Source of the DNA: Williamsia muralis NBRC 105860
Lineage (GTDB): Bacteria; Actinomycetota; Actinomycetes; Mycobacteriales; Mycobacteriaceae
Length of the DNA: 64,000 nucleotides
Assembly (NCBI RefSeq): GCF_001598915.1
Contig: NZ_BDAP01000007.1
Coordinates: forward strand, 1-64,000
Direction of reading: 5' to 3'
Part shown: positions 1-64,000 of the stretch, piece by piece
Layout of the letters: each line of letters opens with the position of its first letter
Numbering within the stretch: position 1 is the first letter of the stretch
Notes under the pieces: generated by a model
Told to the model about the DNA's origin: nothing
What the model saw: only the letters and a program-made list of their open reading frames with translations
Databases searched by the model: none
Translations under genes and position numbers: made by a program

Positions 1-198
1 GCCAGGGGTCGGCTGGTCCGCTGGTTCCCCGTCCGTAAGGCGCCGTTGCATGCCCGCGACCTCCCGAACATCCGTACCTACCCTGATGGCTACGACGTCA
101 CCGCGCTGGGCACATTCCCTCGTGGATGCCCTGTGGTGCACGGCGATTCGTCCCCGGTGGCTTCGGGGCAGGCAGCTGCGGCCACCCTCACCAAGTGA
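1..198 (+). CDS. C-terminal fragment of an unidentified protein
   Basis: An open frame runs from base 1 to a TGA at 196-198 and gives the last 65 residues of a protein whose start lies outside the window. The tail contains no motif I can assign; it has basic, Pro/Gly-rich stretches and ends in a small-residue helix (ASGQAAAATLTK). It converges on the MFS gene that ends 9 bp downstream. Codon use matches the neighbours, so a real gene end is likely, but the function cannot be given. Confidence 0.55.
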   Translation, partial: ARGRLVRWFPVRKAPLHARDLPNIRTYPDGYDVTALGTFPRGCPVVHGDSSPVASGQAAAATLTK

Positions 199-207
199 TC
201 TGGCAAC

Positions 208-1437
208 TCACGCAGGCATCTTGACGTCTTTTGCGGCGAGGAGAGCTGACAGCGCCTGAGGTACCAGGGCAAGACTCAGCACGCCCATGGCCAGCGGCCA
301 TGAACCGCTGATGTCATGCAAAGCGCCGATGGCCAAGGGGCCGGCTGCGGCGAGGCAGTAGCCGACGGCCTGCGCCATGCCCGATATCTGGCCGGTCTGG
401 GCGGGACTCGAGCTGCGCAACACCATGAACAACAGCGCCAAACTGATCGACGCCCCCGGCCCGGCAGCCACACAGATCACCCAGAACGCGGTCCAGTGGT
501 CGGTACCGATGAGTCCGGCGAATCCGACTGCACTCACCACGCACGCCGCCAGGGTGATCACACGCTGGCCGCGGAAATGCCCGGCGATGATGGGGACCAC
601 CAGCGACATGAGCAGCGCGACGGTCTGGGCCAGCGCCAACAAACCGCCGGCTGCGGATTTGGCCATGCCCCCATCGATCAGGTACTCGGGAAGCCACGCG
701 GTGAACGTGTAGAAGATCAGCGACTGGGCACCCATGTAGATGGTGATCGCCCAGGCGATCTTGTTGCGCCACAGCGAAGGAAGCGCGGGTCGGGCGCCCA
801 TCCGGTGTTTGCGTGAGAGTTGCGGAATCCACAGGACGAGCCCGACGACGGTCAGCAGCGACCACGATGCCAAGGCGATGCGCCACTGGTCATCGACCGC
901 CGAGTAGATGGGAACCGTTAGGCCCGCTGCCAGGGCCGCGCCGCCGGACAGTGTCATCGAGTAGAGACCGGTCATCAACCCCGATCGGTGCGCGAAGTCC
1001 CGTTTGATCAATGCCGGCAGCACCACGTTGCAGATGCCGATCGCAACGCCGGCCAACGCCGATCCGGCAAAGAGCGCCGGTACCGAGGGAACGAGACGGA
1101 GCAGTATTGCACTGAGCAACAGGAGCATTGCGCCGAACACCGTGCGTTCGATACCGAACCGGCGGACGAGCCGCGGCGCGATCGGCGACACCAGCCCGAA
1201 GAACAACACCGGAAGGGTGGTCAGCAGCCCGGCGGTGGCACTGCTGAAGCCCTCAGAGGCCTTGATGTCGTCGACCAAGGGAGCGACGGCCACCACGGCA
1301 GGCCGTAAGTTCGCTGCCACCACCATGATCGCGAGGCCGGCAAAGATTGCCGCGGTGCGGCCGGGCCGTCGCGGGGACGTCGACGGCGGACCCACGGCGA
1401 CAGTGGTACTGCCCGAACTCGTGAGAGGACCAGTCAT
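208..1437 (-). CDS. MFS transporter, CynX/NimT (cyanate permease-like) family
   Basis: A 409-residue inner-membrane transporter with about 12 hydrophobic segments. The first segment is followed by ANLRPAVVAVAPLVDDI, typical of CynX/NimT transporters, and a charged loop after the sixth segment (about residues 205-220) separates the two halves. Family members export or import small anions or drug-like compounds such as cyanate or 2-nitroimidazole; the substrate here cannot be read from sequence. Its ATG (1435-1437) overlaps the stop codon of the upstream GntR gene by ATGA, so the two are cotranscribed and the GntR protein very probably controls it. Confidence 0.88.
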   Translation of the reverse strand: MTGPLTSSGSTTVAVGPPSTSPRRPGRTAAIFAGLAIMVVAANLRPAVVAVAPLVDDIKASEGFSSATAGLLTTLPVLFFGLVSPIAPRLVRRFGIERTVFGAMLLLLSAILLRLVPSVPALFAGSALAGVAIGICNVVLPALIKRDFAHRSGLMTGLYSMTLSGGAALAAGLTVPIYSAVDDQWRIALASWSLLTVVGLVLWIPQLSRKHRMGARPALPSLWRNKIAWAITIYMGAQSLIFYTFTAWLPEYLIDGGMAKSAAGGLLALAQTVALLMSLVVPIIAGHFRGQRVITLAACVVSAVGFAGLIGTDHWTAFWVICVAAGPGASISLALLFMVLRSSSPAQTGQISGMAQAVGYCLAAAGPLAIGALHDISGSWPLAMGVLSLALVPQALSALLAAKDVKMPA

Positions 1438-2141
1438 GAGAGGACCTCGATCGAGCGGTCGAGGTAGCAGGCGACAGCCGCCTCTGCCGCCACCGGGTCG
1501 CGATCTCGGATGGCTGCGACCACTTCGGCATGTCCGGTCGGATGGGGGTGTGACTGGGCGTCGGCCGCGATGACGGTCGCATGGGTGCGTGCCATCACCT
1601 CCGCGACTCCGGCGTAGAGCTCACCGAGAAGCCCGTTGCCCGAGGCCGTGATGATGGCGGTGTGAAAAGCGATGTCCGCGTTGATGTATCGATCGAGGTC
1701 GTCGGCGTCGAATGCCGCGCGCATCTCGGTCAGGAGTCGGTCGAGTTCCCGTACGTCATCGTCGTTCCTGGTGGACGCTGCCGAGCGAGCGGCTTCGCGC
1801 TCGAGGGCGCGTCGCACCTGGAGCAGCTCGAGGATCTCGGCGTTCTCCACGCACCGGCCGATGGCAGCGGCCATGAGATTACGGCTGCGCACGTATGTAC
1901 CATCGCCGCGCCGGGGCTCCAGGAAGCCCGAATGTTCCAACGCGCGAACGGCTTCCCGAACTGTGTTGCGCCCGACGCCGAGCTGGGTCACCAACTCGGG
2001 CTCAGCCGGGATCCTGGCGCCGACTGCCCACTCACCCGACCGGATCAACTCCTGCATTTGCTCCACGACGAGTTCGCTCGTACGCCTCGGACGAGTGATC
2101 GACGCCGCCTCGACGGGTACCTGGGTCATCTCCGTTCGCAT
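1434..2141 (-). CDS. GntR-family transcriptional regulator, FadR/FCD subfamily
   Basis: A 235-residue regulator. Residues about 18-85 form the GntR winged helix, with the signature GARIPAEPELVTQLGVGRNTVREAV, and residues about 95-225 form an all-helical FCD ligand domain whose acidic and histidine residues (for example DIAFHTAI and HPTGHAEVV) fit the metal/carboxylate pocket of this subfamily. FCD proteins usually sense an organic acid and repress the adjoining transporter or catabolic gene. It is the first gene of a two-gene unit with the MFS transporter. The ATG at 2139-2141 was chosen; an in-frame ATG four codons later is also possible. Confidence 0.9.
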   Translation of the reverse strand: MRTEMTQVPVEAASITRPRRTSELVVEQMQELIRSGEWAVGARIPAEPELVTQLGVGRNTVREAVRALEHSGFLEPRRGDGTYVRSRNLMAAAIGRCVENAEILELLQVRRALEREAARSAASTRNDDDVRELDRLLTEMRAAFDADDLDRYINADIAFHTAIITASGNGLLGELYAGVAEVMARTHATVIAADAQSHPHPTGHAEVVAAIRDRDPVAAEAAVACYLDRSIEVLS

Positions 2142-2202
2142 GAAAACAACCTAACATCCCATGTTTGGAGACGCGAGCGATCCATGGTCGGGAAGGGGCG
2201 GG

Positions 2203-3663
2203 CTATTCGCCTTCGACGTTGTTGTCCAGCGAGAACATCGACAGCGCTGTGAAAATCGTCAGCCGTCGCTCCGGTTCATTCATGAAAGGGCCGGTGATCT
2301 GCTCGATCCGGGCAATTCGGCTACGAAGCGTGTTGGGGTGGATGTACAGCTCCCGTGCGGATTCGGTGATGTTGCAGTCGGTGGACCGCAGCACTCGCAG
2401 GATTCGCCGTTGATCGAGACCGTCCGGGGTCGGACCGGCAACCGAGCCCAGTGTCTCGGCGACAAAACTGCGGCGGGCGTGTTCGGGCAGTTGGTACAGC
2501 AGGCCGAGCACACCCAGGTCGCGGTATCTGGTCACCCGGTTGATCGCGCCGACGCGTCTGCCGACCGCCACGGCACGGCCGGCCTGACGGAACGAACTCG
2601 GATAGCTGCGTGGATCGTCGACCTCGTCGCTGGCGCCGACCGCCAGCGGAACCTGCACCGAACGGTACAGCGCACGGGCCAGGGCATCGAAATCGACTGT
2701 CGCACGGATCATCACGACCACGGTGCCGGAATTGACGATGGTGATCGAGTCGGGATCGAATCGCAGGGCCACGGGGGTCATCGCCGTTCTGAGCTGCTGC
2801 AGCCCGTTCAAGTCCACCGAGATGCCGAACGGTTCGATGCCCAGACAGACGACGCGATGGCGCGGGAACAGCGACAACCGCCGGCTCTTGCGCAAGCTCA
2901 TCTCGCGTTGCACGAGGTCGTCGCCCAGGATGTGTTTGAGGTTGCGGGCGATTTCCGCGGCGGCTTCGTCGGTGGCTGTGTCGGCGAGCCTGGCGTGCAG
3001 GCGAAAGACGGGCGCGAGCGTCGTCAGGATCAGGAGTTCGTCTGGCGTGAGGGCGTTGTCGCGGCGAACTTCCAGTACGGGTCCGCCCACCGACGCCGCA
3101 GACAATCGCACCGAGGTGACGTCGGGATCGGCCGGGCCCGCGACGTCGGAGAGGTGTAGGTCGGCGCCGAGGAACCGGCCCAGACGGTCGAGCAGCTTGT
3201 CGAGGTCGTCGGCTGCGCCAAGGATGTCGTCGGGAACGGACGCAGCGCGTGGCCCGGTCTCGGAACGGACCTCGCCCGACTGCTGCAGCTGCCGTTCGAA
3301 CGACACGACGAGATCTGCATGCGGCACCAGTGCGCTGTTCCACAGCAGGCACACACCCGCCCGCTCGGCGCGAGCCACCAGCTGCCGGGGCGGATTGACC
3401 GGCCGAATGGGGCTGACGAGTACTGCCACAGGTTTCTTCACCAGCACCGGGTCCAGGATCGGCAACAGATCTGGAAGTGGGCCGCTGGGCCGGGTGGGCT
3501 TCCATTCCACCGTCACAACGGCCTGGTCGAGCGTGAGGTGGTCCCGTGTATCGGCCAGGTCGATCACCGACGTGATCGAGGTGTCGATTCCGGCGGGCGA
3601 GGTGGCCATCTGGACGCCGGTGAGCCCGGCGAGCCCAGCCGGTGTGGCTCTCCCGTTCGGCAC
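2203..3663 (-). CDS. PucR-family transcriptional regulator of the adjacent ring-catabolism cluster
   Basis: A 486-residue regulator when started at the GTG at 3661-3663, which is preceded at good spacing by the Shine-Dalgarno sequence GAGGAGG. The longer reading to 3813 would run into the divergent oxygenase gene and has no ribosome site. The N-terminal part (to about residue 120) resembles the PucR ligand domain, and the C-terminus carries the HTH_30 helix-turn-helix ITESARELYIHPNTLRSRI. PucR proteins commonly activate purine, pyrimidine or amino acid catabolic genes in response to a pathway metabolite. It is divergent from the oxygenase gene with only about 52 bp between starts, so it probably regulates the cluster to its right. 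Confidence 0.85.
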   Translation of the reverse strand: MPNGRATPAGLAGLTGVQMATSPAGIDTSITSVIDLADTRDHLTLDQAVVTVEWKPTRPSGPLPDLLPILDPVLVKKPVAVLVSPIRPVNPPRQLVARAERAGVCLLWNSALVPHADLVVSFERQLQQSGEVRSETGPRAASVPDDILGAADDLDKLLDRLGRFLGADLHLSDVAGPADPDVTSVRLSAASVGGPVLEVRRDNALTPDELLILTTLAPVFRLHARLADTATDEAAAEIARNLKHILGDDLVQREMSLRKSRRLSLFPRHRVVCLGIEPFGISVDLNGLQQLRTAMTPVALRFDPDSITIVNSGTVVVMIRATVDFDALARALYRSVQVPLAVGASDEVDDPRSYPSSFRQAGRAVAVGRRVGAINRVTRYRDLGVLGLLYQLPEHARRSFVAETLGSVAGPTPDGLDQRRILRVLRSTDCNITESARELYIHPNTLRSRIARIEQITGPFMNEPERRLTIFTALSMFSLDNNVEGE

Positions 3664-3715
3664 GTCGATCCTCCTCTGGGAACCACACTGCAGGTTCGTC
3701 AGGCAGAGTAGTCGC

Positions 3716-4705
3716 GTGCTCGCCATCCCGCCGGTCGACTTGCTCGAAGCCTCCCGCGACCCCGAATCGAGGGCGCGCCAGATCGAGCTGCTCGACACCG
3801 CCTGCTCCCGCACCGGCTACGCCTTGCTCACCGGTCACCGCATCCCGACCTCGTTGCTCACCGAGCTGTACAGCGTGAGCAGGCAGTTCTTCCTCTTGTC
3901 CGACGAGGAAAAAGCAGCCGTGAGGCAGCCGGCGCCTGAGCAGGTTCGCGGCTGGACGGGACTCGGATCCGAGGGGATGGCCTACTCGCTCGACGAGGAA
4001 TCGCACGGCGACCTCAAGGAGAAGATGGACATCGGCCCGGTGTCGGGCCCGACGGTGGGGCAGCCCGGCGCCGGCCCGATGGCGTATCCGAATCTATGGC
4101 CGCGATCCCCTGAGGGGTTCAGAGCGGTGTGGGAGGACTACTACCGCCATATGCAGCGGGTCGGCGCCGAATTGCTGTCGCTGGCGGCCGAGGGGTTCGG
4201 TCTGTCGTCGGATCATTTCGCGCCGATGTTCGACACCGAGATGAGCATGCTCCGCGGGCTGTACTTTCCGCCCCAACCCGAACCGCCCCTGGCCCACCAG
4301 GCACGCGCCGGCATCCACACGGACTACGGCGCGTTCACCGTGGTCTCCGCGGAGTCGTCGCCGGGAGGCCTTCAGGTACTCGACCCCGACGGCGAATGGC
4401 TGGAGGTCACCACCACCCCGGCCACGTTGGTGGTGCTCACCGGTGACCTGCTCGCGGAATGGACCGGTGATCATTGGCCGGCCACCTTGCACCGCACGGC
4501 CAATCCGCCGCGGTCGGTGGCCTTCGACAGCTCGCGCCTGAGTTTCGCCTTCTACCAACATCCAAATTTCGATGTGTCGGTTGCGGCCTTACCTCCTTTT
4601 GCGGCATCCGATCCGGCGGCCGTACCGGACCCACTGCGTGCCGGCGACCACCTGGCCGAGAAGTACGTACGGCAGACCACATTCGGCCGGCGCACCGCCG
4701 ATTGA
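3716..4705 (+). CDS. 2-oxoglutarate/Fe(II) oxygenase, isopenicillin N synthase-like (copy 1)
   Basis: A 329-residue non-haem iron oxygenase of the IPNS/flavone-synthase-like family. The N-terminal DIOX_N region (about residues 2-120) is followed by the double-stranded beta-helix core with the iron ligands HTD (in GIHTDYGAF) and a distal His (in PATLHRTA), and the RxS motif (RLS) that binds 2-oxoglutarate. The GTG at 3716 is the first start that leaves room for the divergent PucR gene. It is a clear paralogue of the next gene. In this family the substrate is very variable; thymine/uracil-type hydroxylases and ring-forming enzymes are known. The cluster context suggests a nucleobase or hydantoin-like substrate, which is inference. 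Confidence 0.85.
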   Translation: MLAIPPVDLLEASRDPESRARQIELLDTACSRTGYALLTGHRIPTSLLTELYSVSRQFFLLSDEEKAAVRQPAPEQVRGWTGLGSEGMAYSLDEESHGDLKEKMDIGPVSGPTVGQPGAGPMAYPNLWPRSPEGFRAVWEDYYRHMQRVGAELLSLAAEGFGLSSDHFAPMFDTEMSMLRGLYFPPQPEPPLAHQARAGIHTDYGAFTVVSAESSPGGLQVLDPDGEWLEVTTTPATLVVLTGDLLAEWTGDHWPATLHRTANPPRSVAFDSSRLSFAFYQHPNFDVSVAALPPFAASDPAAVPDPLRAGDHLAEKYVRQTTFGRRTAD

Positions 4706-4886
4706 CACCGATCGCGGTGTTACGTCTCGAGTGCGGCAGGAAACGTCCACGTAATCCACTGTTACGCATGTGTTTCCGATGTGGTGATGTGACAGGTGGC
4801 GGCGCGAACTATCGGTGATCAGTGCTCTTGTTGGTTGCTTGCATCGCAAACAGACTTGATGCAGACGACAAGTGAGGAGCCTGCAG

Positions 4887-5882
4887 ATGTCTGTAGTACC
4901 GGTGATCGACATTTCCGCACTGCACGGAGACGACGACAACGCCAAGGCCGCGGTGGCGGCCGAACTCGACCATGCATGCCGCGAGATCGGGTTCTTCCAG
5001 ATCACCAATCACGGAATCGACGCTCAGGTGATCGCCGACATGTACCGCACGTCCGACGAGTTCTTCTCGCTGCCCGAAGCCGAGAAGCGGCACGTCGCGC
5101 AGCCGAGTCCGGACACCGTGCGCGGTTACTCGTCCATCGGTGAGCAGGCGTTCTCCTACAGCGAGGACGTCCATCAGCCGCGTGATCTGCACGAGAAGTT
5201 CGACGTGGGCCCGGTCGACTTCGATCGCGACGACCCCTACTTCTCGGTGGATAACGCAGGTCCGCACTTCCTGCCCAACCAGTGGCCGCAGCGCCCGGCG
5301 GAGATGGAACAAGCCTGGAGCGCCTACTTCCGCGCGATGAACGACCTCTCCCGCAACCTGATGAGTGCCTTCGCCCGCGGACTCGGACTCGACCCCGACT
5401 ACTTCGTCGACACCATCGACAAGGACATCAGCATGCTCCGCGCCATCAACTACCCGCACATGACCACACCGCCCCAGCCGGGTCAGATGCGCGCAGGAGC
5501 CCACACCGACTACGGCAGTCTGACCATCGTCCGGCAGGAAGAGGCGCCCGGTGGACTCGAGGTGTTCACCATGGACGGGGACTGGATCCCGGTGCCGGTC
5601 ATCCCGGGTGCACTGGTGGTCAACATCGGAGACCTGATGGCGCAGTGGACCAACGACCAATGGACGTCCACCCGGCACCGTGTGCGCACGCCGCGGCCCG
5701 ACGCGGCCGGCGACACCCGCCGGATGTCCCTGGTGTTCTTCCACCAGCCGAACTACGACGCGATGATCGAATGCCTGCCCACCTGCCTGGCTCCGGGGGA
5801 GGAGCCGAAATACCGGCCGATCAGTTCGGGTGACCACCTCACCGAAAAGTTTGCCAAGACGATCGCCCTCACGCCTCGCTGA
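4887..5882 (+). CDS. 2-oxoglutarate/Fe(II) oxygenase, isopenicillin N synthase-like (copy 2)
   Basis: A 331-residue paralogue of the preceding oxygenase, with the same layout: DIOX_N domain from PVIDIS, iron ligands HTD (in GAHTDYGSL) and distal His (in TSTRHRVRT), and the 2-oxoglutarate-binding RxS motif (RMS). The ATG at 4887 is preceded by GAGGAG at 4874-4879, a better start than the GTG at 4872. About 180 bp of noncoding DNA separates it from copy 1, so it may have its own promoter. Its TGA overlaps the ATG of the ferredoxin gene, which ties the ferredoxin to this oxygenase. Substrate unknown; probably it acts on the compound imported by the NCS2 permease downstream. Confidence 0.87.
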   Translation: MSVVPVIDISALHGDDDNAKAAVAAELDHACREIGFFQITNHGIDAQVIADMYRTSDEFFSLPEAEKRHVAQPSPDTVRGYSSIGEQAFSYSEDVHQPRDLHEKFDVGPVDFDRDDPYFSVDNAGPHFLPNQWPQRPAEMEQAWSAYFRAMNDLSRNLMSAFARGLGLDPDYFVDTIDKDISMLRAINYPHMTTPPQPGQMRAGAHTDYGSLTIVRQEEAPGGLEVFTMDGDWIPVPVIPGALVVNIGDLMAQWTNDQWTSTRHRVRTPRPDAAGDTRRMSLVFFHQPNYDAMIECLPTCLAPGEEPKYRPISSGDHLTEKFAKTIALTPR

Positions 5883-6157
5883 TGTCGGGCTCGAGCTTCG
5901 AGATCGAGCTGCGGCGCACCGGGCGGGTGGTGACGGTACCGGCCGACCGGTCCGCATTGGCAGCGGTCCGCGATGTGGTGCCCACCGCCGAGTTCAACTG
6001 TCTCCAAGGCGAGTGCGGTGCATGCGTGGCCACGGTGCTCGAAGGCACCCCTGACCACCGCGACACCGTTCTGTCCGAGCGGGCAAAAGCCGCAGGCAAG
6101 CGAATCATCCTCTGTGTCAGCCGATCCGCCTCGGATCGGCTGGTGCTCGACCTCTGA
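5882..6157 (+). CDS. Plant-type [2Fe-2S] ferredoxin
   Basis: A 91-residue electron carrier. The cluster ligands are visible as CLQGECGAC followed by a fourth Cys in IILCVSRS, matching the CxxGxCGxC...C pattern. Its ATG overlaps the oxygenase stop codon (TGATG), so translation is coupled. Classical 2OG oxygenases need no ferredoxin, and no ferredoxin reductase is encoded nearby, so its partner is unclear. It may serve the oxygenases, or an enzyme encoded elsewhere. Confidence 0.88.
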   Translation: MSGSSFEIELRRTGRVVTVPADRSALAAVRDVVPTAEFNCLQGECGACVATVLEGTPDHRDTVLSERAKAAGKRIILCVSRSASDRLVLDL

Positions 6158-6173
6158 ACGAAAGGCCCCGACC

Positions 6174-6584
6174 ATGACGACAACCAGCCTGTCGTTTGCC
6201 AGCGTGTTCACTACGGACATCGAGAAGCTCAGCACCTTCTACCGCGAGCTGCTCGGACTCGACGAGGTACTCGAGTTGCGCTCGGAGCACTTTCGCGGAC
6301 TTCGCATCGGCGGCACCATCCTGGGTTTCAGTGCCCCGACTGCCTATTCGATGCTCAATCTCGTTGCCCCGAAACATGATCAGGACGGGGTGAGCAGCTT
6401 TTTGACGTTCGAACTGCCCACCGATGCCGACGTCGACACCGTCACCGCGGCCGCAACGGCGGCCGGGGCAACCTGCGTGAAAGAACCCGGTCGGACGTAC
6501 TACGGGGCCTGGCAGTCGGTGCTGCTCGACCCCGACGGCAACGCCTTTCGGCTCAACCACCTGACGCTCGAACAGCCTTCCTGA
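6174..6584 (+). CDS. VOC (glyoxalase/bleomycin-resistance fold) protein
   Basis: A 136-residue single VOC domain made of two beta-alpha-beta-beta-beta modules: SFASVFTTDIEKLSTFYREL opens the first, and a second module ends in LLDPDGNAFRLNHL, where a glutamate metal ligand would be expected but Arg-Leu-Asn is found. The ATG at 6174 follows GAAAGG 16 nt after the ferredoxin stop. VOC proteins include isomerases, dioxygenases, epimerases and binding proteins, so the reaction is not predictable. Its place between ferredoxin and permease suggests a step in the same pathway. Confidence 0.8.
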   Translation: MTTTSLSFASVFTTDIEKLSTFYRELLGLDEVLELRSEHFRGLRIGGTILGFSAPTAYSMLNLVAPKHDQDGVSSFLTFELPTDADVDTVTAAATAAGATCVKEPGRTYYGAWQSVLLDPDGNAFRLNHLTLEQPS

Positions 6585-6675
6585 CGTTCTCTCCACCCCG
6601 CCCCACCTCGACAGTGCCGTCGAATCATCAGATCCGCACGGGCGCAGGTCTTCTCTGCGCCGAAAGGAAGCCCGC

Positions 6676-7995
6676 ATGTCCATATTCGACTGGCAACTCA
6701 AAACCGGTGACGCCGTCGTGGCGCCGCACGAACGCCTCAGCTGGCCGCGCACCGTCGGCATCGGGCTACAGCACGTGGTCGCGATGTTCGGCGCGACATT
6801 CCTCGTCCCGGTCCTCACCGGTTTCCCGCCGGCCACCACGCTGCTGTTCTCCGGTATCGGAACCATCCTCTTCCTCATCATCACGCGTAACCGGCTGCCC
6901 AGCTATCTGGGTTCGAGTTTCGCGATCATCGCCCCCACGATCGCGGCGGGCGCCTCCCACGGCCCGTCCGGCGCACTCGGGGGGATCGTTGTGGTCGGCG
7001 CCTTGCTGATGATCATCGGTGTGGTGGTCCACTTCGTGGGCATCGGCTGGATCGAAGCATTGATGCCCCCGGTGGTGACCGGCGCGATCGTGGCGCTGGT
7101 CGGCTTCAACCTCGCGCCCACGGCCAAGACCAACTTCGAAGAAGACGCCATCACCGCCTTCATCGTGCTTGTGCTGCTGCTGTTGTCGCTGGTGCTGTTC
7201 CGCGGCTTGCTCGGTCGACTCGCCATCTTCACCAGCGTGGTGATCGGCTACTTCATCGCCCTGGCCCGCGACAAGGTCGACACCGATCCCATCGGCCAGG
7301 CCGACTGGTTCGGTCTGCCCGACTTCACCGCACCCACCTTCCACCTGTCGGTACTGCCGATGTTCATCCCGGTGGTGCTCGTGCTGGTCGTCGAGAACAT
7401 CGGGCACGTCAAATCCATCAACACCATGACCGGCATCAACAACGACCACCGGATCGGGCGGGCACTGGCGGCCGATGGCCTCGCAACCGTGCTGGCCGGT
7501 AGCGGCGGTGGTTCTGCCACCACCACATACGCCGAGAACATCGGGGTCATGGCCGCGACCAAGGTGTATTCCACCGCCGCCTACTGGGTGGCAGGTGGCG
7601 CGGCGATCCTGCTCGGCCTCTCGCCAAAGGTGGGTGCGGTCATCGCGTCCATCCCGCCGGGCGTTCTCGGCGGCGTGACCACCGCGCTGTACGGCCTCGT
7701 CGGTATTCTCGGCGTCCACATCTGGGTCACCAACAAGGTGGACTTCTCCAAGCCCATCAACCAGTTCACCGCGGCAATCGCTCTTGTCATCGGCATCGCC
7801 GACTTCTCGTGGAAGATCGGCGATCTGAGTTTCGGTGGCATCGCTTTGGGCGCCATTTCCGCGGTGGTGATCTACCATGTGATGCGTCTGATCGGACAGT
7901 GGCGCGGCACCGTGGTGGTGGACGAACGAGTGCCTGCCACAACCGGGCCGACCGATCCCGAACGTCCGCACAGCGCGGAGAAGCAGGAGATCTGA
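6676..7995 (+). CDS. NCS2-family nucleobase permease (uracil/pyrimidine type)
   Basis: A 439-residue membrane transporter with about 14 hydrophobic segments. The NCS2 substrate signature is seen as GSATTTYAENIGVMAATK, and the N-terminal region GLQHVVAMFGATFLVPVLTG is highly typical of UraA/RutG-like uracil or pyrimidine permeases. It is preceded by AAAGGA at good spacing. The stop codon overlaps the ATG of the dihydropyrimidinase, so import and the first hydrolytic step are translationally coupled. Substrate preference (uracil, thymine, xanthine or hydantoin) is inferred from this neighbour only. Confidence 0.92.
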   Translation: MSIFDWQLKTGDAVVAPHERLSWPRTVGIGLQHVVAMFGATFLVPVLTGFPPATTLLFSGIGTILFLIITRNRLPSYLGSSFAIIAPTIAAGASHGPSGALGGIVVVGALLMIIGVVVHFVGIGWIEALMPPVVTGAIVALVGFNLAPTAKTNFEEDAITAFIVLVLLLLSLVLFRGLLGRLAIFTSVVIGYFIALARDKVDTDPIGQADWFGLPDFTAPTFHLSVLPMFIPVVLVLVVENIGHVKSINTMTGINNDHRIGRALAADGLATVLAGSGGGSATTTYAENIGVMAATKVYSTAAYWVAGGAAILLGLSPKVGAVIASIPPGVLGGVTTALYGLVGILGVHIWVTNKVDFSKPINQFTAAIALVIGIADFSWKIGDLSFGGIALGAISAVVIYHVMRLIGQWRGTVVVDERVPATTGPTDPERPHSAEKQEI

Positions 7996-9416
7996 TGGCG
8001 ATCACACTCATCCGCGGCGGCACGGTGGTGTCCTCGACCGGCAGACAACTCATCGACGTGTTGATCGACGGCGAGACGATCGTCGCGCTCGTCGAACCGG
8101 GCGCCACTGCGCTGGGCGCCGATCTCTCCGCCACCGCCGACACCGTCCTCGACGCCACCGGCAAGTACGTCATCCCCGGCGGTGTGGACGCGCACACCCA
8201 TATGCAGATGCCATTCGGTGGCACCACCGCGTCGGATACCTTCGAAACGGGTACCCGTGCAGCGGCTTTCGGCGGTACCACCACCATTGTCGACTTCGCC
8301 ATCCAGACACCCGGGGAGCGATTGCAGGACACCCTCGGCGCGTGGCATGACAAAGCGGCGGGCAACTGCGCGATCGACTACGGGTTCCATCAGATCATCG
8401 GCGATGTCAACGACGAATCCCTCTCGGCCATGAGCGAACTGGTGGCCGAAGGGGTCACCAGCTTCAAGTTGTTCATGGCCTACCCGGGCGTCTACTACTC
8501 CGATGACGGCCAGATCCTGCGGGCGATGCAGAAGTCCGCCGACACCGGCGCGCTGATGATGATGCACGCCGAGAACGGCATCGCCATCGACGAATTGGTG
8601 GCCCAGCACCTCAAGCGTGGAGAGACCTCCCCGTACTTCCACGGTGTCTCACGGCCGTGGCAGCTCGAGGAAGAGGCCACGCACCGGGCCATCATGCTCG
8701 CCGATGTCACCGGAGCTCCTCTCTACGTGGTGCACGTGTCCGCCCGGCAGGCCCTCGAGCAGATCGCGACCGCACGTGGCAAGGGCGCCAACGTGTTCGC
8801 CGAGACATGCCCGCAATACCTGTACCTCTCGCTGGAGGAACAACTCGGCGCCGCTGGCTTCGAGGGTGCGAAGTGGGTGTGTTCGACGCCGCTGCGCTCA
8901 CGTGCCGAGGGTCATCAGGACGAGCTGTGGAAGTTCATCCGGACCGGCGATGTGTCCGGTGTCGCCACCGACCACTGCCCGTTCTGCATGGTGGACCAGA
9001 AGGAGCTCGGAATCTCCGACTTCTCCAAGATCCCCAACGGGATCGGCGGTGTCGAACACCGGCTCGACCTCATGTACCAGGGTGTGGTCGACGGACGCAT
9101 CAGCCTGGAGCGCTGGGTGGAGGTGTGTGCCACCACGCCGGCCCGCATGTTCGGGATGTACCCCCGCAAGGGAGTGATCTCCCCGGGAGCCGATGCCGAC
9201 GTGGTGATTTATGACCCGGCAGGTCACACGAGCATCGGGCTGGGCAAAACGCACCACATGAACATGGACTACTCGGCCTGGGAGGGTTTCGAGATCGACG
9301 GCGCCGTGCAGACGGTGCTCTCCCGGGGCAAGGTCATCGTCGATGGTGGCAGTTACCTCGGGGCCAGCTCAGACGGGCGGTTCGTGCGCCGCGAGCTGTC
9401 ACAGAACCTGCTCTGA
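7995..9416 (+). CDS. Dihydropyrimidinase / D-hydantoinase
   Basis: A 473-residue cyclic amidohydrolase that opens dihydropyrimidine or hydantoin rings to N-carbamoyl amino acids. All binuclear metal-site elements are present: HTH in DAHTHMQM, the Lys expected to be carboxylated in SFKLFMAYPG, His in MMHAENG, His in VVHVSA and Asp in ATDHCPF. The length is normal for the family. The ATG at 7995 overlaps the permease stop. With the carboxyl-terminal carbamoylase two genes downstream it forms the core ring-opening pair of the cluster. Confidence 0.93.
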   Translation: MAITLIRGGTVVSSTGRQLIDVLIDGETIVALVEPGATALGADLSATADTVLDATGKYVIPGGVDAHTHMQMPFGGTTASDTFETGTRAAAFGGTTTIVDFAIQTPGERLQDTLGAWHDKAAGNCAIDYGFHQIIGDVNDESLSAMSELVAEGVTSFKLFMAYPGVYYSDDGQILRAMQKSADTGALMMMHAENGIAIDELVAQHLKRGETSPYFHGVSRPWQLEEEATHRAIMLADVTGAPLYVVHVSARQALEQIATARGKGANVFAETCPQYLYLSLEEQLGAAGFEGAKWVCSTPLRSRAEGHQDELWKFIRTGDVSGVATDHCPFCMVDQKELGISDFSKIPNGIGGVEHRLDLMYQGVVDGRISLERWVEVCATTPARMFGMYPRKGVISPGADADVVIYDPAGHTSIGLGKTHHMNMDYSAWEGFEIDGAVQTVLSRGKVIVDGGSYLGASSDGRFVRRELSQNLL

Positions 9417-9496
9417 GAAGGCCGCTCGCCGGCAATTTTCCGACAGCGGTCCCGGTAACGGTCAACCACCGCACTCTCAACGATTGGAGACACCGC

Positions 9497-10516
9497 ATGG
9501 ATTTCGGTGTTGTCATGCAATGCAATCCGCCGGCATCGCGGGTGGTCGAACTGGCCGTCTCGGCCGAAAACCGTGGTTTCAGCCACGTGTGGACCTTCGA
9601 CTCCCACGTGTTGTGGCAGGAGCCGAACGTGATCTACAGCCAGATCCTCGCGGCCACCCGCAATGTGACCGTCGGTCCGATGGTCACCAATCCGCTCACG
9701 CGTGACGCAACGGTGACCGCCTCGACGTTCGCCACGCTCAACTCGATGTTCGGAAATCGCACGGTGTGCGGTATCGGCCGGGGCGACTCGGCCGTGCGTG
9801 TGCTGTCGGGCAAGCCATCCACACTGGCGACTTTGCGCGAAAGCATCGATGTCATCAAAGAACTCGGCAACGGGCGTAGTGCCACGATCAACGGCACGTC
9901 CGTGCGCTTCCCCTGGGCGGGCAAATCGCGTCTCGACGTCTACGGCGCCGGGTACGGACCGAAGGCGCTCGAGATGATCGGTCAGGTCGCCGACGGGTTC
10001 ATCCTGCAACTCGCCGATCCCGCCATCGTCCGATGGACGGTGGAACGCGTGAAGCAAGCAGCCGAGGCGGCGGGGCGTGATCCCGCGGCGGTATCGATCG
10101 TGGTCGCCGCCCCGGCCTACGTCGGAGACGATCTGGACCACCAACGCGATCAATGCCGCTGGTTCGGCGGAATGGTGGGCAACCACGTCGCAGACCTCGT
10201 CGACAAATACGGCGGTGACGGCGCGCAGGTACCTTCGGCCCTCACCGACTACATCAAGAACCGGCAGGGTTACGACTACAACGAACACGGCCGAGTGGGC
10301 AACAGCCACACCGCATTTGTGCCCGACGAGATCATCGATCGGTTCTGCATCCTCGGTCCACCGGAGCGTCATGTCGAGCGACTGGAGGAACTGCACGCCC
10401 TCGGTGTCGACCAGTTCGCCGTCTACCTTCAGCACGACGGTAAGGACTCCACCCTCGACGCGTACGGCGAGACGATCATTCCCGCCCTCGCGCCCACAGT
10501 CGCTGCGCGATCATGA
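9497..10516 (+). CDS. LLM-class flavin/F420-dependent oxidoreductase (TIGR03842-like)
   Basis: A 339-residue luciferase-like TIM-barrel oxidoreductase. It begins MDFGVVMQ, has the barrel strands GFSHVWTFDSH and VTVGPMVTNP, and the cofactor-binding loop GIGRGDSAVR. The closest family I recognise is the TIGR03842 group of LLM proteins, often found beside hydantoinase genes. Mycobacteriales make F420, so F420H2 is a likely cofactor, but FMN cannot be excluded. It may reduce or oxidatively open the ring before or after the dihydropyrimidinase. ATG at 9497 follows a GGAG site; an 80-bp gap precedes the gene. Confidence 0.85.
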   Translation: MDFGVVMQCNPPASRVVELAVSAENRGFSHVWTFDSHVLWQEPNVIYSQILAATRNVTVGPMVTNPLTRDATVTASTFATLNSMFGNRTVCGIGRGDSAVRVLSGKPSTLATLRESIDVIKELGNGRSATINGTSVRFPWAGKSRLDVYGAGYGPKALEMIGQVADGFILQLADPAIVRWTVERVKQAAEAAGRDPAAVSIVVAAPAYVGDDLDHQRDQCRWFGGMVGNHVADLVDKYGGDGAQVPSALTDYIKNRQGYDYNEHGRVGNSHTAFVPDEIIDRFCILGPPERHVERLEELHALGVDQFAVYLQHDGKDSTLDAYGETIIPALAPTVAARS

Positions 10517-10541
10517 CCGGCGCGGAACAGAAAGGACCGTC

Positions 10542-11855
10542 ATGACCCCCTCCGAATCGCACGCCTCCGGGTCCGTTCGGGTCGAATCGAAGTCGGCGTC
10601 CGACACCGCGTTCCTCGATGACTTCGCCACCATGTCGACCTTCGGCGCCACCACGGCGGGCGGTGTCGAACGACAGGCCGCGACAGCCGCCGATGCCGAC
10701 AACCGGCGCTGGCTGAGCCGGTGGCTCACCGATCGCGGGTTCACCGTTCTCTACGACCGCGTCGGCAACATGTTCGGCCTCTACGAACTCGTACCGGGGG
10801 CGCCCTACGTGCTCGCGGGTTCGCATCTGGACAGTCAGCCACGCGGCGGACGCTTCGACGGTGCGTACGGTGTGCTGGCTGCCGCCCACGCGATGGACAG
10901 GCTGCGCCGTCATTACACCGACCACCCGGAGCACGCCCGCCACAACCTGGCAGTGATCAACTGGTTCAACGAGGAAGGCTCTCGCTTCAAGCCGTCGATG
11001 CAGGGCAGTGGCGTCTTCACCGGGAAGATCGCCCTGCAGGCTGCCCTCGACACCACCGACGCCGACGGGACCACCGTGGCGCAGGCGTTGGGCGCGTGGG
11101 ACATGCTCGGCGACAACGACGTCTTCACCGTCGGTGACCACCACACCGCCGGCGGCCGCGCTGTCGCGTCGTACGCCGAGATCCACATCGAGCAGGGCCG
11201 CGAGCTGGACAAGGCCGGTGTGCTGATGGGTGTGGTGCCCTCCACCTGGGGAGCCAACAAATACGAGATCTCGGTGCTGGGCGCTCAATCCCATACCGGG
11301 GCCACCGCCATCGCCGACCGTCAGGACGCCCTGTACGGGGCAGCCAAAGTTGTTGTGGCACTGCGTGAACTTGCTGATGAGTACGGTGATGACCTGCACA
11401 CGTCCTGTGGTCAGCTGACCGTGTACCCCAACTCGCCGGTGGTGGTCGCCCGCGAGGTGGACATGCATCTCGACCTGCGTTCGCCGTCCGATGAGTTGCT
11501 CGAGGAGGCCGACGCCAAGTTGACCCGGGCGTTCGCCGAGATCGAGGTGGCCGCCGACGTCAAGATCGAGCGACGTTTCGCACACACCTGGAAAGGCCAT
11601 ACCTATCAGCCAGAAGGCGTGGCTTTGGCCGAAGAGGTGATCGATGCCCTGGGGCACAGCCACATGCAGGTGCGCACCCGTGCAGGCCACGACTCGACCA
11701 ACATGAAGGACGTGGTTCCCACCGTGATGTTGTTCATCCCGAGCGTCGACGGGGTATCCCACGCCGAGAACGAATACACGCACGACGGCGATCTCACCGC
11801 GGGGGTCGACGTGCTGACCGAGACCGTGGCGCGGATGGTGGAAGGCAAACTGTGA
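10542..11855 (+). CDS. M20-family N-carbamoyl-amino-acid hydrolase / beta-ureidopropionase
   Basis: A 437-residue amidase of the hydantoinase/carbamoylase group. Metal and catalytic residues are visible: H and D in GSHLDSQPRGGRFDGAYG, the catalytic Glu in FNEEGSRF, a His in EIHIEQG and the last His in TRAGHDSTNM. It would remove the carbamoyl group from the dihydropyrimidinase product, giving ammonia, CO2 and an alpha- or beta-amino acid. The ATG at 10542 follows GAAAGGA; a longer reading to 10077 overlaps the previous gene and is rejected. Its TGA overlaps the GTG of the aminotransferase. Confidence 0.92.
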   Translation: MTPSESHASGSVRVESKSASDTAFLDDFATMSTFGATTAGGVERQAATAADADNRRWLSRWLTDRGFTVLYDRVGNMFGLYELVPGAPYVLAGSHLDSQPRGGRFDGAYGVLAAAHAMDRLRRHYTDHPEHARHNLAVINWFNEEGSRFKPSMQGSGVFTGKIALQAALDTTDADGTTVAQALGAWDMLGDNDVFTVGDHHTAGGRAVASYAEIHIEQGRELDKAGVLMGVVPSTWGANKYEISVLGAQSHTGATAIADRQDALYGAAKVVVALRELADEYGDDLHTSCGQLTVYPNSPVVVAREVDMHLDLRSPSDELLEEADAKLTRAFAEIEVAADVKIERRFAHTWKGHTYQPEGVALAEEVIDALGHSHMQVRTRAGHDSTNMKDVVPTVMLFIPSVDGVSHAENEYTHDGDLTAGVDVLTETVARMVEGKL

Positions 11856-13237
11856 CCGATACGTTCGAGAACACACCGTTCGGGGGCCAGGACGCATTCG
11901 ACGAGGCTCGCGAGGCCGGCCGCCGTGCCCACGAACTCGACCGCGCCCACGTCTTCCACTCGTGGTCGGCGCAGGCTCAGATCTCACCGATGACGATCCT
12001 CGCGGCGTCGGGTTCACACATCTGGGACGGCGACGGCAACCGGCTGTTGGACTTCTCGTCGCAGATGGTGAACACCAATGTGGGACACCAGCATCCGAGA
12101 GTGGTCGAGGCCATCGCCGAACAGGCGCGCACGCTGTGCACCATCGCACCCCAGCATGTCAACGTGGCACGGTCCGAAGCTGCACGCCTGATCGCCGAAC
12201 GCACCCCCGGTGACCTCGACCGCATCTTCTTCACCAACGGCGGCGCGGATGCCGTCGAACATGCGGTGCGGATGGCGCGGCTGCACACCGGACGGCGCAA
12301 GGTGCTGACCCGCTTCCGGTCCTATCACGGCGGCACCGACACAGCGATCAACATGACCGGCGACCCACGACGCTGGCCGAACGACTACGGCGCCGCGGGG
12401 GTGGTCCACTTCTTCGGCCCGTTCTTGTACCGCACGCAGTTCCACTCGGTCGACGAGCAGCAGGAGTGTGAGCGCGCACTCGAACATCTCGAGGCCGTCA
12501 TCTCCATGGAGGGTCCTGCGACCATCGCCGCGATCGTCCTCGAACCGGTGCCCGGAACCGCGGGGATCATGGTCCCACCGCCGGGGTACTTGGCCGGTGT
12601 CCGTGAACTCTGCGACCGGTTCGGCATCGTCATGATCGCGGACGAGGTGATGGCGGGGTTCGGGCGGACGGGGGAGTGGTTCTCCATCAACCACTCCGGA
12701 GTGGTACCCGACCTCATCACGTTCGCCAAAGGCGTGAACTCGGGGTACGTGCCGCTCGGCGGTGTCGCGATCAGCGGTGCGATCGCCGAGACGTTCGCCG
12801 ACCGTGCGTACCCGGGCGGGTTGACCTATTCCGGACACCCGTTGGCGACAGCCGCAGCGGTCGCGACCATCAACGCCATGACCGAGGAAGGCATCGTCGA
12901 GAATGCAGCGGCCATCGGACGCGACGTCCTCGGGCCCGGGCTCGCCGAGCTGGCGGCACGACATCGCAGCGTCGGCGAGGTGCGTGGGATCGGCGTTTTC
13001 TGGGCGGTGGAGCTGGTCAAGGACCAGGGCACCCGAGAACCGTTGGCGCCGTACGGTTCCACCAGCGCAGCCATGAACGACGTCATAGGCGCGTGCAAGA
13101 AGGGTGGGCTGTTGCCGTTTGCCAACTTCAACCGCCTGCACATGGTGCCCCCGTGCACGGTGAGCCCGGCCGAGGTCGCCGAAGGCCTGGAGATCCTCGA
13201 CGCCGCACTCACCGTCGCCGACGCGTTGGTCGGCTGA
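11852..13237 (+). CDS. Class III PLP-dependent aminotransferase (omega-amino acid type)
   Basis: A 461-residue aminotransferase. PLP-site elements are TNGGADAVEHAVRMAR (phosphate loop), ADEVMAGFGRTG (the Asp that holds the pyridine nitrogen) and the Schiff-base Lys at about residue 293 in FAKGVNSGY. Class III enzymes deaminate omega-amino acids such as beta-alanine or 3-aminoisobutyrate to semialdehydes, the logical step after the carbamoylase. GTG start at 11852 overlaps the carbamoylase stop (GTGA). It is the last gene of the cluster; no semialdehyde dehydrogenase follows. Confidence 0.9.
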   Translation: MTDTFENTPFGGQDAFDEAREAGRRAHELDRAHVFHSWSAQAQISPMTILAASGSHIWDGDGNRLLDFSSQMVNTNVGHQHPRVVEAIAEQARTLCTIAPQHVNVARSEAARLIAERTPGDLDRIFFTNGGADAVEHAVRMARLHTGRRKVLTRFRSYHGGTDTAINMTGDPRRWPNDYGAAGVVHFFGPFLYRTQFHSVDEQQECERALEHLEAVISMEGPATIAAIVLEPVPGTAGIMVPPPGYLAGVRELCDRFGIVMIADEVMAGFGRTGEWFSINHSGVVPDLITFAKGVNSGYVPLGGVAISGAIAETFADRAYPGGLTYSGHPLATAAAVATINAMTEEGIVENAAAIGRDVLGPGLAELAARHRSVGEVRGIGVFWAVELVKDQGTREPLAPYGSTSAAMNDVIGACKKGGLLPFANFNRLHMVPPCTVSPAEVAEGLEILDAALTVADALVG

Positions 13238-13295
13238 CGGCGAGCGGTCGGTCAAAATCGGCTGGTGTGCCGTCCGGCGTCGTTACCCGGTCCGC

Positions 13296-14168
13296 TTACT
13301 CCTCGACAGCGGCGGTGAGTGCATCGATGTCGTTCTCGGACAACTCGATTCCGGCCGCGGCCATGTTGTCTTCCAGGTGGTCGACGCTGGACGTCCCCGG
13401 AATGGGCAGTATCACAGGCGATTTCGCGAGCAACCAGGCGAGCGCGAGCTGAGAGGGGCTGGCTTGCTTCTGTTCGGCGATGGCGGCGAGCTTGCTGCCA
13501 GGGCCGGCGAGTTCGCCGGTGGCGAGCGGGAACCAGGGGATGAAGCCGATGTTCTCGGCGGTGCAGTGGTCGAGGAGCGGTTGCGCGCTGCGGTTGGTGA
13601 GGTTGTACAGGTTCTGCACGCTGGCGATCTCGACGATCTTCTGTGCCTCGATCAACTGGTCGACGTTGATCTCGGAGAGGCCGATCTGATTGATCTTGCC
13701 CTCCTCCTGCAGCAGCTTCAGTTCGCCGATCTGGTCGGCGAGATCGACCTTCGGATCGATGCGGTGCAGCTGGAACAGAGGGATCCGCTCGATGTCGAGG
13801 ATGCGCAGACTCATCTCGGCCTGCTGGCGTAGGTATTCGGGCCTGCCGACCGGCCGCCAGTCACCCGGGCCGCTGCGCGTCAGGCCCGCCTTGGTCGCGA
13901 TGACGAGGTCATCGGTATAGGGGTGGAGGGCTTCCTTGATCAGCGGTTCCGCGATCGCCGGGCCGTAGGAGTCGGCGGTGTCGATGAGGTTGACCCCGAG
14001 ATCCACGGCTCGACGCAACACCTTCACGGCTTCCTCGGGGTTCGCGGGCGGTCCCCACACGCCGGGCCCGGTCAACTGCATCGTTCCGTAGCCGAGTCTG
14101 TTGACATTCAAGGATCCGCCGATGGCGAATTGTCCGGATTGCTGTGCGGCTGTGGTGTTGCTGGTCAT
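13296..14168 (-). CDS. Aldo/keto reductase
   Basis: A 290-residue NADPH-dependent (alpha/beta)8 oxidoreductase. The catalytic tetrad is visible: Asp and Tyr in DTADSYG, Lys in VIATKAGL and His in FQLHRIDP, and the C-terminal cofactor-binding stretch PVILPIPGTSSVDHLEDN is typical. It stands alone, convergent with the aminotransferase and divergent from the NUDIX gene, so its substrate cannot be inferred. Length and motifs are normal. Confidence 0.9.
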   Translation of the reverse strand: MTSNTTAAQQSGQFAIGGSLNVNRLGYGTMQLTGPGVWGPPANPEEAVKVLRRAVDLGVNLIDTADSYGPAIAEPLIKEALHPYTDDLVIATKAGLTRSGPGDWRPVGRPEYLRQQAEMSLRILDIERIPLFQLHRIDPKVDLADQIGELKLLQEEGKINQIGLSEINVDQLIEAQKIVEIASVQNLYNLTNRSAQPLLDHCTAENIGFIPWFPLATGELAGPGSKLAAIAEQKQASPSQLALAWLLAKSPVILPIPGTSSVDHLEDNMAAAGIELSENDIDALTAAVEE

Positions 14169-14324
14169 ATAGGCACTCCCGATTGGAGATCGAAGACTGG
14201 ATTGGACGGGTCATTTCACGGTAGACCCGATCGGCGCGGGGCGCTTCTGGGGTTCATGGCGTCCGAGGTGTCGCGGGCTAACCTGGTGTTCTGACGTCCG
14301 AACGAACACCGTGAAGGGATCCGA

Positions 14325-14783
14325 GTGCCGAAGCTCAGTGCCGGGATCATGCTGTACCGCAGTCGTGATGGACGCACCGAGGTGCTGATCGCGCACCCTG
14401 GTGGTCCGTTCTGGGCCCGCAAAGACGAAGCGGCGTGGTCCATCCCGAAAGGGGAGTACACCGAGGAGGAAGAGCCCCTGGACGCCGCTCGTCGGGAGTT
14501 CCGCGAAGAGCTCGGTCTGGACGTACCCGGCGGTGAGGTCGCAGAACTCGGGGTGATCAAACAGTCGGGTGGAAAGATCGTCACCGCGTTCGCGATCGGG
14601 GCCGACCTCGACATCACCGGCGCGGTGAGCAACGAGTTCGAGATGGAATGGCCGCCGCGGTCGGGGACGATGAAGTCGTTTCCCGAAGTCGACCGGGTTG
14701 CCTGGTTCGACGTGGAGACGGCGCGCGTGAAATTGCTCAAGGGGCAACGCCCGTTCCTCGATCGGCTGCTCGATCTGCTCTGA
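14325..14783 (+). CDS. NUDIX hydrolase (MutT-like)
   Basis: A 152-residue NUDIX pyrophosphohydrolase. The NUDIX box GX5EX7REUXEEXGU is complete: it starts at GEYTEE and ends REFREELGL. Such proteins hydrolyse nucleoside diphosphates linked to a moiety X, for example oxidised nucleotides. The GTG at 14325 follows AAGGGAT. It is a single-gene unit ending 20 bp before the convergent MarR gene. Confidence 0.9.
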   Translation: MPKLSAGIMLYRSRDGRTEVLIAHPGGPFWARKDEAAWSIPKGEYTEEEEPLDAARREFREELGLDVPGGEVAELGVIKQSGGKIVTAFAIGADLDITGAVSNEFEMEWPPRSGTMKSFPEVDRVAWFDVETARVKLLKGQRPFLDRLLDLL

Positions 14784-14803
14784 GAATGCGAAATGCGGCG
14801 GGA

Positions 14804-15310
14804 TCAGTCCGGCATGGCGCGCGACACCTTGCGCAGCAGCTGAACAAGAGTGGCGCGCTCTTTCGCGGTGAGTCCGGCGAGCACTGCGGTGTCTCGGGCC
14901 AGTCGCCTCGGGAACTGGGCGTGGACCAATTCGCGGCCGGTGTCGGTCAGCTCCAGCAACACCACCCGGCCGTCACGGTCGGATTTCCTGCGCGCCAGTA
15001 GACCGAGCTCGGCGAGGCGCTCGGTGAGTTTGGTGATGGATGCGCCGCTGAGCTTTGTCGTCGACACCACCTCGCTGGCACGCAACGGGCGGTCGGCGCG
15101 GGCCAGTGCGCCCAGGATGTCGAACTCCGACCGGGTGATGGCATGGGCGTCCAGATCGCGGTCGAGTTGGTGGGCGAGGACCGACGAGATCCGGTTGATC
15201 CGTCCGATCACTTCCACGGGTTCGGTGTCGAGATCGGGATATGTCCTGGCCCATTCCTGCCGAACCCGCTCGACGACGTCCGACGGCTCATTCTCTTCGA
15301 CCACCGGCAC
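14804..15310 (-). CDS. MarR-family transcriptional regulator
   Basis: A 168-residue winged-helix regulator. The wHTH region spans about residues 55-125, with the recognition part LRASEVVSTTKLSGASITKLTERL and the wing DRDGRVVLLELTDTG. A GTG start at 15308-15310 is used. It is divergent from the FUSC membrane protein with only 55 bp between them, and an inverted repeat lies in that gap, so it probably represses both itself and the FUSC gene in response to a small aromatic or acidic ligand. Confidence 0.9.
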   Translation of the reverse strand: MPVVEENEPSDVVERVRQEWARTYPDLDTEPVEVIGRINRISSVLAHQLDRDLDAHAITRSEFDILGALARADRPLRASEVVSTTKLSGASITKLTERLAELGLLARRKSDRDGRVVLLELTDTGRELVHAQFPRRLARDTAVLAGLTAKERATLVQLLRKVSRAMPD

Positions 15311-15335
15311 AGCTTATCGACCCAGGATATTTAGT

Positions 15336-15353
15336 TCACTAGTAAAATAGTGA
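15336..15353. promoter_or_regulatory. Putative MarR operator, inverted repeat TCACTA-N6-TAGTGA
   Basis: A perfect 6-bp inverted repeat with a 6-nt spacer lies in the AT-rich gap between the divergent MarR and FUSC genes. The size and position fit a MarR dimer site overlapping both promoters. Assignment to this MarR protein is inference from position. Confidence 0.5.
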
Positions 15354-15365
15354 TAAATTACTTAT

Positions 15366-16475
15366 GTGCCTCTCACCGTCCCCGTCATCGACCGGGTCCA
15401 TCGGAGCAGGTCGGCGCTGCTTCACTCGCTCGATCCGCAGACCTGGCGGTCCGCCGTCGTCACCGTCGAGACCGGCAACACTGCGATTGCTTCGGCAGTC
15501 CGGGTGGGACTGGCGGTGGCCTTGGTGCTGGTTGTCGGTGGGCTCACGGGCCACCGAGACGTCGCGGGATTCGCCGCGTTGGGTGCGCTCACCTCGGCCT
15601 TCTGTCGCCCCGACCCTTTTCGGGTTCGTCTGCCCCGACTGGTGGTGACGGGGGTGATGGTCACCGGGTACGTCGCATTAGGTGCGGTGCTGGGGGCAGC
15701 GGGGGTATCTCTCGCCGGAGAGGTGGTGACCATCGCACTCGCCGCAGGTTTCGCCGCGCTGGTACTGGGAGCGTTACGGGTGGTCGGCCCCGGCCCGGTC
15801 GTGATGGTCTTCGCTGCGGCAGGCGCCGCAGATTTTGCCGACAGCGCCGACGACGTCTGGAAAGCGTCGACCGCCGCGGTGATCGGCGCGGTGGTGGGCG
15901 TGGTCGCCTCGCTTGCGCCGTGGCTTGTGATGTGGGTTCGGCGTGAACGTCCCCAGCCCCACCCGTCACCCGCTCGCGCCTCCCTGGTCCAGGAGTTGAA
16001 ACGGATCGGGGACACGGAGCTGCTGTCGCGGTCACTCCGGATCGTCGTGGCAGGCGGTGTCGCGGCCGGAATGGTCGCGGCGGTCGGTCTGCAGCATCCG
16101 ATGTGGGCGGCCATGGGTGCCGTTGCCACGCTGCAGGGCGTCAACTATCACCTGACCGTCACCAGGGGAGTCCAGCGACTGCTCGGGAACGTCGGGGGCG
16201 CTGCGATCGCCGCTGGATTGCTGGCACTGCCGATCGGCTACTGGGGCGCAGTTGTTCTCATCGCCGTTCTGCAAGTGCTCGCCGAGACACTGGTCACGGT
16301 CAATTACGTACTGTGTTCGCTACTGGTCACGCCGATGGCGCTGATGCTGACCGCTCTCGGCGCCGGACTTGCGCCCGAGGTCGCCGTCGACCGGGTGCTG
16401 GACACTGCGGTCGGAGTGGTGATCGCGGTTGTGCTGGCTGCGTTCACCATCGCCCACCACGACGCCACCGTCTGA
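15366..16475 (+). CDS. FUSC-family membrane protein (putative aromatic acid exporter)
   Basis: A 369-residue membrane protein with two sets of hydrophobic helices separated by a cytoplasmic basic loop (about residues 190-215, RRERPQPHPSPARAS). The second half contains GLQHPMWAAMGAVATLQG and GVQRLLGNVGGAAIAAGL, the FUSC/YccS-type signature in which R-x3-GT/N-x-G is conserved. Family members are thought to export aromatic carboxylic acids or related stressors. It is divergent from a MarR regulator, the usual arrangement for a ligand-induced efflux gene. Confidence 0.82.
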   Translation: MPLTVPVIDRVHRSRSALLHSLDPQTWRSAVVTVETGNTAIASAVRVGLAVALVLVVGGLTGHRDVAGFAALGALTSAFCRPDPFRVRLPRLVVTGVMVTGYVALGAVLGAAGVSLAGEVVTIALAAGFAALVLGALRVVGPGPVVMVFAAAGAADFADSADDVWKASTAAVIGAVVGVVASLAPWLVMWVRRERPQPHPSPARASLVQELKRIGDTELLSRSLRIVVAGGVAAGMVAAVGLQHPMWAAMGAVATLQGVNYHLTVTRGVQRLLGNVGGAAIAAGLLALPIGYWGAVVLIAVLQVLAETLVTVNYVLCSLLVTPMALMLTALGAGLAPEVAVDRVLDTAVGVVIAVVLAAFTIAHHDATV

Positions 16476-16491
16476 TCAGCGTCAGCTCAGA

Positions 16492-17076
16492 TCAACGCCC
16501 GATTCCCTCGGTCAGGAGGTGGGCGAGTTCGAGGTACGCCTGAGAATCGTCAAGCCCGACAGCAGCTTTCATGCCCCGCTGCTGGATTCGAACCATCGCC
16601 GAGGTGGCGACATCGGCGACGAAGTCGGCGTGCACATCACGTACGTCCCCGGTGGCAACCCCTTCGTTGATGAGTTCGCGGACTCGGCCCGCGGCGGCAC
16701 GCGTGTTCTGCTCGTACAGTTCTCGAGCCGGCGCGAAGGCGGCGAGATCTTCCATGAATGTCTCACTGGCGCGGCTGAGCGCCGCTCCCACGGCGGTGAG
16801 ATACGCGGTCAACCTCGCCTTGGTGCCGGTGATGCCGACCAGTGCTTGTTCCACCTCGGCCGTGGCCGACCGGAAGAAGTCCACGGTGACCGCTCGCACC
16901 AGATCGTCCTTGCTGCCCGCGAGTGTGTAGAGGGTGGATTTGGAGCAGCGCAGTTGCGCGGCGATCTGGTCCAGCGTGAGATGCGCGAAACCGTCGGCGA
17001 GGAACAGTGCCGCCAGTTCGTCGAACAACTCGGCCCGGCGAGCGGTGGCGTGGGTCGGCGCAGCGGGAGTGGCCAT
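16492..17076 (-). CDS. TetR-family transcriptional regulator
   Basis: A 194-residue TetR regulator. The N-terminal HTH (about residues 10-55) reads LTLDQIAAQLRCSKSTLYTL, followed by an all-helical ligand domain. The ATG at 17074-17076 was chosen; the longer reading to 17169 would cover the operator and the divergent start. It is divergent from an acyl-CoA dehydrogenase and shares a 95-bp intergenic region holding a strong palindrome, so it probably represses itself and the dehydrogenase, with an acyl-CoA as the likely inducer. Confidence 0.9.
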   Translation of the reverse strand: MATPAAPTHATARRAELFDELAALFLADGFAHLTLDQIAAQLRCSKSTLYTLAGSKDDLVRAVTVDFFRSATAEVEQALVGITGTKARLTAYLTAVGAALSRASETFMEDLAAFAPARELYEQNTRAAAGRVRELINEGVATGDVRDVHADFVADVATSAMVRIQQRGMKAAVGLDDSQAYLELAHLLTEGIGR

Positions 17077-17102
17077 GCGTCGATAGTACTGGCGAAGTGA
17101 AT

Positions 17103-17124
17103 CTAGTACTGTCAGCAGTACTAG
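17103..17124. promoter_or_regulatory. TetR operator: perfect 9-4-9 palindrome plus two flanking half-sites
   Basis: CTAGTACTG, then TCAG, then CAGTACTAG form a perfect inverted repeat between the divergent TetR and acyl-CoA dehydrogenase genes. Further AGTACTGG/CAGTACTG copies sit at 17084-17092 and 17136-17143, the second just upstream of the dehydrogenase ribosome site. Three spaced copies of one motif suggest cooperative binding by two or more TetR dimers. Confidence 0.7.
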
Positions 17125-17171
17125 AGCGCGGCTTCCAGTACTGTCGCGCCCGTCCGACCAAGGAGACACCC

Positions 17172-18311
17172 ATGCCCGTGGACCGGCTGCTGCCCACCGA
17201 CGAAGCCCGCGACCTGGTGCAATTGGCAGGCGATGTCGCCGACAAGACCCTCAAGCCGATCGCCGATGAGTACGAGAAGGCCGAGAAGTACCCGGCTGAG
17301 GCATTCACGGTGCTGGGGCAGGCCGGGCTGCTGAGCCTTCCGTACCCCGAGGAGTGGGGTGGTGGTGGCCAGCCGTACGAGGTCTACCTGCAGGTGCTCG
17401 AGGAGATCGCCGCCAGATGGGCGGCAGTTGCCGTTGCGGTGAGCGTGCACTCGCTGGCCTGTCATCCCCTGATGGCGTTCGGAACCGACGAGCAGAAGAA
17501 ACGATGGCTGCCGGGAATGCTCAGCGGCGATCAGATCGGGGCGTACAGCCTGTCGGAGCCGCAGGCCGGATCAGATGCGGCAGCGCTCAACTGCAAGGCG
17601 GTGGTCGCTGACGGGGGCTACCGGGTCACCGGCGCGAAGGCGTGGATCACACACGGTGGGATCGCCGACTTCTACAACCTCTTCGCGCGTACCGGCGAGG
17701 GGTCCAAAGGAATCTCGTGCTTCCTCGTCCCGGACGGCACCGACGGACTGACCTTCGGCAAACCCGAAGAGAAGATGGGCCTCTCGGCCGTTCCGACCAC
17801 CTCGGCACACTACGATTCCGCCTTCATCCCGGAGGAACGGCGCATCGGCGCGGAGGGCCAGGGGCTGCAGATCGCCTTCAGTGCACTCGATTCCGGACGG
17901 TTGGGTATCGCTGCGGTGGCGGTCGGAATCGCCCAGGCGGCGCTTGATGAGGCGGTGGCGTACGCGAAAGAACGAAAGACATTCGGCAAGAAGATCATCG
18001 ACCACCAAGGGCTCGGGTTCCTCCTTGCGGACATGGCTGCAGCGGTCGACTCGGCCCGGGCGACATACCTTGATGCAGCGAGGCGCCGCGACGCCGGGTT
18101 GCCTTACTCGCGCAACGCGTCGGTGGCCAAGCTGGTCGCCACCGATGCGGCGATGAAGGTGACCACCGATGCCGTTCAGGTGTTCGGCGGCTACGGCTAT
18201 ACCAAGGACTTCCGGGTCGAACGGTTGATGCGCGAGGCCAAGATCACGCAGATCTTCGAGGGCACCAACCAGATTCAGCGGCTGGTGATCAGTCGGTCGC
18301 TGGCAGGTTGA
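17172..18311 (+). CDS. Acyl-CoA dehydrogenase
   Basis: A 379-residue FAD enzyme of fatty acid or branched-chain acid beta-oxidation. The FAD motifs are AYSLSEPQAGSDAA and KAWITHGG; the C-terminal domain has QVFGGYGYTKDFRVER and the catalytic base at about Glu363 in QIFEGTNQIQR. The ATG at 17172 follows AAGGAGA. It lies downstream of the palindromic operator and is divergent from the TetR gene. The chain-length preference cannot be told from sequence alone. Confidence 0.93.
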   Translation: MPVDRLLPTDEARDLVQLAGDVADKTLKPIADEYEKAEKYPAEAFTVLGQAGLLSLPYPEEWGGGGQPYEVYLQVLEEIAARWAAVAVAVSVHSLACHPLMAFGTDEQKKRWLPGMLSGDQIGAYSLSEPQAGSDAAALNCKAVVADGGYRVTGAKAWITHGGIADFYNLFARTGEGSKGISCFLVPDGTDGLTFGKPEEKMGLSAVPTTSAHYDSAFIPEERRIGAEGQGLQIAFSALDSGRLGIAAVAVGIAQAALDEAVAYAKERKTFGKKIIDHQGLGFLLADMAAAVDSARATYLDAARRRDAGLPYSRNASVAKLVATDAAMKVTTDAVQVFGGYGYTKDFRVERLMREAKITQIFEGTNQIQRLVISRSLAG

Positions 18312-18321
18312 TCCGCCGGGT

Positions 18322-19260
18322 TCAGGGAAGTCCGACCATGTCGCGCCGGTAGATCAGCGCCGCTGCCCCGGCGAGCGGCGCGTCTTCCGGCAGCCCGGCG
18401 TCCAGGATCTTGACCCTCGAGATGTATTGCAGTGGATGGCGATTGACCACAGATTGGATCAGCGGCAGCAGATCGGGAGTCACTCGCGAGAATCCGCCGC
18501 CGATGGCCACGGTATCGAGCTCGACCAGCGCCGCGGCACTGCAGATCGCCTGGCCCACAGCCTCTGATACCCGGAGCACCGCGCTGTAGGCGATGTCGTC
18601 GCCGTCGCGGTATGACGCGGCAAGGTCTTCTCCCGACTCGCCGGTCCACCCCTGAGCGCGGGCCCACGCCACCGCATGGGGTCCGGATGCCACCGACTCG
18701 AGGGTTGTCCGGCTGCCGATGCTGACCTCGCCCGTGAACCCTGACACCTGAATCTGTCCGATGTGGCCGCTGTTGCCGGCGAGCACACGACCGTCGACGA
18801 TGAAACCCCCACCGATACCGGTGGAGAGCACCATGCCCATCAGATTGCGGGCACCGATCGCGTTGCCGAGCCACTGCGCAGCCAGCACGATCGCCACGCC
18901 GTCGCGATGCAGGTGAACGGGGATGTCGCGCAGCGGATCCGGCAAGCGGTCGCCGATCAGTTGTCGAAGTGGATGACGACGCCATCGGGGCAGGTTGATG
19001 GGGGAGACGGTTCCGTTGTCCTCGTCGACGGGCCCTGCGGCGGCAATGCCCACGCCGACCACCCGTGTACCGGCCGGAATCTGCGCGAGTGCAGTGTCGA
19101 CGACGCGCACAACGCTTTCTTCGAGTTCGGAGCTGGTGGCATCGGGCCCGGTGGGTGCGCGATTGCGTCCCGCCTCGAACACCTGCCCGGAGGAATCGAC
19201 CCACGCGGCTTCGACCTTGGTTCCACCGAAGTCGACGGCGAGGACAACATCATTGGACAC
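18322..19260 (-). CDS. ROK-family protein (sugar kinase-like) lacking the zinc motif
   Basis: A 312-residue ROK protein without an N-terminal HTH, so kinase- rather than repressor-like. The ATP phosphate motif AVDFGGTKVEA and the STGIGGGFIVDG loop are intact. The usual ExGH motif reads GHIGQ here, and the following CxCGxxGC zinc signature is absent, replaced by VSGFTGEVSIGSRTTLES. In known ROK kinases these residues position the sugar and zinc, so either the substrate differs or activity is reduced. GTG at 19258-19260 was taken as start because the DFGGTK strand follows within nine residues. Downstream of thiolase on the same strand, beyond a hairpin. Confidence 0.8.
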   Translation of the reverse strand: MSNDVVLAVDFGGTKVEAAWVDSSGQVFEAGRNRAPTGPDATSSELEESVVRVVDTALAQIPAGTRVVGVGIAAAGPVDEDNGTVSPINLPRWRRHPLRQLIGDRLPDPLRDIPVHLHRDGVAIVLAAQWLGNAIGARNLMGMVLSTGIGGGFIVDGRVLAGNSGHIGQIQVSGFTGEVSIGSRTTLESVASGPHAVAWARAQGWTGESGEDLAASYRDGDDIAYSAVLRVSEAVGQAICSAAALVELDTVAIGGGFSRVTPDLLPLIQSVVNRHPLQYISRVKILDAGLPEDAPLAGAAALIYRRDMVGLP

Positions 19261-19308
19261 CCGTCCCAGCCTAGTGTGCGGGTCACCCGCACGGTCCAGT
19301 TGCGCAAA

Positions 19309-19338
19309 GACGCGCCACCGAGGTGGGGGTGGCGCGTC
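19309..19338 (-). terminator. Hairpin terminator after the thiolase gene
   Basis: An 11-bp perfect stem (GACGCGCCACC with GGTGGCGCGTC) and an 8-nt loop lie 25 bp beyond the thiolase stop on the minus strand. A short T-run (TTT) follows on that strand. It separates the thiolase transcript from the ROK gene. Confidence 0.6.
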
Positions 19339-19363
19339 ATGCGTTGATGGTCGACAACCGAGT

Positions 19364-20542
19364 TCAGAGCCGTTCGATGATCGTTGCGTTGGCGAGCCCA
19401 CCGGCCTCACACATCGTCTGCAGTCCGTAGCGGCCGCCGGTCTGCTCGAGTGCGTTGACCAGGGTGGTCATGATGCGTGCTCCGCTGGCCCCGAGGGGAT
19501 GGCCGAGTGCGATCGCGCCGCCGTTGACGTTGGTCTTGCCGAGATCGGCCCCCGTGTCCTTGGCCCAGGCCAGCACCACAGGTGCGAAGGCTTCGTTGAC
19601 CTCGAACAGATCGATGTCCGAGATCTGCAGACCCGCTCTCTCGAGGACCTTCTGCGTCGCTGGTATGACACCCGTGAGCATGTAGATCGGGTCGGAGCCC
19701 ACCACGGAGAAGCTGTGCAATCGGGCCAGCGGCTTGAGGCCCAGTTCCTTGGCCTTGGCGCTGCTCATGATCAGTACCGCGGCGCTGCCATCGGAGAGTG
19801 GGCTCGAGTTCGCCGCGGTGATCCGCCAGTCGATCTGCGGGAACCGTTCTTTCATGGCCGGGTTGTAGAACGCGGCCTTGAGTCCGGCCAGTTGCTCGAC
19901 GGTGCCGCCGGGGCGGATCATCTCGTCGGTCGACACGCCCGCGAGGGGAGCGATCTCTCGCTCGAATCGGCCGGCCTTGGTGGCCTCGGCGGCCTTCTCG
20001 TGGCTGGCGATCGAGAACTCGTCGAGCTCGGTGCGCGAGAAACCCCAGTCCGCCGCGATCAGTTCTGCGCTGTACCCCTGGGGGATGAACCCTTCTGGGT
20101 AGCGGCGCAAGAGCGCTTCACCGAATGGGTTTGCCCCGTCTCGGACATCGGACAACATCGGTACGCGGCTCATCGACTCCACGCCCGCGGCGACCACGAT
20201 GTCCTGCACACCAGACATCACGGCCTGTGCTGCGAACGAGATGGCCTGCTGGCTCGACCCGCATTGGCGGTTCACCGTGGTGGCCGGAACGGTCTCGGGG
20301 AAGCCCGCGGCGAGCACCGCATTGCGGCTGATGTTCTGGCCCTGCTCGTCGGCCTGTGTGACGTTTCCGGTGATCACGTCGTCGATCAGGGCCGGATCGA
20401 TGCCGGTCTGTTCCACCAGGGACGTGAGGCTGTGGGCCAACATGTCCACCGGATGCACGCCGTGGAGCGCACCGTTTGATTTGCCCTTACCGATCGGGGT
20501 CCTGACTGCCCCGACGATGACAGCGTCGACGATCGAACTCAT
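19364..20542 (-). CDS. Acetyl-CoA C-acyltransferase (thiolase)
   Basis: A 392-residue thiolase, the family's normal length. The nucleophile is Cys94 in NRQCGSSQQA, the catalytic His is His348 in ALGHPLGASGAR and the second acid/base is Cys378 in CEAGGLAN. It could act in beta-oxidation or in acetoacetyl-CoA formation. AGGAGG precedes the ATG on the minus strand. It stands alone behind its own promoter region, with no 3-hydroxyacyl-CoA dehydrogenase beside it. Confidence 0.93.
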   Translation of the reverse strand: MSSIVDAVIVGAVRTPIGKGKSNGALHGVHPVDMLAHSLTSLVEQTGIDPALIDDVITGNVTQADEQGQNISRNAVLAAGFPETVPATTVNRQCGSSQQAISFAAQAVMSGVQDIVVAAGVESMSRVPMLSDVRDGANPFGEALLRRYPEGFIPQGYSAELIAADWGFSRTELDEFSIASHEKAAEATKAGRFEREIAPLAGVSTDEMIRPGGTVEQLAGLKAAFYNPAMKERFPQIDWRITAANSSPLSDGSAAVLIMSSAKAKELGLKPLARLHSFSVVGSDPIYMLTGVIPATQKVLERAGLQISDIDLFEVNEAFAPVVLAWAKDTGADLGKTNVNGGAIALGHPLGASGARIMTTLVNALEQTGGRYGLQTMCEAGGLANATIIERL

Positions 20543-20558
20543 TGCGGCCTCCTGTTGT

Positions 20559-20582
20559 CTGACTATGGTCTATATAAGTCAG
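20559..20582. promoter_or_regulatory. Inverted repeat CTGACT-N12-AGTCAG upstream of the thiolase
   Basis: A 6-bp inverted repeat with a 12-nt AT-rich centre (including TATATA) lies just upstream of the thiolase ribosome site, overlapping the place where a -10 element would be. It could be a repressor site; no cognate regulator is adjacent, so this is tentative. Confidence 0.35.
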
Positions 20583-20715
20583 GTATACCCCTGGATATTC
20601 CGGGTTGTAAACCCTCCGACGGTGCCCCTGTTCCAGCCGGTCGAGGGGAGTGGGGCGGGGAGAGGCAAGGTCAGTCCCGGTCAACCACCCAACCTGGCCG
20701 GTAGTGTGTGCTTCC

Positions 20716-21867
20716 GTGGTGCGTCTTCCCAATCTCATGACCGGTCCAAGGCTTCTGACCAGTGCGGCAACAGCTGGCGTAGCGCTCACCGCGGCCGGCG
20801 TCGGCGCCGGGTCCGAGGTGTTCCGAGCGATGGGTGCACCCAAAGACCTTGTGCTATCCCACATCAACCATTCGCCGCATCAAACCGGCGGCAACTTCGG
20901 AAATGTGGAGCCGCCGACACCCGTGCAAGGGGATCGGGCAGCCGCGCTGGCAATGCTCCGTCGCGGCGACATCGGCAAGCCGCGGCGACCGCTGGAGTTC
21001 GATGTGACGCCGTTGCCTGATGTCGCAGCCGAGCTGGCGGCGACCTGGATGGGGCACGCGTCGGTGCTCGTGGAACTGGACGGATACCGCATCCTCACCG
21101 ACCCCGTCTGGAGCAAACGGTGCTCACCGTCGAGTCTGGTGGGACCGGCGCGTATGCACCCGGTACCCCACGCGCTGGCGGATCTGCCCGCGCTGGATGT
21201 GGTGCTCATCAGTCATGACCACTACGACCATCTCGATACGGCCACTGTTCGCAAACTCGCGGCCACCCATCCCGAGGCCGCGTTTGTCGCTCCCATCGGC
21301 GTCGGGGCGCACCTCGAGTACTGGGGCATCAGCCCCGAACGTATTCACGAGGCTGACTGGGGTGACTCGATCACGATCGGCGAGCTGACCTTCAATTGCA
21401 CTCCCGCACGCCACTTCTCGGGACGCGGGCTGCAGCGCAACACCACCCAGTGGGCCAGTTGGGCGGTCGCCGGACCTCGACACAACTTCTTCTTCTCCGG
21501 CGACACCGGAATCACCGACGCATTCGAGCAAGTCGGCACCGACCAAGGTCCGTTCGGGCTGTCCCTGATCGCGATCGGCGCCTACGACCGGCTGTGGCCC
21601 GACATCCACCTCAATCCGGAAGAGGCGGTGAGAGTGCACCGAATGCTCAATCGCGCCAATCTGTCCGAGTCGTTGCTGCTGCCGATTCATTGGGGCACCT
21701 TCAATCTGGCTCTGCATGAATGGGCCGACCCGGTCCAACGTCTGCTGCCCGCCGCTCAGAGCGAACACATCCCCGTGATCACGCCGATGCCCGGTGCGCG
21801 TTTCGACGTACCGTCGCGGTCCGGCCACGGATTCGACACCCAGTCCTGGTGGGAAGGCGCAGCGTGA
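20716..21867 (+). CDS. MBL-fold metallohydrolase, NAPE-PLD/UlaG-like
   Basis: A protein of about 383 residues with the metallo-beta-lactamase fold. The zinc ligands are seen as SHDHYDHLD (HxHxDH), His in PARHFSGRG, Asp in FSGDTG and a terminal His in PIHWGTF. The layout matches NAPE-phospholipase D-like hydrolases. An N-terminal hydrophobic stretch ([20 protein letters not shown]) may be a signal or membrane anchor. GTG at 20716 is the probable start, but GTG 20719 and ATG 20737 are also possible and no clear ribosome site decides. The stop overlaps the ctpE GTG. In M. tuberculosis a comparable hydrolase, Rv0906, lies near ctpE. Confidence 0.82.
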
Positions 21868-24353
21868 CCACGCTCGGCGAAACACACGTGACCACAGGCC
21901 TGACTGCCGCGCAGGTGGCCGAACGCGTCGCCGCCGGCCAGGTCAACGTCCTGCCGGACCGCTCCGGCCGCAGTGTCCTCGACATCGTTCGCGCCAATGT
22001 CCTCACCCGTATCAACGCCATCTTGGGTGTGCTGTTCATCATCGTGATGACCACCGGCTCGATCATCAACGGCGCCTTCGGTTTACTGATCATCGCCAAC
22101 AGCGGCATCGGCATCATCCAGGAGATCCGGGCCAAGCGAACACTCGATGCGCTTGCGATCGTCGGGCAGACCCGGCCCATGGTGCGCCGGGATGGGGTGG
22201 CCGCCGAGATCGCGCCGAGCGAGGTGGTGCTCGGCGACATCATCGAATTGGGGCCCGGAGACCAGATCGTCGTCGACGGAGAGACCGTGGAGGCGGGAGC
22301 ACTCGACGTCGACGAATCGTTGCTGACCGGTGAGGCCGACGCCGTCTTCAAGTCGGTGGGTGATCCGATCCTGTCCGGCAGCTTCGTGGTGTCGGGTTCG
22401 GGTGCCTATCGGGCGACCAAGGTCGGTCGCGACGCGTACGCGGCGCAGCTCGCCGAGGAGGCCAGCAAGTTCACCCTCGTCAACTCCGAACTCCGCAACG
22501 GGATCGACAAGATCCTCCGGATCATCACCTGGCTTCTGATCCCCGCTGGGCTGCTGACAATCGTCAACCAGCTGTTCATCAGTGAAAACGGCATCAAGGC
22601 AGCCCTTTTGGGTATGGTCGCCGCGCTGGTGCCGATGGTTCCCGAGGGCCTGGTGCTGATGACGTCGATCGCCTTCGCCGTCGGGGTGGTGCGGCTGGGT
22701 CGTCGACAGTGTCTGGTGAACGAGTTGCCGGCCATCGAGGGACTCGCCCGGGTCAACGTGGTGTGCGCGGACAAGACCGGCACGCTCACCGAGAACGGCA
22801 TGCGGCTGGCGCAACTGGTTCCGCTCGGCGACGATCGCGCCCAGCTCGAAGAGGCCCTGGCCGCCCTCGCGGCGCACGACCCACGCCCCAACGCCAGTGT
22901 GCAGGCGATGGCCGAGGCCTACCCCGTCGCCCCGGAGTGGTCGGCGACCCACATCGCGCCGTTCACGTCGGCGAAGAAGTGGAGTGGGATCTCGTTCCAG
23001 GACACCACGACCGCCCAGGGCCAGGGCAACTGGTTGCTCGGCGCCCCCGACATGTTGCTCGATCCGGCGAGCGAGACCGCGGCGCGCGCAACGGAACTGG
23101 GCTCGGAAGGATTGCGGGTTCTGCTACTCGCCTCCACCGATCAGCCGGTCGACACTCCGACCGACGACGGCCTGTCAGCTCCGGGACACGTTGTGCCGCG
23201 GGCACTCATCGCACTGGAGCAACGCGTTCGTCCCGACGCCCGCGAGACATTGGACTACTTCGCATCCCAGCACGTTGCGGTGAAGGTGATCTCTGGCGAC
23301 AACGCCGTGTCGGTGGGCGCGGTGGCGGGTTCGCTGGGCCTGGGAACCGTTGACGACGCCGTCGATGCGCGGAGTCTGCCGACCGACCAAGACGAGCTCG
23401 CCGACGTCCTCGACGGCCACACCACCTTCGGTCGCGTACGACCCGACCAGAAACGCGCGATGGTGGGTGCGTTGCAGGGCCGTGGCAATACCGTCGCGAT
23501 GACCGGCGACGGCGTCAACGACGTCTTGGCCCTCAAAGACGCCGACATCGGTGTGGCGATGGGGTCGGGTAGTTCGGCCAGCCGCTCGGTGGCCCAGATC
23601 GTCTTGCTCGACAACAAGTTCGCCACGCTGCCCTACGTGGTCGGCGAGGGCAGGCGGGTCATCGGCAACATCGAACGCGTCTCCAACCTGTTCCTGACCA
23701 AGACCGTGTACGCGGTGCTGCTGGCGTTGATGATCGGCATCGCAGGGGTGGCCGGGGAACTGTTCGGCTTCACGCCCATCTCCTACCCGTTCCAGCCCAT
23801 CCACGTCACGATCTCCGCATGGTTCACCATCGGTGTGCCGGCGTTTGTCCTCTCGCTGGCACCCAACAACGAACGCGCTCGCGGTGGTTTTGTCGGCAGG
23901 GTGCTGCGGTTGGCCATTCCCTCCGGCATCGTGATCGCCGTGTGCACGTTCGTGGCGTACGCACTGGTCTATCCCGGCGGAGAGGGTGTTGCGCTCGGCA
24001 GCAAGGACTCGGTCGAGATGACCCCGGAGCAGACGCAGGCGGCCACGACGGCCCTGATCACCCTCATCGCGATCGCGTTGTGGGTGCTCGCGGTGATCGC
24101 GCGACCGTACAACTGGTGGAAGGTTGTGCTGCTGGTCGGCTCGGCACTGGCCTACGTGCTGATCTTCTCGCTGCCGTTCACGCAAGAGCTGTTCAAACTC
24201 GACCCGACTGACTGGAGCAAAACCGGAATTGCAGTCATTGCATCGGCGATCGGTATCGTTGCTGTGGAAGTGCTGTGGCGACTGAACCCGACAATTGCGG
24301 CGTGGTTTAGTAAAGTTAAATCGAATCCGCAAGAGCAAAGATCGCCGGCGTGA
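21864..24353 (+). CDS. ctpE: P-type cation ATPase, CtpE-like
   Basis: An 829-residue P-type ATPase. The phosphorylated Asp303 lies in DKTGTLTEN, the actuator loop is LLTGEAD, and the hinge motif [21 protein letters not shown] is intact; the membrane motif in the fourth helix is PMVPEGL rather than CPC, so it is not a soft-metal pump. It has no N-terminal metal-binding domain. The order MBL-ATPase-MT0933-like antitoxin is that of Rv0906-Rv0908-Rv0909 in M. tuberculosis, where CtpE is linked to calcium uptake. The GTG at 21864 overlaps the upstream stop; a second GTG eight codons later is possible. Confidence 0.9.
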
Positions 24354-24383
24354 GAGCATCGGCGATCCGGAGATAGGAGTGGC

Positions 24384-24590
24384 ATGGATTTCAAGAATTT
24401 GGTCAACAAGGGCAAGTCCACGCTGAGCAAGAACACCAAACTCATCGACCAGGGCGCCAGCGCGGTCAACAAGGCCACCAAGGGCAAGTACTCGAACCAG
24501 ATCCGAAAGGGTGCAGATGCTGCCCGGAAGTTCGCGCAGGACGGGAACAACCCCGGCCACCAGAACCCCGGTCATCAGCCTCCTCGGTAA
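24384..24590 (+). CDS. MT0933/Rv0909-like small antitoxin-family protein
   Basis: A 68-residue basic protein, MDFKNLVNKGKSTLSKNTKL then an amphipathic helix, with KGKYSNQIRKGADAARKFAQ as the second conserved block. This matches the MT0933-like antitoxin family, whose founding member Rv0909 pairs with the SRPBCC protein Rv0910 in M. tuberculosis. A Pro/His/Asn-rich tail (about residues 54-68) extends past the usual end. The ATG follows ATAGGAGT. The partner gene here is displaced by a lipase gene whose start overlaps this reading frame by about 75 nt. Confidence 0.75.
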   Translation: MDFKNLVNKGKSTLSKNTKLIDQGASAVNKATKGKYSNQIRKGADAARKFAQDGNNPGHQNPGHQPPR

Positions 24591-25824
24591 GGCGATCCCG
24601 GCAGCAGCGATTGTGCTGCTGTCGGTGAGCGCGTGCGCCGGCGGCGAGGACAACGGTCGAACGGCCGCGTCCTCGCCGCTGTCGTCTGTCCAGTCCTCGT
24701 CTGTTCCGGCCCCGGATTCGGATCGTCCACCGGCTCCGGCGCCCGGCGAGCGCGGCGACATCGTCGAGCAGATGCCTTTCCAGGCGAGTTCCTCCCTGAG
24801 TGATGGGGCCGAGGTGACGCGTGTCATCTATCGCTCGACCGCCGGATACCAGGGCGGGTTCGGCACGGAGGTGTCCGGCGTGATCGCCGTCCCGAACGGT
24901 GAGCCGCCCGCGGGTGGCTGGCCGATCGTCGCCTTCGGTCACGGAACAACAGGTACCGACGAGAGTTGCGGTCCGTCGGACTACCCAGACCTTCTCGGCG
25001 AAGACGGTGCCATCACGCGACTGGTCGGGCGCGGATACGTGGTGGCGGCCAGTGACTACCAGGGGCTGGGTACCTGGGTGAAGGACGCGCCTGGCCACCC
25101 GTACCTCGAACCGAAGACAATCGCCTACAACATGATCGACGCTGTGCGTGCCGCTCGAAACCTCGTTCCGGACACCTCGGACCGGTGGGCGGCAATGGGT
25201 GCTTCACAGGGTGGCCAGGCCGCGTGGGCGTCCGCCGATCACGCCGATGACTATGGCCAGGGTCTCGAGTTCGTCGGAGCGGCCGCATTGGCCCCTGCTG
25301 CCGACCTCTCGCCGATCACCGACGCCGGAACCCAGATGGCCTACACCGACGCTCAGAAGATCTTCATCCCCAACCTCATCGAGGGATTGAGGGAGGTGTA
25401 CCCAGATTTCGACGCGGACGACTACATACGCGGAGGGCTGGCCGACAACGCCGAAGTCTTCACATCCTGCGGTCCCACAGCCATGGTGGACCGATTCAGC
25501 GCGGCGATGAGCGTGGCCCCTGGAGACGCGGCCGTCGCCGATCAGGAGGCAGTGGAACGTATCCGCACGATCCTGAAGCAAGACGCGTTGCCTGCGGGCC
25601 GGGCAGCCGGACCGCTCTTCGTCGCATTCGGCGACCAGGACTCGATCATCTTGCCCGCATGGACCGCGGCAGCAGTGCAGCGTGCATGTGCAGGCGGTGA
25701 CGTCATCGAGGTGGTTCGCAAGCCCGACGGCGGGCACACCAATCTCGGTGTGACAGGCCCAGCGGTCAACTGGATCGGCGACCGCTTCGCTGGTGAACCC
25801 GCCCCGGACACCTGCCCGGCATGA
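24517..25824 (+). CDS. Secreted LIP-family lipase/esterase, lipoprotein
   Basis: A protein of about 435 residues. A basic N-terminus is followed by a hydrophobic signal and lipobox (LLSVSACAGG), then a Ser/Pro-rich linker and an alpha/beta-hydrolase of the secretory lipase (LIP, PF03583-like) family: the oxyanion region is FGHGTTG, the nucleophile Ser sits in GASQGGQA, and a late His lies in PDGGHTNLG. It is expected to be anchored on the outer face of the membrane. The start overlaps the antitoxin gene in another frame; a GTG at 24511 is an alternative. It splits what is an adjacent toxin/antitoxin-like pair in M. tuberculosis, which suggests insertion into the locus. Confidence 0.85.
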   Translation: MLPGSSRRTGTTPATRTPVISLLGKAIPAAAIVLLSVSACAGGEDNGRTAASSPLSSVQSSSVPAPDSDRPPAPAPGERGDIVEQMPFQASSSLSDGAEVTRVIYRSTAGYQGGFGTEVSGVIAVPNGEPPAGGWPIVAFGHGTTGTDESCGPSDYPDLLGEDGAITRLVGRGYVVAASDYQGLGTWVKDAPGHPYLEPKTIAYNMIDAVRAARNLVPDTSDRWAAMGASQGGQAAWASADHADDYGQGLEFVGAAALAPAADLSPITDAGTQMAYTDAQKIFIPNLIEGLREVYPDFDADDYIRGGLADNAEVFTSCGPTAMVDRFSAAMSVAPGDAAVADQEAVERIRTILKQDALPAGRAAGPLFVAFGDQDSIILPAWTAAAVQRACAGGDVIEVVRKPDGGHTNLGVTGPAVNWIGDRFAGEPAPDTCPA

Positions 25825-25878
25825 CACCGATGGCTATGGTCCACCGGTTGCCGGTGTCGGAGCGCTAACGTCGCACCT

Positions 25879-26316
25879 ATGGCAAAGGTCAAAGATTCGA
25901 TCGACGTGAACCAGTCCCCGGATGACGCGTGGGCGCATGTGCTCGATCTGTCGCGGTATGGCGAGTGGCTCACTCTGCACGATGGCTGGCGTAGCGAGTT
26001 GCCCAGCCCCGACGAGATCCAGAAGGGCACGAAGGTGTCTTCGGTCATCGCGGCCAAGAATGCCAAGCTTCGTTTCGACTGGGTGGTGGATGAGTTCGAT
26101 CCGGCCCGCCGGGTGGACCTGAAGGGCGACGGCAAGGGTGGCGTCACGGTCACCCTGACGCTGACGGTGGAGCCCGCCAAGAGTGGGTCAAAGGTAGGAC
26201 TCGAGGTGAACCTGACCGGATCGCCGATGATGTCGTTGATCATTCGCAGTACCGCGAAGATCCTCAAAGGTGAGATCAACCAATCACTCAAGAACTTTCG
26301 CGATCTTTACTCCTGA
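25879..26316 (+). CDS. SRPBCC-family protein, Rv0910-like
   Basis: A 145-residue START/SRPBCC-fold protein: it begins MAKVKDSIDVNQSPDDAWAH, typical of polyketide cyclase/dehydrase-like lipid-transport proteins, with the long C-terminal helix SLIIRSTAKILKGEINQSLKNF. In M. tuberculosis the homologous Rv0910 follows the antitoxin Rv0909 and is described as its toxin; here a lipase gene lies between. A toxin role is therefore inferred from homology and order only. Confidence 0.75.
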   Translation: MAKVKDSIDVNQSPDDAWAHVLDLSRYGEWLTLHDGWRSELPSPDEIQKGTKVSSVIAAKNAKLRFDWVVDEFDPARRVDLKGDGKGGVTVTLTLTVEPAKSGSKVGLEVNLTGSPMMSLIIRSTAKILKGEINQSLKNFRDLYS

Positions 26317-26329
26317 CCGTAGAGCCGTT

Positions 26330-26360
26330 CGCCAGACCTGAGGGCGAGCCGGGTCTGGCG
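26330..26360 (+). terminator. Hairpin after the SRPBCC gene
   Basis: A 9-bp perfect stem (CGCCAGACC with GGTCTGGCG) and 13-nt loop lie 13 bp after the SRPBCC stop. No clear U-tract follows, so it may be a processing or Rho-assisted site. It marks the end of the MBL-ctpE-antitoxin-lipase-SRPBCC group. Confidence 0.5.
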
Positions 26361-26445
26361 TCTGCCCGCCACCATCTGGGGTGTTGGTTCCTGATTCGCT
26401 GTGGATAGAATCCGGCGAACCTCGAAACAACAGGGTGGGTGACGC

Positions 26446-28128
26446 ATGGGTCGACATGGGGTCGATAGCAGGGCCGATGACGACTTCGGATTCAGCGAGG
26501 GTCGAGACGGCGGTCGGGGTGGCGGTGGGGGCGGCGGCGCTCGCTGGGCGCTTCTTGCGCTGGTTGTCGTCGCGGTGTTGGTGGCCGGGCTGATTCTCTG
26601 GCGGACGGTCTGGGCATCGTCCGGCAGCGACTGCGATTCACGAGAAGCGGTGTCGGTGATCGCCGATCCGTCGATGGCTGCGACCCTCAAGCCCCTGGCG
26701 GCCAAGGCGTCGGCTGACTCGTGTTACGACTTCAATGTGGCTGCGGTCAGCGGTGCCAACGTCGCCGGCCAGCTCACCAAGGGTGATCAGGCGCCCGACC
26801 TGTGGATCGCCGATTCGCAGGCTCGGGCCCGCAAGGTCACCGACCAGGCCCGCGTGCAGCGCGACGTGATCGCCGAATCCGTTGCGGCCAGCCCGGTGGT
26901 GGTGGCAGGTAAAGATGTTCCGGCGCTGACCAATTGGGTCGACGTCATGAAGCTGCCCGGCCTGCGCCTTGGCAACCCCATCGACTCCAGCACCGGCGAC
27001 GCGCCGATCGTCGGGGCGCTTGCGGCCGAACAGGCCGGCGCCATCGACCGCAAGCAGTTCACCGACGGAATGACCCTGCTGGCTCTGCAGCAGGGCAATG
27101 CCCGCATCGGGGGCGACTCCGATGTCGACCGGCTCCAGGTGGCTGCAGGCAGCGAGTCGCCGACAGTGGTCAGCGAGCAGCACTTCATCGAGTTCCAGAA
27201 CACCAGCGGCAACAGTGGTCTGCGAGCCGCGATCCCCGCCGACGGGACCATGATCCTCGACTATCCGATGCTCAACACCGCGTCGGCAGCTCGGAAAGAG
27301 ATCGTGGCCGCAGCGGGTGAACAACTGGCCGAACACATCACGTCCGAGGACGGCGCGAAAGCGCTGACCACCGCCGGATTCCGAACGGCCATCGACGCGC
27401 CGTCGCCGGAAGGGGGCGTGGGTGCGGTAAAGGTGCTGGCGCTCAAAGACCCTGCGCAGGAAGAGAAAGCGCTCAGGCAGTGGGCAGTTCTCGGGGTGCC
27501 GATCCGCACGCTGGTGGTGGAAGACGCGTCCGGTTCGATGCGTGAACCGGCGGGCACGTCAACCCGGGCCGAGATGCTCGTGGAGGCCAGCCAGAACGGC
27601 CTGAAGATCTTCCCCAACAATTCGGCGCTGGGTGCGTGGCTGTTCTCCATCGACATGGGTGGACCGGATCAGGACTGGCTGCCGATCGCTCCCATCGAGC
27701 GCCTCGACACCGTTGATGCCGATGGCCAGACCCATCGCAAATATCTGGAGTCGCAGATCGTCACGCTTCCGGGTCGGGTGGGCGGCGCCACCGGGCTCTA
27801 CGACACGACGCTGGCGGCGTTCAAGGAGGTCCAGGACAGTTATGATCCCAACTATTCGAACAGCGTCATCCTCCTGACCGACGGCCAGAACGAGGACGAC
27901 AACTCGATCAGCCTCCAGGGTTTGCTGGCCGAACTGAAACGGCTCGAGGATCCGGCCAGACCGGTGCTCATCCTCACCATCGGCATCACCGAGGACGCCG
28001 ACGCCGAATCACTCAAGCAGATCGCGGACGCCACCGGCGGAAGCAGCTACGTTGCAGAGACGCCCGCCGACATCTCGAACGTGTTCATCGACGCGGTCGC
28101 GGCGCGGATCGCCGCAGCTGGACGGTAA
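26446..28128 (+). CDS. Membrane-anchored substrate-binding/VWA-domain fusion protein
   Basis: A 560-residue protein. A Gly-rich basic cytoplasmic tail (residues about 1-32) is followed by one transmembrane helix (WALLALVVVAVLVAGLILW). Residues about 65-320 resemble a periplasmic solute-binding (SBP_bac-type) domain, and residues about 360-555 form a von Willebrand factor A domain with the MIDAS motif DASGS and LLTDGQNED. Such fusions occur in actinobacteria, and the metal-ion-dependent VWA part usually mediates protein contacts outside the membrane. No ligand or partner is encoded beside it. Confidence 0.82.
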   Translation: MGRHGVDSRADDDFGFSEGRDGGRGGGGGGGARWALLALVVVAVLVAGLILWRTVWASSGSDCDSREAVSVIADPSMAATLKPLAAKASADSCYDFNVAAVSGANVAGQLTKGDQAPDLWIADSQARARKVTDQARVQRDVIAESVAASPVVVAGKDVPALTNWVDVMKLPGLRLGNPIDSSTGDAPIVGALAAEQAGAIDRKQFTDGMTLLALQQGNARIGGDSDVDRLQVAAGSESPTVVSEQHFIEFQNTSGNSGLRAAIPADGTMILDYPMLNTASAARKEIVAAAGEQLAEHITSEDGAKALTTAGFRTAIDAPSPEGGVGAVKVLALKDPAQEEKALRQWAVLGVPIRTLVVEDASGSMREPAGTSTRAEMLVEASQNGLKIFPNNSALGAWLFSIDMGGPDQDWLPIAPIERLDTVDADGQTHRKYLESQIVTLPGRVGGATGLYDTTLAAFKEVQDSYDPNYSNSVILLTDGQNEDDNSISLQGLLAELKRLEDPARPVLILTIGITEDADAESLKQIADATGGSSYVAETPADISNVFIDAVAARIAAAGR

Positions 28129-28238
28129 AATATTCAGTTCTACAACGAGTCCGCTTAAAGCCGGCTGAGATCTGAGAGTCTGCTGTCAAAGGCCCCTGAA
28201 ACGGACCACGGTCGACCCTGAAGCGGCAGTATGGAGCC

Positions 28239-28733
28239 ATGACCTCGACATCGACTTCATTCCACAACAGCCGAATCGTCAACGCGGGCAAGGTCGCTGC
28301 AGTCATTGCAGCCGCGGGAGCGGCCATCGCCGCCTGTGGCGACGACGGAAGCAGCACCGCAGCAAGCTCCACGACCGCGGCGGCCAACAGCACCGCTGCC
28401 GACACCAGCGCAGTACAGAACGAAGCAGCCACCTCGGCCTACAAGAACGGCGAATACACCGCCGTCGGCTCTTACCAATCACCCGGCGGCGAACAGCAAC
28501 TCGGCGTCACCGTCACCCTGTCCAACTCGGTGATCACCGCGCTGTCGGTGGACACCAGTCAGACCAAGGGCACCTCGGCCGACTTCCAGGGCAAGTTCAA
28601 GAGCGGCATCGACGCGCTGGTTGTCGGCAAGAGCATCGACGAACTCGACGTCAGCAAGGTGTCCGGATCCTCCCTGACGTCGGGGGGCTTCAACGACGCC
28701 ATCGACCAGATCAAGACCGACGCCGCGGCCTGA
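28239..28733 (+). CDS. FMN-binding-domain lipoprotein
   Basis: A 164-residue lipoprotein with lipobox AIAAC (Cys33), an Ala/Ser/Thr-rich linker (about residues 36-66) and an FMN_bind domain (about 70-164). The usual flavinylation motif SGATxTS reads SGSSLTS (residues 142-148), so Ser145 replaces the Thr to which FMN is normally attached by a phosphoester bond. The next gene encodes the ApbE flavin transferase, and a membrane RnfD-FNR fusion follows, so it probably carries electrons outside the membrane. Confidence 0.85.
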   Translation: MTSTSTSFHNSRIVNAGKVAAVIAAAGAAIAACGDDGSSTAASSTTAAANSTAADTSAVQNEAATSAYKNGEYTAVGSYQSPGGEQQLGVTVTLSNSVITALSVDTSQTKGTSADFQGKFKSGIDALVVGKSIDELDVSKVSGSSLTSGGFNDAIDQIKTDAAA

Positions 28734-28750
28734 TCGACACCCGCCTTGTC

Positions 28751-29611
28751 GTGACCGATTCGAATGAGTGGGTGTTCACCGCACTGGGCACGGCCTGGGA
28801 CATCACCCTCTCGCAGGCCGTGCCCGAAGTGTTGCAGGCTTCGGTCCTCGGTGAACTCGACCGCATCGACCGCACCTGGTCTCGGTTCCGGCCCGACTCG
28901 ATGGTCGCCTCGATTGCCCGCGCGCCCGGCACCTACCCGGTCGAGCCGTCTGACCAGCCATTGCTCGACCTGCACCGCACGCTGTACGAACTGACCGGCG
29001 CGATGGTGACGCCCATGGTGGGACAAACCCTGGCAGACGCCGGATACGACGCCGAGTACACCTTGCAGCCGGGCGAGACGATTGCGACCGTCCCGGCCTG
29101 GGACGACGTGCTGGGCGGGTGGCAGGGCCAGCTGGAGGTACGGTCTCCGTGCCTGCTGGATGTCGGGGCCACCGGCAAAGGACTCGCGGTGGACCGCGTC
29201 AGCGCACTGGTGAAAGCGGCGGGCTTCGATGAGTACCTGGTCAACGGGAGCGGTGACATCAGGGCCGGTGCCGCACCTCATCGCATCGCGCTGGAACACC
29301 CCACCGACCCGACCAAGGCCATCGGCACGGTGGTCATCGAGAACAACGCGATCTGTGGCTCGGCGGGAAACCGCCGCGCGTGGGCCGATTGGCACCACAT
29401 CGTCGATCCCGTCACGTCCGCGCCGACCCGCGAGGTGCTGGCGACCTGGGTGATCGCCGACGACACCATGATCGCCGACGGACTGTCCACGGCGCTGTTC
29501 TTCACTCCCGCACAGAAGCTGTTGAGCCACTTCTCGTTCGACTACGTTGTGGTGCGCGCCAACGGCACGGTCGAACATTCGCACGCCAGAGAACTGGAGC
29601 TTTTCCTATGA
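28751..29611 (+). CDS. apbE: FAD:protein FMN transferase ApbE
   Basis: A 286-residue ApbE. The nucleotide/flavin-binding regions are seen in DVGATGKGLAVDRV and LVNGSGDIRAG, with the late substrate-side motif DDTMIADGLSTALF. It attaches FMN covalently to Thr/Ser of FMN-binding proteins. It starts with GTG 18 bp after the FMN-binding lipoprotein and overlaps the RnfD-FNR gene by ATGA, so the three genes form one operon. There is no signal peptide, so flavinylation would occur before export unless a second ApbE exists. Confidence 0.88.
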   Translation: MTDSNEWVFTALGTAWDITLSQAVPEVLQASVLGELDRIDRTWSRFRPDSMVASIARAPGTYPVEPSDQPLLDLHRTLYELTGAMVTPMVGQTLADAGYDAEYTLQPGETIATVPAWDDVLGGWQGQLEVRSPCLLDVGATGKGLAVDRVSALVKAAGFDEYLVNGSGDIRAGAAPHRIALEHPTDPTKAIGTVVIENNAICGSAGNRRAWADWHHIVDPVTSAPTREVLATWVIADDTMIADGLSTALFFTPAQKLLSHFSFDYVVVRANGTVEHSHARELELFL

Positions 29612-31128
29612 AGATCGTCCGCGCCGTGGACCGATTGTCGATGTACCGGTTCGTGTTGATCGCGTTGGCGATCCTGGCGGCCTACGCAATCATCGTCGCC
29701 GCGTCCGGCGCCGACTTCGCCTACACGGCAACCGAACTGCTTGGATCACTGGCCATTCTCGTGGTCGTCTGTGCCGCCGTGACATACCTCTGCGCCGCCA
29801 TCGTGCGGGTGCCGCCGGGTAGCGAGTCGTGGTTGATCACCGCCCTGATCCTGTTCTTCATCTTTCCCGGGCTCACCGACACCGACAGTGCATGGGGACT
29901 CGTTCTCGCGGCCGCGATCGCCAGTGCCTCCAAATACGTTGTCGCCGTGCGTCGTCGACATATCGTGAACCCGGCAGTGGCCGGTGCGGTGGTGAGCTAC
30001 CTGTTCGCGTACTTCTCGGTCGGGCCGTTCCTGTACCCGGTCTGGTGGATCGCAGCCGAACCGTTGATGGTCGCAATGATCGTCGTCGGTGCCGCGGTGG
30101 TGTGGAAGCTGCGCGAGTGGTGGCTCGTCGGGGTGTTCCTGGCAGTGGCCGTCTTGACGATGATCGTGGTCGCGGCCGACAACGGCACGCCCGTGGGCGA
30201 CGCGCTGCAGCTCGGATTCCAGTCCACGCCACTGCTCTTCGTGGCGGCCATCATGCTGACCGAACCCTTGACGTCGCCGACCAGTCGAATCCCCACACTC
30301 GTCTATGCCGCTCTTGTCGCCGTGTTGATGTACTGGAATCAGTCCTTCGAGATCACGTCCGAGTACACATTGGAGTTCGTACCGGAGATAGCGCTGCTGG
30401 CCGGCAGCCTGTTCACGTTTGTCGTCGGGCGGCAGTGGCGACGGCACATACTCGAGGTCGAGTCCGTGCAGCCGATCGGCACCGACACATACGAGGTGCT
30501 GGCCTCACCAGGGTTGCGGTTCCGGCCCGGGCAATGGGCCCAGATCTCTGATCCCACATGGAGTCCGGCACCCGAAAAGCAGGGCACGCGTAGGGTTCTG
30601 TCCCTGGCAGGCGCGCCGGGGGAGGGCACCACCCGCTTCGGATTCACCGTCAGCGGCCGTCCCTCGGAGTTCAAGCGGCGTCTCATCGAAGACGGTGCGG
30701 GGCGCCGACTGTACGTCGACGAGGTCGGCGGCGACTTCACGCTGCCACGAAACCTGCGCTCTCCCATGGTGTTCATCGCCGGCGGTATCGGTATCACGCC
30801 GTTCCGGTCGATGCTCGCGGACCTGACGGCGCGCGGCGACACCGACCTCACCAAGGTCTCGCTGATCTACGCCGCGAACTCCGAGGACCGCCTCGTGTAC
30901 GGCGATGTGCTGGATGCGGCGCGCGCTCGTGGAGCCCAGGTGATCACCGTGGTCGGGGGACTGGTGAGTGTTGATGACGTCGCTACGGTCGCGCGCCCCG
31001 GCGCACACTATTACCTCTCTGGCCCGCCGATGATGCTCTCTGCGCTCAAGCCCATGCTGATTCGCGCAGAACCCGCCTTGCGCTGGCAGCCATGGCGTCT
31101 GCACACCGACCGGTTCATCGGGTATTGA
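29608..31128 (+). CDS. RnfD/NqrB-like membrane protein fused to a ferredoxin-NADP+ reductase domain
   Basis: A 506-residue fusion protein. Residues about 10-260 hold roughly eight transmembrane helices resembling RnfD/NqrB. Residues about 275-506 form an FNR-type oxidoreductase: the FAD-binding part is in RRVLSLAGAP, the NAD(P)-binding part is in GGIGITPFRSML and the C-terminal loop in YYLSGPPMMLSAL. It would take electrons from cytoplasmic NAD(P)H through the membrane to the flavinylated lipoprotein. Start ATG 29608 overlaps the apbE stop; a longer frame to 29380 is rejected. Confidence 0.85.
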   Translation: MKIVRAVDRLSMYRFVLIALAILAAYAIIVAASGADFAYTATELLGSLAILVVVCAAVTYLCAAIVRVPPGSESWLITALILFFIFPGLTDTDSAWGLVLAAAIASASKYVVAVRRRHIVNPAVAGAVVSYLFAYFSVGPFLYPVWWIAAEPLMVAMIVVGAAVVWKLREWWLVGVFLAVAVLTMIVVAADNGTPVGDALQLGFQSTPLLFVAAIMLTEPLTSPTSRIPTLVYAALVAVLMYWNQSFEITSEYTLEFVPEIALLAGSLFTFVVGRQWRRHILEVESVQPIGTDTYEVLASPGLRFRPGQWAQISDPTWSPAPEKQGTRRVLSLAGAPGEGTTRFGFTVSGRPSEFKRRLIEDGAGRRLYVDEVGGDFTLPRNLRSPMVFIAGGIGITPFRSMLADLTARGDTDLTKVSLIYAANSEDRLVYGDVLDAARARGAQVITVVGGLVSVDDVATVARPGAHYYLSGPPMMLSALKPMLIRAEPALRWQPWRLHTDRFIGY

Positions 31129-31146
31129 GTTCTCGGGGGTGGTTTG

Positions 31147-31310
31147 GCACTTCCTCCGGTTGTGGTGAGTTCCTCCGGTTGCAGTCGGAGGGTGTGGCTG
31201 GAGTCGGAGGTTGTGGTGGTTGGGTTGGGGTGGGGAGGTGTGTCGGCACTTCCTCCGACTTTGGTGAGTTCCTCCGGTTGCAGTCGGAGGATGTGGCTGA
31301 AGTCGGAGAT
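31147..31310. repeat. Nested-palindrome repeat array, upstream part (two 56-bp units)
   Basis: Two 56-bp units at 31154-31209 and 31253-31308, 99 bp apart. Each begins CTCCG(A/G)(C/T)T, has the centre TTCCTCCGGTTGCAGTCGGAGG, truncated here at its core (CCTCCGGTTG ... CGGAGG), and ends AGTCGGAG, so an outer inverted repeat (CTCCGACT/AGTCGGAG) encloses an inner one. In this half the inner palindrome is imperfect. The units between are G/T-rich on the plus strand. No gene is found in this region. Confidence 0.8.
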
Positions 31311-31396
31311 TGTGGACCTGTGCACACACTCGAAACTATCCACAGAAGGCCCTTTTTCGGCGGTACCTGGTCGGCGGGGGCAACGACGATGGGTAG

Positions 31397-32317
31397 ATGC
31401 AGTCATCGGAGTTCGGGCTCATCCGGCGAAAGACAGTGGTCGAAGGCGGGTTGGGCAGCGACTCACAGCTGAGAGCGGCACGGCGGGCCGGAATCATCCA
31501 GCCGGTTGTCCGCGGCGTTTCGGCACCTGCCGACGGCGTGGCCCTTTCACCGGATGACGAGTACCGCCGGCGGGTGATCGCCGTTGCCGGGCGTTCACGC
31601 GTTCGCGTCGTGAGCCATCAGTCGGCAGCGGTGTGCCATCGGATGCAGCTCTTTCGACCGGACCAGCGATGTGTCCACTTCATTGCGCAGACCAAGGGCA
31701 AGCGGGAGGGCGACGTTCACGTCCACCATGCCCTTCTGGCCGCCACCGACATCGTGCTCATCGACGGTATTCGAGTGACGAGCCGAGCAGTGACGGCGTG
31801 TGATGTGGCGCGGGCGGGAACGTTTGAACAGGCCGTTGCCGCGCTGGACGATGCCCTGAGGTGGGGCGTATCGCTGGCCGAACTACACGCCATCGCGGCG
31901 CGAACCCCACACGCCGCAGGTATCGGGATGTTGCGTCGCGCATTGCTGACGGCTGACGGGGACGCGGAATCCGTTGGTGAATCGGTCAGTCGAGCCTTGA
32001 TGGCGGGTTGGAAAGACATCCCCGTGCCGACGTTGCAGTCGGAGTTCTTCGATGCAGACGGACTGATCGGCCGGACGGATTTTGACTGGGACGGGAAGGT
32101 CGTCGGCGAGTTCGATGGGCGGATCAAGTACCTCGGCACTCTCGCGGAAGGCGAGCGGCCCGAGGACGCGGTGTACCGCGAGAAGTTGCGCGAGGATCGG
32201 CTTCGGGCCATGGGAATCGTGGTGGTCCGGTGGTCGTGGGATGACCTCCTCAATCCAGGTCGCCTGCACGCGAAACTGCGATCCGCGCTGATCCGCGGTG
32301 GCGTAATCCCCGGTTGA
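31397..32317 (+). CDS. DUF559-type protein with AbiEi-like N-terminus (predicted nuclease fold)
   Basis: A 306-residue protein. The N-terminal 40-60 residues (GLGSDSQLRAARRAGIIQ, VVRGVSAP) resemble the winged helix of AbiEi-like/DUF4095-type regulators. Residues about 205-300 match DUF559, a Vsr-like PD-(D/E)xK fold: IGRTDFDWDGK, GEFDGRIKY and REKLREDRLRAMGIVVVRWSWDDL. Acidic residues suitable for metal binding are present, so nuclease activity is plausible but unproven. No neighbour shares its strand operon. It is enclosed by 56-bp nested-palindrome repeats, and its stop codon lies 12 bp from the first downstream copy. Confidence 0.75.
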   Translation: MQSSEFGLIRRKTVVEGGLGSDSQLRAARRAGIIQPVVRGVSAPADGVALSPDDEYRRRVIAVAGRSRVRVVSHQSAAVCHRMQLFRPDQRCVHFIAQTKGKREGDVHVHHALLAATDIVLIDGIRVTSRAVTACDVARAGTFEQAVAALDDALRWGVSLAELHAIAARTPHAAGIGMLRRALLTADGDAESVGESVSRALMAGWKDIPVPTLQSEFFDADGLIGRTDFDWDGKVVGEFDGRIKYLGTLAEGERPEDAVYREKLREDRLRAMGIVVVRWSWDDLLNPGRLHAKLRSALIRGGVIPG

Positions 32318-32321
32318 GGAC

Positions 32322-32705
32322 CCACATCCTCCGACTGTGGTGAGTTCCTCCGGTTGCAACCGGAGGGTGTGGCTGATGTCGGAGGGTTTGCGGGGTGGGG
32401 GCAAGATCCTCCGACTTTGGCTCTCTGGTTCGGGTTCGTTTGCCGCGGTTGGTTGGGCGGGGCTCGCTTCCTCCGGTTGCGGTGAGTTCCTCCGGTTGCA
32501 ACCGGAGGATGTGGCTGGAGTCGGAGGGTTTGCGGGGATGGGGCCTCATTCTCCGACTTTGGCTTGCGGGCGCGGGTCGTTTGTCGCCGTTGGTCGGCGC
32601 GGCTCAGATCCTCCGACTGCGGTGAGTTCCTCCGGTTGCAACCGGAGGATGTGGTTGGAGTCGGAGGGTTTGCACGCACGGGACCCACATACTCCGACTC
32701 CAGCC
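32322..32705. repeat. Nested-palindrome repeat array, downstream part (three full and three partial units)
   Basis: Three 56-bp units lie at 32329-32384, 32471-32526 and 32611-32666, with a period of about 140 bp. The inner 20-bp palindrome (CCTCCGGTTG followed by its exact complement CAACCGGAGG) is perfect in each, at 32347-32366, 32489-32508 and 32629-32648. Partial units starting CTCCGACT occur at 32409, 32551 and 32692. Each full unit is followed by GGTTTGC(G/A) and a G-rich stretch. The roughly 400-bp region holds no gene; open frames on the minus strand here are translations of the repeats. Confidence 0.82.
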
Positions 32706-32717
32706 GACAGAACCGGC

Positions 32718-33680
32718 CTACCCCCGAGACACCAACGCTCGCAAGAAAAACGCCACGTTCGCCGGGCGTTCGGCCAGGCGGCGCATGAAATAGCCGTACC
32801 ACTGCGAACCGAAGGGAACGTAGACACGGACTCGACGTCCGATGCCGACGAGTCGGAGTTGTTCGGCGCTCCGGATCCCGTAGAGCATCTGGTGTTCCCA
32901 GTCGTCGGTGGCGCGTCCGGCGTCGGCGGCCATGGCCGCGGCGGCGGCGATCATGGCCGGATCGTGACTGGCCACCATCGGGTATCCCTGCCCGTTCATC
33001 AGCACCCGCAAGCAGCGTTCATAGGCCGCATCGACATCGGGTTTGCGTTGAAACGCCACCTCGCCCGGTTCGGCGTAGGCGCCCTTGCAGAGCCGGATCC
33101 GCGAGCCGGGGGCCGAGAACTCGTGGCAATCGTCCTCGGTCCGGTGCAGGTACGACTGGAGAACCGTTCCCAGTGCCGGGAAATCGGCACGTAATTCACG
33201 GACAATCCGCAGAGTCGAGTCTGTGGTGGTGTGGTCCTCGGCGTCGACGGTCACCCACACTCCCGCGTCCTCTGCTGCGGTCGCGATCCGGTGCGCGTTC
33301 TCCAGAGCGATCTTCTCGCCGTGCCGAGGCAAGGCGCGGCCGAGCGCCGACAGCTTGAGGGACACCTCCACCGGATGCGAACCGGCGACCGACTCGGTGT
33401 GGTCGCCCAACATCCCGATCAACCTCAGGTACGCCTGGACAGTCGCGTCGGCTTGGGCTTCGTCGGTGGTGTCCTCACCGAGGTGGTCGATAGAGATCAT
33501 CCGACCAGAGTTCAACAGCCCGACCCCGGCCTCCATCACCTCACGATGGGACTTGCCGGCAACAAAGCGCGACACCACGTTCCGGGTCACCGGGACTCGT
33601 TCAGCGGTTCGCTTGATCCGGTCGCTGGAGGCGGCAGCCATGATGATGGTGCGTGCTGCACCCGCGGTCACGCCGGTCAT
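32718..33680 (-). CDS. Proline dehydrogenase
   Basis: A 320-residue monofunctional PRODH that oxidises L-proline to pyrroline-5-carboxylate with FAD. The beta/alpha-barrel motifs are LCKGAY and the FAD/proline motif YGYFMRRLAE with ERPANVAF. Start: the ATG at 33678-33680 follows GGTGAG and would begin 4 bp after the pruA stop; an ATG at 33701 would overlap that stop by 20 nt. It is the second gene of the proline operon after pruA. It is convergent with the DUF559 repeat region. Confidence 0.92.
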   Translation of the reverse strand: MTGVTAGAARTIIMAAASSDRIKRTAERVPVTRNVVSRFVAGKSHREVMEAGVGLLNSGRMISIDHLGEDTTDEAQADATVQAYLRLIGMLGDHTESVAGSHPVEVSLKLSALGRALPRHGEKIALENAHRIATAAEDAGVWVTVDAEDHTTTDSTLRIVRELRADFPALGTVLQSYLHRTEDDCHEFSAPGSRIRLCKGAYAEPGEVAFQRKPDVDAAYERCLRVLMNGQGYPMVASHDPAMIAAAAAMAADAGRATDDWEHQMLYGIRSAEQLRLVGIGRRVRVYVPFGSQWYGYFMRRLAERPANVAFFLRALVSRG

Positions 33681-33681
33681 G

Positions 33682-35334
33682 TCACTCACCGCGCCCGGCA
33701 TCGTCGCGTTCCATGTGTGGGTACCCCGCCGACGTCGCCGGGACGAAGGTCTCCTTGATGGTGCGTGTCGACGTCCAGCGCATCAGGTTCTGCTTCGACC
33801 CAGCCTTGTCGTTGGTGCCCGAGGCGCGCCCTCCACCGAACGGCTGTTGCCCGACCACGGCGCCGGTGGGTTTGTCGTTGACGTAGAAGTTGCCTGCTGC
33901 GTTGCGCAACCCGGTCATCGCGGCTTCGACGGCAGTCCGGTCATCGGCGATCACTGCCCCGGTGAGTGCGTAGCTTGCTGATGAATTGATCTCCTGTACA
34001 ACAGAATCGAACTCGCCGTCGTCATAGACGTGCACCGCGAGGATGGGAGCGAAGTACTCCTTGTGGAAAGCCTCGTCGGCGGGGTCGTCACTGAGCAGTA
34101 CCGTTGGGCGTACGAAGTATCCCTCTGCGTCGTTGTAGTCACCGCCCGCCGCGATCGTCAATGACGGAACCGACTTCGCCCGTTCGATTGCGTTGACCGC
34201 CTTGTCGAAAGCGCGTCTGTCGATGACTGCGCCGCCGAAGTTGGCGAGGTCGCGGACATCGCCGTATGAGAGGGCATTGGCTTCTTGCAAGAAATCGTCG
34301 CCCATCTTGTCCCACACCGACCTCGGGATGTACGCGCGCGAGGCTGCCGAGCACTTCTGGCCCTGATATTCGAACGCGCCGCGGATCAACGCTGTGCGCA
34401 GAACGTCGGGGTCGGCCGAATCATGCGCCACGACAAAGTCTTTGCCTCCCGTCTCGCCGACGAGTCGGGGGTAGGCGCGATAGCGTTGGATATTGCTTCC
34501 GACTTCCCGCCACAGATTCTGGAATGTGGCGGTCGAGCCTGTGAAGTGGATGCCTGCGAGGTTCTCGTCGGCCAACGCGACGTCTGACACGGCGATGCCG
34601 TCGCCGGTGACCATGTTGATGACGCCCGGGGGAAGGCCTGCGGCTTCGAGTAGCTGCATGGTCATATACGCGGCGTAGGTCTGCGTCGGTGACGGCTTCC
34701 AGACCACCGTGTTGCCCATGAGCATCGGTGCGGTCGGTAGATTCGCGGCGATCGCGGTGAAGTTGAACGGGGTGATGGCGTAGACAAAGCCCTCGAGTGG
34801 GCGATGATCGAGCCGGTTCCACACCCCAGGGCTGGAGACGGGTTGCTCGGCAAGGATCTCGCGAGCGAACCCGACATTGAACCGCCAGAAGTCGACGAGC
34901 TCGCACGGCGCATCTATCTCGGCCTGCTGCACGCTCTTCGACTGGCCCAGCATCGTTGCGGCGGCGATCTTCTCGCGCCAAGGTCCCGACAGGAGGTCCG
35001 CAGCCCGGAGCAAAATGGTTGCGCGTTCGTCGAAAGATGTTGCCGCCCAGTCCGGTGCGGCGGCGAGCGCAGCGTCGACCGCTCTGCGCGCATCGTGTGT
35101 GGTCGCGTTTGTCAGTGTGCCCAGCACCTCGTGGTGCGCGTGTGGCTGGACCACCGCGATGGCGGCGCCCGAACCGCTGGCATGTGTGCCGCCGATGACG
35201 TGGGGGAGTTCGATCGGGTCGGCGGCGCTCATCTCGGCCAGGGTGGCCACGATCCGGGAGCGTTCCGGAGATCCGGGGGCATAGGTGTGCACGGGTTCGT
35301 TGTGGGCAGGTGGGGGTGCGGTGATGGCGTCCAT
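33682..35334 (-). CDS. pruA: L-glutamate gamma-semialdehyde (P5C) dehydrogenase
   Basis: A 550-residue aldehyde dehydrogenase that completes proline breakdown to glutamate using NAD+. Features are the NAD-binding FTGSTATFQNLW, the general base Glu in GETGGKDF and the nucleophile Cys328 in YQGQKCSAASRAY. Length and motifs match the RocA/PruA group. ATG at 35332-35334. The order pruA-PRODH with divergent PucR-type regulator mirrors Rv1187-Rv1188 and Rv1186c in M. tuberculosis. Confidence 0.94.
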   Translation of the reverse strand: MDAITAPPPAHNEPVHTYAPGSPERSRIVATLAEMSAADPIELPHVIGGTHASGSGAAIAVVQPHAHHEVLGTLTNATTHDARRAVDAALAAAPDWAATSFDERATILLRAADLLSGPWREKIAAATMLGQSKSVQQAEIDAPCELVDFWRFNVGFAREILAEQPVSSPGVWNRLDHRPLEGFVYAITPFNFTAIAANLPTAPMLMGNTVVWKPSPTQTYAAYMTMQLLEAAGLPPGVINMVTGDGIAVSDVALADENLAGIHFTGSTATFQNLWREVGSNIQRYRAYPRLVGETGGKDFVVAHDSADPDVLRTALIRGAFEYQGQKCSAASRAYIPRSVWDKMGDDFLQEANALSYGDVRDLANFGGAVIDRRAFDKAVNAIERAKSVPSLTIAAGGDYNDAEGYFVRPTVLLSDDPADEAFHKEYFAPILAVHVYDDGEFDSVVQEINSSASYALTGAVIADDRTAVEAAMTGLRNAAGNFYVNDKPTGAVVGQQPFGGGRASGTNDKAGSKQNLMRWTSTRTIKETFVPATSAGYPHMERDDAGRGE

Positions 35335-35426
35335 GTCCTCAATCTCAGCTGCACCAGCGGTCCAGCGATATGGCTGATCGGACTAAGATGAAGCGAGTTC
35401 TTGGGCCGATCGAACAAGGGGTGCCG

Positions 35427-37031
35427 ATGGCAGATGCCGATGGTCGCGGGGCCGTGACACTCGGGCGGTTGCTTCTGGCACTCGACGGAACGCTCGTCAC
35501 GCTGGTGGAGGCGCCCGAAGGACTCGACTGCCCGGTGACCGCAGCCTCCCTGCTCGACGCGGATGACCTGCACCTCGGGGTGGGACGCGGGGCCAGAGCG
35601 GCCGAGTTGGCCCTGCTCGTCGGTGTCGCGCCGGCACAGGTGATGGCGTGGTTGGCGAGTCTCGGCAGCCATGCTCCGGCGGCCATCCTGCTCAAAGCGC
35701 CGGACGGGGACGTCACCCGGCGCGCGGTGTCCGCTGGTATCGCTGTGGTCGCGGTGGATCCGCATGCGCGGTGGGAACGGATCTACAACTTGATCGGGCG
35801 GGTCCTCGACCACGCTCGTGCCGAGTCCCCGGAATCGATGGCGAGCGGCACGGCGGGCGACCTGTTCGCTCTTGCACAGGCGGTCGCAGATCGGACCGGC
35901 GGACTCGTCAGCATCGAGGATGCGGGCTCACATGTGTTGGCGTACAGCTCATCTGATGAACAAGCCGATGCCCTTCGCCGGTTGTCGATCCTCGGACGGG
36001 AGGGCCCACCGGAGATGCTCGACTGGCTTCGGCAGTGGGGCGTGTTCACTGCTCTGAGAGCGGGGCCGGACGTGGTGTCGGTGGCGGCCCGCGACGACCT
36101 CGGGCTGCGACCGAGAATTGCCGTGGGCATCAGAACCCCAAGAGGCAGTGAGTATCTCGGCACCTTGTGGCTCCAGCAGGGAAAGGCCGAACTGTCGCCG
36201 GATTCCGGCGATGTGATCGCCGGCGCCGCAGCGGTCGCCGCTCGAATCATCTCGCGCTCTGCGGCGGTCCCGTCCGTGCATGCCGAACAGGTGCAGCGCC
36301 TGCTGGGCTTTCGCGGTGACACCGTCGACATCCCTTATCTCGCCGACGCCCTGAACATTCCGCGCTCAGGTCCCGCTACCGTCGTCGGTTTGGCACGTCG
36401 GTTTCCCGCACAGTTGGCGACGGATTCCGTTGCTGCCTATTTGCCGGCAGTCACGCTGCACGCCAGCGCTTTTCGTCCCGAATCGGTGACCGCCGCGGTC
36501 GGTGAGAGGGTGTACGTCATCTTGCCGGACACGGACGGCGGAGCATCGACGGTGCGCTGGGTGCAGAGCACGGTGGCAGCTGCTGACCGCCGGTTCGCCA
36601 CGCAGATCCGGGGAGTCATTGCCGATTCGCCCGCTGGTCTGGCGGCGGTGCCGGGCCTGCGGACCGAGATCGACCGGGTTTTTGACGCGGCATCGCGGGA
36701 AGGCGCGTTGATCGACGTGGTGACCACCGTTGCGGAGTCGCGCACCGGCGTCTTGCTCGGCGAGATCGTCGGACTGCTCGCCGACAACCCGGATCTCGTC
36801 GACCCGAGAGTGGGCCGACTGAGGGACTATGACCGCACCCACGGCTCCGACCTGGTGGCCAGCGTTCGCGCCTACCTGGATGCGTTCGGCGATGTGCGCA
36901 CAGCTGCCGCCGCCATGCACGTGCATCCGAACACGCTGCGATACCGGGTTCGGCGAGCCCAAGAGCTCACCGGACTCGACCTCGGCGACCAGGCGTCGCG
37001 GCTGGTGGTGTCGCTGGCCCTGCGGGTCTGA
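35427..37031 (+). CDS. pruC: PucR-family activator of proline catabolism (PruC-like)
   Basis: A 534-residue regulator. Residues about 10-130 resemble the PucR ligand domain, and the C-terminus ends in the HTH_30 motif VRTAAAAMHVHPNTLRYRVRR. It is divergent from pruA, the arrangement of PruC (Rv1186c), which activates pruA and prodh in mycobacteria in response to P5C. The ATG at 35427 has AAGGG at 35416-35420 and leaves a 92-bp intergenic region; an ATG at 35370 is an alternative. The two long PucR proteins of the window are clearly different in sequence. Confidence 0.87.
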   Translation: MADADGRGAVTLGRLLLALDGTLVTLVEAPEGLDCPVTAASLLDADDLHLGVGRGARAAELALLVGVAPAQVMAWLASLGSHAPAAILLKAPDGDVTRRAVSAGIAVVAVDPHARWERIYNLIGRVLDHARAESPESMASGTAGDLFALAQAVADRTGGLVSIEDAGSHVLAYSSSDEQADALRRLSILGREGPPEMLDWLRQWGVFTALRAGPDVVSVAARDDLGLRPRIAVGIRTPRGSEYLGTLWLQQGKAELSPDSGDVIAGAAAVAARIISRSAAVPSVHAEQVQRLLGFRGDTVDIPYLADALNIPRSGPATVVGLARRFPAQLATDSVAAYLPAVTLHASAFRPESVTAAVGERVYVILPDTDGGASTVRWVQSTVAAADRRFATQIRGVIADSPAGLAAVPGLRTEIDRVFDAASREGALIDVVTTVAESRTGVLLGEIVGLLADNPDLVDPRVGRLRDYDRTHGSDLVASVRAYLDAFGDVRTAAAAMHVHPNTLRYRVRRAQELTGLDLGDQASRLVVSLALRV

Positions 37032-37056
37032 CACCTCGAACGTCGGGCACAGGAAG

Positions 37057-37129
37057 TGCCCCCGGCAGGAATCGAACCTGCGACACCCGCTTTAGGAGAG
37101 CGGTGCTCTATCCACTGAGCTACGAGGGC
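37057..37129 (-). tRNA. tRNA-Arg (anticodon CCT)
   Basis: A 73-nt cloverleaf on the minus strand. The acceptor stem is GCCCTCG with CGGGGGC and discriminator A; the D-arm is TAGCTCAGTGGATAGAGCA, the anticodon stem CCGCT/AGCGG encloses the loop CTCCTAA with anticodon CCT, and the T-arm contains GGTTCGATTCC. No CCA is encoded. It reads the rare AGG codon. The 3' end is not an apparent phage attachment site, since no integrase is nearby. Confidence 0.95.
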
Positions 37130-37150
37130 GGACCCGACAAACTTACCAAC

Positions 37151-37399
37151 TCAGTTGAGATAACCCTCGACCACATTCGGCGGACGGACTTCGGCGTCGT
37201 CAGGGTCTTTGCCCGCCCGACGGAGGGCGTCGCGCTGGCGGAGCAGATCCCAGCACTGGTCGAGCTGAACCTCGATGTCGCTGAGCTGCGAACGCTCGTC
37301 GTCGGGGCTGATCTCCCCGCTGGACACCTGGTCACGCAGTTCTTTCTCCTGCGCGATCAGGTCGGTGATCTGCGTATGCAAATTCTTGTCACTGGTCAT
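37151..37399 (-). CDS. DUF2630-family small protein
   Basis: An 82-residue acidic helical protein: DKNLHTQITDLIAQEKELRD then QLSDIEVQLDQCWDLLRQRD, with heptad spacing that predicts a coiled-coil hairpin, and a conserved Pro/Asn-rich tail. This matches DUF2630, found widely in actinobacteria with no known function. The ATG at 37397-37399 was chosen; the upstream extension to 37498 has no conserved sequence and overlaps the next gene. Confidence 0.82.
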   Translation of the reverse strand: MTSDKNLHTQITDLIAQEKELRDQVSSGEISPDDERSQLSDIEVQLDQCWDLLRQRDALRRAGKDPDDAEVRPPNVVEGYLN

Positions 37400-37500
37400 T
37401 TCACGAATTCTAGGCGCGCGCGGGTTCGCGCACAGTTCGGCCCCGCCCATCGGCCGAATCCTGGCGACTCGGACCGGTGGCATCCGTAATGTCACCAACC

Positions 37501-38319
37501 ATGAGCCGAACCATTGTGCCCAGGGAACCCGCGATCGAAGCGCTCACCGCGGTCTGGGCGTCCGTGCACCGATTGGCCGACTCGTTGACCGACGACCAGT
37601 GGAAGCACCCGTCGACGCTGCCGGGGTGGTCGGTGGGGGACATCGTGACCCACGTGTTCACCACGGAGTTGATGCTTCTCGGCGATCCGGAACCTGTGGT
37701 CGAGGCCGACGTCAGCGCCTATCCGCACGTCCGCAACGACATCGCGGCGATGAACGAGCGGTGGCTGGTGCACTACCGCGCACAGGGGAGGGCCACCACG
37801 ATGGCTGACTTCGCGGACACAATCAAGCGCCGCAGCGCCGCCCTCGACGCGACAACGCAAGACGACTTCGACGCCGACTCATCCACCCCGGCAGGGCCGG
37901 ACACCTATGGCAGATTCGTGCGGATCCGGGTCTTCGACTGCTGGATGCATGAACTGGACGTGCGCGACACCCTCGGACTGCCTGCGCCGGATGATGCAGT
38001 CAGTGCGCGGTTCGCCGCCGACGAGATCACCCAATCGCTGCCCTACCTCGTCGGAAAAAAGGCGGGGGCACCGACAGGCAGTCGGGTGCGCTTCGACATC
38101 ACCGGTCTGACGCCCAGAACAGTGAACATCGCCGTCGACGGCCGAGCGGCCGTGGTGCCGGAGTTCGCCGAGGAAGCGACGCTGGGGCTGAGCCTCGACA
38201 TCGCAGATCTCGCCCGCCTGATCGGTGGACGGACAAGTGCTGATCCGTCGGCCGTCGAGGTGACCGGCGATCCCGACCTCGCAGATGCTGTGCTCGGCAG
38301 CCTCGCATTCACGATCTGA
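37501..38319 (+). CDS. Maleylpyruvate isomerase/mycothiol-dependent enzyme-family protein
   Basis: A 272-residue protein with a DinB-like N-terminal helical bundle (residues about 15-165): LADSLTDDQWKHPSTLPGWSVGDIVTHV carries the first metal-side His, and FDCWMHELDVRDTL the second part of the metal site. The C-terminal SCP2-like domain (about 195-265) has GLSLDIADLARLIGG. Family members are mycothiol-dependent isomerases, transferases or detoxifying enzymes. Starts at ATG 37501. The substrate is unknown. Confidence 0.82.
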   Translation: MSRTIVPREPAIEALTAVWASVHRLADSLTDDQWKHPSTLPGWSVGDIVTHVFTTELMLLGDPEPVVEADVSAYPHVRNDIAAMNERWLVHYRAQGRATTMADFADTIKRRSAALDATTQDDFDADSSTPAGPDTYGRFVRIRVFDCWMHELDVRDTLGLPAPDDAVSARFAADEITQSLPYLVGKKAGAPTGSRVRFDITGLTPRTVNIAVDGRAAVVPEFAEEATLGLSLDIADLARLIGGRTSADPSAVEVTGDPDLADAVLGSLAFTI

Positions 38320-38332
38320 CTCGGAGATGACC

Positions 38333-39622
38333 ATGATCAGGCGGATTCTCGCGGTTGTTCTCCCGATTCTCGTCGCCGTGGCCGTCCCGGCCGCGCCCGC
38401 TTCGGCGCAGGGTTCGGTGCTCGGTGACGACTTCCTGTGGGGCGTGGGTTCGGCAGGATTCCAGTCCGAGGGCAGCTCCCCGGACAGCAACTGGCTGCGC
38501 TACTCGAACAGCACACGGGTCCACGACCGCGTCGGCACCTCTGTCGACTTCCGCCACCGCTACGCCGAAGACATCGAGAACGCGAGGTCGATGGGCGTCG
38601 AGGTGTACCGGATCAGCATCGAGTGGGCGAGGATCCAGCCTTCACCGGGGGTATGGGATCAACAGGAACTCGCCTACTACGACGACGTGATCCATCACAT
38701 CCTGCGTGCGGGGATGCGCCCGATGATCACCCTCGACCATTGGGTGTACCCGGGCTGGGCTGCTGATCGTGGTGGCTGGAACAACCCGACGATGGCTGCG
38801 GACTGGCTCGCGAACGCGCGTGCGGTGGTCGACCGCTACGCCGCATACGATCCGATCTGGATCACCATCAACGAACCGATGGTCTACACCTTTCTTCGTG
38901 AGGTGAACTTCGGTGGTCTTGCGCCCCAAAACGTTCCGCTGATGCTGAACCAACTCGTACACGTGCACCGCACCATCTACGACTACATCCACGCTCGTCA
39001 GCCAGGCGCCTGGGTGTCGTCGAACTCGGCCTATCTGCCGACCGTGCAGCCGGCCCTCGATGCACTCTTCCTCGACCGCATCGCCGACAAGCAGGACTTC
39101 GTGGGCATCGACTACTACTACTCCGTGGCCGCAACGGATGTGAATACCTACAACGCCGCGACCGAGGAGTACTGGAAGGCATCCACGTCGGCGGATGGGC
39201 TCTACTACGCGCTGCGGTACTACGCGCGAAAGTTCCCTGGCACGCCGCTCTACATCGTGGAGAACGGTATGCCCACCAAGGACGGCGAACCGAGGCCCGA
39301 CGGATACAAGCGTGAAGACCAGCTCCGCGACGCCGCGTACTGGATCTCCCGCGCCAAGTCCGACGGGATGAACGTGGTCGGCTACAACTACTGGTCCATC
39401 ACGGACAACTACGAATGGGGCAGTTACGCTTCACGATTCGGTCTCTACCGCGTCGATGTGAAGTCCGACCCGTCACTGACCCGGCAGCCGACCGATGCGG
39501 TGGCCGCCTATCGCGACATCATCTCCAGTGGAGGCGTTCGGTCAGATTATCGACCCACCCGGCCGGCCCAGTTCTGCTCACTGGTGGATGCTCCAACGAG
39601 CTGCAGTCAGCCGGTACGGTGA
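38333..39622 (+). CDS. Secreted glycoside hydrolase family 1 protein (beta-glucosidase-like)
   Basis: A 429-residue GH1 enzyme with a signal peptide (IRRILAVVLPILVAVAVP then ASA). The catalytic acid/base Glu is in ITINEP and the nucleophile Glu in YIVENGMP, and the (beta/alpha)8 barrel ends with ITDNYEWGSYASRFGLY. Most GH1 proteins are cytoplasmic; export by the Sec pathway is unusual. ATG 38333 has CGGAG upstream; ATG 38327 is less favourable. The final 104 bp overlap the convergent DMT-like gene, and two cysteines occur in the C-terminal tail. Confidence 0.88.
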   Translation: MIRRILAVVLPILVAVAVPAAPASAQGSVLGDDFLWGVGSAGFQSEGSSPDSNWLRYSNSTRVHDRVGTSVDFRHRYAEDIENARSMGVEVYRISIEWARIQPSPGVWDQQELAYYDDVIHHILRAGMRPMITLDHWVYPGWAADRGGWNNPTMAADWLANARAVVDRYAAYDPIWITINEPMVYTFLREVNFGGLAPQNVPLMLNQLVHVHRTIYDYIHARQPGAWVSSNSAYLPTVQPALDALFLDRIADKQDFVGIDYYYSVAATDVNTYNAATEEYWKASTSADGLYYALRYYARKFPGTPLYIVENGMPTKDGEPRPDGYKREDQLRDAAYWISRAKSDGMNVVGYNYWSITDNYEWGSYASRFGLYRVDVKSDPSLTRQPTDAVAAYRDIISSGGVRSDYRPTRPAQFCSLVDAPTSCSQPVR

Positions 39623-40544
39623 ACTCGCCGGACGAGAAGTCCGCACGATCGCCCCGAAGATTCTCCTCGGCGGAACGTTCGGCTTCTGCCGTTCCGAAGA
39701 TCGCAACGGCAACCGCGCCGAGTGTGGCGAACGTGAAACCTGCCAGGGCAAGCCATTCGAGCCCCGGCACCGTCGAGTCGCCGAGCCACATGACGCCGAC
39801 GATGGCCGGTGCCGCGGTTTCACCGACAACCAGTGCCGCGGTCGACCCGTTGACCGCACCGAGCTGCAGCGCCACCGTGTGCAGGTAGAAACCTGCGGCT
39901 CCGGCGATGGCGATGACCCAGGCGGCGGGGTCGGTGAGCATGGTGGACATCGAGAACGGGGAGACGCCGTCGAGCACTCTGACGCCGATCGCGACCGCAC
40001 CGAACAGCAAACCTGCTGCGGCCCCGGCCGCCACCGATCCGCCGCGTCCCATGCGTCGCACACCGAACAGCGACAAGCCGACAACCAGCAGGGTGGCCAG
40101 CAACAGTGCCCAATGCAACGACCTCGACGTCTCGTATGAGGTGTGCGGTTCTGACGCGGCCCCGAGCAGCAGCAGCGAACCCATCACGGTGCCCATGGCC
40201 GCCCAGTCGCGGCCATGGAGTTTGATTCCCAGCAACCGGGTGCCCAACAGCGCGGTGACCACCAGGTTTCCGGCGACGATGGTCTGCGACAGGAACAGTG
40301 GCAATGCGCGTGCGGCACCGGCACCGGCGATGAAACCCAAGACGTCGAACAATGCGCCGACGATGAACACGCCGGTGAGCGCAGTGGCGACGGTCGACTG
40401 CAACGTGGGCGAGCCCGCTGCGGTGGACATGCGGTGGTCATCGGCGTTTTCGCGTGCCGCCTGGCGCGCACCGAGCGCCTGCATCACCGACGACAGTCCG
40501 TAGCCGACCGCGGCCAGCAACGCCAACGTGATTCCGATAATCAC
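39519..40544 (-). CDS. DMT/EamA-like multi-helix membrane protein
   Basis: A membrane protein of about 341 residues with nine to ten hydrophobic segments, starting IIGITLALLAAVGYGLSSVMQALGAR and ending about residue 295; an acidic and polar tail follows. The pattern of small-residue helices is that of the drug/metabolite transporter superfamily. GTG at 40542-40544 is the likely start; the upstream GTG at 40565 adds seven residues. The 3' end overlaps the secreted GH1 gene on the other strand by 104 bp, in which both frames stay open. Confidence 0.72.
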   Translation of the reverse strand: MIIGITLALLAAVGYGLSSVMQALGARQAARENADDHRMSTAAGSPTLQSTVATALTGVFIVGALFDVLGFIAGAGAARALPLFLSQTIVAGNLVVTALLGTRLLGIKLHGRDWAAMGTVMGSLLLLGAASEPHTSYETSRSLHWALLLATLLVVGLSLFGVRRMGRGGSVAAGAAAGLLFGAVAIGVRVLDGVSPFSMSTMLTDPAAWVIAIAGAAGFYLHTVALQLGAVNGSTAALVVGETAAPAIVGVMWLGDSTVPGLEWLALAGFTFATLGAVAVAIFGTAEAERSAEENLRGDRADFSSGEFTVPADCSSLEHPPVSRTGPAGWVDNLTERLHWR

Positions 40545-40721
40545 AGGCCCACACCCACTTCCCACACTCGACCCGGTCCAACAACAAAGGATGCTCAGGT
40601 AATTCCCAGGTTCGCCACTGATTTAAATGGTCACCCTGCGAGATCTGACCGTGGTCAGCCCGAAAACTCATCGTCGGCGGAGGCTTTCGGTCCGCCGTCG
40701 GCAACCGCCTACTGTGTTCGC

Positions 40722-41528
40722 ATGACCCGAACTGTGCTGATCACCGGCGCTTCCAGTGGCATCGGTGCCGAAGTCGCTCGTCAACTGGTGTCTCGTGGGC
40801 TGACGGTGCTGGGTACCAGCCGTCACCCCGAGTCTGTGACAGATCCCATCCCTGGCGTCCGCTACCTCGAGCTGGACCAGAACGATCCGGCCAGCATTGC
40901 CCGATGCGCCGAGCAGGCCGGCGCGGTGGACATCTTGATCAACAACGCGGGCGAGAGCCAGATGGGGCCGCTCGAGGACACCCCGATGGAGGTGATCGAG
41001 AAGCTGTTCGCCACCAACGTCTTCGGTCCGATCGCCTTGACCAAGGCGGTTCTGCCAGGGATGCGTCAGCGTGGTCGCGGCACCGTGGTGATGGTGGGTT
41101 CGATGCTGGCGAGCTTCCCGTTGCCCTTCCGGTCGACCTACGTGGCCACCAAATGCGCCATCAAAGGTTTCGCCGACGCGACTCGTCGCGAACTCGCGCC
41201 CTTCGGCGTCGCCATCTGCACCGTGGAGCCTGGCACCATCGCCACCGGCATCGGGGACCGCCGGGGCTACTTCATCGCCGACGACTCCGCCTACCGCCGC
41301 GAGTACGACATCGTCGCTGCGGCCACCCGCCGCAATGAGGATGCCGGTCTCGACGTTGTCGAGATGGCCGAGGTCGTCGTCGACGCGGCGCTGAGTCCGG
41401 ATCCAAAACCGCTGTACGCCAAGGGTAATCGGGCGCCGATCGTGTTCGCGCTGCGTCGTGTGCTGCCGCGCCGGGCCATCCTCGACATCACGAGCAGATT
41501 CCACAACCTGCCCAAGGCGCGGCCGTGA
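40722..41528 (+). CDS. Short-chain dehydrogenase/reductase
   Basis: A 268-residue SDR. The cofactor motif is TGASSGIGAEVA; NNAG is in LINNAGESQ; catalytic Ser and the YxxxK pair are in VGSMLAS and YVATKCAIKGF. Unknown substrate. Its last codons overlap the GTG of cobF (GTGA), so it is cotranscribed with it, but no link to cobalamin synthesis is otherwise visible. Confidence 0.9.
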   Translation: MTRTVLITGASSGIGAEVARQLVSRGLTVLGTSRHPESVTDPIPGVRYLELDQNDPASIARCAEQAGAVDILINNAGESQMGPLEDTPMEVIEKLFATNVFGPIALTKAVLPGMRQRGRGTVVMVGSMLASFPLPFRSTYVATKCAIKGFADATRRELAPFGVAICTVEPGTIATGIGDRRGYFIADDSAYRREYDIVAAATRRNEDAGLDVVEMAEVVVDAALSPDPKPLYAKGNRAPIVFALRRVLPRRAILDITSRFHNLPKARP

Positions 41529-42301
41529 TCGAACGGACGCTTCTGGTCATCGGTATCGGCCCCGGCGATCCGCGGCAGGTCACCATCGAGGCCATCGAGG
41601 CGATGAAGTCGGTGGAGGTGTTCTTCGTCCTGGACAAGGCTCCCGAACGGGGAGTCGAGGTGAAGCAGTCGCTGGTGGGTCTGCGTCAGGAGATCTGCGA
41701 GCGATATCTCGAGGGCGGGTACCGGTTTGTCGAGGTGCCAGACCCGCCGCGCGATCGCAATCCCGCCGACTACGCCGCCGAGGTCCGCAGGTGGCACGAC
41801 GCCCGGGCCGACCTCATCGAGCGGGCCCTGATCGACGAACTGCCAGAGGGAGGGGTGGGGGCGATCCTGGTGTGGGGTGATCCGGCCCTGTACGACAGCA
41901 CCCTGCGGATCGTCGACACGATCATCGGACGTGGGCACATCGGTCTCGACCATCGCGTCATTCCAGGTATCTCCAGTGTCTCGGCACTGACCGCGGCCCA
42001 TCGGATCCTGCTGAACCGGATCGGCGAACCCATCCACATCACCACCGGACGCAAGCTGGCCGACACCCCGGGGGAGGTGGCCGCCAACCAGGTGGTGATG
42101 CTCGATGCCGACTGCGCTTTCCTGGACACCGCAGATGCGCTCGACCACATCTGGTGGGGTGCCTACCTCGGAACCGAGCACGAGATCTTGATCGACGGAA
42201 CCGTCGGCGAGGTGGGGGAGCAGATCCGCGACGTCCGCACTGCCGCGCGTGAGCGGCACGGCTGGATCATGGACATCTATCTGCTCCGCAAACCCCGATG
42301 A
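41525..42301 (+). CDS. cobF: Precorrin-6A synthase (deacetylating)
   Basis: A 258-residue S-adenosylmethionine-dependent methyltransferase of the aerobic cobalamin pathway, which methylates precorrin-5 at C-1 with loss of acetate. The family motifs are LLVIGIGPGDPRQVTIEA at the N-terminus and VWGDPALYDSTLRI and IPGISSVSALTAAH further in. It overlaps the upstream SDR. No other cob gene lies in the window, so the rest of the pathway must be elsewhere. Confidence 0.93.
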   Translation: MIERTLLVIGIGPGDPRQVTIEAIEAMKSVEVFFVLDKAPERGVEVKQSLVGLRQEICERYLEGGYRFVEVPDPPRDRNPADYAAEVRRWHDARADLIERALIDELPEGGVGAILVWGDPALYDSTLRIVDTIIGRGHIGLDHRVIPGISSVSALTAAHRILLNRIGEPIHITTGRKLADTPGEVAANQVVMLDADCAFLDTADALDHIWWGAYLGTEHEILIDGTVGEVGEQIRDVRTAARERHGWIMDIYLLRKPR

Positions 42302-42368
42302 TGGTGGGTTTCGGTGAGGTCGACCTGCAGGTTTGCTCGCCCGAACCCACCAATTCCGGGGAGCTGGG

Positions 42369-43115
42369 CTAGAGGATCTCGTCGAGGGCAGCGAGGATCG
42401 GGTCGCGTAGTTCGGTGCGGCAGATGATGAAGTCGGGCATGAACGGGCTGGGCCGGTTGTATTCGAGTTCCGAACCGTCGATGCGGCTGCAGTGCAGACC
42501 CGCAGCCCGGGCGACTCCGACCGGCGCGCAGTTGTCCCACTCGTATTGACCACCGGCGTGGACGTAGGCGTCGGCATCACCGCGCACCACGGCCATCGCC
42601 TTGGCTCCTGCGGACCCGATCGGCATCATCTGCAAACCGAGGCGCCGGGAGACGTGGTCGGCCTCGTACGACGACCACCCGCGTGAGGCCACCATCCGGC
42701 CGGTGAGTTCACCCTCGACCACGGGCACGGTGTCGGTGGCGAACACCTGACCGATCGCAGGCAGTGACACCGCGCAATCGGTGGGCTGACCACCCATCGT
42801 CAGAGCAATGTGCACCGCCCAGTCGTTGCGACCGGAAGCGAACTCGCGGGTGCCGTCGAGCGGGTCGATGATCCAGACCCGGTCGGCGCGCAGACGGCCG
42901 GCGGAGTCGCGTGCCTCCTCCGACAGGACGGCGTCGGCGGGGCGGTGTTCGGCCAGCACCGCGGCGATCCAGGTCTGCGCCATCGCATCGCCGACGTCGC
43001 CGAGCAGTCGCCCCTGCAGAAGGTGTTCGTGGCGGATGTCGACGAGAATCTTCCCGGCGCCTTCGGCCAGTAGTCGGGCCAACTCGGCGTCCGACGCCGA
43101 ACCAGTAGAGCGCAT
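42369..43115 (-). CDS. cysQ: 3'(2'),5'-bisphosphate nucleotidase CysQ (IMP family)
   Basis: A protein of about 248 residues in the inositol-monophosphatase superfamily. Metal-site motifs are LSEEARD (first Glu) and WIIDPLDGTREF, with the late WDNCAPVGVARAAG. It dephosphorylates 3'-phosphoadenosine 5'-phosphate, a sulfate-assimilation by-product, or inositol phosphates. The start at the ATG at 43115 or at 43133 cannot be separated. It is divergent from the DNA glycosylase gene. Confidence 0.87.
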   Translation of the reverse strand: MRSTGSASDAELARLLAEGAGKILVDIRHEHLLQGRLLGDVGDAMAQTWIAAVLAEHRPADAVLSEEARDSAGRLRADRVWIIDPLDGTREFASGRNDWAVHIALTMGGQPTDCAVSLPAIGQVFATDTVPVVEGELTGRMVASRGWSSYEADHVSRRLGLQMMPIGSAGAKAMAVVRGDADAYVHAGGQYEWDNCAPVGVARAAGLHCSRIDGSELEYNRPSPFMPDFIICRTELRDPILAALDEIL

Positions 43116-43140
43116 CTGGTTACTAGAGCACACTGTCTAC

Positions 43141-44028
43141 ATGCCTGAGTTACCTGAGGTGCAGGCCATCGCCGATTACGTTGATGGCCGTGCCGCCGGA
43201 TTGCCCATCCGACGAGTCGACGTGGCGTCGCTGGCAGTGCTCAAAACGGCCGACCCGCCGTACACGGCGCTCACGGGCCGCATCGTGGAGTCCGTGGGAC
43301 GAGTAGGAAAATACCTGGTCATCACCACCGCTGCGACCGACCCCGGCGATGTGGACCCCCGGTTGCACCTGATCATCCACCTGTCCCGCGCCGGATGGCT
43401 GCGATGGTCGGACAACCTCTCACCCGCCCCACCGCGCCCCGGAGGAAAAGGGCCGATCGCACTCCGGGTGCACTGCGGTCTGCCCGGTGAGGGCTTCGAC
43501 GTCACCGAGGCGGGCACACAGAAACGTCTCGCAGTCTGGTTGGTACGCGACCTGGACGAGGTCGAACGGATCAAGACACTCGGTCCGGATGCGCTCGCTC
43601 TCAGCCGTGACGAACTCGCCGCCCTGCTCGGCAAGACGAGTGCGCGCATCAAGACGGTGATCACCGACCAACGCACCATCAGCGGTATCGGCAACGCCTA
43701 TAGCGACGAGATCCTCCACACCGCCAAGCTCTCGCCGTTCGCGACCGCAAAGGGGTTGTCGGCTACCCAGATCGACGAGCTCTACGCCGTGATCCACGAC
43801 GTGCTCGAAGGCGCCATCGGTCGTCTCGAGGGGCAAGAGGTCGCGCGGCTCAAAGGCGAGAAGCGGTCCGGGTTGCGAGTGCATGCGCGAGCAGGTCTGC
43901 CGTGTCCGGTGTGTGGTGACACCGTTCGAGAGGTGTCGTTCACCGACCGTTCCTTTCAGTACTGCCCCACGTGCCAGACCGGCGGCAAGGTGCTGGCCGA
44001 TCGCCGGATGTCACGACTGCTCAAGTGA
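43141..44028 (+). CDS. Fpg/Nei-family DNA glycosylase
   Basis: A 295-residue bifunctional DNA glycosylase/AP lyase for oxidised bases. The mature N-terminus PELPEVQ carries the catalytic Pro2 and Glu3; the H2TH region includes the conserved GIGNAYSDEIL; the C-terminal zinc finger is CPVC-x16-CPTC. The ATG at 43141 fixes Pro2. It is the first gene of an overlapping unit with a PI-PLC and an SDR (GTGA and ATGA junctions). M. tuberculosis Rv0944 is similar but much shorter. Confidence 0.92.
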   Translation: MPELPEVQAIADYVDGRAAGLPIRRVDVASLAVLKTADPPYTALTGRIVESVGRVGKYLVITTAATDPGDVDPRLHLIIHLSRAGWLRWSDNLSPAPPRPGGKGPIALRVHCGLPGEGFDVTEAGTQKRLAVWLVRDLDEVERIKTLGPDALALSRDELAALLGKTSARIKTVITDQRTISGIGNAYSDEILHTAKLSPFATAKGLSATQIDELYAVIHDVLEGAIGRLEGQEVARLKGEKRSGLRVHARAGLPCPVCGDTVREVSFTDRSFQYCPTCQTGGKVLADRRMSRLLK

Positions 44029-45140
44029 CCACATCCGACAGATCGGCCCGTGTCCACCGGGGTGAGAACGGGACGGACCCTCTGCCATCCGGCTTGCGGC
44101 TCAACGAGATCCAGTTCATGGCGACGCACAACTCGAGTCATCAGCTGATGCCGCCGGACGAACGGTTCACCTGGTTGATGGGATCGAACCTCGACTCCTA
44201 CCGATATGAACACCTGCCGTTGGACCGTCAGCTCGGCGAGCAGGCGGTACGGGGCCTCGAGCTGGATCTGTATCCCGACCCACAGGGCGGCTTGTACCGC
44301 CACCCGCTGGCCAGGCGGTGGCGCCGCCGTGGTCCACGCCCCGAGAGTCTCTGGGATGAGCCGGGTTTCAAGGTGATGCACGGTCCCGACGCCGACTACC
44401 GCACCAGTTGCCCGACGCTGACCGGCGCCCTGCAGACCATCAGTGCATGGTCCACGTCGAACCCCGGTCATGTGCCCATCGTTGTTCAACTCGAACTGAA
44501 AGGGTCGTGGCCGTGGGCACGGCTGACCGGTGGCGCCCGGGTACCACGATGGACGACAACGGTTCTCGACGACCTCGACCGGGAGATCCGGTCTGTGTTC
44601 GCCGACCACCGGATCATCACTCCGGACCGGGTACGCGGTGACGCCGAGACACTGGAAGATGCCGTGCTCACAAGCGGCTGGCCACTACTCGACGATGTCC
44701 GGGGGCACGTGATGTTCTTCCTCGACTACGGCGACAACACCTACGTCCGGGACAACTATCGAGCGGGCCGGCCCAGCCTGGAGGGGCGGGTGGCATTCAC
44801 CACTCCGCCTCCTGCCGAGACAGATTCGGCGTTCATCATGGTGAACGATCCACGAGGGGCGAACGGTGCTCACATCACCGACCTCGTGCGCCGCGGATAC
44901 CTGGTGCGCACCCGCTCCGACGACCCGGTCTCGACTGCGAAGGCGAACCAGCACAACCGGGTGGCTGCCGCCCTGGACTCGGGCGCGCACATGATCAGCA
45001 CCGACTTCCCGCAACCCGGTCTGGCTTTTCGCTGGGGTGATGGCGAGTTCAGAGCGCAGCTTCCCGGTGGTGTGCCCGTTCGGGTCAACCCGTCCGTCGT
45101 CACCGGCGTAGGACGGGGCCAGGTAAGTTCACGGCCATGA
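44025..45140 (+). CDS. Ca2+-dependent phosphatidylinositol phospholipase C-like protein
   Basis: A 371-residue PI-PLC-family phosphodiesterase with a TIM-barrel fold. The first catalytic His is in QFMATHNSSHQ, acidic calcium ligands are in GLELDLYPDPQG, and the second His is in VMHGPDADY; the late SGAHMISTDFP is also typical. There is no signal peptide, which is odd for an enzyme that cuts a phosphoinositide: the substrate would have to be the inner leaflet. The GTG at 44025 overlaps the glycosylase stop. Confidence 0.8.
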   Translation: MTTSDRSARVHRGENGTDPLPSGLRLNEIQFMATHNSSHQLMPPDERFTWLMGSNLDSYRYEHLPLDRQLGEQAVRGLELDLYPDPQGGLYRHPLARRWRRRGPRPESLWDEPGFKVMHGPDADYRTSCPTLTGALQTISAWSTSNPGHVPIVVQLELKGSWPWARLTGGARVPRWTTTVLDDLDREIRSVFADHRIITPDRVRGDAETLEDAVLTSGWPLLDDVRGHVMFFLDYGDNTYVRDNYRAGRPSLEGRVAFTTPPPAETDSAFIMVNDPRGANGAHITDLVRRGYLVRTRSDDPVSTAKANQHNRVAAALDSGAHMISTDFPQPGLAFRWGDGEFRAQLPGGVPVRVNPSVVTGVGRGQVSSRP

Positions 45141-45877
45141 CGCGCAACAAGATCCTGATCACGGGCGCCAGTTCGGGATTGGGCGAGGGAATGGCCAAAG
45201 CCTATGCAGCGCAGGGTCGTGACCTGGCGTTGTGCGCCCGCCGCATCGACCGCCTCGAAGACCTGCAGACCGAGCTCTCCGGGCGGGGCGGCCGTGTTGC
45301 GGTGGCCCAGCTGGACGTGACAGACACCGCATCGGTGCCCATCGCGTTCCGGCGGTTGCGCGACGACCTCGGCGGGCTCGACCGTGTCATCGTCAACGCA
45401 GGCCTGGGCAAAGGCGCCCCACTGGGCACCGGCAAGGCACACGCCAACATCGAGACCGTACAGACCAACCTGATCGGTGCGCTGGCACAGATCGAGGCCG
45501 CGATGGAGATCTTCCGGGCGCAGGATGCGGGCCACCTCGTCCTGATCAGTTCGATGAGTGCGGTCCGAGGTCTGCCCAGGGCGCAAGCCGCGTATTCGGC
45601 ATCGAAGGCGGGTCTGTCGGCTCTGGGTGAGGGTTTACAGGCCGAGCTCGCGGGTTCGCCGATCAAGGTCAGTGTGATCTTGCCCGGGTACATCTCCACA
45701 GACATCAATGCCGGGGTGAAGACCAAGCTGATGGCCGACAGAGACATCGGCGTGCAAGCTCTGGTCGCCGCGATCGAGTCCGAACGCGCTCGTGCCGTGG
45801 TGCCGCGGTGGCCGTGGACCGGGATCGATCTGGCGCTGCGTCATCTCCCGGCCGGGATCACCCGCAGGTTGCTCTGA
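45137..45877 (+). CDS. Short-chain dehydrogenase/reductase
   Basis: A 246-residue classical SDR: ITGASSGLGEGMA binds NADP(H), IVNAGLG is the NNAG-like motif, and the active site is SSMSAVRGL with YSASKAGLSAL. Its start overlaps the PI-PLC stop by ATGA. The order Fpg/Nei-SDR near pgi is also seen as Rv0944-Rv0945-Rv0946c in M. tuberculosis, but there without the PI-PLC. Lipid or mycolate-type substrates are common in the group; nothing more can be said. Confidence 0.9.
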   Translation: MTRNKILITGASSGLGEGMAKAYAAQGRDLALCARRIDRLEDLQTELSGRGGRVAVAQLDVTDTASVPIAFRRLRDDLGGLDRVIVNAGLGKGAPLGTGKAHANIETVQTNLIGALAQIEAAMEIFRAQDAGHLVLISSMSAVRGLPRAQAAYSASKAGLSALGEGLQAELAGSPIKVSVILPGYISTDINAGVKTKLMADRDIGVQALVAAIESERARAVVPRWPWTGIDLALRHLPAGITRRLL

Positions 45878-45939
45878 CTCGTTTATGCTCGCCGCAGGCA
45901 TTGGCCTGTGGGACACAATCGGGGTCGGAGGTCGGCTAG

Positions 45940-46614
45940 GTGCGCGTTCTGGTGGTCGAGGACGACGTCCGCGCGGCAGAGACAGTTCGCCGGATGCTGG
46001 TCAGTGACGGGTGGAGTGTGGTGATCGCCCGCGACGGGGCCGACGGCTTGTGGCAGGCGACCGAGAACGAGTTCGACGTCATGGTGCTCGACATCATGCT
46101 GCCGGAGATGAACGGCTACCAGGTGATCAAAGCACTGCGTGCGCGGGAGATCTGGACGCCGGTGCTCATGCTGTCCGCCAAGGATGGTGAATACGACCAG
46201 GCAGAGGCGTTGGATTACGGCGCCGACGACTACCTGGTGAAGCCCTTTTCCGTGGTGGTCCTCAAGGCGCGTCTGCGTGCTCTGCTGCGCCGCGGAGGCA
46301 AGGAGCGGCCGGCCGTTCTCTCCGCCGGGACCCTGCGGCTCGATCCCTCCGACCACGGGGTGACCCGTGACGGCGAGCCGATCAAACTCACACCGCGCGA
46401 ATACTCGGTGCTCGAGTTCCTGATGCGCAACAAGGGTCGTGTTGTCACCAAAACGCAGATCATGCAAGCGATCTGGGACGACAACTACGGCGGGGACGTG
46501 AACATCGTCGAGGTGTACGTGCGTTACCTCCGCAAGCGCATCGACGTCCCGTTCGGACTGGATTCAATCCGCACTGTGCGCGGATCCGGATACTGCCTGT
46601 CCGACGACCAGTGA
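45940..46614 (+). CDS. OmpR-family response regulator
   Basis: A 224-residue two-domain response regulator. The receiver domain has acidic residues EDD near the N-terminus, the phosphorylated Asp51 in VMVLDIMLPE and Lys in DYLVKPF. The OmpR-type wHTH occupies about residues 130-222 and ends with IRTVRGSGYCL. GTG start. The only histidine kinase nearby is convergent and its 3' end overlaps this gene by 51 bp, so the pair is split head-on instead of being one operon. Confidence 0.93.
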   Translation: MRVLVVEDDVRAAETVRRMLVSDGWSVVIARDGADGLWQATENEFDVMVLDIMLPEMNGYQVIKALRAREIWTPVLMLSAKDGEYDQAEALDYGADDYLVKPFSVVVLKARLRALLRRGGKERPAVLSAGTLRLDPSDHGVTRDGEPIKLTPREYSVLEFLMRNKGRVVTKTQIMQAIWDDNYGGDVNIVEVYVRYLRKRIDVPFGLDSIRTVRGSGYCLSDDQ

Positions 46615-48054
46615 CGGCTCGGGGCTGCCGGCGGCGGCCTTGCCGGTCTCGGCCGCGATGGTGGTCTCGGTCCGGATCGTGATGCTGAAGGTGGCCCCGC
46701 CGCCCGGCGTGTCCGACACGGCGATGAATCCGCCGTGCGCCCGCGCGATCTCGGCGGCGATGGGCAGACCGAGCCCCGATCCGCCGGAGTGCCGGCCGCG
46801 ATCATTGCCGTGGCGGTAGAAGCGATCGAAGATCTTCCCGCGAGCGTCCGCCGGTACACCGGGGCCGTCGTCGGCCACCTCGATCGTGGCGGTGCCCGCC
46901 CCGACGTCCTCGCTCATCGACAGCGTGATCGTGGTGTTCGCGTGGTGAGAAGCGTTGTCGGTCACGTTGCGAACCGCGCGGGTCAATTTCTCCGAATCGC
47001 CGATCACCCGGATGGGTGTCACCTCCGCGACCACTGTTGCCAACCCGAGTGAGCGGAGCCGTTGAGCCTCGGCGCCGACGATGTCGTCGAGGTCCACCTC
47101 GTCGACGATCAACGGGATCCCGCGCTCATCCGCACGTGCCAGGAGCAGCAGATCTGCGACCATGGTCTTCATTCGCAAGGCCTCGGGAAGCAGGATCGTG
47201 CGAACGGTGTCGACGTCCACGGCGGAGTCGGTGTCATCGGCGAGGTCGAGGATGCCCACCAATGTGGTGAGCGGCGAACGCAATTCGTGTGATGCGTCGC
47301 CCACGAATTGCAGCTGACTGTCCCGGCTCTGCTCGAGCCGTTCGAGCATCGTGTTCATGGTGGAGGCCAGCCGGGTCACCTGGTCGTCGGTGGTGGGCAC
47401 CGGAACCCGCCGGCTCAGATCCGAACTCGTGATGGCCTCGACCTGCTCGGTGATGCGGGTGACCGGCCGAAGCGCGCGGCCGACGAAGTAGTACACCGCC
47501 GCACCCGCGATCAGGATGATCAGCGGGAACTCGATCGCGAGAATCACTGCGGTGCCGCGCAACCCGGACAGGTAGGGCTGCTTCGAGACCGCGGTGATCA
47601 CGTTGTAGTCGACACCTTGCCACTGCGCGCCGGTCACCTGTCCGCAGTACGTCCCGGATCGGCCGGGAACCTCGACGTCGAAACGCTCGGTCTTCCACCA
47701 TCCAGGGGAGACGGGGTAGATGGGATCTTCGTCGGAGTCGGGTGAGCTGAACACCACGACGCCGTTCGCGTTCACCACCTGGATGATGTCCACGCCCGTG
47801 GTGGGGGCGAGCAACCGGGGAGCGATGTTGCCGATGCCACCTTCGTCGATCTGGCGGGCTATCTCGTACGACCGTGAACCCGTCGACTCGTACATCGTGC
47901 GGTCCTGGTGGCGGTGCAGCATGTACAGCATCAGGGCGCCGCCGGTCATCAGCGCAAGCGCAACGATGATGGTCGCGACGACGGTGGAGCGCATGCGCAC
48001 TCCCTGATCGCGGCGGAACATCGCACGGACACCGCGTGTCCTGTCGGCTGACAC
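46564..48054 (-). CDS. Sensor histidine kinase
   Basis: A 496-residue membrane kinase. Two transmembrane helices (about residues 20-40 and 170-195) bracket a sensor region with a Cys-containing stretch; then a HAMP domain, the phospho-acceptor His256 in GDASHELRSPL, the N box VRNVTDNASHH, and ATP motifs DDGPGVP and GLGLPIAAEIA. A GTG at 48052-48054 with AAGGAG 10 nt upstream was preferred; ATG 48021 has no such site, and the reading back to 48405 would cover the neighbouring lipoprotein gene. It converges on the response regulator and is probably its kinase. Confidence 0.88.
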   Translation of the reverse strand: MSADRTRGVRAMFRRDQGVRMRSTVVATIIVALALMTGGALMLYMLHRHQDRTMYESTGSRSYEIARQIDEGGIGNIAPRLLAPTTGVDIIQVVNANGVVVFSSPDSDEDPIYPVSPGWWKTERFDVEVPGRSGTYCGQVTGAQWQGVDYNVITAVSKQPYLSGLRGTAVILAIEFPLIILIAGAAVYYFVGRALRPVTRITEQVEAITSSDLSRRVPVPTTDDQVTRLASTMNTMLERLEQSRDSQLQFVGDASHELRSPLTTLVGILDLADDTDSAVDVDTVRTILLPEALRMKTMVADLLLLARADERGIPLIVDEVDLDDIVGAEAQRLRSLGLATVVAEVTPIRVIGDSEKLTRAVRNVTDNASHHANTTITLSMSEDVGAGTATIEVADDGPGVPADARGKIFDRFYRHGNDRGRHSGGSGLGLPIAAEIARAHGGFIAVSDTPGGGATFSITIRTETTIAAETGKAAAGSPEPSLVVGQAVSGSAHSAD

Positions 48055-48194
48055 CTGTACCGAACTCCTTGCTGAGGGCTGCCTCGATGGTAGGTGGGCC
48101 GTCCATCGCAGGCCAGCGGGAGCTTTCAGCGGACCTTCAGGCGAACACCCCACACGCGTGGGCAGATACCCGGGAGCTCGGTCGCGACGGTCGA

Positions 48195-48857
48195 TCAGCT
48201 GGTCGGAACGGCCGAATCCGAGGGGGCCACCGGGGATCCGTCCGACCACACCACGGGTGCGGACTTGTAGTCGAATGGTTCCTCTCCGGTGTCGGCCCAA
48301 TAGATCACCCTGCTCAGCTGTGTGCCCGGATCGGCAAGCGCCACAAGGCACGTGGCGAACGACTGCCCCTTGGTCAACGTCTGTGGCCGTTCGGCCGCCT
48401 GGCACCTGGCGAACCCGTCCGGAGGTGTGAGGGTGAGTGCCGGCGTGACCCCGTCGGCGCTGCCCGCGAACCCCGCCGTCGACATCGTGTTGCGCTGACG
48501 GTCGACGGCTTGGGTGATGGTGAGGCGCACGTAGAAGGGTGTGCCGCCATGAGTGAACGACTCCGGCAGATCACCGTCGGCTCCGGGCTCGATGCCGGTG
48601 ACCGTGAACCCGGCCAACTGCTGCTCGGGGCGAAACGCATCGGCCGGTAGAACTGCTGTCTGCGACCACTGCAGTGAGTCGCCGGGTTCGGTCCGCTCCG
48701 GAGGTCCGGCAGGCAGGGTGACATCGGCCGAGACCGGCACGGTGACGCGCGGACTCGCGGGCGCCGGATCTTTGTCGTCACCACTGCTCGAACAACCGGC
48801 CAGGGCGATGGCGACTGCGCTGAGGGCTGCAATGACCACAGTGGAACGCACACTCAT
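48195..48857 (-). CDS. Lipoprotein of unknown function
   Basis: A 220-residue exported protein with a typical lipobox (ALAGCSSSG). The mature part begins with a Pro/Thr-rich linker and then a beta-rich domain with two Cys (ARCQAAER and SFATCLVAL) that may form a disulfide. I do not recognise a family. It lies upstream of the histidine kinase on the same strand, 141 bp away, so it could be a co-regulated sensor accessory, but this is only a positional suggestion. Confidence 0.75.
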   Translation of the reverse strand: MSVRSTVVIAALSAVAIALAGCSSSGDDKDPAPASPRVTVPVSADVTLPAGPPERTEPGDSLQWSQTAVLPADAFRPEQQLAGFTVTGIEPGADGDLPESFTHGGTPFYVRLTITQAVDRQRNTMSTAGFAGSADGVTPALTLTPPDGFARCQAAERPQTLTKGQSFATCLVALADPGTQLSRVIYWADTGEEPFDYKSAPVVWSDGSPVAPSDSAVPTS

Positions 48858-48909
48858 GCGGTGATCGTAAGTGCTGGACGCCGATGACGGGCGACGTAGG
48901 GTGAGCGGT

Positions 48910-49443
48910 ATGGGTAAACGAAAGGGCGAGGTCTACGGGCGCGGCGCATTCCAGCTCTACGGCAGCGAACGCCAGGTACGCATGAGTGATCTGCTCTGCG
49001 ATGTCTTCGGTCGCGACGACATCACCTGCTACGCGGGCGATTGGCGGGGCATCCTCTACTTCACCCTCGACGAGGAACCGGACGTGGCCCCCGATCAGGT
49101 TTTCGGCTTCGACCCGTCGACCGGCGACAGCGGCGAGCTCGCAACGCTTCCCGAGCTGATGGCGTCCATCGACCGCGGCGACATCACCGAAGCCGTTGAC
49201 GGCGAAGCTTTCTCGGCGTGGCTCGCCGAGACGGGACACCGCGAGATACCGATGGGAACCTGCGCGCCGACAGTGGAACTCGAGTTCATCGGCGGGTCTG
49301 CCGACGAACGGGTGACCGAACCCCGTGACGTGGTCACCCACGTGGCGCTGGCCGCCGTCATCATGGGTCGCCTGGAAGCCCTCGACGTGCAACCAGGCGA
49401 CCCCATTCCCGACGAGCTGTTCGATCAGGCCCGCTGGGAGTGA
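48910..49443 (+). CDS. Conserved hypothetical protein, DUF1851/SMI1-like in part
   Basis: A 177-residue cytoplasmic protein, MGKRKGEVYGRGAFQLYG at the N-terminus. The middle (WRGILYFTLDEEPDVAPDQVFGFDPSTGD) recalls DUF1851-type proteins that contain a fold related to immunity proteins of toxin systems, but the similarity is weak and I would not assign a function. No toxin gene lies beside it. ATG at 48910; it is divergent from the lipoprotein gene. Confidence 0.55.
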   Translation: MGKRKGEVYGRGAFQLYGSERQVRMSDLLCDVFGRDDITCYAGDWRGILYFTLDEEPDVAPDQVFGFDPSTGDSGELATLPELMASIDRGDITEAVDGEAFSAWLAETGHREIPMGTCAPTVELEFIGGSADERVTEPRDVVTHVALAAVIMGRLEALDVQPGDPIPDELFDQARWE

Positions 49444-49446
49444 CGG

Positions 49447-50421
49447 CTAGGAGCCCGGAGCCTCGCCGGCGCTGACGAGTGCCGACGGGCCCAGCTCCCG
49501 GCCATTGGGGTACGGCAGACGAATGCCGTTCGCCTCGTAGGCTTCCAGGATCTGCTTGCGGACACGACGCTGCAGCGACCACTGTGCGTTCGGCCGGGTC
49601 TTGATGAGCACTCGCAAGGTCACCATGTCGGCCGAGATCTCTTGCACACCGAGCATTTCGGGTGCGCCGAGGACGTCCCGGGCAGTGGATTCGTCGGCCA
49701 CTGCCTCGTGCGCGGCGTCGAGTGTGACCTGTTCGGCGCGTTCGAGATCGACGTTGTGGGCGATGGGCACCTCGACCCGGGCCACGGCGTAGTCCTGGCT
49801 CATGTTGCCGACCCGGACGATCTCGCCGTTGCGGACGTACCAGAGGGTTCCATCGATGTCCCGGACGGTGGTCACACGCAACCCCACGGTCTCCACCTCG
49901 CCGATGGCTTCACCGAGGTCGACGATGTCGCCGACTCCGTACTGATCTTCGAGCAGCATGAAGACGCCCGAGACGAAATCCCGGACCAGGTTCTGGGCAC
50001 CGAAACCGATGGCCAGACCGACAAGTCCGGCGGAGGCAAGAAACGGTGCGATGTTCACCTGCACCACGCTCAGGCAGGTGAGCACCACCCACACCAGGAT
50101 GAGGATCGAGGCTGTGGATTTGAGTACCGAACCAATTGTCTCGGCCCGTTGTTGTCGCCGTTCGATCACCTGGGGATCACGCAGCGCCTTGGGAGTTCGT
50201 TCGCGCAGATGGCGCACGATCGCGGGCTTCTGGTGTGCATCACCGTCACCGGTGGCCCGTGGCCGCCGGGTGGCACGGTCGATCACTCGGTGTGCGACAT
50301 ACCTGACGGCCAGGCCGGCCAGGACATAGATCACAATTCGGATGGGGTTCTCGATCAGCCAAAGTCGGTTGGTATCAGTCCATTCGAACGCCGAGTGGAC
50401 CTCGGAGGCGGAAAAACTCAT
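49447..50421 (-). CDS. Small-conductance mechanosensitive channel, MscS family
   Basis: A 324-residue membrane channel. The N-terminal part has one hydrophobic segment (IRIVIYVLAGLAVRYVA), then two further helices, the third rich in Gly and Ala (FLASAGLVGLAIGFGAQNLVRDF) as in the MscS pore. The C-terminal beta and alpha/beta domains (GDIVDLGEAIGEVETVGLR, VPNGEIVRVGN-type loop) follow. It opens under membrane tension to release solutes. ATG at 50419-50421; no strong ribosome site is visible. Confidence 0.9.
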   Translation of the reverse strand: MSFSASEVHSAFEWTDTNRLWLIENPIRIVIYVLAGLAVRYVAHRVIDRATRRPRATGDGDAHQKPAIVRHLRERTPKALRDPQVIERRQQRAETIGSVLKSTASILILVWVVLTCLSVVQVNIAPFLASAGLVGLAIGFGAQNLVRDFVSGVFMLLEDQYGVGDIVDLGEAIGEVETVGLRVTTVRDIDGTLWYVRNGEIVRVGNMSQDYAVARVEVPIAHNVDLERAEQVTLDAAHEAVADESTARDVLGAPEMLGVQEISADMVTLRVLIKTRPNAQWSLQRRVRKQILEAYEANGIRLPYPNGRELGPSALVSAGEAPGS

Positions 50422-50521
50422 TGGTCCGACGGTACGTACTTGTTGTCGTGGGTCAACCCGCAGCGCCGAGTTCGACTCATTGAACCTGGTGGTTGACTCG
50501 CGCGTCCGTAGCGATCTATCG

Positions 50522-50533
50522 TGGTTTAAACCA
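50522..50533. promoter_or_regulatory. Perfect 12-bp palindrome TGGTTTAAACCA, probable ArsR operator
   Basis: The palindrome lies 28 bp before the ArsR gene start, where an autoregulatory ArsR protein would block transcription. Size and symmetry fit a winged-helix dimer site. Assignment to this ArsR protein is by position. Confidence 0.6.
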
Positions 50534-50561
50534 AAAGGTTGAAAGCCGAGGAAGGGGGCGC

Positions 50562-50921
50562 GTGTTGGACGAGCTATCGCGGATCTTTGCCGCGCTTGCG
50601 GATCCGACAAGGCGTGACATGGTGACCAGGCTCTCTGCCGGTGATTCGACGGTGAATGAGCTCGCCGACCCTTACCCGATTTCGCTTCAGGCGGTCTACA
50701 AGCACCTCAAGGTCCTGGAAAACGCCGGAGTGGTGACACGGCCGCCGGGGCCCCAGCCCCGGCCCGTTCGACTCGAAGCGGAGGTCTTCGACCTGATGGA
50801 CCACTGGATCGAGCGATACCGGCGGCGCGCCGAGGAGCGATACCGCCGTCTGGACGCGGTTCTTGCGCATGTGAACGACACCGAGTCAGGCAACGTTGAG
50901 CAGAAAGGAAACACGGCATGA
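50562..50921 (+). CDS. ArsR-family transcriptional regulator
   Basis: A 119-residue winged-helix protein; the HTH is PISLQAVYKHLKVLENAGVV after FAALADPTRRDMV. It lacks the Cys-rich metal site of arsenic sensors. The GTG at 50562 follows GAGGAAGG. The ATG of the SRPBCC gene overlaps its stop codon, the common SdpR-type arrangement in which the regulator controls itself and an AHSA1-type partner. Confidence 0.9.
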   Translation: MLDELSRIFAALADPTRRDMVTRLSAGDSTVNELADPYPISLQAVYKHLKVLENAGVVTRPPGPQPRPVRLEAEVFDLMDHWIERYRRRAEERYRRLDAVLAHVNDTESGNVEQKGNTA

Positions 50922-51400
50922 GCACCACCACCGAAGCGAAGATCGAGGCCGATCCGAACGTGCCGATCATTCGCATCACCCGTGAGTTCGCGGGCACGCC
51001 CGAGCAGCTGTTGCGGGCGCACACCGATCCCGAGCTGTTCGCGCAGTGGATCGGACCCAGCGCTCTGGACACACGTATCGACGAATGGGACGCGCGCTCC
51101 GGCGGCAGCTGGCGGTTCGTATCCACCCGCGACGGAGAGGAATACGCTTTTCGCGGCTGCTTCCACGACATCCGGCCGGACCGCATCGTGCAGACATTCA
51201 CGTATGAAGGTGACCCCGATGGGGTGGCCCTGGAAACCCTGTGGTTCGACGACCTCGGGGACGGACGTACCCGGCTGCGCACGCAATCGCTGGTGGACAG
51301 TTTCGAAGGCCGGGACGCCTGGCTTCGGAGCGGTATGGAGGTCGGGGTCAACGAGGGATACGCCAAACTCGAGGAGATGCTGACCAGTGACGCTGTCTGA
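50918..51400 (+). CDS. SRPBCC/AHSA1-domain protein
   Basis: A 160-residue START-like protein: ITREFAGTPEQLLRAHTDPELFAQWIGPS and GGSWRFVSTRDGEEYAF are the AHSA1 signatures. Its role beside an ArsR regulator is unknown, but such pairs are frequent. It overlaps the ArsR gene by ATGA and the following DinB-like gene by 14 nt, so all three are one translational unit. Confidence 0.88.
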   Translation: MSTTTEAKIEADPNVPIIRITREFAGTPEQLLRAHTDPELFAQWIGPSALDTRIDEWDARSGGSWRFVSTRDGEEYAFRGCFHDIRPDRIVQTFTYEGDPDGVALETLWFDDLGDGRTRLRTQSLVDSFEGRDAWLRSGMEVGVNEGYAKLEEMLTSDAV

Positions 51401-51959
51401 TCAACCAGCCGAACGGCACCGTGAGGTCTGCCGGATCTTCAGCGATCGCGTCCGGGGCACGCAGTCCTGGGATGTGCCGTCACCGGTCGCCGACTGGACG
51501 GCCCGAGATGTGGTGCGCCACCTGACAGAGTGGTTCCCACCGTTCCTCGCCGGCGGCAGCGGTGTTCGGTTGCCGTCCGGGCCGAGCGTCGACGACGACC
51601 CGGTCGGGGCGTGGCTCACCCAGTGTGACGCCGTGCAGGCGGTGCTCGACGACCCGGCGACCGAAAACTCGGTCCTGAGCAACCCGCACATCGGCGACGT
51701 ACCGCTCGGCCGCGCGATCGACCAGTTCTACACCGCCGACGTGTTCATGCACACCTGGGACATCGCCCGTGCCACCGGCCAAGACGACCGGCTCGACCCA
51801 GCCTTCTGCGCTGTACTCCTGTCCGGGATGGAGCCGGCCGAAGAGATGATTCGGTCGTCGGGTCAATACGGCGCCCGCGTGCCGGTGTCCGATGACGCCG
51901 ATGCGCAGACCAGATTGCTCGGTTTCATCGGCCGGAACCCGGAGTGGGCGCCGCTCTGA
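51387..51959 (+). CDS. TIGR03086/DinB-like metal-binding protein
   Basis: A 190-residue protein resembling the TIGR03086 and maleylpyruvate isomerase N-terminal families: it starts SDQPAERHREVCRIFSDRV, has ADWTARDVVRHLTEW with a probable metal-binding His, and QFYTADVFMHTWDIARATG with a second His. Members bind a divalent metal and may use mycothiol. It is the third gene of the ArsR operon. Confidence 0.78.
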   Translation: MTLSDQPAERHREVCRIFSDRVRGTQSWDVPSPVADWTARDVVRHLTEWFPPFLAGGSGVRLPSGPSVDDDPVGAWLTQCDAVQAVLDDPATENSVLSNPHIGDVPLGRAIDQFYTADVFMHTWDIARATGQDDRLDPAFCAVLLSGMEPAEEMIRSSGQYGARVPVSDDADAQTRLLGFIGRNPEWAPL

Positions 51960-51965
51960 CCTCGA

Positions 51966-53306
51966 CTACCAGTACGTCGGTGTCAGATCCCATCGAGCAA
52001 GGATCTGGTCGATCAGAAGGCGCAGATCCTCGCTGCGCGCGACTGCCGGATCGGGCGTTCCGACACAGAACGTGAGGCAGTCGCCCGTGGTGGCGGCCCA
52101 TCCGGCAACTGATGTCCGGGTGTGCCCACATTGCCGCCCGGTGAGTCCGCCGTGAACCGACCGTGCGGCGATGGCACGGCCGCGATGACCGGCAAGCATC
52201 GTCAACATGCCGTCGAGCGCACCGAGATTGGACGCCAGACCATCTCGTGATCCTGGGTCGGGCATCAGCCTGTGGGCAGCCCGATGACCGATCACCTGCA
52301 CCAGTTCTTCGGGCATTCCTGCCGGCGGACCGATACCCACACCCGTCCCTGCGGCTTGAAACGCAAGGCGTGCTCGGGTACGCAGACCGGCCAGGTCTCG
52401 GCACTCGTCGATCGTGGACACCGACACCGTCGCCGCCGTCAGTGAATTCCCGGCGGCACCACCCAGTGAGATCGGAATGATCAACTCGGCAGGGCCCGAA
52501 CCCCGGACCTGCAACACCAGTTCGGCTATCAGTGCCGTGAACAACGTGTTGGCGGTACCGCCGTGTGCATCTGCCACCTCGCGCCAGGCGCCGAGATCGA
52601 TCGAGAAGATGGCTGTCGGTTCACGCCAGGTGGGAGCACCTTCGGTTTTCGCGGGCATCGGCTCCGATCCAGTTGCCGCCGCGAACAATTCGGCTCGCCG
52701 ACGCGAGTCGATCATCGCCTTCCACAGACTACGTGCGACACCCCCGACGACCGTCCGCAGCTGTCTGGCCGCATCACGCATGTCGTCGGACACGGTGGGC
52801 AGATCGTTGACCTGATCGCCGGGAGGTGCTGCACCCGAGGCGATCTGCACGGCACGGACAAGAGACAGGGCATCGGCGACGACATGTGAACACAGCAGCG
52901 ACACCACGCTGCCGCCCTCGGAAAGTCTGGCGACCGAGAGTTCCCACACCGGGCCGGTGTCGATGTTCAGGGTGGTGTCGCCCCGAGAGTCGGCCCACTC
53001 CGTGATCCCACCGGGAGGCAAGGGCCCGCTCTCCGAATGGATCGGGGCAAGGTCTGCGCCGTGGACAAAGCTGCTCCGCGCCGGCCACACCCGCCCGCGC
53101 ACCACGCGTCGTGTCAGCGGGCCTGCGGCCAGTGCCTGGTACATCGGCTCGAGATCCGCGGGGGTCAGGACGGTGTCGAAGCGCCACAGTCCCTGCATCG
53201 AGGTGGGGATGCCCATCCCGTGGTGGGTTCGCCAGAAGATGTCATCGGCCACCCCGAGCCGATCGATGCGCCGGGGTGCGCCGATGCGGCGCCCCTGTGC
53301 TCTCAC
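51966..53306 (-). CDS. WS/DGAT-like acyltransferase (condensation-domain superfamily)
   Basis: A 446-residue protein of the CoA-dependent acyltransferase superfamily. The HxxxD active-site motif appears as CSHVVADAL, and a long second half contains [22 protein letters not shown], as in wax ester synthase/diacylglycerol acyltransferase-type proteins. The match is partial, so a PapA-like role is possible. The GTG at 53306 overlaps the pgi stop (GTGA), so it is coupled to pgi. Confidence 0.7.
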
Positions 53307-54985
53307 GCGGTGCGGCCCCGGTGGGTCCGGTACCAGCGGGCCAGTGAGTCGGTGGACGAATCATCCTGCGGTGCAGGGGATTCGTCATCGGTGATGATCT
53401 TGAGCAGTTCTTTTGCCTGCGTCTTGCCGAGTTCGACGCCCCATTGATCGAAGCTGTTGATACCCCAGATCGCACCTTCGACGAACACCTGGTGCTCGTA
53501 CAGGGCGATCAACTGACCCACCACCGACGGCGTCAGCTTCGGGGCCAGGATGGAGGTGGAAGGCCGATTGCCCGGCATGACCTTGTGCGCCACCACATGC
53601 GGGTCGACGCCTTCGGCGGCGACCTCGTCGGCGGTCTTGCCGAACGCGAGAACCTTTGTCTGGGCAAAGAAGTTGCTCATCAACAGGTCGTGCATGCTGC
53701 CGGTCCCATCAGCCGTCGGCAGGTCGTCGGTGGGCTCGGCGAAACCGATGAAGTCTGCCGGCACCATCCTGGTGCCCTGATGGAGCAGTTGATAGAACGC
53801 GTGCTGCCCGTTGGTTCCCGGCTCGCCCCAGAAGATCTCGCCGGTGTCCGTGGTGACGTGGTGCCCGTGCGCGTCGACAGATTTGCCGTTCGACTCCATC
53901 GTGAGCTGCTGCAGGTACGCGGCGAACCGGGAGAGATCGTTCGAATAGGGCAGCACCACACGGGCTCCGGCGTCCCAGAAGTTCGAATACCAGAGGCCGA
54001 TCAGGCCCAGGATGACCGGCGCGTTCTGGTGCAGCGGCGCAGTGCGGAAATGCCGATCGACCAGATTGAAACCGGCGAGGAAATCGGCGAAGGCCTCCTT
54101 GCCGATCGCCGCCATCACCGACAGCCCGATCGCGGAGTCCACCGAGTAGCGCCCACCGACCCAATCCCAGAAGCCGAACATGTTGGCCGTGTCGATGCCG
54201 AAGTCGGACACCTTCTCGGCGTTGGTGCTCACGGCGACAAAGTGTTTGGCGACGGCCTCGGGTCCGGCACCCAGCTTCTCGAGCAGCCAGGTACGTGCCG
54301 CCGCGGCGTTGGTCAGCGTTTCCAGCGTGGTGAAGGTCTTGGATGCGATCACGAAGAGGGTGGTCTCCGGATCGAGATCGGCGAGGGTGGCAACCAGGTC
54401 GGCGGGATCGACGTTCGAGACGAACCGGCAGCGGATCGCGGTGTCGACGTAGTGACGCAATGCCTGGTACACCATCACCGGCCCGAGATCGGAGCCACCG
54501 ATGCCGATGTTCACCACTGTCTCGATCGGTTTACCGGTGTGTCCCTTCCACTCACCCGAACGCAGCTTGTCGGTGAACTCACCCATGGCGTCGAGCACCT
54601 CGTGGACGTCGTGCACCACGTCCTGGCCATCCACCTTGAGCGTGGCGTCGCGTGGCAACCGCAGTGCTGTGTGCAGCACAGCACGGTCTTCCGAGGTGTT
54701 GATGTGCTCGCCCCAGAACATGGCGTCGCGCTTCTCTTCCAGACCGACCTCCCGGGCGAGGTCGAGCAGCAGATCGAGGGTCTCGCGCAGGACGCGATGC
54801 TTGGAGTAGTCGATGTGGAGGTCGCCGACGTCGATGGTCAGCTCGGCACCGCGCTTGGGGTCCACCGCGAAGACCTCCCGCAGGTGCATCGCGTACACGT
54901 GCGACTGGTGGGCCGACAGCTGCTGCCAGGCATGTGACCCGGTCAGGTCGAACTCGCGGGCGGACTCGCTCGGGACGCTACTCAT
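53303..54985 (-). CDS. pgi: Glucose-6-phosphate isomerase
   Basis: A 560-residue PGI of the normal bacterial length. Signatures are [16 protein letters not shown], the sugar-phosphate site [14 protein letters not shown], and the C-terminal motif [14 protein letters not shown]; the conserved Glu and His lie in [19 protein letters not shown]. The ATG at 54983-54985 was chosen because the upstream extension to 55369 lies antisense to another gene and has no family similarity. It is followed on the same strand by an acyltransferase. Confidence 0.96.
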
Positions 54986-55151
54986 TTTTCGACAGACCCC
55001 TTCGTCGGTTACGAACTGCACATCTGCACTGAGGATGACCTCGACCGTCAGCCTATCCAGATCGAGCGCTCGGCTCGCAGCGAGCGGTCGAACTGTTTGC
55101 GATAGTTCGGCGAACACTCCGGTGGTACCGGCAGCCGAATACAGTGAGTCC

Positions 55152-56075
55152 ATGTCCTGCTGCACCCCACGGTCCGAAGGAATGCCGGAGTTGTCGGCGA
55201 CCTCCGTCGAGGGTCGGGGCACGCACCGGGTTTCCCAGGTGAGCATTCCGGCCGGGACATTCACCATGGGTGATTCGACGGGCGACGGGTTTGCCGCAGA
55301 CGGAGAGTCGCCGCTGCACGAGGTCGCGGTGAGCGCGTTCGACATCGACGCCGTCACGGTGAGCAACAACGACTACGCGGAGTTCGTGGCAACCACCGGC
55401 TACACCACGGTGGCCGAGCGACAGGGATCCTCGGCCGTCTTCCATTCACTGGTGGCCGAGGGCAGCGATGTGGTGGGCCGGTCTCCGACCGCGCCGTGGT
55501 GGCTCGCGGTCGCCGGTGCGGACTGGGCGCACCCGTTCGGCCCTTCGTCCGATCTGGACGACCTCGGCGACCATCCTGTCGTGCACATCAGTTGGCATGA
55601 TGCACAGGCATATTGCGAGTGGTCGGGGCGCAGGCTACCCACCGAGGCCCAGTGGGAGTACGCAGCGCGAGGTGGTATCGCGGGCGCCCGCTATCCGTGG
55701 GGAGATGAGTTGCTGGCGGCCGATGGGACCTGGCAATGCAACATCTGGCAGGGCGAGTTCCCCTCGAACAACACCGGGGATGACGGATTCGTCGGTACGG
55801 CGCCGGTGACAGCATTCGCGCCCAACGGTTTCGGGTTGTGGCAGATGGCCGGCAATGTCTGGGAGTGGTGCGAGGACCGATTCGATCCCCGGTACTACCG
55901 CAGTGGCGATGTGGTCGACCCCGTCGGGCCCCAGCGGGGACGCTCGCGCGTGCTGCGCGGGGGTTCCTACCTCTGTCACGACTCGTACTGCAATCGCTAC
56001 CGGAACTCGGCGCGGTCGCACAACACCCCGGAATCGTCGATGGGCAACGCCGGATTCCGCACCGTCGGGAGATGA
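55152..56075 (+). CDS. Formylglycine-generating enzyme (FGE)
   Basis: A 307-residue FGE-sulfatase family protein. The domain starts [20 protein letters not shown] and has the typical [15 protein letters not shown] and [18 protein letters not shown]. The copper-binding cysteines are Cys275 and Cys280 in [19 protein letters not shown], which identifies a true FGE and not an EgtB-like enzyme. It oxidises the Cys of CxPxR in sulfatases to formylglycine. A candidate client sulfatase lies about 1.3 kb downstream. ATG 55152 is the best start; ATG 55182 is possible. Confidence 0.9.
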
Positions 56076-56143
56076 CTGTCGGGAGATGACCGACGGCAGC
56101 TGGCCGTCGCCAGGTGTGCCTCAGGGGAGTCGGCCGTCACCGA

Positions 56144-56869
56144 TCACGCTGCGGCCACCGGAAGTCCGCCGTACGGGCGGGCGTGTGCGTTTCCATCTTC
56201 ATCGCTGATGATCGCTGCGGCATGATCACGAAGCCATGGCGAGGGGTCGGCGGGTGCCCGTAGAACGTAGAGCCCTGCGGCGTGGGCCATGGCCGCGCTG
56301 CCGGCGACGATCGTCATCTGTCCGGCGGCACCACGTCTGTCACCGACTCGTGCCGTTGCCTGTCCGGCACAGAGCGGGATGCGCACGCCGTCGATGTCGA
56401 CGGTCCAGTGTTCGTCGGTGCCCGGTCCGCCGGATGGTGCCTCGCCGGCCGTGGCGGCGACAGCGCCGACCCGGATGAGGACGCCGCAGCCGAGCTCCCG
56501 GGCGAGCACCTCGGCGGCATGATCAGCCAGGAAAGCCCGGCCGGTCGCCATCAGGTCCAGTCTCAGGCCGGCAGGAACTGTGGTCGCCGCGCCGCCGATG
56601 TTCACCCGATGCCATGGCGGGACGGGTGAACCCGTCGCCGGTCCCAAGACCGCTTGCGTGGCGCCGTCGGTGAGGTCGTCGTAGAACAGGGCTTCGATGA
56701 TGACCTGATCGAGCAGCGACGAGACCATCACCGGTTCTCCGTCGGCCAGGTCGAGTGCGATGATCTCGGCGTTCGCGAACCCGCGGTTGATCGTCTCGTC
56801 GAGTCGCCGAGCGAGCGACCGGGTGTGCCGCACGGCGCGGTCGAGACAGTTGGGGTCGGTGACCGACAC
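56144..56869 (-). CDS. Degenerate ApbE-like protein
   Basis: A 241-residue protein that resembles ApbE in overall order: LDETINRGFANAEIIALDLA, GLRLDLMATGRAFLADHAAEVLARELG (the place of the ApbE GxAKGYAVDR helix) and VLIRVGAVAAT (the LVNxGGDI place). The diagnostic catalytic residues, including the Lys and the Gly-Gly-Asp loop, are not preserved. It may be a non-catalytic relative or simply a divergent one. Start is the most upstream ATG/GTG at 56869. Confidence 0.5.
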   Translation of the reverse strand: MSVTDPNCLDRAVRHTRSLARRLDETINRGFANAEIIALDLADGEPVMVSSLLDQVIIEALFYDDLTDGATQAVLGPATGSPVPPWHRVNIGGAATTVPAGLRLDLMATGRAFLADHAAEVLARELGCGVLIRVGAVAATAGEAPSGGPGTDEHWTVDIDGVRIPLCAGQATARVGDRRGAAGQMTIVAGSAAMAHAAGLYVLRAPADPSPWLRDHAAAIISDEDGNAHARPYGGLPVAAA

Positions 56870-57041
56870 CGCTATATCGGTGTCGAGACCGAAGAGGGTT
56901 GCGGAGGCAATTATCGTCGTACCTGCTCTGGTCGGTGTGGCGCTGGTGAAGACAATTTTGCGCGCCGAACCTGGTAAGCGGCTGTGAACCGACGATGAGC
57001 AACCTGACGATCAGGACGTCTGAGCTGTGCAAACGACGAAA

Positions 57042-57071
57042 CCGGGTCACCTCACTGCTGAAGTGACCCGG
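57042..57071 (-). terminator. Hairpin after the Asp-repeat gene
   Basis: A perfect 9-bp stem (CCGGGTCAC with GTGACCCGG) and 12-nt loop. On the minus strand it follows the stop of the Asp-rich small gene by 15 bp and leads into TTTCGTCGTTTG, a weak T-run. It separates this gene from the ApbE-like one. Confidence 0.6.
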
Positions 57072-57086
57072 CCGGCGTGATGGCGG

Positions 57087-57305
57087 TCAGGCCGCGATCA
57101 CCACGTCGTAGAAACCGTCGTAGTCGGTGTCGGAGGCGTACTCGTCGACATAGCCGTCGTAGTTGTAGTCGTACTCGGCCTCATCGGCCCAGCCGTCGGC
57201 GTTGGTGTCCCACTCCTGGACGTCGACGTAACCGTCGCCGTTCGTGTCGGTGACGATGGTGTCGACGATGCCGTTGTAGTCGGTGTCGAAGTACTGGCTT
57301 TCCAT
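57087..57305 (-). CDS. Small acidic protein of five 13-residue Asp-rich repeats
   Basis: A 72-residue protein, MESQYF followed by exactly five 13-residue repeats with the consensus DTxxDGYxDxxxx (residues 7-71), for example DTNGDGYVDVQEW and DTNADGWADEAEY. Each has Asp/Asn at positions 1, 3, 5 and 9 and Gly at 6, as in EF-hand-like or thrombospondin type 3 calcium loops. It has no signal peptide and no other domain. The ATG is in the terminus of the window's gene order between an ApbE-like gene and a sulfatase. The protein may bind calcium or act as an acidic scaffold; no family name is offered. Confidence 0.7.
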   Translation of the reverse strand: MESQYFDTDYNGIVDTIVTDTNGDGYVDVQEWDTNADGWADEAEYDYNYDGYVDEYASDTDYDGFYDVVIAA

Positions 57306-57417
57306 GGCGGTCTCTTTTCGGGGGAGTGAATCTTCCGGTGCTGCAGCTCGTTTGCTGCATTCGGAGATAAGAGACGGGGCCGTGGTGGATTGTTCCCGGC
57401 AGGTGCCGGGAACTTCG

Positions 57418-58830
57418 TCAGTGACTGTGTTGGGTGTGCCGGGTCGGGACGTTGCGGAGCTCGCGCTCTTCGGCCCGGGTGCGACGCGACGGCAGCGAGC
57501 GGTCGGCGTGGTCGACGTCGACCTTGTCGAGCTGGCGCTGGTAGCGGGTCATGAAGTCGTGTGCGATCGAGTTCCCGTCGGTCTCCGACGGGAGGTTGTC
57601 ACCGGTTTCGGTGCGCCACCTGGTCAACCGCCCGGACAGGTCGGCCACGACATCGGACAATTCCGGATCGTCAATCAGGTTGTTCAGCTCGAGAGGGTCG
57701 GTGGTCAGGTCGTACAGTTCCCTCGGCGCGCGGGGGAGGTCCTGCGACCCGTCGAGAGCCCGTGCCGACGGGCTGTCGCGGATGTCGAGTGGGAGGCTCA
57801 GCGCAGGGCGACTCGCATAGTTCTCGATGTAGGAGAACCGGTCGGTGCGAACGGCCCGGATCGGGTCGAAATTGTCGTGGTAGGTCTTCTCGGTGAACAC
57901 CTCGGTCCGTACCGAGGCGATCTCACCCGCAGCGATCGGGGCGGCGTGAGAGAACCCCTCGACGGCCTCGGGAACGTCGACACCGACGAGTTCGAGCACG
58001 GTCGGCGTGAGATCGACACCGCTGAAGAGATCGTCGTACACGAACGGCTCGATGCCCCGAGCCGACGGCGGACGGATGATCAGCGCAACGCCGGTGCCCT
58101 CGGAATACAGGGTGGACTTTGCCCGCGGGAACGCCAGTCCGTGGTCGGTGATGAACACGATCCAGGTGGTGCGGTCGAGCCCCAATTCGGTCACCGTGTC
58201 GAGAAGCCGGCCCACCGCCGCATCCGCCTTGGTGATCGAGCCGTGCAGGCCTGCCAGATCTTCGCGTACCGGCCGCGCATCGGGCAGGAAATCGGGGACC
58301 ACGATGCTCTTGGGGTCGGCGTGCTTGTACTCGTCCGGCGGATAAGGCCGGTGGGTCTCGAAGAAGCCGGCCGTCAGCAGGAACGGAGTCGACGCACGTT
58401 CGGGGTCGCCGGCGAGGTCACGTAACCATTCCTGAGACTGCGCCACCACGTAGTCGCATTCGGAATCGGAGACGTCGAGTTCGTCGAAGCCGAGCCGGGT
58501 GGGGTCGCTCGACTCGTGCTGCATGCCGAACAACACTGTGCGCCAACCGTTGTCGCTCAGTACCTGTGGGAGGGTCTGCACGTCGTCGTGATACTCGAAG
58601 CCGTGGTGCGCCAACCCGGCGAGGCCGTTGGAATGTGGGTACCGGCCGGTGAACAACGAGCCCCGGGCAGGGGAGCACAGGGGCGCGGTGGAATGGGCGT
58701 TGGTGAACCGGATGCCGTCCTCGGCCAGCGCGTCCATCGTCGGGCTCTCGACACCCTCGGCCCCGTAGCAGGCGAGATGGCGACCGAGGTCATGCCAATG
58801 GATCAACAGAACGTTCTCAGGCATATTCAT
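57418..58830 (-). CDS. Type I sulfatase
   Basis: A 470-residue sulfatase of the alkaline phosphatase superfamily. The formylglycine site is Cys52 in APLCSPARGSLFTGRYP (CxPxR), which needs FGE for activation. The metal loop at the N-terminus is LIHWHDLGRH, and the late ITDHGLAFPRAK carries further metal ligands. No signal peptide is seen, so it is probably cytoplasmic. ATG at 58828-58830 or 58822-58824; the reading back to 58896 has no ribosome site. The FGE gene lies about 1.3 kb away, on the opposite strand. Confidence 0.88.
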   Translation of the reverse strand: MNMPENVLLIHWHDLGRHLACYGAEGVESPTMDALAEDGIRFTNAHSTAPLCSPARGSLFTGRYPHSNGLAGLAHHGFEYHDDVQTLPQVLSDNGWRTVLFGMQHESSDPTRLGFDELDVSDSECDYVVAQSQEWLRDLAGDPERASTPFLLTAGFFETHRPYPPDEYKHADPKSIVVPDFLPDARPVREDLAGLHGSITKADAAVGRLLDTVTELGLDRTTWIVFITDHGLAFPRAKSTLYSEGTGVALIIRPPSARGIEPFVYDDLFSGVDLTPTVLELVGVDVPEAVEGFSHAAPIAAGEIASVRTEVFTEKTYHDNFDPIRAVRTDRFSYIENYASRPALSLPLDIRDSPSARALDGSQDLPRAPRELYDLTTDPLELNNLIDDPELSDVVADLSGRLTRWRTETGDNLPSETDGNSIAHDFMTRYQRQLDKVDVDHADRSLPSRRTRAEERELRNVPTRHTQHSH

Positions 58831-58950
58831 CCCACCATGTGCGTGCGCGTTTGGATCAAGTCGCCAATCCTGCAAGCAACCCGGAGGCCGGGCCACACTT
58901 TTGATCGGCGTGGGTAAAACCCCGCCACCCGGGTGACGGGCAGGGTAGGG

Positions 58951-59256
58951 CTATCGGCCGAGTGGTCCCCGGCCCAGCCGGAGCAGCATCATCGCCAGCG
59001 TGTGACCCTCTTGGCCCAGCTCGCTGAAGCGTTCGAGCACCTTCATCTCGCGGCTGTGCACCAGACGGGTGCCGCCGGACGCCATCCGCGCCTGGCCGAT
59101 ACGCTTGGACACCGCGGTACGCCGCTTGATCGCGGCCAGGATGATGGCGTCGACACGATCGATCTCGGCGCGCAGGTCGTCGATGCTCTCCGGAAGGTCG
59201 CCCACGTCAGAGCCCAAATCGAAGCCGGACAAATCAATCGGCTGGTCAGCAGTCAC
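58951..59256 (-). CDS. Chorismate mutase, AroQ delta class (Rv0948c-like)
   Basis: A 101-residue intracellular chorismate mutase. It has the AroQ helix with RAEIDRVDAIILAAIKRRTAVSK, GQARMASGGTRLVHSREMKV and the conserved C-terminus LLRLGRGPLG, the segment through which the mycobacterial enzyme is activated by DAHP synthase. It makes prephenate for phenylalanine and tyrosine. In M. tuberculosis Rv0948c also sits between pgi and uvrD1. Confidence 0.93.
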   Translation of the reverse strand: MTADQPIDLSGFDLGSDVGDLPESIDDLRAEIDRVDAIILAAIKRRTAVSKRIGQARMASGGTRLVHSREMKVLERFSELGQEGHTLAMMLLRLGRGPLGR

Positions 59257-59348
59257 GCAGCCAAGTGTGCCACGCAGTATCGGGGCGCTGGTAAGAGTGG
59301 TCCGGTGAATCGACGACCGGGGACCTCAGGTATCGGACGGCCCACCAG

Positions 59349-61181
59349 GTGCTGACCGTCAAGCCTTCTGCGCGGACGGTCGTGTGGATTGCCCTCGCTC
59401 TGATCGCCGTCCAGACCGTGATCCGGATATGGCTCGTCGCGCGCGGATACTTCTACTGGGACGACCTGATCCTGATCGGCCGCGCATCGACCGAGTCGAT
59501 CTGGTCATGGTCCTACCTGATGCAGGATCACGACGGGCATCTCATGCCCGGGGCATTCCTCGTGGCCGGGGTGATCACCGAACTGAGCCCGCTGAACTGG
59601 GCGATACCTGCGGTCACGCTGGTGGTCGGTCAGCTCGCGGTGTCACTGGCCGTGCTGCGCATGGTGGTGGTGATCGCAGGTCGTGTCCGCCCGATTCTGC
59701 TGGTGCCGCTGGTGTTCTTCCTGTTCACCCCGATGACCGTGCCGGCCTACACGTGGTGGGCGGCGGGTCTCAACACCCTGCCACTGCAGTTCGCGATGGC
59801 GGTGGTGGTGGCCGACGTGGTGCAGCTCTGTCGCGGGCAGGTTGCCGATCGCCGCCGGGTCATCATCCGATCGCTGGTGGTGTTCGTGGTGGCGCTGGCG
59901 TTCTTCGAGAAATCGCTGCTGATCCTGCCGGTTGCCGCGGTCGCCGCGGTGCTGTGGGTTCACGTCAATTCGTCGGCCGAGGGGCCCGGGCTCATGCGCC
60001 CCATCCGTACGGCATGGTCTGCGGCTCGCGAACTGTGGATCGCGATGGCAGCAGTCGCCGCCGGATGGATGGTCCTCTACTTCGCCTCCACGTCCATCGC
60101 CGACGGGCATTCGATCGGCCAGGCGATGTCGCTCACGTGGCGGTCCATCAACCGGGGACTGGTGCCCGCCGGAGTCGGAGGGCCGTGGTTCTGGACCCGC
60201 TGGCTCCCGAGCCCGCCGATGGCCCAACCTCACGACTGGATGATCGCGGCCGGCTGGGTGGTCCTGATCGCGGCGGTCGCCTATGTCCTCTGGGCCAGGC
60301 GCGGCGCGGCCCTGGTCCTGGTTGCGGTGTTCGCTTACGTCGTCGTGTTGCAGATCCCGCTGTTCTGGAGCCGGACAAGCGAGTTCACCTCCCTCGAGTT
60401 GGCGCAGACACTGCGGTATCTGCCAGACACCGCCTTGGTGATCACGGTCGCGATGGCGCTGCTGGTGTCGGCGCCTCGACGTCGACGCTCCTCGGCCGGT
60501 GCACCTGGTCACTCTCGGCGCAGCGCTGCCCTTCCGGCCCGGTCAGCGACAATTGCCGCCGCCGTGGTCGGTGTCGCCTACATCGGTAGCTCGTTGGTCT
60601 CGACCGCCGAATTCGCCGACGAATGGAACTCGAGCCCGACCGAGGAGTACATGGCCAACGCGCGGGCGTCGCTGGCGCAAGCGGCCGGAACACGAATGTT
60701 GGACCATGCCCTCCCACTGCTGGTGATCCTGCCGGTGACCTACCCCGACAATCAGGTGGGCAAGGTTTTTGCTGCGCTCGACCAGCGACCCACTATCGGC
60801 CCGTGGACCGACAAACTGCAGGTCCTCGACGACCAGGGCCACCTGGTGTCGGGCGACGTGACTGCCGCGAGAACCTTCGGCGAAGGCGCCGGGGCATGCG
60901 ATCGACCCGAGATCACCGGGCCGTCATCGATCCCTCTGAACGGGCCGCTGCTCGACTGGACCTGGGTGGTGGCGCTTCCGTACTGCGCCAACACCGACGG
61001 AACCGTGCGGATCGGTCTGGCCGAGGACTCGTCGCTCGAGGTGCCCGTGAAGGCAGGTCTGCACACCGTGTTCGTTCAGGTCGAGGGGTCTGGTTTTGAG
61101 GTTCAGTTGCGTCCCGTGACGCCGGGCCTGCAACTGCATGTGGGCCAAGGCCGCGTCGGCGAACTCGTGCGTGCGCCCTGA
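59349..61181 (+). CDS. Polytopic membrane protein, possible GT-C-type glycosyltransferase
   Basis: A 610-residue protein with about ten transmembrane helices in residues 1-420 and an extracytoplasmic soluble C-terminal domain of about 170 residues. The loop after the first helix has YFYWDDLILIGRA, whose Asp pair recalls the acidic site of GT-C glycosyltransferases, but no further signature is clear. The GTG at 59349 was used. It is divergent from the chorismate mutase gene. Confidence 0.65.
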   Translation: MLTVKPSARTVVWIALALIAVQTVIRIWLVARGYFYWDDLILIGRASTESIWSWSYLMQDHDGHLMPGAFLVAGVITELSPLNWAIPAVTLVVGQLAVSLAVLRMVVVIAGRVRPILLVPLVFFLFTPMTVPAYTWWAAGLNTLPLQFAMAVVVADVVQLCRGQVADRRRVIIRSLVVFVVALAFFEKSLLILPVAAVAAVLWVHVNSSAEGPGLMRPIRTAWSAARELWIAMAAVAAGWMVLYFASTSIADGHSIGQAMSLTWRSINRGLVPAGVGGPWFWTRWLPSPPMAQPHDWMIAAGWVVLIAAVAYVLWARRGAALVLVAVFAYVVVLQIPLFWSRTSEFTSLELAQTLRYLPDTALVITVAMALLVSAPRRRRSSAGAPGHSRRSAALPARSATIAAAVVGVAYIGSSLVSTAEFADEWNSSPTEEYMANARASLAQAAGTRMLDHALPLLVILPVTYPDNQVGKVFAALDQRPTIGPWTDKLQVLDDQGHLVSGDVTAARTFGEGAGACDRPEITGPSSIPLNGPLLDWTWVVALPYCANTDGTVRIGLAEDSSLEVPVKAGLHTVFVQVEGSGFEVQLRPVTPGLQLHVGQGRVGELVRAP

Positions 61182-61213
61182 TCGGGTTCGTACGCGGTCA
61201 GCCCGTCAGCCAG

Positions 61214-62749
61214 TCAGCCCGTCTGCACCGCGACGGTCGTGATACCTCGAACCCCTTGTGACTGAAGGGTTTTCCCGACGGCCTCGGCGGCCTCCGGTTC
61301 GGCGAACACCCAGCGGACAGGTGTCGAACCCGCTGCCTCGAGCTGCTGATCCGCGTTCGCGAGGAGCACCTCGGTGCCTTCCCAATCGGAGCCGAGAAGT
61401 CCGTCGCGGCCGATGTTGTCGGCGTAGCCCGGGCCGAATGTCATCAACAGGGTGCCGTCGGACGCCCGGCCATCGAACGCGTACTCGTTCACCTCGTAGA
61501 CGAATGTGGACGGGACGCCGGTGACCTGCCTGCTGTGGTCACGCGCCTGCCGAGTCTCCTTGAATCCCGCTGGTTTCCATGTGCCCACAGCGCCGGTGGT
61601 CGCCGCCTTCTTGTTGGCGCCGAGCGCGTTCTCGAACGCACCACGATCCTGATCCAGGAAGGTGGTGAACACATAGGTGACGTCGCCTTTGAGCGTGCCG
61701 TCCTCGTTCGGGACGGTGAACGGGCAGCGCGACTCGGCACGGCCGTTGAGTGGAACGGTGACGGTATGGGCGCAGGTCCCGCCGACGGGACGGCCGTTGA
61801 GGGTGAGCGTCATGTTGCCGACGACTGTGGCCGACCCTGGACCGGTGGGCGACGGGGTGGAAGCCACGTAGGTGACGATGTATTCGCAGACAGGCGGGCT
61901 GCACGGCGAGACGGACAGCCGGAAGCCGCTGGCGGCGAAATCGGGACGGATGTAGGGGGCCGGCACGTGAGTCAGGGCGGCGGTCTGCTCGCCGATGGTG
62001 TCGTACACCCGGCCGACCTCGTTGGGTCCGGCTTTCTGGACCTGCAGGTCGACGTCGAACACGTTGCCGCCGCCTGCCGGGAGCGGGCCGCTGACCGAGG
62101 AGATGCCGCCGTCATCCTGTGTGGTGATGCGAAGCGAGTCCCCGGCCAGCACGACGGAGTCGCTCTCCGCGACTACCGCAGGCAATCCCGCCGGCCGGTA
62201 TCGGACGTCAGGTGTTCCGATCAGTCCGTTCGCAGGACCTCGCGCCGTGAGGTCGAAGAGTTTGTCGTCGCCCGCCACGGCACCGGCCAGGTTCGGCGGT
62301 GCCAGCAGACGGCCCAGATCGGGGAACACGGCCGGGTCGAGCTGCGCCCAACCAGTCGCGACTGCTTCGTAATTGATCTTCGGGGTGTCTTCGAGTTGGC
62401 CTTTCCAGAACCCGGCGGAACCCTTGGCGAAGGTCTGGCCGTTCACGCCGATGATCTCGGCGGCCTCGCCGCCGACCTTGATCCGCCCGGACAGGTCGCC
62501 CGCGGCCGACACCACGACCTCGTCGAGATTGATCTTGTCGCGGTCGGAGGACACCGACCCGGTGTATTTCGCGCCAGGGTGGGCTGCGAATTGGCCGGCA
62601 GCCTCGGTGAGGCTCTTCTGCACGACTATCGGAGCAGGTGCCGACGCGGAGCCATCGGTGGTCCGGGGCAGAAAGATCGCCACCAGGACCACCACCAGCC
62701 CCAAGACAGCCGCCGCCAAAGCCGCACCGGCCACAGTTCTGCTACGCAT
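61214..62749 (-). CDS. Membrane-anchored protein with a Tox-REase-5-like, apparently inactive, C-terminus
   Basis: A 511-residue protein with an N-terminal anchor (AGAALAAAVLGLVVVLVAIFL). Residues about 45-250 form a beta-rich domain similar in feel to LppX/LprG-like lipid carriers (VQKSLTEAAGQFA, INLDEVVVSAAGDLSGRI). The last ~100 residues resemble restriction-endonuclease-fold toxins: FDGRASDGTLL, FGPGYAD, Gln in LANADQQLEAAG and VRWVFAEPEAAEAVG. Where those toxins show ExK before GPGYA, here MTF is found, so the catalytic residues look lost. The function is unknown. Confidence 0.6.
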   Translation of the reverse strand: MRSRTVAGAALAAAVLGLVVVLVAIFLPRTTDGSASAPAPIVVQKSLTEAAGQFAAHPGAKYTGSVSSDRDKINLDEVVVSAAGDLSGRIKVGGEAAEIIGVNGQTFAKGSAGFWKGQLEDTPKINYEAVATGWAQLDPAVFPDLGRLLAPPNLAGAVAGDDKLFDLTARGPANGLIGTPDVRYRPAGLPAVVAESDSVVLAGDSLRITTQDDGGISSVSGPLPAGGGNVFDVDLQVQKAGPNEVGRVYDTIGEQTAALTHVPAPYIRPDFAASGFRLSVSPCSPPVCEYIVTYVASTPSPTGPGSATVVGNMTLTLNGRPVGGTCAHTVTVPLNGRAESRCPFTVPNEDGTLKGDVTYVFTTFLDQDRGAFENALGANKKAATTGAVGTWKPAGFKETRQARDHSRQVTGVPSTFVYEVNEYAFDGRASDGTLLMTFGPGYADNIGRDGLLGSDWEGTEVLLANADQQLEAAGSTPVRWVFAEPEAAEAVGKTLQSQGVRGITTVAVQTG

Positions 62750-62898
62750 GAGCCCCCGCCCGAAACCCCCGCCGCGGGTGGCCTCCCATCGAGACGCCCG
62801 CGACCACTGACCATCAGTCGAGGCGATGCTACCCAGGCGGGCCGACAGGTGGTTCGGTGGCGTGAGTTGTCGGGGCGAGCGGGTAACTTTGTAAGACG

Positions 62899-64000
62899 AT
62901 GAAAAGCGCTGCTCCCAATCCGTCGCTGCCGGGTCTGGCCACTGGAAACCTGCAGGAAAACACCCGTACGCCCTCGCGGCGTGCTGTTGAGCTGCTCGAT
63001 GGGCTCAACCCCCAACAGAGGGCTGCGGTGCTGCATGCGGGGTCACCGCTGCTGATCGTCGCCGGCGCCGGGTCGGGCAAGACCGCGGTGCTCACCCGCC
63101 GGATCGCGTACCTGCTCGCCGAGCGCGACGTCAGTCCCGGCCAGGTACTCGCGATCACCTTCACCAACAAAGCGGCCGCCGAGATGCGCGAACGAGTGGT
63201 CGATCTGGTCGGTCCCCGGGCTCTGCGGATGTGGGTCAGCACTTTTCACTCCACCTGCGTGCGAATCCTGCGCGCTCAGGCGTCGCTGCTGACCGGGATG
63301 AACTCCAACTTCTCGATCTACGACGCGGACGACTCGCGCCGGTTGCTCGGCATGATCGTGCGCGACATGGACCTCGACCCCAAGAAGTTCAGCCCCCGAG
63401 GGGTCGGGATCGCGATATCCAACTTCAAGAACGAACTGGTGGATCCGGACGGTGCGGCCGCGGCCGCCGAGGAGAGCGGGGAGCCGGCCGCGCAGACGAT
63501 CGCCCAGATCTACCGGCAGTACCAGCAACGCCTGCGCGCCGCTAACGCCTTCGATTTCGACGATCTGATCGGCGAGACGGTCGGGGTGCTGCAGGCTCAT
63601 CCGGAGGTCGCGGAGTACTACCGGCGCCGATTCCGGCACGTCTTGGTCGACGAATACCAGGACACCAACCATGCGCAGTACGTGCTGGTGCGGGAGATGG
63701 TCGGAACGGGAAGCGTCGGAAACGTGAGCCCTTCGGAACTGTGTGTGGTGGGTGACGCGGATCAATCGATCTATGCCTTCCGCGGTGCCACCATCCGCAA
63801 CATCGAAGAGTTCGAGCGCGACTTCCCGGACACCGAAACCATTCTGCTGGAACAGAATTACCGATCCACACAGACCATCCTGTCGGCCGCCAACGCGGTG
63901 ATCTCCCGTAACGCGGGCCGACGCGAGAAGAAGTTGTGGACCGATTCCGGTGACGGCGAACTGATCGTCGGCTACGTCGCCGACAACGAGCACGACGAGG
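62899..64000 (+). CDS. uvrD1: ATP-dependent DNA helicase UvrD1/PcrA (5' part, cut by the window end)
   Basis: The first 367 codons of a superfamily 1A helicase; the frame stays open to base 64000. Seen are the Q motif LNPQQRAAV, Walker A GAGSGKT, motif Ia [12 protein letters not shown], Walker B VDEYQDTN, motif [16 protein letters not shown] and motif IV EQNYRST. It unwinds DNA in nucleotide excision repair and at stalled forks. The start ATG at 62899 gives an N-terminal extension of about 45 residues typical of mycobacterial UvrD1. It lies after chorismate mutase and pgi as in Rv0949. Confidence 0.94.

Follow-up and report, generated by a model that had tools for sequence, protein, structure and literature searches.

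A family gene set between nested palindromes

The window, a 64,000-nucleotide stretch of the Williamsia muralis NBRC 105860 genome (contig NZ_BDAP01000007.1), contains an open reading frame (ORF) that sits between five copies of a nested palindrome, two upstream and three downstream. Each of these units, which we designate type A, is exactly 56 bp long and contains a short half-site four times, twice in direct and then twice in inverted orientation (>><<), following the pattern CTCCGRYT..CTCCGGTTG/CARYCGGAG..RYCGGAG. The start-to-start spacing of the units is 99 bp upstream and 142 and 140 bp downstream; the ORF starts 88 bp past unit 2, and single half-sites form partial units on the downstream side (Table 1). 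The first-pass annotation of this DNA had described the same five units, spacings, and partial units, and these were confirmed. An oxidoreductase-type gene and a proline dehydrogenase (ProDH) gene neighbor the site, both pointing toward it.

Table 1. Features of the palindrome-bracketed locus and an empty cassette site in the window
Feature	Position	Strand	Remarks
Orthologous empty site of type-E cassette	19319..19365	.	Cassette absent at 19318/19366
Type-A nested palindrome, unit 1	31154..31209	.	56 bp, >><<
Type-A nested palindrome, unit 2	31253..31308	.	Fold z -4.2
TATCCACAG, DnaA-box-like motif	31337..31345	+	Past unit 2 and before the ORF; some family members have it in tandem
ORF for 306-aa protein	31397..32317	+	Predicted AbiEi-antitoxin-like part (1-187) and Vsr/I-Bth0305I-like nuclease fold (190-305)
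Type-A nested palindrome, unit 3	32329..32384	.	11 bp past stop codon
Single half-site CTCCGACT, partial unit	32409..32416	+	
Type-A nested palindrome, unit 4	32471..32526	.	
Single half-site, partial unit	32551..32558	+	
Type-A nested palindrome, unit 5	32611..32666	.	
Single half-site, partial unit	32692..32699	+	Adjoins ProDH 3' end

When units 1 to 4 (unit 5 was left out) were folded as single-stranded DNA, z scores ranged from -2.8 to -4.2. A known structured RNA was rejected as the identity of the palindrome: Rfam returned only two matches, both sub-threshold (24.5 versus 90 bits and 20.4 versus 58) and taken as chance. RNA-type covariation is weak, with both sides changed in 3 of 15 pairs and a covariation term of -0.58, suggesting that the palindrome may be kept as DNA.

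The encoded protein is predicted to combine an AbiEi-like N-terminal half with a nuclease of the Vsr fold. The N-terminal half matches PADLOC AbiEi models (best E value, 2.6e-11), and an AbiEi fold was found for it among the structure predictions, which also back the Vsr-like fold proposed for the C-terminal half in the first-pass annotation; in these models, the nuclease half is closest to the homing endonuclease I-Bth0305I. The name DUF559, given earlier to this gene, had to be dropped: that model is not among the 18 Pfam families matched by any of 46 family members at E values of ≤1, and AbiEi_4 is matched by 33 of the 46. The window protein itself has no Pfam match at this threshold and no credible name in NCBIfam. 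The closest named homolog of the gene, 96% identical, is from W. muralis BULT 1.1, and the protein family occurs in 106 of the 121 genomes sampled from the GTDB family, that of the window included.

Bracketing is widespread in the family and lineage specific

Many family genes are bracketed in the same manner, with a nested palindrome of ∼60 to 75 bp upstream and another just past the stop codon, which share the design of type A and differ from it in sequence. The first-pass annotation had likened the window locus to REP sequences around RAYT genes, and in the wider family this layout is indeed frequent, with palindromes specific to the gene. We examined 57 loci: 33 from Williamsia (the best 33 of 73 matches in nine Williamsia genomes), 2 from named Gordonia, and 22 from as many genomes outside Williamsia. 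One locus (L061) had been left out beforehand because the contig ends at the match, and two others (L034 and L108) were excluded because one flank is shorter than 150 nt, leaving 55. The upstream and downstream flanks match each other at E values of <1e-6 in 36 of these and of <1e-3 in 48, and 34 passed both the flank match and the palindrome test, comprising 19/31 loci in Williamsia and 15/24 elsewhere. Loci of the latter group represent named Gordonia and six further genera, one of which is possibly Gordonia itself; bracketing is thus seen in several genera, although many loci are orthologous and the independent cases are therefore fewer than the locus counts. Seven of the 55 loci (L032, L107, L115, L117, L122, L134, and L148) share no flank at E values of <1e-3, and in L149 the shared stretch lies >300 nt away from the gene. 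Among 125 control ORFs of 200 to 400 aa, all taken from Williamsia regions, three passed at E values of <1e-6, and all three are orthologs of the window gene; 3 of 300 mismatched flank pairs passed, each a pair of the same palindrome type. In a separate observation, the family genes at L053 (5327-6810), L121, L139, and L145 lie near the same conserved neighbor, with 86 to 92% DNA identity; this neighbor is possibly an insertion hot spot.

Seven clear palindrome types (A to G) can be distinguished among the Williamsia genes, and they follow the protein lineages. Palindromes are alike in all 15 pairs of proteins that are ≥80% identical (scores of 69 to 136), and a score of 50 is reached by 1 of the 587 pairs with <65% identity. 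Types B, C, and D have different palindromes (scores of 14 to 46) despite proteins that are 68 to 76% identical. L105 of genome G002, type A by its strict unit, scores 30 against the window because the extracted stretch is short. In types E and F, the two copies flanking a gene clearly resemble each other more closely than do copies from orthologs; in types B, C, and D, same-gene copies are not consistently closer. Differences fixed between types are densest at residues 51 to 120 of the protein, a distribution that is only suggestive of where palindrome specificity may reside. Some family genes are truncated: L230 and L231 (G004) and L228 (G003) lack ∼100 to 118 N-terminal residues and keep the nuclease half, and a type-D palindrome is found at the truncated end of L231.

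A second feature of many family loci is a TCCACA box (TTATCCACAG-like), which we take to be DnaA-box-like and which is located between the upstream palindrome and the start codon, as in L113, L126, and L120. At least one box is present in 34/55 family loci versus 6/125 controls and at least two in 16/55 versus 0/125; in 14 of the 16 loci with two or more, a pair is 18 to 19 bp apart. The window gene has one box. Judged from these motifs, DnaA control of the genes that carry them is possible, and the tandem arrangement in some members hints that expression could be tied to replication initiation.

Palindromes away from the genes and cassette turnover

The type-A unit is not a private cassette of the window gene but is dispersed through the genome. 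The strict >><< pattern has 28 matches on one strand and 24 on the other strand of the 5.5-Mb genome, falling at 29 distinct places; the same pattern read backwards gives none, and thus the matches are not due to chance. A relaxed pattern finds 34 units in the window and 16 fetched loci. None of the 17 other type-A places in these 16 loci of the window genome has a family gene nearby; a repeat that is widespread away from the gene is what the first-pass annotation had named as refuting its reading, and for type A this is the case. Nor does a type-A unit lie beside any of the five other paralogs in the genome. Outside the window locus, simple ORF calls place 12 of 18 type-A clusters between convergent neighbors, 6 between co-directional ones, and none between divergent ones, versus 59, 92, and 40, respectively, in the background.

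Counted on one strand, four close Williamsia genomes have 28, 23, 23, and 19 strict type-A copies and five other genomes of the genus have 0 to 3; the unit is absent from 396 genomes of the order outside the genus; over this range it is found within Williamsia only. Three genomes (G004, G006, and G007) have two or three strict copies each without a type-A gene at the window site. Counts from a covariance-model search are lower bounds, as 150 of >3,000 candidates were scored per genome, and two weak matches from this search fall on type-B copies. Twelve of the 15 type-A places of G003 match places in G000, several with a different copy number, suggesting that solitary units move slowly. Between the window genome and G003, gene-content indels of ∼4.8 kb (L045, 5426-10239) and ∼1.5 kb (L042, 4034-5553) adjoin type-A arrays.

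In all, three palindrome types recur away from family genes. Type B occupies 11, 18, and 3 distinct places in G002, G007, and G001, all three of which carry an intact type-B gene; it has no places in G000, G003, G005, and G008, where no gene of the type-B group is listed. G004 and G006 have 7 and 14 places, respectively, and no recognized intact type-B gene; the match between gene and palindrome is thus loose, and these two genomes argue against a strict link. In another genus (g12), the palindrome flanking L131 recurs in five of eight genomes. In G460 and G479, it brackets a family gene; elsewhere, the surrounding ∼1.5 kb contains no family gene.

Whole cassettes come and go between relatives. 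G001, G004, G006, and G007 lack both the gene and its units at the window site, and G002 carries there a 68%-identical gene that is inverted and has a single unit to either side. A type-E palindrome-gene-palindrome cassette is present in G001 (L127) and G007 (L128) and absent from the window, where the orthologous empty site can be delimited (Table 1), and a type-B cassette is missing from the window genome at L043. At a third site, the flanks are 96 to 98% identical between the window genome and G005/G008, yet the gene that they enclose in the window genome is 61% identical and oppositely oriented; the G005-type gene also occurs in G003, in a copy missing about 118 N-terminal residues. The comparison of empty sites proposed in the first-pass annotation has thus revealed cassettes that are absent, inverted, or replaced, but the cognate palindrome is missing from the empty sites examined, which leaves strict homing no more than a possibility. 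In the oxidoreductase-ProDH intergenic regions of G004, G007, and G006 (L074, L075, and L077), the gene-less site holds another long nested palindrome (AATTCGCGCC...), and the G006 copy is weakly similar to the flanks of L115 (88% over 26 nt).

Solitary units also vary. Unit L182 of G003 is missing from a G000 site, where the adjoining 200-bp stretches are 98.5 and 100% identical; L190 is missing from a less clean site, and L191 is likewise found in G003 only. There is no clean target duplication at two of these polymorphisms (L190 versus L198 and L182 versus L200). The G003 regions presumed to correspond to L039 and L043 yielded no ortholog of either.

Relation to known systems and interpretation

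The closest parallel is the REPIN/RAYT system, or REPtron, in which, as outlined in PMC3116915 and PMC3733652, the palindromes that bracket a gene also occur scattered through extragenic space; distinct palindrome types and tandem clusters are further points of likeness. The enzyme is different: REPtrons rely on a Y1 (HUH) transposase, whereas the protein here is AbiEi-like with a predicted Vsr fold. The palindrome is also different: it comprises four half-sites, is 56 bp (type A) to ∼75 bp long, and, in type A, often lies at convergent gene ends; GTAG, which marks the foot of REP sequences, is found in the 14 nt preceding the first half-site of just 4 of 34 units. A RAYT acting from elsewhere in the window genome was considered and rejected, since PF01797 has no match there (the control matched in 5 of 14 genomes). 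EDxHD homing endonucleases such as I-Bth0305I share the predicted Vsr-like catalytic fold, and the pattern of presence and absence between relatives recalls them, but here the empty sites are devoid of the cognate palindrome, the gene is a free-standing bacterial one between other genes, full palindromes flank it, and the DNA-binding half is AbiEi-like. The very-short-patch repair endonuclease Vsr (1cw0) is a mismatch nickase tied to dcm methylation; no dcm-type partner is present among the neighboring ORFs scanned here. AbiEi itself, the antitoxin of a type IV toxin-antitoxin system (6y8q), differs in that the protein described here is fused to a nuclease half and its palindromes are found on both sides of the gene and dispersed. 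Of six ORFs neighboring the window gene, five match other Pfam families and one (28239-28733) matches none; no AbiEii nucleotidyltransferase toxin is among them.

We think it probable that many family members travel with their own palindrome, the AbiEi-like half recognizing it, the Vsr-fold half cutting, and repair spreading the cassette. The N-terminal half would recognize the palindrome with its four half-site copies, and the C-terminal half would cut at or near it; repair of the break would then place copies of the palindrome, or at times of the entire palindrome-gene-palindrome cassette, at the 3' ends of further genes. A near-symmetric palindrome would allow the cassette to enter or flip in either orientation, recombination between flanking units would delete it, and solitary palindromes would persist because they are usable as hairpins at gene ends. 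Counting against this account are the empty sites without a cognate palindrome, the two solitary-unit polymorphisms without a clean target duplication, the type-A and type-B palindromes in genomes with no recognized intact matching gene, the seven loci with no shared flank, and the distant shared stretch of L149. The element is best read as resembling a REPtron or a homing element, with an unrelated enzyme; because that enzyme is unrelated to RAYT and the empty sites do not hold the cognate palindrome, we file the element under neither family. Of the first-pass interpretation, the layout, the fold, and the notion that the protein has palindromic sites of its own are supported, and the DUF559 label and the tie of the type-A repeat to the gene are not.

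The chief alternative is that the protein is an autorepressor and that its operators also serve as terminators. According to PMC3985639, AbiEi represses its own promoter and binds inverted repeats there; the palindromes could similarly be AbiEi-type autorepressor sites and the downstream and solitary copies terminators or a small regulon, with the nuclease half serving, for instance, defense or toxin-antitoxin activity and the elements spreading passively. The palindrome copy upstream of the gene in the bracketed loci (34/55) and the placement of solitary type-A copies at gene ends (12/18 convergent and 0/18 divergent) fit such a role. On its own, however, it leaves unexplained the second copy past the stop codon, the lineage-specific turnover, and the inversion or replacement of genes between near-identical flanks, and an AbiEii-type toxin was not found among the six neighboring ORFs scanned; we regard this account as rather unlikely.

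Less probable still is that the genes are passengers, with some transposase or recombination process moving REP-like palindromes into convergent gene ends, where nuclease genes land and recombine via the repeats. Type-A units do lie mostly far from family genes (17 places without one), and type-A arrays adjoin the ∼1.5- and 4.8-kb indels, but passive landing sits poorly with protein lineages that, in several genera, have a distinct palindrome type flanking the gene on either side, with the 125 control ORFs, which point to other genes not being bracketed, and with the lack of a Y1 transposase, the class searched, in the window genome. The N-terminal match to PADLOC AbiEi models and the predicted Vsr-like fold would also suit restriction-like defense, in which the nuclease cuts invading palindrome-bearing DNA and the chromosomal copies are decoys or protected self sites; we consider this very improbable, as targets of 56 to 75 bp seem long for such a role and Pfam scans of the six neighboring ORFs revealed neither a methylase nor a toxin.

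We tentatively propose, with somewhat less than even confidence, that these elements represent a previously unrecognized class of self-spreading genes in several actinobacterial genera, in which an AbiEi-Vsr fusion nuclease, by recognizing and cutting its own nested palindrome, propagates it, has its gene between two copies in either orientation, and switches specificity as it diverges. Among the open-access titles and opening lines of abstracts listed, we found no paper linking these proteins to palindromes. If the proposal is right, REP-like palindromes that seemingly have no transposase may be partnered by a nuclease of an entirely different class, and the family would provide a naturally occurring set of protein/long-palindrome pairs in which specificity switches. 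It would also help to explain gene presence, absence, and inversion at convergent gene ends and would suggest a testable function for proteins that occur in 106/121 sampled genomes.
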